In this document: positions 1 to 13,526 of the stretch, piece after piece
Layout of the letters: each line of letters starts with the position of its first letter
How positions within the stretch are numbered: the stretch's first letter is position 1
Assembly (NCBI GenBank): GCA_900754755.1
Contig: CAAEEC010000050.1
Coordinates: 1-13,526, forward strand
Direction: 5' to 3'
DNA: 13,526 bases
DNA from: Clostridia bacterium
GTDB lineage: Bacteria > Bacillota > Clostridia > Christensenellales > Aristaeellaceae
Program-made: the position numbers and the translations under genes
The notes under the pieces: model-generated
Database searches by the model: none
The model's input: the letters and a program-made list of their open reading frames with translations, nothing else
What the model was told of the DNA's origin: nothing

Positions 1-2279
1 AGGAAGTGATTCAGATGCTGGGCAAGGGGGATGATAACTCGCCCATCCGCACCATGGTGTATACGCCCCGCACCAAAAAGGTGCTGGAACAGAGCGCCAA
101 GGAAGCGCGCGATTTGCAGCACAATTACGTGGGCACGGAGCATTTGCTGCTCGCGCTCATCCATGAGCGCGAGGGTGTCGCTGCCACAATTTTGACGAAA
201 ATGGGCAAAAACCTGCAAAAGATGCGCGAGGAAATCCTGCGCGCGCTGAGCGGCGAGGATGGCGCGTCGGGCGAAAAAGGCCAGAAAAAGGGGAATAACA
301 CGCCTACGCTCGACCATTTTGCCCGCGATTTGACCAAGGCCGCGCAAAATGGCGAGCTGGATCCCGTGATTGGGCGCACGAAGGAAATCGAGCGCATTGT
401 GCAGATTCTATCGCGCCGCACGAAGAACAATCCCGTGCTCATCGGCGAGCCGGGCGTGGGCAAATCCGCTATTGTGGAAGGCCTGGCGCAGTTGATCGTG
501 GAAGGCAACATTCCGGAAATCCTGCGCGGCAAGCGCGTGGTTTCGCTGGATTTGGCGGGTATGGTGGCTGGCGCAAAATACCGGGGCGAATTTGAAGAGC
601 GCCTGAAGAACGCCATGGCCGAAATCAAGAAGGCCGGGAACGTGATTTTGTTCATCGATGAGCTGCATACGATGGTGGGCGCAGGCGCAAGCGAAGGTTC
701 CATCGACGCGGCGAACATCATGAAGCCCCTCTTGGCGCGCGGGGAATTGCAATGCGTGGGCGCGACTACGCTCAATGAATACCACAAATATATCGAAAAG
801 GATTCGGCGCTGGAGCGCCGCTTCCAGCCTGTGATGGTCGGCGAGCCCACAAAAGAGGAAAGCGTGGCGATTTTGCACGGCTTGCGCGACCGCTACGAGG
901 CGCATCACCGCGTGCGCATCACGGACGAGGCCATTGAGGCGGCTGTGCAGCTTTCCGACCGCTACATTGCCGACCGGTTCCTGCCGGATAAGGCGATCGA
1001 CCTCATCGACGAGGCGGCTTCGCGCGTGCGCATCAAGGCGTTCACCGCGCCGCCGGATATGAAGGAGCAGGAAGCGCGTCTGGAAGCGCTGGGCAAGGAA
1101 ACCGAAGAAGCCGTGGCGCATGAGGATTTTGAAAAGGCCGCCCAGTTGCGCGATGAAAAGAAGCGCTTGCAAAATGAAATTGCCCAGCGCCGCAAGGAAT
1201 GGGAGCAGCGCCGCGAAGGCCGCGTGGAAATTGTGGGCGAAGAGGAAGTGGCGCAAATCGTTTCTTCTTGGACGGGCATTCCGGTTTCCCGTATGACGGA
1301 GGGCGAGGCCGAACGCCTCTTGCACCTGGAGGAAACCTTGCACAGCCGCGTGATCGGGCAGGATGAGGCCGTTGCGGCCGTGGCGCGCGCCGTGCGGCGC
1401 GCGCGCGCGGGCATCAAAGACCCGCAGCGTCCCATTGGTTCCTTTATCTTCCTGGGCCCCACCGGCGTGGGCAAAACAGAGCTGTGCAAAGCGCTGGGCG
1501 AAGCGCTCTTTGGCGATGAAAACAGCTTGATTCGCATCGATATGAGCGAATATATGGAAAAGCACTCCGTTTCGCGCATGATCGGTTCCCCGCCAGGCTA
1601 TGTGGGGTATGAGGAGGGCGGCCAGCTCACGGAAAAAGTGCGCAGAAAGCCGTATTCCATCGTGCTCTTGGATGAAGTGGAAAAGGCGCATCCGGATGTG
1701 TTCAACGTGCTCTTGCAAATTCTGGAAGACGGCAGGGTGACGGATGGGCCGGGCCGCGTGGTGGATTTCAAGAATACCGTGATCGTGATGACCTCCAACG
1801 CCGGTGTGCAAACCATCAAAAAGCAGCGCACCATGGGCTTTGGCAGCGCGGATAGCCGCGAAAAAACCTATGAGCAAATGCGCGACAACATCATGGAGGA
1901 AGTTAAGCAGGTATTCCGGCCGGAATTCCTCAACCGCGTGGACGAGATCATCGTATTCCACGAGCTCACGGAAGAGGACATCAACCGGATTGCGGCGCTG
2001 ATGCTCAAGGCGGTGGGCAAGCGGCTGGCGGAACGCGGCATTGAATTGGAGGTCGCGCCCGAGGCGGTGGCCCTGCTGGCCAAAGCGGGATTTGATCCGC
2101 AGTATGGCGCACGGCCCTTGCGCCGCACCATTCAGCGCAAGGTGGAAGACGCGCTCAGCGAGGAAATTCTCTCCGGCGCCATTCACCTGGGCGATCGCGT
2201 GAGCGTTACGGTGGAAGGTGAGGAATTGCGCTTTGCCAGCGTGCCAAAGACGGAAGAATTGGTGGAAACGCAAGTGTAA
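1..2279 (+). CDS. clpC: ClpC-type Hsp100 AAA+ ATPase (5' partial)
   Basis: ATP-driven unfoldase that feeds proteins to the ClpP protease in the cytoplasm. The frame is open through the left edge (first full codon at 3), and the visible protein begins at the end of what should be the first Clp_N repeat, so the true start lies outside; GTG at 6 is not a start. Visible in order: second Clp_N repeat (about 57-245, with YVGTEHLLLALI), NBD1 with Walker A GEPGVGKS (444-467), Walker B VILFIDELH and GATTLNEYHKYIE, a UVR-like coiled segment (about 1119-1182, HEDFEKAAQLRDEKKRLQ) that marks ClpC rather than ClpA/ClpB, and NBD2 with Walker A GPTGVGKT (1455-1478), Walker B IVLLDEVEKAHPD and sensor-2 GARPLRR. 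An MGFG tripeptide-type loop (near 1830) fits the ClpP contact. No radA or disA follows on the same strand. Confidence 0.97.
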   Translation, partial: EVIQMLGKGDDNSPIRTMVYTPRTKKVLEQSAKEARDLQHNYVGTEHLLLALIHEREGVAATILTKMGKNLQKMREEILRALSGEDGASGEKGQKKGNNTPTLDHFARDLTKAAQNGELDPVIGRTKEIERIVQILSRRTKNNPVLIGEPGVGKSAIVEGLAQLIVEGNIPEILRGKRVVSLDLAGMVAGAKYRGEFEERLKNAMAEIKKAGNVILFIDELHTMVGAGASEGSIDAANIMKPLLARGELQCVGATTLNEYHKYIEKDSALERRFQPVMVGEPTKEESVAILHGLRDRYEAHHRVRITDEAIEAAVQLSDRYIADRFLPDKAIDLIDEAASRVRIKAFTAPPDMKEQEARLEALGKETEEAVAHEDFEKAAQLRDEKKRLQNEIAQRRKEWEQRREGRVEIVGEEEVAQIVSSWTGIPVSRMTEGEAERLLHLEETLHSRVIGQDEAVAAVARAVRRARAGIKDPQRPIGSFIFLGPTGVGKTELCKALGEALFGDENSLIRIDMSEYMEKHSVSRMIGSPPGYVGYEEGGQLTEKVRRKPYSIVLLDEVEKAHPDVFNVLLQILEDGRVTDGPGRVVDFKNTVIVMTSNAGVQTIKKQRTMGFGSADSREKTYEQMRDNIMEEVKQVFRPEFLNRVDEIIVFHELTEEDINRIAALMLKAVGKRLAERGIELEVAPEAVALLAKAGFDPQYGARPLRRTIQRKVEDALSEEILSGAIHLGDRVSVTVEGEELRFASVPKTEELVETQV

Positions 2280-2312
2280 TTGGCATTTTGCCGGAAAGGA
2301 TTTGAGCAAGAT

Positions 2313-2357
2313 ATGTGGGCTATGAAAGAACTTTTGCCGTTCTTTCACAGCCCACAT
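2313..2357. repeat. Long hairpin, copy 1 of a conserved stem-loop family
   Basis: Arms 2313-2331 (ATGTGGGCTATGAAAGAAC) and 2339-2357 pair over 19 positions with a single A-C mismatch, around the 7-nt loop TTTTGCC. A second copy with the same core (GGGCT.TGAAA..AC) and a matching loop is at 6350-6390 in the opposite orientation. It sits just after clpC, facing a convergent gene. It has no T-tract outside the stem, so it is not a standard intrinsic terminator by itself, although terminator function is the simplest role. Confidence 0.7.
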
Positions 2358-2454
2358 GCACGGAACAGCGGCCTTGTGCCGCGGCGCGATTCGACTGCTG
2401 GCGAGGCCTATAGATGGGCTATAGGGGAAGAAAGCGTTGCTCGAACGCGCAAGT

Positions 2455-2486
2455 GGGGGAGAAGGGACGGCCATCTCTTCTCTCCT
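2455..2486 (+). terminator. Possible terminator hairpin
   Basis: Arms 2455-2467 and 2474-2486 can form about 13 pairs, including several G-U pairs, around the 6-nt loop CGGCCA, followed by TTTAT on the plus strand. It lies between clpC and the convergent gene at 2496. The T-rich tail is short, so the assignment is weak. Confidence 0.3.
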
Positions 2487-2495
2487 TTATAGAGT

Positions 2496-2996
2496 TTACG
2501 GCAAAGGCGTAAGCGTGCCGTCCATCGTCCAGGGGCTGCGATAGAGGGCGATCAATGCTTCAAGGCGAGTAAATGTATCCCAGATTTGCATGAACTTGTC
2601 CCACGCATCGGGGTAACCGCTCGTTCCTGCGGAAGAAATATACTTGCGTTCCTTCAGGGAAATCCGCAGTTTCCACTGCGCCCATGCGTACTGGGAACTA
2701 TAGTATTTGCGTTTCCAATGGGAAATGTCAATAGCATCCAGCATTGCGAGAAGGCAAAGGTATTCCTTATCCTGCAAATTGAACTCAAAAATGGCAAAAT
2801 GCAAGTCATCACACGCTTCTGGCGTGAGCTTTTTATCGTTCATTAGGCAAAACTTGTTACCAATCACCACGCGGATAAACTTCTTCGTCCGAACGCAATT
2901 GATAGAGATATGAATGCTTGCGTCCTTATAATTATCGATATGAAATGAGATGGTGGAAAGGATTTCCGGATGAGCATAAAAAGAAATGGAATCCAT
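2496..2996 (-). CDS. Uncharacterised 166-residue protein
   Basis: I do not recognise this protein. The start at 2996 is well supported: GGGAGG lies 8 nt upstream of ATG, and a consensus promoter (3055-3083) precedes it. An ATG closer to the ribosome binding site is out of frame. The protein is soluble-looking, with no signal peptide or membrane segment, and is rich in aromatic residues and lysine. Its second half (WAQWKLRISLKERKYISSAG, then GYPDAWDKF) recalls a short W...SSG..YP..W motif I associate with orphan Clostridia proteins; this is a memory-based resemblance, not a search result. The DNA is visibly AT-richer than the flanking clpC and copA genes, suggesting recent acquisition. It stands alone, convergent with clpC and divergent from the copper operon, and no function can be assigned. 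Confidence 0.7.
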   Translation of the reverse strand: MDSISFYAHPEILSTISFHIDNYKDASIHISINCVRTKKFIRVVIGNKFCLMNDKKLTPEACDDLHFAIFEFNLQDKEYLCLLAMLDAIDISHWKRKYYSSQYAWAQWKLRISLKERKYISSAGTSGYPDAWDKFMQIWDTFTRLEALIALYRSPWTMDGTLTPLP

Positions 2997-3054
2997 ATAT
3001 TCATCCTCCCGTATGCTATTTTTTCATGTGAACCCGGAAAAACCTGACGGATGT

Positions 3055-3083
3055 AGTATACACCCAATCAATTCTCTTGTCAA
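3055..3083 (-). promoter_or_regulatory. Sigma-A-type promoter for the 166-aa gene
   Basis: Read on the minus strand: TTGACA (3083-3078), a 17-nt spacer, and TATACT (3060-3055). Five of six bases match the consensus -10 and all six match the -35, with ideal spacing. The predicted transcript begins near 3048, leaving about 50 nt of leader before the ATG at 2996. Confidence 0.8.
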
Positions 3084-3365
3084 TACTTTTTGTTGCCGTA
3101 AATGAAAAAAATCATTAAGTAAAAGGTGGCGTATTGTTCGATTAAAATTGTTAAACACAATAGTGATACAGTGAAAATTTTGCCGCAACATGTTATAAAG
3201 TTATTATAATAAATACAATCTGCTCCTTTTGAGGAAGTTATGGCGATGGGCGCAGCTGCCTTCACTCAGATGGCAACGACACTTTTTCCGCGGTCGCACG
3301 GTGGGGAATCCCTTCTAAAATTTACATATTATTTTCAAAATGGCTGCTGCAAAAGCGGGAGGAAC
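3084..3365. other. AT-rich spacer upstream of the copper operon
   Basis: No independent gene is seen. The segment contains an inverted repeat ATTGT-TAAAC-ACAAT (3147-3161) that could be a regulator site. A plus-strand TATAAT (3205-3210) has only a poor -35 at 19 nt (TTGCCG, 3180-3185). A GAGGAAG (3231-3237) is placed 8 nt before an ATG at 3246 that is in frame with copA, so a longer CopA form is possible but not preferred. From about 3240 the sequence becomes less AT-rich and leads into the copper operator. Confidence 0.4.
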
Positions 3366-3401
3366 GGGTATACTATTGCTATAGATACCCCACCCCGGTA
3401 T
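3366..3401 (+). promoter_or_regulatory. copA promoter with CsoR-type operator
   Basis: The 17-nt element ATACCCCACCCCGGTAT (3385-3401) is an inverted repeat, ATACC-7-GGTAT, of the G/C-rich kind bound by CsoR repressors. A further GGGTAT (3366-3371) forms an outer inverted repeat with ATACCC (3385-3390). An extended -10 (TG-C-TATAGA, 3377-3385) abuts the operator, and TATACT (3369-3374) is an alternative -10; neither has a good -35. CsoR bound here would block initiation, and Cu(I) would release it. csoR is the second gene of the same operon, which supports autoregulation. Confidence 0.6.
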
Positions 3402-3412
3402 TGTATGCAGAG

Positions 3413-3418
3413 AGGAGG
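3413..3418 (+). promoter_or_regulatory. Ribosome binding site that fixes the copA start
   Basis: AGGAGG lies 7 nt upstream of ATG 3426. The nearer ATG at 3421 is out of frame. This, with the operator at 3385-3401 lying just before it, favours 3426 over the upstream in-frame ATGs at 3240 and 3246. Confidence 0.8.
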
Positions 3419-3425
3419 AAATGCA

Positions 3426-6059
3426 ATGCAAGAACGGCAGGAAAAATATGATGTCACAGGGATGACATGCGCCGCTTGTTCGTCTCGTGTGGAAAAATGT
3501 GTGAGCGCATTGCCTGGTATGGAGCAGGTTACGGTAAATTTGCTCAAAAACAGCATGGTCGTGAAGTATGATTCCAGTGTTTTGAACAGCGATGGCATCG
3601 TCGCCGCCGTGGAACAGGCGGGATATGGCGCGGCTTTGCAGGCGGACGCCCATACGTCTGTTGCAAAAAAGACGGCCGCTGAGGGGAGTGCGGTGGATCG
3701 CGCAAAGCGGGAATATGAGGCCATGCGGCACCGTGTCATCGGTTCGTTCATTTTTACGATTCCATTGTTCTACTTATCCATGGGACATATGATGGGCTGG
3801 CCCCTGCCGGGGATTTTTCTGGGCGATGCGAACGCGCTCATTTATGCGTTTACCCAATTTCTTTTGCTTTTGCCCGTGATGCTCATCAACAACAAGTATT
3901 TCCGCATGGGATTTAAAACCCTGTTCCATGGTTCGCCCAACATGGATTCGTTGATTGCGCTGGGTTCCAGTGCGTCGGCGCTCTATGGGATTTATGCGCT
4001 ATATAAGATTGCGTTTGGCATGGGCCACGGCGACCTTGCCATGGTGAAGCAATTTTCTCACGATTTGTACTTTGAAGGCGCGGGCACGATCCTGACGCTG
4101 ATCACTTTGGGCAAATTCTTTGAGGCGCGCGCCAAGGGCCGCACTTCCGACGCGATCAACCGCCTGCTGAACCTCGCGCCAAAGACGGCCTGCGTGCTGC
4201 GCGATGGCGTGGAAACGGTCATCCCGGCGGAAGAAATTGTGCGAGGCGATGTGCTCGTCGTGCGCGCGGGGGAATCAGTTCCCGTGGATGGCACCATTCT
4301 GGACGGCAACGCTTCCATCGATGAATCCGCCATCACGGGCGAAAGCATCCCGGTGGATAAACAGACCGGCGATAAAGTCATCGGCGCCACCATCAACAAG
4401 AGCGGATATTTTCAGATGCGCGCCGACAAGGTGGGCGATGAAACCGCCTTGGCGCAGATCATCCGTTTGGTGGACGAGGCCACCAGTTCCAAGGCGCCCA
4501 TCGCCAAGTTGGCGGACAAAGTGGCGGGCATTTTCGTGCCCGTGGTCATTGCCATCGCCCTGGTGGCGGCCGTTGCCTGGCTGATCGCTGGCGCGGGGGT
4601 GGAATTTGCCCTGTCCATTGGCGTTTCTGTGTTGGTTGTTTCCTGCCCTTGCGCGCTCGGACTGGCTACGCCCACGGCCATCATGGTCGGCACGGGGCGC
4701 GGCGCGGCCAACGGTATATTGATCAAATCGGCCGAAGCGCTGGAAAGTGCCCATTCCATTCAAACTGTGGTGCTCGACAAAACCGGCACCATTACCATGG
4801 GGCAGCCCGTACTGACCGATGTTTTCCATGCCGCTGATATGCCGGAAAAGACGCTCTTGCAGATGGCGGCTTCTTTGGAAAAGCTTTCGGAGCACCCGCT
4901 GGGCAAGGCGATTGTGGAAGCGGCTGAGACACAAAAAATCCCTCTGCTCCCGGTGAGCGATTTTCAGCAGATTCCTGGCCAGGGCATTCGGGGCAAGATT
5001 GACGGCCAAGTTTGCCTGGCGGGCAATCAAAAGCTGATGGAAGCTTCTGGCATTGATCACCATGTGCTGGATGAATGGCAAAATACAATGGCCGATGCGG
5101 GAAAAACGCCGCTGTTCTTCGCCGCCGGCGGACGGCTTGTGGGCATGGTGGCTGTGGCGGATGTGGTGAAACCCACCAGCAAGCAGGCCATTGACGAACT
5201 GAAATCCCTCGGTATCGAAGTTGTGATGCTCACGGGCGACCACCAAAAGACCGCGCACGCCATTGCTCGCCAAGTCGGCGCGGATCGGGTGATCGCTGAG
5301 GTGTTGCCGCAGGACAAAGAACGCGAAATCCGTCAGATCCAGCAGAGCGGCAAAAAGGTGGCGATGGTGGGCGATGGTATCAACGACGCGCCCGCGCTGG
5401 CCCGCGCGGATGTGGGCATCGCCATTGGCGCGGGAACGGATGTGGCCATGGAATCTGCGGATATTGTGCTGATGAAAAACGATTTGCTGGACGTCGCTTC
5501 TGCCATAGAACTGAGCAAGGCCACCATTCGCAACATCAAGCAAAATCTGTTCTGGGCGTTTTTCTACAACGCGATTTGCATTCCAGTGGCAGCCGGCTGC
5601 TTTTACGCCGCGCTCCAGTTGAAGATGAATCCCATGATCGCCGCGCTCGCTATGAGCTTTAGCTCCGTGTTCGTGGTGAGCAACGCCCTGCGGTTGCGCT
5701 TTTTCAAACCCAGCCGCGTGGCTGCGAAGGCAGGGGAAGCCTCTGCCACAACCCATTCGTTGCATGTGGAAGAAATTCCTTTGCTGCAACCGGAAGCCGC
5801 ACCGGTAAATGCGGCGCAAGACAAATTGGAGGAGGTTCAAACCATGAAGAAGGAAATTTTGGTGGAAGGCATGATGTGCCAGAACTGCGTAAAGCATGTG
5901 ACCAAGGCGCTTACGGGCGTGGAAGGTGTTTCGGATGTGCGCGTGAGCCTGGAAGAGAAAAAGGCTTTTGTGGAAGCCGCTCCCTCGGTGAGCGATGCCG
6001 CGCTCAAAGCCGCCGTTGAAGATGCGGGCTATACTGTGACGGGTGTGGCCAACGCATGA
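3426..6059 (+). CDS. copA: Cu+-exporting P1B-type ATPase with N- and C-terminal metal domains
   Basis: Integral membrane pump that exports Cu(I) at the expense of ATP (877 aa from ATG 3426). It shows an N-terminal HMA domain with GMTCAAC (Cys15/Cys18), the actuator TGES (304-307), the transport motif Cys407-Pro-Cys409, the phosphorylated Asp451 in DKTGT, the P1B-specific His490-Pro491, and the hinge GDGIND (649-654). Eight hydrophobic segments are visible. Tyr714-Asn715 in the seventh and M743-S-F-S-S in the eighth are the Cu(I)-specific signatures. After the last helix comes a flexible Ala/Glu-rich linker, then a second HMA domain with Cys818-Gln-Asn-Cys821. One HMA at each end is unusual; most bacterial CopAs carry one or two at the N-terminus. 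The last domain has its own internal ribosome binding site (see 5844). csoR overlaps the stop codon. Confidence 0.96.
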   Translation: MQERQEKYDVTGMTCAACSSRVEKCVSALPGMEQVTVNLLKNSMVVKYDSSVLNSDGIVAAVEQAGYGAALQADAHTSVAKKTAAEGSAVDRAKREYEAMRHRVIGSFIFTIPLFYLSMGHMMGWPLPGIFLGDANALIYAFTQFLLLLPVMLINNKYFRMGFKTLFHGSPNMDSLIALGSSASALYGIYALYKIAFGMGHGDLAMVKQFSHDLYFEGAGTILTLITLGKFFEARAKGRTSDAINRLLNLAPKTACVLRDGVETVIPAEEIVRGDVLVVRAGESVPVDGTILDGNASIDESAITGESIPVDKQTGDKVIGATINKSGYFQMRADKVGDETALAQIIRLVDEATSSKAPIAKLADKVAGIFVPVVIAIALVAAVAWLIAGAGVEFALSIGVSVLVVSCPCALGLATPTAIMVGTGRGAANGILIKSAEALESAHSIQTVVLDKTGTITMGQPVLTDVFHAADMPEKTLLQMAASLEKLSEHPLGKAIVEAAETQKIPLLPVSDFQQIPGQGIRGKIDGQVCLAGNQKLMEASGIDHHVLDEWQNTMADAGKTPLFFAAGGRLVGMVAVADVVKPTSKQAIDELKSLGIEVVMLTGDHQKTAHAIARQVGADRVIAEVLPQDKEREIRQIQQSGKKVAMVGDGINDAPALARADVGIAIGAGTDVAMESADIVLMKNDLLDVASAIELSKATIRNIKQNLFWAFFYNAICIPVAAGCFYAALQLKMNPMIAALAMSFSSVFVVSNALRLRFFKPSRVAAKAGEASATTHSLHVEEIPLLQPEAAPVNAAQDKLEEVQTMKKEILVEGMMCQNCVKHVTKALTGVEGVSDVRVSLEEKKAFVEAAPSVSDAALKAAVEDAGYTVTGVANA
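5828..5846 (+). promoter_or_regulatory. Internal ribosome binding site and start codon within copA
   Basis: GGAGGAGG (5828-5835) lies 8 nt upstream of an in-frame ATG (5844-5846) inside copA. It falls exactly at the junction between the linker and the C-terminal HMA domain. A site this strong and well spaced at a domain border is unlikely to be coincidental; it is either functional or a relic of a formerly separate gene. Confidence 0.6.
5844..6059 (+). CDS. copZ: Nested CopZ-like copper chaperone (internal start)
   Basis: Translation from the internal ATG would give a 71-residue soluble protein, the usual length of CopZ-type chaperones, which carry Cu(I) in the cytoplasm and hand it to CopA or CsoR. 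It contains a complete beta-alpha-beta-beta-alpha-beta ferredoxin-like HMA fold with the metal loop MMCQNC and a terminal AGYTV motif. It shares frame and stop codon with copA, so the same segment is both the C-terminal domain of the pump and, possibly, a free chaperone. In E. coli a free chaperone is also made from copA, but by ribosomal frameshifting at the 5' end. Whether the internal start is used here is inferred from the ribosome binding site only. Confidence 0.5.
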   Translation: MKKEILVEGMMCQNCVKHVTKALTGVEGVSDVRVSLEEKKAFVEAAPSVSDAALKAAVEDAGYTVTGVANA

Positions 6060-6319
6060 AAGCCGATCCAGCAACCATAACCCGCCAGCTCAAAATTGCG
6101 CGCGGACAGTTGGACGGCATTTTGCGGATGGTGGAAGAAGACCGCTATTGCGTGGATATCTCCAACCAGATTCTGGCGACGCAAGCCTTGTTGAAGCGCA
6201 TCAACAAAGAAATTTTGGAAGCGCACATTCGCCATTGCGTGCGGGAAGGGCTGCATTCTGACGATCCCAACCCCAAGCTGGAAGAAGCGCTTTCCCTGTT
6301 GGAGAAGATGATGTCCTAA
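6056..6319 (+). CDS. csoR: CsoR-family copper-sensing repressor
   Basis: Small all-alpha DNA-binding protein (87 aa) that represses copper-export genes and lets go when it binds Cu(I). The family pattern is clear: RQLKIARGQLDGILRMVEED, then RYCVDI and HIRHC. The copper ligands Cys32, His57 and Cys61 have the same spacing (25 and 29 residues) as the C-H-C triad of characterised CsoRs, which separates it from formaldehyde-sensing FrmR and nickel-sensing RcnR relatives. The ATG overlaps the copA stop by 4 nt (ATGA) and has no strong ribosome binding site of its own, so it is probably translationally coupled to copA. Its likely operator is at 3385-3401, making the operon self-regulating. Confidence 0.95.
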   Translation: MKADPATITRQLKIARGQLDGILRMVEEDRYCVDISNQILATQALLKRINKEILEAHIRHCVREGLHSDDPNPKLEEALSLLEKMMS

Positions 6320-6322
6320 AGG

Positions 6323-6343
6323 GCCTTGGCTTGCTGCCAAGGC
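6323..6343 (+). repeat. Short perfect hairpin after csoR
   Basis: GCCTTGGC (6323-6330) and GCCAAGGC (6336-6343) pair perfectly over 8 bp around the loop TTGCT, four bases after the csoR stop. No T-tract follows, so terminator function is uncertain. It may act together with the larger hairpin at 6350-6390. Confidence 0.5.
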
Positions 6344-6349
6344 GGTGAA

Positions 6350-6390
6350 TGGGGCTGTGAAAAAACAACAAAAGTTTTTTCACAGCCCCA
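6350..6390. repeat. Long perfect hairpin, copy 2 of the conserved stem-loop family
   Basis: Arms 6350-6366 (TGGGGCTGTGAAAAAAC) and 6374-6390 pair perfectly over 17 bp around a 7-nt loop. Read on the minus strand the loop is TTTTGTT, matching TTTTGCC of the copy at 2313-2357, and the stem core GGGCTGTGAAA..AC is shared. Like copy 1 it lies between convergent genes (csoR and the ceramidase-like gene) and lacks a flanking T-tract. Confidence 0.7.
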
Positions 6391-6421
6391 AATGCCATGA
6401 GAAAGCTTGCAAAGTGGGAAT

Positions 6422-7888
6422 TTATGCCCACAGATCAGCGATTTTTTGCAACAGCACTTCGACGAGAAGATCGCCGCTCGCCGCGCCGCACAAGGTGGAA
6501 GCGGGCGCGCTGGAATACGATCCGCCTTCAATGGCAGCCTGGGTGGGAAGATAGCCTAAGCTGCTGTCGGTGAGCTGTGCCACCACCGTTTGCCGGGAAA
6601 CGGCACGCGCCTTGATGCGCAGAGAGTATTCCACAAACAGTTCAAAGGGGCAAGTTACCAGCGCCATGCCGCCAATGCGCAACGCGTGGAGGGGAGTGGG
6701 CGCTGTTTCTGTTTTATTCTGTAGATGCCAGCGGCCAATGACGCCCATGGGCTCAAAAATGGCCACCAAATCGCTCCCTTTCATGGGATTCTGCGCGGAA
6801 AAGCGCGCCTTTGCCTGTTCCACCACCGCCAGGGCCTGCTCGTATTCTTGCTGAGAGACCTTGCGGATGGGCAAGGAGAGCACGTCCGCGTCGTGCCGGA
6901 AAATGGGCTGGGTATCGATGTGGTTGCGCGCTTTGCGCAAGCCGCGCTTTACAGCGTCGGCAATGCGGCTGGCAATATCCTGGCATTCTTCCGCCATATC
7001 GATGTTGCGCCACACTTCGCCGGCCTGCGCGCCCCAGGCTTCTAGCTCGCGGGCGTTGTATTTGCTGATGCGCGTGAGGTCGAGGGGATTTTGATCGCCA
7101 GCGGCTCCGCATAGCGGCAAAACGAACACATTTCCCAGCGTTTCTCGCAACGCTTGCCGGGTGTAGTGCCAGTAATCCGCAGAAATAAACGAGTGCAATT
7201 CAAACACCTGCGAAGGGCAGGGAATGCACACGGCGACGCCGGTCAGGCGGCCATCTGGCGACCAGGTATACAGCATATCCGCGCTATGATCCGATCCCGC
7301 TTCGTAGCGCTTGAAATCGCTCCGGGCGCACACGCCATACATGCGGGTTTCGCTCTTGCCATCGCGCTCAAAAACGGGACGGCGGTTGAAGGCGATTGCT
7401 GCATAATCCGTTGCGGAACTGATGCCGCCGCGTTCCCGGCGATTCCAGGCTTCTGACGCCACCTGCACCAGCCGGTTGACCAAAAAATCGTCAAATTCTT
7501 CGCCTTGAAGTAGGTTTTCCGGCAAGTCAGGCAGAGCGATGCGCTCCTTGCCCAACACGGCGAGCGCGCTTTCATCGAAAATGTAGGGCGCTCTGCTCAC
7601 AGAAGTGTGCGTATGCGTGGCAAATGCGCTTAGATTTTGCGGATCAAAGCCCGCCAGTTCGGCTGCCAGTTGTTTGCGAACCCGATCCATAAGGGGCTTC
7701 CCGGGAACGCTCGTGATGTCCATGGAGAGAAGAATGGCCTGGCTATCGCCGGATTCCAGCGCTAGGGCGGTGGCGGTTACCGGGTCGTGTACATATTGGG
7801 AAACGCGGGGATAGATCTGGCCGCTGTGGAAGACGGGGCGATCGGGCGTGATGCTGGTTTGGGCCCAACCAATTTTGATATCCGGCAT
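6422..7888 (-). CDS. Neutral/alkaline ceramidase-like protein
   Basis: A 488-residue protein resembling the N-terminal catalytic domain of neutral (non-lysosomal) ceramidases, zinc amidases that split ceramide. Matching landmarks are an opening GWAQTSITPDRPV, HDP (34-36), THTHTS (91-96) at the place of the ceramidase HTHSGPGG zinc loop, CGAAGDQNP (260-268) at the place of GDVSPN, PFE (414-416), and GYLPTQAAIEGGSY (445-458) at the place of the family's Tyr-containing motif. It has no signal peptide and no C-terminal Ig-like domain, so it is shorter than classical ceramidases and probably cytoplasmic. The start at 7888 has an AGGAGGAG ribosome binding site (7896-7903) that overlaps the stop of the upstream glycosidase gene, 13 nt away, so the two form an operon. 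The substrate is unknown; the family also contains proteins with unproven activity. Confidence 0.75.
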   Translation of the reverse strand: MPDIKIGWAQTSITPDRPVFHSGQIYPRVSQYVHDPVTATALALESGDSQAILLSMDITSVPGKPLMDRVRKQLAAELAGFDPQNLSAFATHTHTSVSRAPYIFDESALAVLGKERIALPDLPENLLQGEEFDDFLVNRLVQVASEAWNRRERGGISSATDYAAIAFNRRPVFERDGKSETRMYGVCARSDFKRYEAGSDHSADMLYTWSPDGRLTGVAVCIPCPSQVFELHSFISADYWHYTRQALRETLGNVFVLPLCGAAGDQNPLDLTRISKYNARELEAWGAQAGEVWRNIDMAEECQDIASRIADAVKRGLRKARNHIDTQPIFRHDADVLSLPIRKVSQQEYEQALAVVEQAKARFSAQNPMKGSDLVAIFEPMGVIGRWHLQNKTETAPTPLHALRIGGMALVTCPFELFVEYSLRIKARAVSRQTVVAQLTDSSLGYLPTQAAIEGGSYSSAPASTLCGAASGDLLVEVLLQKIADLWA

Positions 7889-8780
7889 ATTGAATCTCCT
7901 CCTATTTTTGCATTTGCCTAAGCTCGATATATAGCGTTGTATAGCGGTCCTTTTTGCGTTGTATGGTGAATGCGTCGCCGTGGAATGTCTCAGCCGAGAC
8001 GCTTTCAAAGGTGTTTTCGCGATCGATGCAATAGACCGTGGCTTGGATTCCGTGTGGGTTGACCAAGCCGGAAACGTGGATGCGCACCGCGGGATCTTCC
8101 GCGCAATAGCTGGAAAGCAGGATGCCGCCACTTGTTCCATCGCTGGCGGCGCATACGCGCACATCTGGGCAATTCGAGGCGGAATACACTTCATTTTGCA
8201 ATTGGTATAGCGCGTTCCAGGCTTTTAGGGCATAAAATGTTTTGGTGGGCTGCGCGGTTTCGTGCGTGAAAATGCCGCAATAGCACATGGCGGGTTGCGC
8301 GTCATAGTAGTGGGCGAGGTCGACTTCATTGTGTTGCATTACGCACAGCGCGCCGGAGGCGAGCGCGGCGCCAACTTCGGTGGCCATGGTATACATCATG
8401 TTGTCCCCACTGTAGTTCCACTCATCCAGAATGCTCATTGCGCTTTCCAGATGATATTTTTGCAGCAACCCGCGGGCGTATCGGGCAAACGATTCGTATA
8501 GGTACAAATCCCCGGAATAGATGTGCCAGGAAAAGAAATCCAGGGGCGCTTGAATTTGCGGAGACGTGATATAAGCAAAAAAATCGTCGGCAAATTCCAG
8601 AAACTTGCGTTGGTCCGGCGTGGGATTTTGGCAGAATGCTCCATAAAATCCGCAACTGGCGTAGCCGCCCACTTTGATATAGGGGAAGCAAATTTTCAGG
8701 TGTTTGGCCGTGGTGGCATATAGATTGAAGTATTCTTCGTTGCTGCCCACCCACATGGCTTTGGGCCAGGGGCCTGCGCC

Positions 8781-8795
8781 TTAGGGCTAGTTTCA
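8781..8795 (-). other. Cluster of three nonsense codons in the GH39 active-site motif
   Basis: On the minus strand the codons are TGA (8795-8793), AAC, TAG (8789-8787), CCC, TAA (8783-8781). One substitution in each restores TGG, GAG and GAA, giving W-N-E-P-E, the GH39 acid/base motif. All three changes fall within 11 bp, while the other 447 codons of the gene are open. Confidence 0.9.
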
Positions 8796-9221
8796 AATTT
8801 CCCAATATTGGATGTTATAGTGGAAGCCATTCGCCCAGCCCTCGTTGTAGTGGCGAATGATTCCCTCGCAGATGCGCGCCCATTTTTGCGCGTCTTTGGG
8901 CGCATAGACGTTTCTTTTCAAGGGCGCGTGCTCAATTGATACGCCCAAGCGATAGAATACTTGCGTGCCACAATCGCAAATGGCCTGGATGTATAGATCG
9001 GTTAGCGCGAAATCGTAGCTGGAGGGATCGGCAGGATCTCGGTCGAAATCCTTGAAAATGCAAGGAACATCCACAAAATGGCCGCTTCCATAGGGATATT
9101 CCGTATCGTGGAGGCGGGAATATGGAATACCGGCCTCCTTGAAGTACTGCGATGTGTTTAGCACAAATCCATAGGTAAGCGGCCCGTTGTTTACACCGTG
9201 TAACGGGCGAATGGTTCCGAT

Positions 9222-9235
9222 ATTTTTCGAAAAAT
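9222..9235. repeat. TTTCGAAA palindrome, site 1 (inside the GH39 gene start)
   Basis: ATTTTTCGAAAAAT is a perfect 14-bp palindrome within codons for DFSKN near the 5' end of the glycosidase gene. It contains the core TTTCGAAA (9225-9232), found again at 9353 and 9620. Coding constraint could explain part of it. Confidence 0.4.
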
Positions 9236-9308
9236 CGATAGAAATATCGTTCATTGCGGTTGCCTCCCTTTTTTGACGCAAAGACGTTTGTGGGAAATCA
9301 CAGCTACA

Positions 9309-9337
9309 ATTTTAGCAGCACACGAAGGAAATGTCAA
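9309..9337 (-). promoter_or_regulatory. Promoter of the glycosidase/ceramidase-like operon
   Basis: On the minus strand: TTGACA (9337-9332), a 17-nt spacer, and TAAAAT (9314-9309). The -35 is perfect and the spacing ideal. The transcript would begin near 9302, with a leader of about 48 nt before ATG 9254. A palindrome (9351-9362) lies just upstream of the -35. Confidence 0.8.
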
Positions 9338-9350
9338 TGCGCTTTCGTTG

Positions 9351-9362
9351 AATTTCGAAATT
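9351..9362. promoter_or_regulatory. TTTCGAAA palindrome, site 2 (candidate operator)
   Basis: AATTTCGAAATT is a perfect 12-bp palindrome 13 bp upstream of the minus-strand -35 box. It shares TTTCGAAAT with the site at 9620-9628 near the divergent promoter. It could bind a LacI-, ROK- or similar sugar-responsive regulator; no regulator gene is in the window. Confidence 0.45.
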
Positions 9363-9566
9363 ATCGGCACAAAAAGTTGGAGGAATTTTGTGGGGTGTTT
9401 GCTGTGAAATGTCCAGATCGGCGGGGAAGATAAGTGATATTAAACCTATATCGCGGCGCGATAATTGGTATAAAATATCTATAAAATTTATATTTGAATA
9501 GAATGAAATAGAAATTTATAAGCGATTTTCGAGGCTGCGCTGTGCGGTCAAATGGAGAATGCGTGG
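9363..9566. other. AT-rich middle of the divergent regulatory region
   Basis: No gene is seen. Minus-strand open frames here lack ribosome binding sites and have low-complexity content. The notable element is a perfect 15-nt palindrome TATCGCG-G-CGCGATA (9449-9463), standing out in very AT-rich surroundings (9464-9525). It could be another regulator site. Confidence 0.4.
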
Positions 9567-9595
9567 TTGACATTGGCGCGGGAATATGGTATAGT
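9567..9595 (+). promoter_or_regulatory. Promoter of the sugar isomerase/kinase operon
   Basis: TTGACA (9567-9572), a 17-nt spacer, and TATAGT (9590-9595): a near-consensus sigma-A promoter. Transcription should start near 9602, giving a leader of about 74 nt before ATG 9676. The palindrome at 9620-9627 lies about 18-25 nt into the transcript, where a repressor could block elongation. Confidence 0.8.
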
Positions 9596-9619
9596 AATGG
9601 CATGATACGACTCGTGTAG

Positions 9620-9628
9620 TTTCGAAAT
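9620..9628. promoter_or_regulatory. TTTCGAAA palindrome, site 3 (candidate operator)
   Basis: TTTCGAAAT shortly downstream of the predicted transcript start of the sugar operon repeats the core of the site at 9351-9362. An odd palindrome ACGA-C-TCGT (9607-9615) lies next to it. Confidence 0.45.
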
Positions 9629-9675
9629 ATATTTTGTGAGGCGTGGATGACTGAGGAAAGGATGGAGAAACGAGA

Positions 9676-11082
9676 ATGGCTGAAAATTGCAATTTGCATC
9701 CACAGGCAGAAATGGGTACGCGGCAAATGGGAAACGTAGGTTTTGTGTGTTTTGGAGAGGTGAACACGCCATTTGAACGCTTGCAAATCAAGCACGACGC
9801 GGCGCTCAAATCTTTGCGAACGCTTGCGGCAAATTTTGTGGATGGCGGGATTGTGATCGATGACCCCGCTTATGAGACGGCGGACAAGGCGATTGCCTTA
9901 TTGAAAGCCGAGCAGTTTGATTCGCTGATTCTGTGCGTGGCGGGTTGGGTTCCTACGCATGCGGTGATCCGCGTGGCAGACGAATTCCGCTCGCTCCCCA
10001 TGGTGCTGTGGGGCCTTTGCGGCTGGCGCGAGGGCGATAGAATTGTGACCACGGCCGAGCAGGCCGGTACGTCTGCGCTTCGTCCCGCGTTGGAAGCGAT
10101 GGACTATACCTTTAAATATGTGTATAACGTGATCGATGAGCCGGAACCTCTGGAGGCGATTGACACCTACATTCGTGCGGCTTTTGCGGCAAAGCGGTTG
10201 CGCCATGCTCGTGTGGGAACGATGGGCTACCGCGATATGCTGCTGTATGGCACGCAATATGAGGGCAATTCCATGCGCGGGCAACTGGGCGTGGAAGTGG
10301 AGCCATTTGAAATGCTGGAAATGGTGCGGGAAGCGGAAGCGCTTTCTGCCCAGGAAGTTGCGCAAGTGGTGAGCGATATGCGCAGCCAATGGACGATTCT
10401 TAAGCCGTGTGCGGATTCCGTGCTGGAAAAAGGAGCGCGCTATGCTTTGGCCCTTGCGAAACGGGTGCGGGAGCGCGGGTATGACGCGGTTACGCTCATC
10501 GATGTCGACGGTATGAAGAAGCTCTTGGGCTTTCCGCCTGCGATTGTATTTATGCTGCTGGAGCGCTCTTGCGGGGTTTGCACCACGCCGGAAAACGATG
10601 TGATGGGCAATGTAACGCAGCTAATGGTGCGCTATTTGACCGGGCAAGTGGCGCATTATATGGAGTACTATGAGTATTTCAAAGAGAGCATGCTCATCGG
10701 CGTTCCGGATTATATCCCCATTCCGGCGATTGAGGGAAATGTGGAATTGCTGCCCACGGCTTTTGGCCTGCTGGACGCTTCTTTGCTCAATGTCAGCAAG
10801 GTGAAAACGGGCTATGTCACCTGCGCGCGGCTGTATTACAAAAAGGGCCGGTATTATATGCATATCTACACTGGAGAAGCCAAGCAGCCGCCCAAGTGGG
10901 AAGAATATGGCTGGGCGCCTCCTGCGCCGCAGCTGCCAAGTCTGGAAGTCTTCCCCGATTCCTGCACGGTGCCAGAGTTTGCGCAGCGGGTATCCAGCCA
11001 GCACGTAATTGTGTGCTACGGGAACGAGGTGCAGGCGCTCAAAGAACTGTGCGGCCTATTGGACATTGCGGTGGTATACTGA
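9676..11082 (+). CDS. L-fucose/L-arabinose isomerase-like protein
   Basis: A 468-residue protein of the FucI/AraA-like sugar isomerase fold; these Mn-dependent cytoplasmic enzymes interconvert an aldose and its ketose. Typical features are the opening MGNVGFVCFGEVNTPFE, a segment LILCVAGWVPTHAVIRVADE, TMGYRDMLLYGTQYEGN, and CGVCTTPENDVMGNVTQLMV, where Glu306 and Asp308 fit metal-ligand positions of the family. GGAG 8 nt upstream supports ATG 9676; ATGs at 9712 and 9727 lie nearer the conserved start but have weaker sites. It is first in an operon with a sugar kinase 22 nt downstream, which supports the isomerase role. The substrate is not evident: it is a divergent member, shorter than classical FucI (about 590 aa), and could act on a pentose, a deoxyhexose or something else. 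Confidence 0.8.
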   Translation: MAENCNLHPQAEMGTRQMGNVGFVCFGEVNTPFERLQIKHDAALKSLRTLAANFVDGGIVIDDPAYETADKAIALLKAEQFDSLILCVAGWVPTHAVIRVADEFRSLPMVLWGLCGWREGDRIVTTAEQAGTSALRPALEAMDYTFKYVYNVIDEPEPLEAIDTYIRAAFAAKRLRHARVGTMGYRDMLLYGTQYEGNSMRGQLGVEVEPFEMLEMVREAEALSAQEVAQVVSDMRSQWTILKPCADSVLEKGARYALALAKRVRERGYDAVTLIDVDGMKKLLGFPPAIVFMLLERSCGVCTTPENDVMGNVTQLMVRYLTGQVAHYMEYYEYFKESMLIGVPDYIPIPAIEGNVELLPTAFGLLDASLLNVSKVKTGYVTCARLYYKKGRYYMHIYTGEAKQPPKWEEYGWAPPAPQLPSLEVFPDSCTVPEFAQRVSSQHVIVCYGNEVQALKELCGLLDIAVVY

Positions 11083-11104
11083 CCGGCAGTGAGGAAGGTG
11101 GCGC

Positions 11105-12619
11105 ATGAAATACCTATTGGGGGTAGACGCTGGAACGACGGCTTTTAAGGCGGCGCTCTTTAACGAAGATAAGCGTTTGATTTGCGTTGAGCAGCGGGAT
11201 TATACGCTTTTGACGCCCAGCGAAAACATTGTGGAATTTCCCGCGGAGGAGTATTGGCGCATTTTTTGCGAACTGATTCAAGCGTTGCTGGCCCAGTCCG
11301 GCATATGCGCGGAGCAGATCGCCGCCCTCGCCATCAGCAGTCAGGGGGAAACCTTGTTTTGCTTGGACTCCGCCGGGCAGCCGCAGGGCAATGGAATCGT
11401 GTGGTTGGATAACCGCGCCTTCTTGGAGGCTGACCAACTGAGAGAGCGGTTTGGCCGCCGGGCGGTATATGAAAAGACCGGCCAGGCGGATATGACGGCC
11501 ACATGGCCCGCGGCAAAAATCCTTTGGCTGCGGAAAAACCGCCCACAGGAATTTGCGCGCACGCACAAATTCCTGCTGCTGGAAGACTATTTGCTGTATC
11601 GCCTCACGGGGAGATACGTTGGCGAACCCAACTTGTGGGCGTCGTCCGCTATGTTGGACATTCACACCGCGCGTTGGTGGCCGGAAATGTTGGAAACGCT
11701 CGGCCTGGACGCGCAAAGGTTGCCTGAAATCCTGCCCTGCGGCTCGGCGGTGGGATGCGTTACGGCGCGGGCGGCGCGTGAAACGGGATTGCCGCCATCG
11801 GTGCTCGTTGCAATGGGCGCGCTGGATCAAACGTGCAACGCCATTGGTTGCGGCATGACGCGACCGGGCGTCGTTTGCGAGACGACGGGTTCTTGCCTGG
11901 CGGTTAGCGCGGTGATGGATGGTTTTATTCCTTACGATCCGGATCTGCCCATTACCTGCCAGAACCATGCGGTCGCTGGGCGGTATACGGTGCTGTTGTG
12001 GTCGCAATCCGCGGGGATGACGCTAAAATGGTTTGCCGCAAAGTTTTATCCGGATGTGCCAGAACTGGAGGCTGCCTTCCAGCGGATGGACGCGGAAGCA
12101 GAGCGGATTCCGCTGGGCTGCGCTGGGCTGACGATGCTGCCACACCTTACGGGGGCTGCGCACCCGGAATATGACGCGTATGCCAGAGGCGTTTTTTCTG
12201 GCATCACGCTGGAACATGGCCGCGCGCATTTTGCGCGCGCCATAATGGAAGCGGTCGCGTGCATGTTGCGCCGGAATCTGGAAAGCTTGCCCATAGACGC
12301 GCGGCGGATATATTGCCTGGGCGGCGGCGCCAATAGCAGAGTATGGCTGCAAATCAAAGCCGATATTGCGCAGCGCGAAATGCAGCCGGTGCGCGCGCGG
12401 GAAAGCGCTTGCCTGGGCGCGGCGATTCTCGCAGGGGTTGGCGCGGGAATTTTCGCAGGCGTGGATTGGGTAGCGGAGGATAGAGAAAAGGAAGCGGTAT
12501 TCGTTCCGGATTTCTCGCTGCGCCCAATGGCGGATGAAACATACCGGCGCTATATCGCGCTGTATGGCGCGCTGCAGCAGATGTTCCGCAAAAACGCTCG
12601 GGAAATGGATGCCAAATAG
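11105..12619 (+). CDS. FGGY-family sugar kinase (xylulokinase-like)
   Basis: A 504-residue cytoplasmic ATP-dependent carbohydrate kinase, length normal for xylulo- and related kinases. It has the phosphate-binding DAGTT (8-12), IVWLDNRA, the FGGY region TWPAAKILWL, GALDQ with probable catalytic base Asp241, a TTGSC segment, and the adenine-site GGGANSRVWLQIKAD starting at Gly406. AGGAAGG 6 nt upstream supports ATG 11105, and only 22 nt separate it from the isomerase gene, so it most likely phosphorylates the ketose made by that enzyme. The substrate within the FGGY family (xylulose, ribulose, fuculose, erythritol and others) cannot be told from motifs alone. Confidence 0.9.
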   Translation: MKYLLGVDAGTTAFKAALFNEDKRLICVEQRDYTLLTPSENIVEFPAEEYWRIFCELIQALLAQSGICAEQIAALAISSQGETLFCLDSAGQPQGNGIVWLDNRAFLEADQLRERFGRRAVYEKTGQADMTATWPAAKILWLRKNRPQEFARTHKFLLLEDYLLYRLTGRYVGEPNLWASSAMLDIHTARWWPEMLETLGLDAQRLPEILPCGSAVGCVTARAARETGLPPSVLVAMGALDQTCNAIGCGMTRPGVVCETTGSCLAVSAVMDGFIPYDPDLPITCQNHAVAGRYTVLLWSQSAGMTLKWFAAKFYPDVPELEAAFQRMDAEAERIPLGCAGLTMLPHLTGAAHPEYDAYARGVFSGITLEHGRAHFARAIMEAVACMLRRNLESLPIDARRIYCLGGGANSRVWLQIKADIAQREMQPVRARESACLGAAILAGVGAGIFAGVDWVAEDREKEAVFVPDFSLRPMADETYRRYIALYGALQQMFRKNAREMDAK

Positions 12620-12631
12620 GATGGGCAAGCG

Positions 12632-12648
12632 AGGAGGGAAAGAGATTG
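12632..12648 (+). promoter_or_regulatory. Ribosome binding site and TTG start of the TIM-like gene
   Basis: GGAGGG (12632-12637) lies 8 nt upstream of TTG 12646. No ATG is suitably placed, and the protein's conserved N-terminal PPFFEVGPK follows directly, so TTG is the likely start. Confidence 0.75.
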
Positions 12649-13359
12649 CACAATTTGCAAAGAAAGATCGCCCCGCCCTTTTTTGAGGTGGGCCCCAAGG
12701 CATATCTCTATGGCAAGGAAGCGCTTGCCTTGGCGCAGGACGCTTTGCGCGCTTCGCAGGAGACGGGCGTTTCCGTGATCTATACGCCGCAGCTTACGGA
12801 TTTGCGGTTGATCGCGGAAAATGTGCATGGGCTATATTTGTGCGCACAGCACATGGATCCCATCGCGCCGGGCAAGGGACAGGGCAGCATATTGGCGGAA
12901 GCGCTTAAGGACGCTGGCGCGGATTGCGCGATGCTGAACCACGCGGAAAGACCGATGACGCTGAACGCGCTGGTGCGTTCGGTGGAGCGGGCGCGGGAAG
13001 TCGGGCTGCTGAGCGTGGTTTGCGCGGATTCGTGCAAAGAAGCGGCGATGCTGGCGATGTTGGCGCCGGACATTCTCGTGGTGGAACCCACGGAATTGAT
13101 CGGCACGGGCGTGACGAGCGACGAAGCTTTGGTGCGCGCCTCCACAGAGGCGGTAAAAGCGGTGAATCCGGAGATTCAGGTGCTTCAGGGCGCGGGCATT
13201 TCCTCGCCGGACGACGTGTATAGAACCATTTTTGCTGGAGCCGACGCCACGGGTTCTTCCAGCGCCATTTGCAAGGCGGAACAGCCAGGAAAAATGCTGA
13301 AGGATATGTTGCTGGCCTGCCGGCAGGCGTATGAGGATCGCATGGCAAAGCGCGACTGA
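12646..13359 (+). CDS. Triosephosphate isomerase-like protein (archaeal-type)
   Basis: A 237-residue (beta/alpha)8 protein of the short, archaeal-like triosephosphate isomerase branch. The expected catalytic residues are all visible: Lys18 in FFEVGPKAYLYG, His99 in NHAERP and Glu147 in VEPTELIGTG, with phosphate-binding GTG and QGAGISSPDDV segments. It starts at TTG 12646 with GGAGGG 8 nt upstream, 26 nt after the kinase stop. Glycolytic TPI normally sits with gap/pgk genes; here it follows a sugar isomerase and kinase. I therefore infer it isomerises a phosphorylated sugar of this pathway, as TIM-like EryH does for tetrulose phosphate in erythritol breakdown, although ordinary TPI activity is possible. 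Confidence 0.85.
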   Translation: MHNLQRKIAPPFFEVGPKAYLYGKEALALAQDALRASQETGVSVIYTPQLTDLRLIAENVHGLYLCAQHMDPIAPGKGQGSILAEALKDAGADCAMLNHAERPMTLNALVRSVERAREVGLLSVVCADSCKEAAMLAMLAPDILVVEPTELIGTGVTSDEALVRASTEAVKAVNPEIQVLQGAGISSPDDVYRTIFAGADATGSSSAICKAEQPGKMLKDMLLACRQAYEDRMAKRD

Positions 13360-13404
13360 CGAGATGGGACAAACAAAATATTAGAGAATGTGGAGGAAAC
13401 AAAG

Positions 13405-13526
13405 ATGGAATTCAAAGTGTATCAAAAGGAATTGGAATTGCAATCGCGCGGCTGGATTCCCACGTTTCATGATGTGACGCGGGAGATCAACCAAATCGTG
13501 AAGGACTCTGGTGTGATCAATGGAAC
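13405..13526 (+). CDS. yjbQ: YjbQ/UPF0047 family protein (3' partial)
   Basis: The first 40 residues of a gene that runs off the right edge. The start MEFKVYQKELELQSRGWIP, followed by TFHDVTREINQIVKDSGVIN, is the usual N-terminus of the YjbQ (UPF0047) family, small trimeric proteins some of which show thiamine-phosphate synthase side activity; the physiological role is unsettled. GGAGG (13392-13396) lies 8 nt before ATG 13405. It follows the TIM-like gene by 45 nt on the same strand with no terminator in between, so it is probably a further member of the sugar operon. The conserved histidines expected later in the protein lie outside the window. Confidence 0.75.
   Translation, partial: MEFKVYQKELELQSRGWIPTFHDVTREINQIVKDSGVING

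Follow-up and report, generated by a model that had tools for sequence, protein, structure and literature searches.

The three stop codons that interrupt a GH39-like glycosidase gene in the window, by which we mean the whole stretch of 13,526 nucleotides analysed here, probably stem from several wrong bases close together in the assembly, and the real gene would then be intact. We regard an error as the most likely origin because a public protein 97% identical to the encoded product is intact and because all of the damage falls within about 30 bases. Caution is called for when an assembled contig shows three stops that look like a designed "catalytic knockout"; in the present case, alignment with a single close relative shows that the mismatches extend further than the stops, in the way that a local error in the sequence would be expected to produce.

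The stop codons and the mismatch run around them

From 8795 to 8781 the minus strand carries the in-frame triplets TGA-AAC-TAG-CCC-TAA, of which the plus strand has the reverse complement, within a frame that opens with an ATG at 9254 and closes with its own stop at 7902 (Table 1). The gene has no internal stop beyond these three, and its gapless alignment with P0002, an intact 450-residue protein that is the nearest public match at 97% identity, reveals no frameshift. The sequence, the frame and the P0002 alignment thus bear out the initial annotation, which had described three in-frame stops in an otherwise intact GH39 gene, as well as its claim that single substitutions separate them from sense codons, since each stop is one base change away from the codon inferred for P0002. 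P0002 represents a cluster of 136 member sequences and the comparison is with the representative's protein only; base changes are accordingly those inferred from protein, and silent changes fall outside the comparison.

Table 1. Coordinates of the gene, its altered segment and its neighbours in the window
Feature	Position	Strand	Remarks
GH39-like glycosidase gene	7902..9254	-	450 codons, three in-frame stops in the record; PF01229
Three stops	TGA 8795-8793, TAG 8789-8787, TAA 8783-8781	-	Read from the sequence
Six inferred single-base differences from P0002	8764..8793	-	30 bases; every second codon, 154-164
N-terminal part, residues 1-153	8796..9254	-	Identical to P0002 in the protein comparison
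Neighbouring hydrolase gene	6422..7888	-	Closest public relative P0122, with 2 differences in 488 residues
L-fucose/arabinose-isomerase-like gene, divergent neighbour	9676..11082	+	Closest public relative P0242, with 2 differences in 468 residues

The window's protein differs from P0002 at 12 of the 449 residues compared, and also at the last residue, which lies outside the local alignment. Half of the 12 differences fall at residues 154, 156, 158, 160, 162 and 164, three of them nonsense and three missense; the remaining six are dispersed between residues 188 and 446. Each of the clustered changes involves one base, with spacings of 4, 6, 7, 5 and 7 bases. The missense changes at residues 160, 162 and 164 follow directly downstream of the stops as far as base 8764 and had no part in the annotation's description. 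By alignment, the middle stop (residue 156) corresponds to Glu160 of XynB (PDB 1px8), which is named as the acid/base in the title of a reference cited in PMC6887791 and as an active-site residue in the available text of PMC6933502. Hence, of the claim that the stops sit exactly in the catalytic motif, the coincidence of the middle stop with the acid/base column stands, while the word "exactly" is weakened, because the mismatches with P0002 run on beyond the motif.

The clustering of the changed residues is not a matter of chance, since random placement of 12 differences brought six within 11 residues in only 2 of 200,000 trials. With the missense changes left out, three of nine differences fell within five residues in 2,893 of 200,000 trials, before counting that all three are stops; by position the stops alone are therefore less extreme than the six-change cluster, and their positional clustering is modest. 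Two of the three stops fall in columns conserved in 119 and 120 of the best 120 relatives. Residues 160-164 belong to a loop that is gapped in 84-91 of 120 relatives per column (the best 120 of 5988), and for this reason the three missense changes may, as far as the alignment indicates, be separate natural differences of an ordinary kind. Speaking against ordinary variation, the residues that the window has at 160, 162 and 164 are found in 1, 0 and 0 of the best 120 relatives, respectively. As a control for natural clustering, the window's ClpC was compared with a 95% identical relative (L098), and at most 5 of 38 differences fell within 11 residues; some clustering thus occurs among natural differences too.

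The changed codons are strictly every second one from 154 to 164, an arrangement with a chance of 1 in 126 (six of 11 codons, both ends changed), and random miscalls give no explanation for this spacing. We also observed that every other difference from P0002, seven in all when the last residue is counted, is located downstream of the cluster (7905-8693), with none upstream. For the six of these inside the local alignment such an arrangement has a chance of 0.076. It may mark a strain or recombination boundary, and on account of it strain mixture may have contributed to the record.

Conservation among relatives and the genomic setting

With X placed at the stops, the product scores 35.9 bits against the GH39 model PF01229, above the cut-off of 26, as compared to 48.8 bits for P0002; taken as separate pieces, the C-terminal part scores 23.8 bits, below the cut-off, and the N-terminal part has no match. 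In this record a stop codon occupies the place of the acid/base glutamate of the WNEP segment. A candidate for the catalytic nucleophile is Glu277 of P0001 (278 when the Met is counted), which does not vary among 15 sequences; the phmmer match to XynB stops at residue 206, short of this site. Of 5988 protein relatives, the best 120 all have the acid/base glutamate, and 119 of them have the preceding tryptophan. Three residues of the window outside the motif deviate from columns conserved at 85% or more, and in P0002 these three deviate as well. The initial annotation had proposed to see whether close relatives are intact at the stop codons: P0002 is, and the glutamate stands in every one of the 120 homologues listed.

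Because protein databases contain open frames only, a DNA-level search was added. A tblastn search with P0002 over 97 loci yielded 112 matches across residues 154-158, all 112 with the glutamate and none with a stop at these residues; two of the 112 had stops inside the alignment, at query residues 448 and 432, near the gene end. The 97 loci are not independent cases, since they include one gene twice (L001 and L081) and several paralogues in some genomes. When 200 genomes of the family to which G001 (the genome with L001) belongs were searched with stops tolerated, 86 gave a match, and in the 27 listed places with E below 1e-50 no stops were seen. The genome with the closest ClpC (G054, 95%) among 60 genomes of the G001 family had no match to P0002, and a DNA search of it returned only one match, of 34 bases. 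Against the nearest genome locus (L001, 68% protein identity), codons 154-164 are identical at 22 of 33 bases. This comparison does not single out the stretch, as 58 of the first 200 11-codon windows sort lower; the cluster is invisible at such a distance, and the case therefore rests on P0002.

The GH39 gene adjoins a ceramidase-like hydrolase gene, and opposite to them are an isomerase-like gene, an FGGY kinase gene and a triose-phosphate-isomerase-like gene. The hydrolase is neutral-ceramidase-like only through the PF04734 label on some of its homologues, and has no Pfam match of its own. P0242, the relative of the isomerase, scores 48 bits against a sulfoquinovose isomerase model, far below the cut-off of 700. 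The same five kinds of genes occur together in 2 of the 97 GH39-bearing loci (L006 and L009), and in at least 7 of the 97 one or more additional relatives of window genes are present with E 1e-30 or better, these counts of co-occurrence being lower bounds because many loci are short. This setting suggests that 6422-13359 is a carbohydrate-use cluster, of which an intact enzyme would be an ordinary member. One of the two loci, on a contig of an Oscillospiraceae MAG (L009:4551-11522), has five tandem GH39 relatives beside ceramidase-like, FGGY kinase, isomerase and TIM-like genes. Elsewhere in the window (3240-6319) there is a P-type ATPase with two heavy-metal-associated domain matches, presumably of the copper type to judge from its domain make-up, whose gene has a 4-base overlap with a PF02583 (metal-sensitive repressor domain) gene. 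No RNA family reached the gathering threshold in the window.

In the ClpC part of the window we found four departures, all conservative, from columns conserved at 90% or more in 30 loci. As far as this part and the two neighbouring proteins listed in Table 1 show, the record looks clean elsewhere.

A probable local sequence error and its alternatives

The close relative intact at the affected codons and the restriction of the mismatches to a short stretch are the features by which a local error would be recognized, and assembly error is the best supported of the options that the initial annotation had listed. The source was probably a metagenome contig assembled from short reads, and a single read, of poor quality or alone in covering the place, could have set the consensus over about 30 bases. 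The missense changes would belong to the same event as the stops, and its cause would be miscalling or assembly rather than real mutation; the organism's real gene would most likely encode an ordinary GH39-family glycosidase, intact and part of a cluster for sugar use. Several miscalls at a place thinly covered by short reads would explain why the changes are confined, why there are no indels, why the relative is intact and why no other decay is seen. Since the rest of the contig seems accurate, a local dip in coverage has to be assumed, which weighs against this explanation. Local errors of assembly are characterised in the accessible text of PMC10582259 by low coverage and by features of SNP clusters.

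Five of the six inferred changes are transversions and four of the six are A/C or G/T swaps, which are given as the most frequent HiSeq substitutions in the available portion of PMC3334598. All six either belong to the A/C-G/T class or repeat the preceding plus-strand base, with a chance of 0.02 under uniform alternatives; on the minus strand the same rule holds for five of the six. This argument from error classes is a weak one, as it was chosen after seeing the data. Contexts ending in GG are described as error-prone in what is available of PMC4787001, and GGC and GGT alone as poor predictors of errors in the corresponding part of PMC3622629. As, on the plus strand, such a context stands directly before just one of the six sites (8771), and GGC and GGT predict poorly, we claim no specific error context. 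Among the papers listed by a literature search on base errors in metagenome assemblies, none was a directly matching case.

A recent and real null allele, produced by one multi-base event such as error-prone repair, template switching or micro-conversion with no time for subsequent decay, is rather unlikely; a natural allele in which that single event rewrote as many as six codons at the catalytic loop and left the rest untouched, we consider unlikely. Such an event would also yield a tight cluster in an otherwise intact gene, and a real multi-base mutation would look identical in one consensus sequence. The placement of the seven other differences, as a possible recombination or strain boundary, agrees with it weakly, given the chance obtained above for six of them, and the missense half of the cluster is possibly ordinary variation, which would leave three changes to account for. 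Against a null allele, the window holds no donor, the longest exact match spanning a changed base being 9 bases on either strand; the DNA fold of 8745-8815 is unremarkable (z-score 0.98); and the broken motif recurs in none of the 120 proteins or 112 DNA matches. If true, such an allele would illustrate cleanly how one multi-base mutation can inactivate an enzyme in a single step.

That the record was edited or otherwise deliberately altered is very unlikely. The strict alternation of the changed codons and the loss of the catalytic glutamate would fit such a design, but half of the changes are missense and outside the motif, where they are superfluous for a knockout, and we found no positive evidence of editing. 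The deliberate or selected inactivation that the annotation had entertained gains no positive support.

Recoding, in which the three stops would be read through by an alternative code or programmed readthrough, is barely conceivable: the frame is open and conserved on both sides, but a recoded gene would be expected to have an in-frame stop of one type conserved in its relatives, whereas here there are three different types, so that the earlier argument against a single suppressor tRNA stands, and a stop at residues 154-158 in 0 of 112 DNA-level matches. The adjacent missense changes would also be left unexplained; no tRNA was found in the window, which says little. Ordinary pseudogene decay is just as improbable, for apart from three stops in one gene there is no sign of it in the comparisons made: no other disabling change was found in the gene, the damage lies within about 30 of 1,353 bases, with no frameshift or other stop, and the conserved columns lost outside the motif are those that P0002 has lost too, which upholds the annotation's case against decay.

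Comparison with characterised enzymes and known assembly errors

When P0002 is aligned with the GH39 enzyme XynB of T. saccharolyticum (PDB 1px8/1uhv), the WNEP segments of the two coincide, the acid/base position included. Unlike this and other GH39 references such as XynB1 of G. stearothermophilus (PDB 2bs9), the present record has stops at the acid/base and at two nearby codons. The P0002 group is distant from the characterised enzymes, its best PDB match being 5z3k, a "glucosidase" (E 9.4e-29), which has a glutamine at the acid/base column. According to the available text of PMC6933502, CmGH1 is an active GH39 enzyme whose two catalytic positions are occupied by Gln157 and Tyr264, and from the residue numbering we infer that 5z3k is CmGH1. 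This indicates that the glutamate is not universal in the wider GH39 family.

When set beside the clustered substitution errors known from short-read assemblies, such as context-specific Illumina errors, the probable error proposed here differs in that only one of six sites follows GG on the plus strand, and in its every-second-codon spacing, which is absent from the accessible parts of the descriptions in PMC3334598 and PMC10582259. It resembles the errors described in those parts in being a tight run of substitutions with no indels and clean surroundings, in which four of six changes are A/C or G/T swaps.
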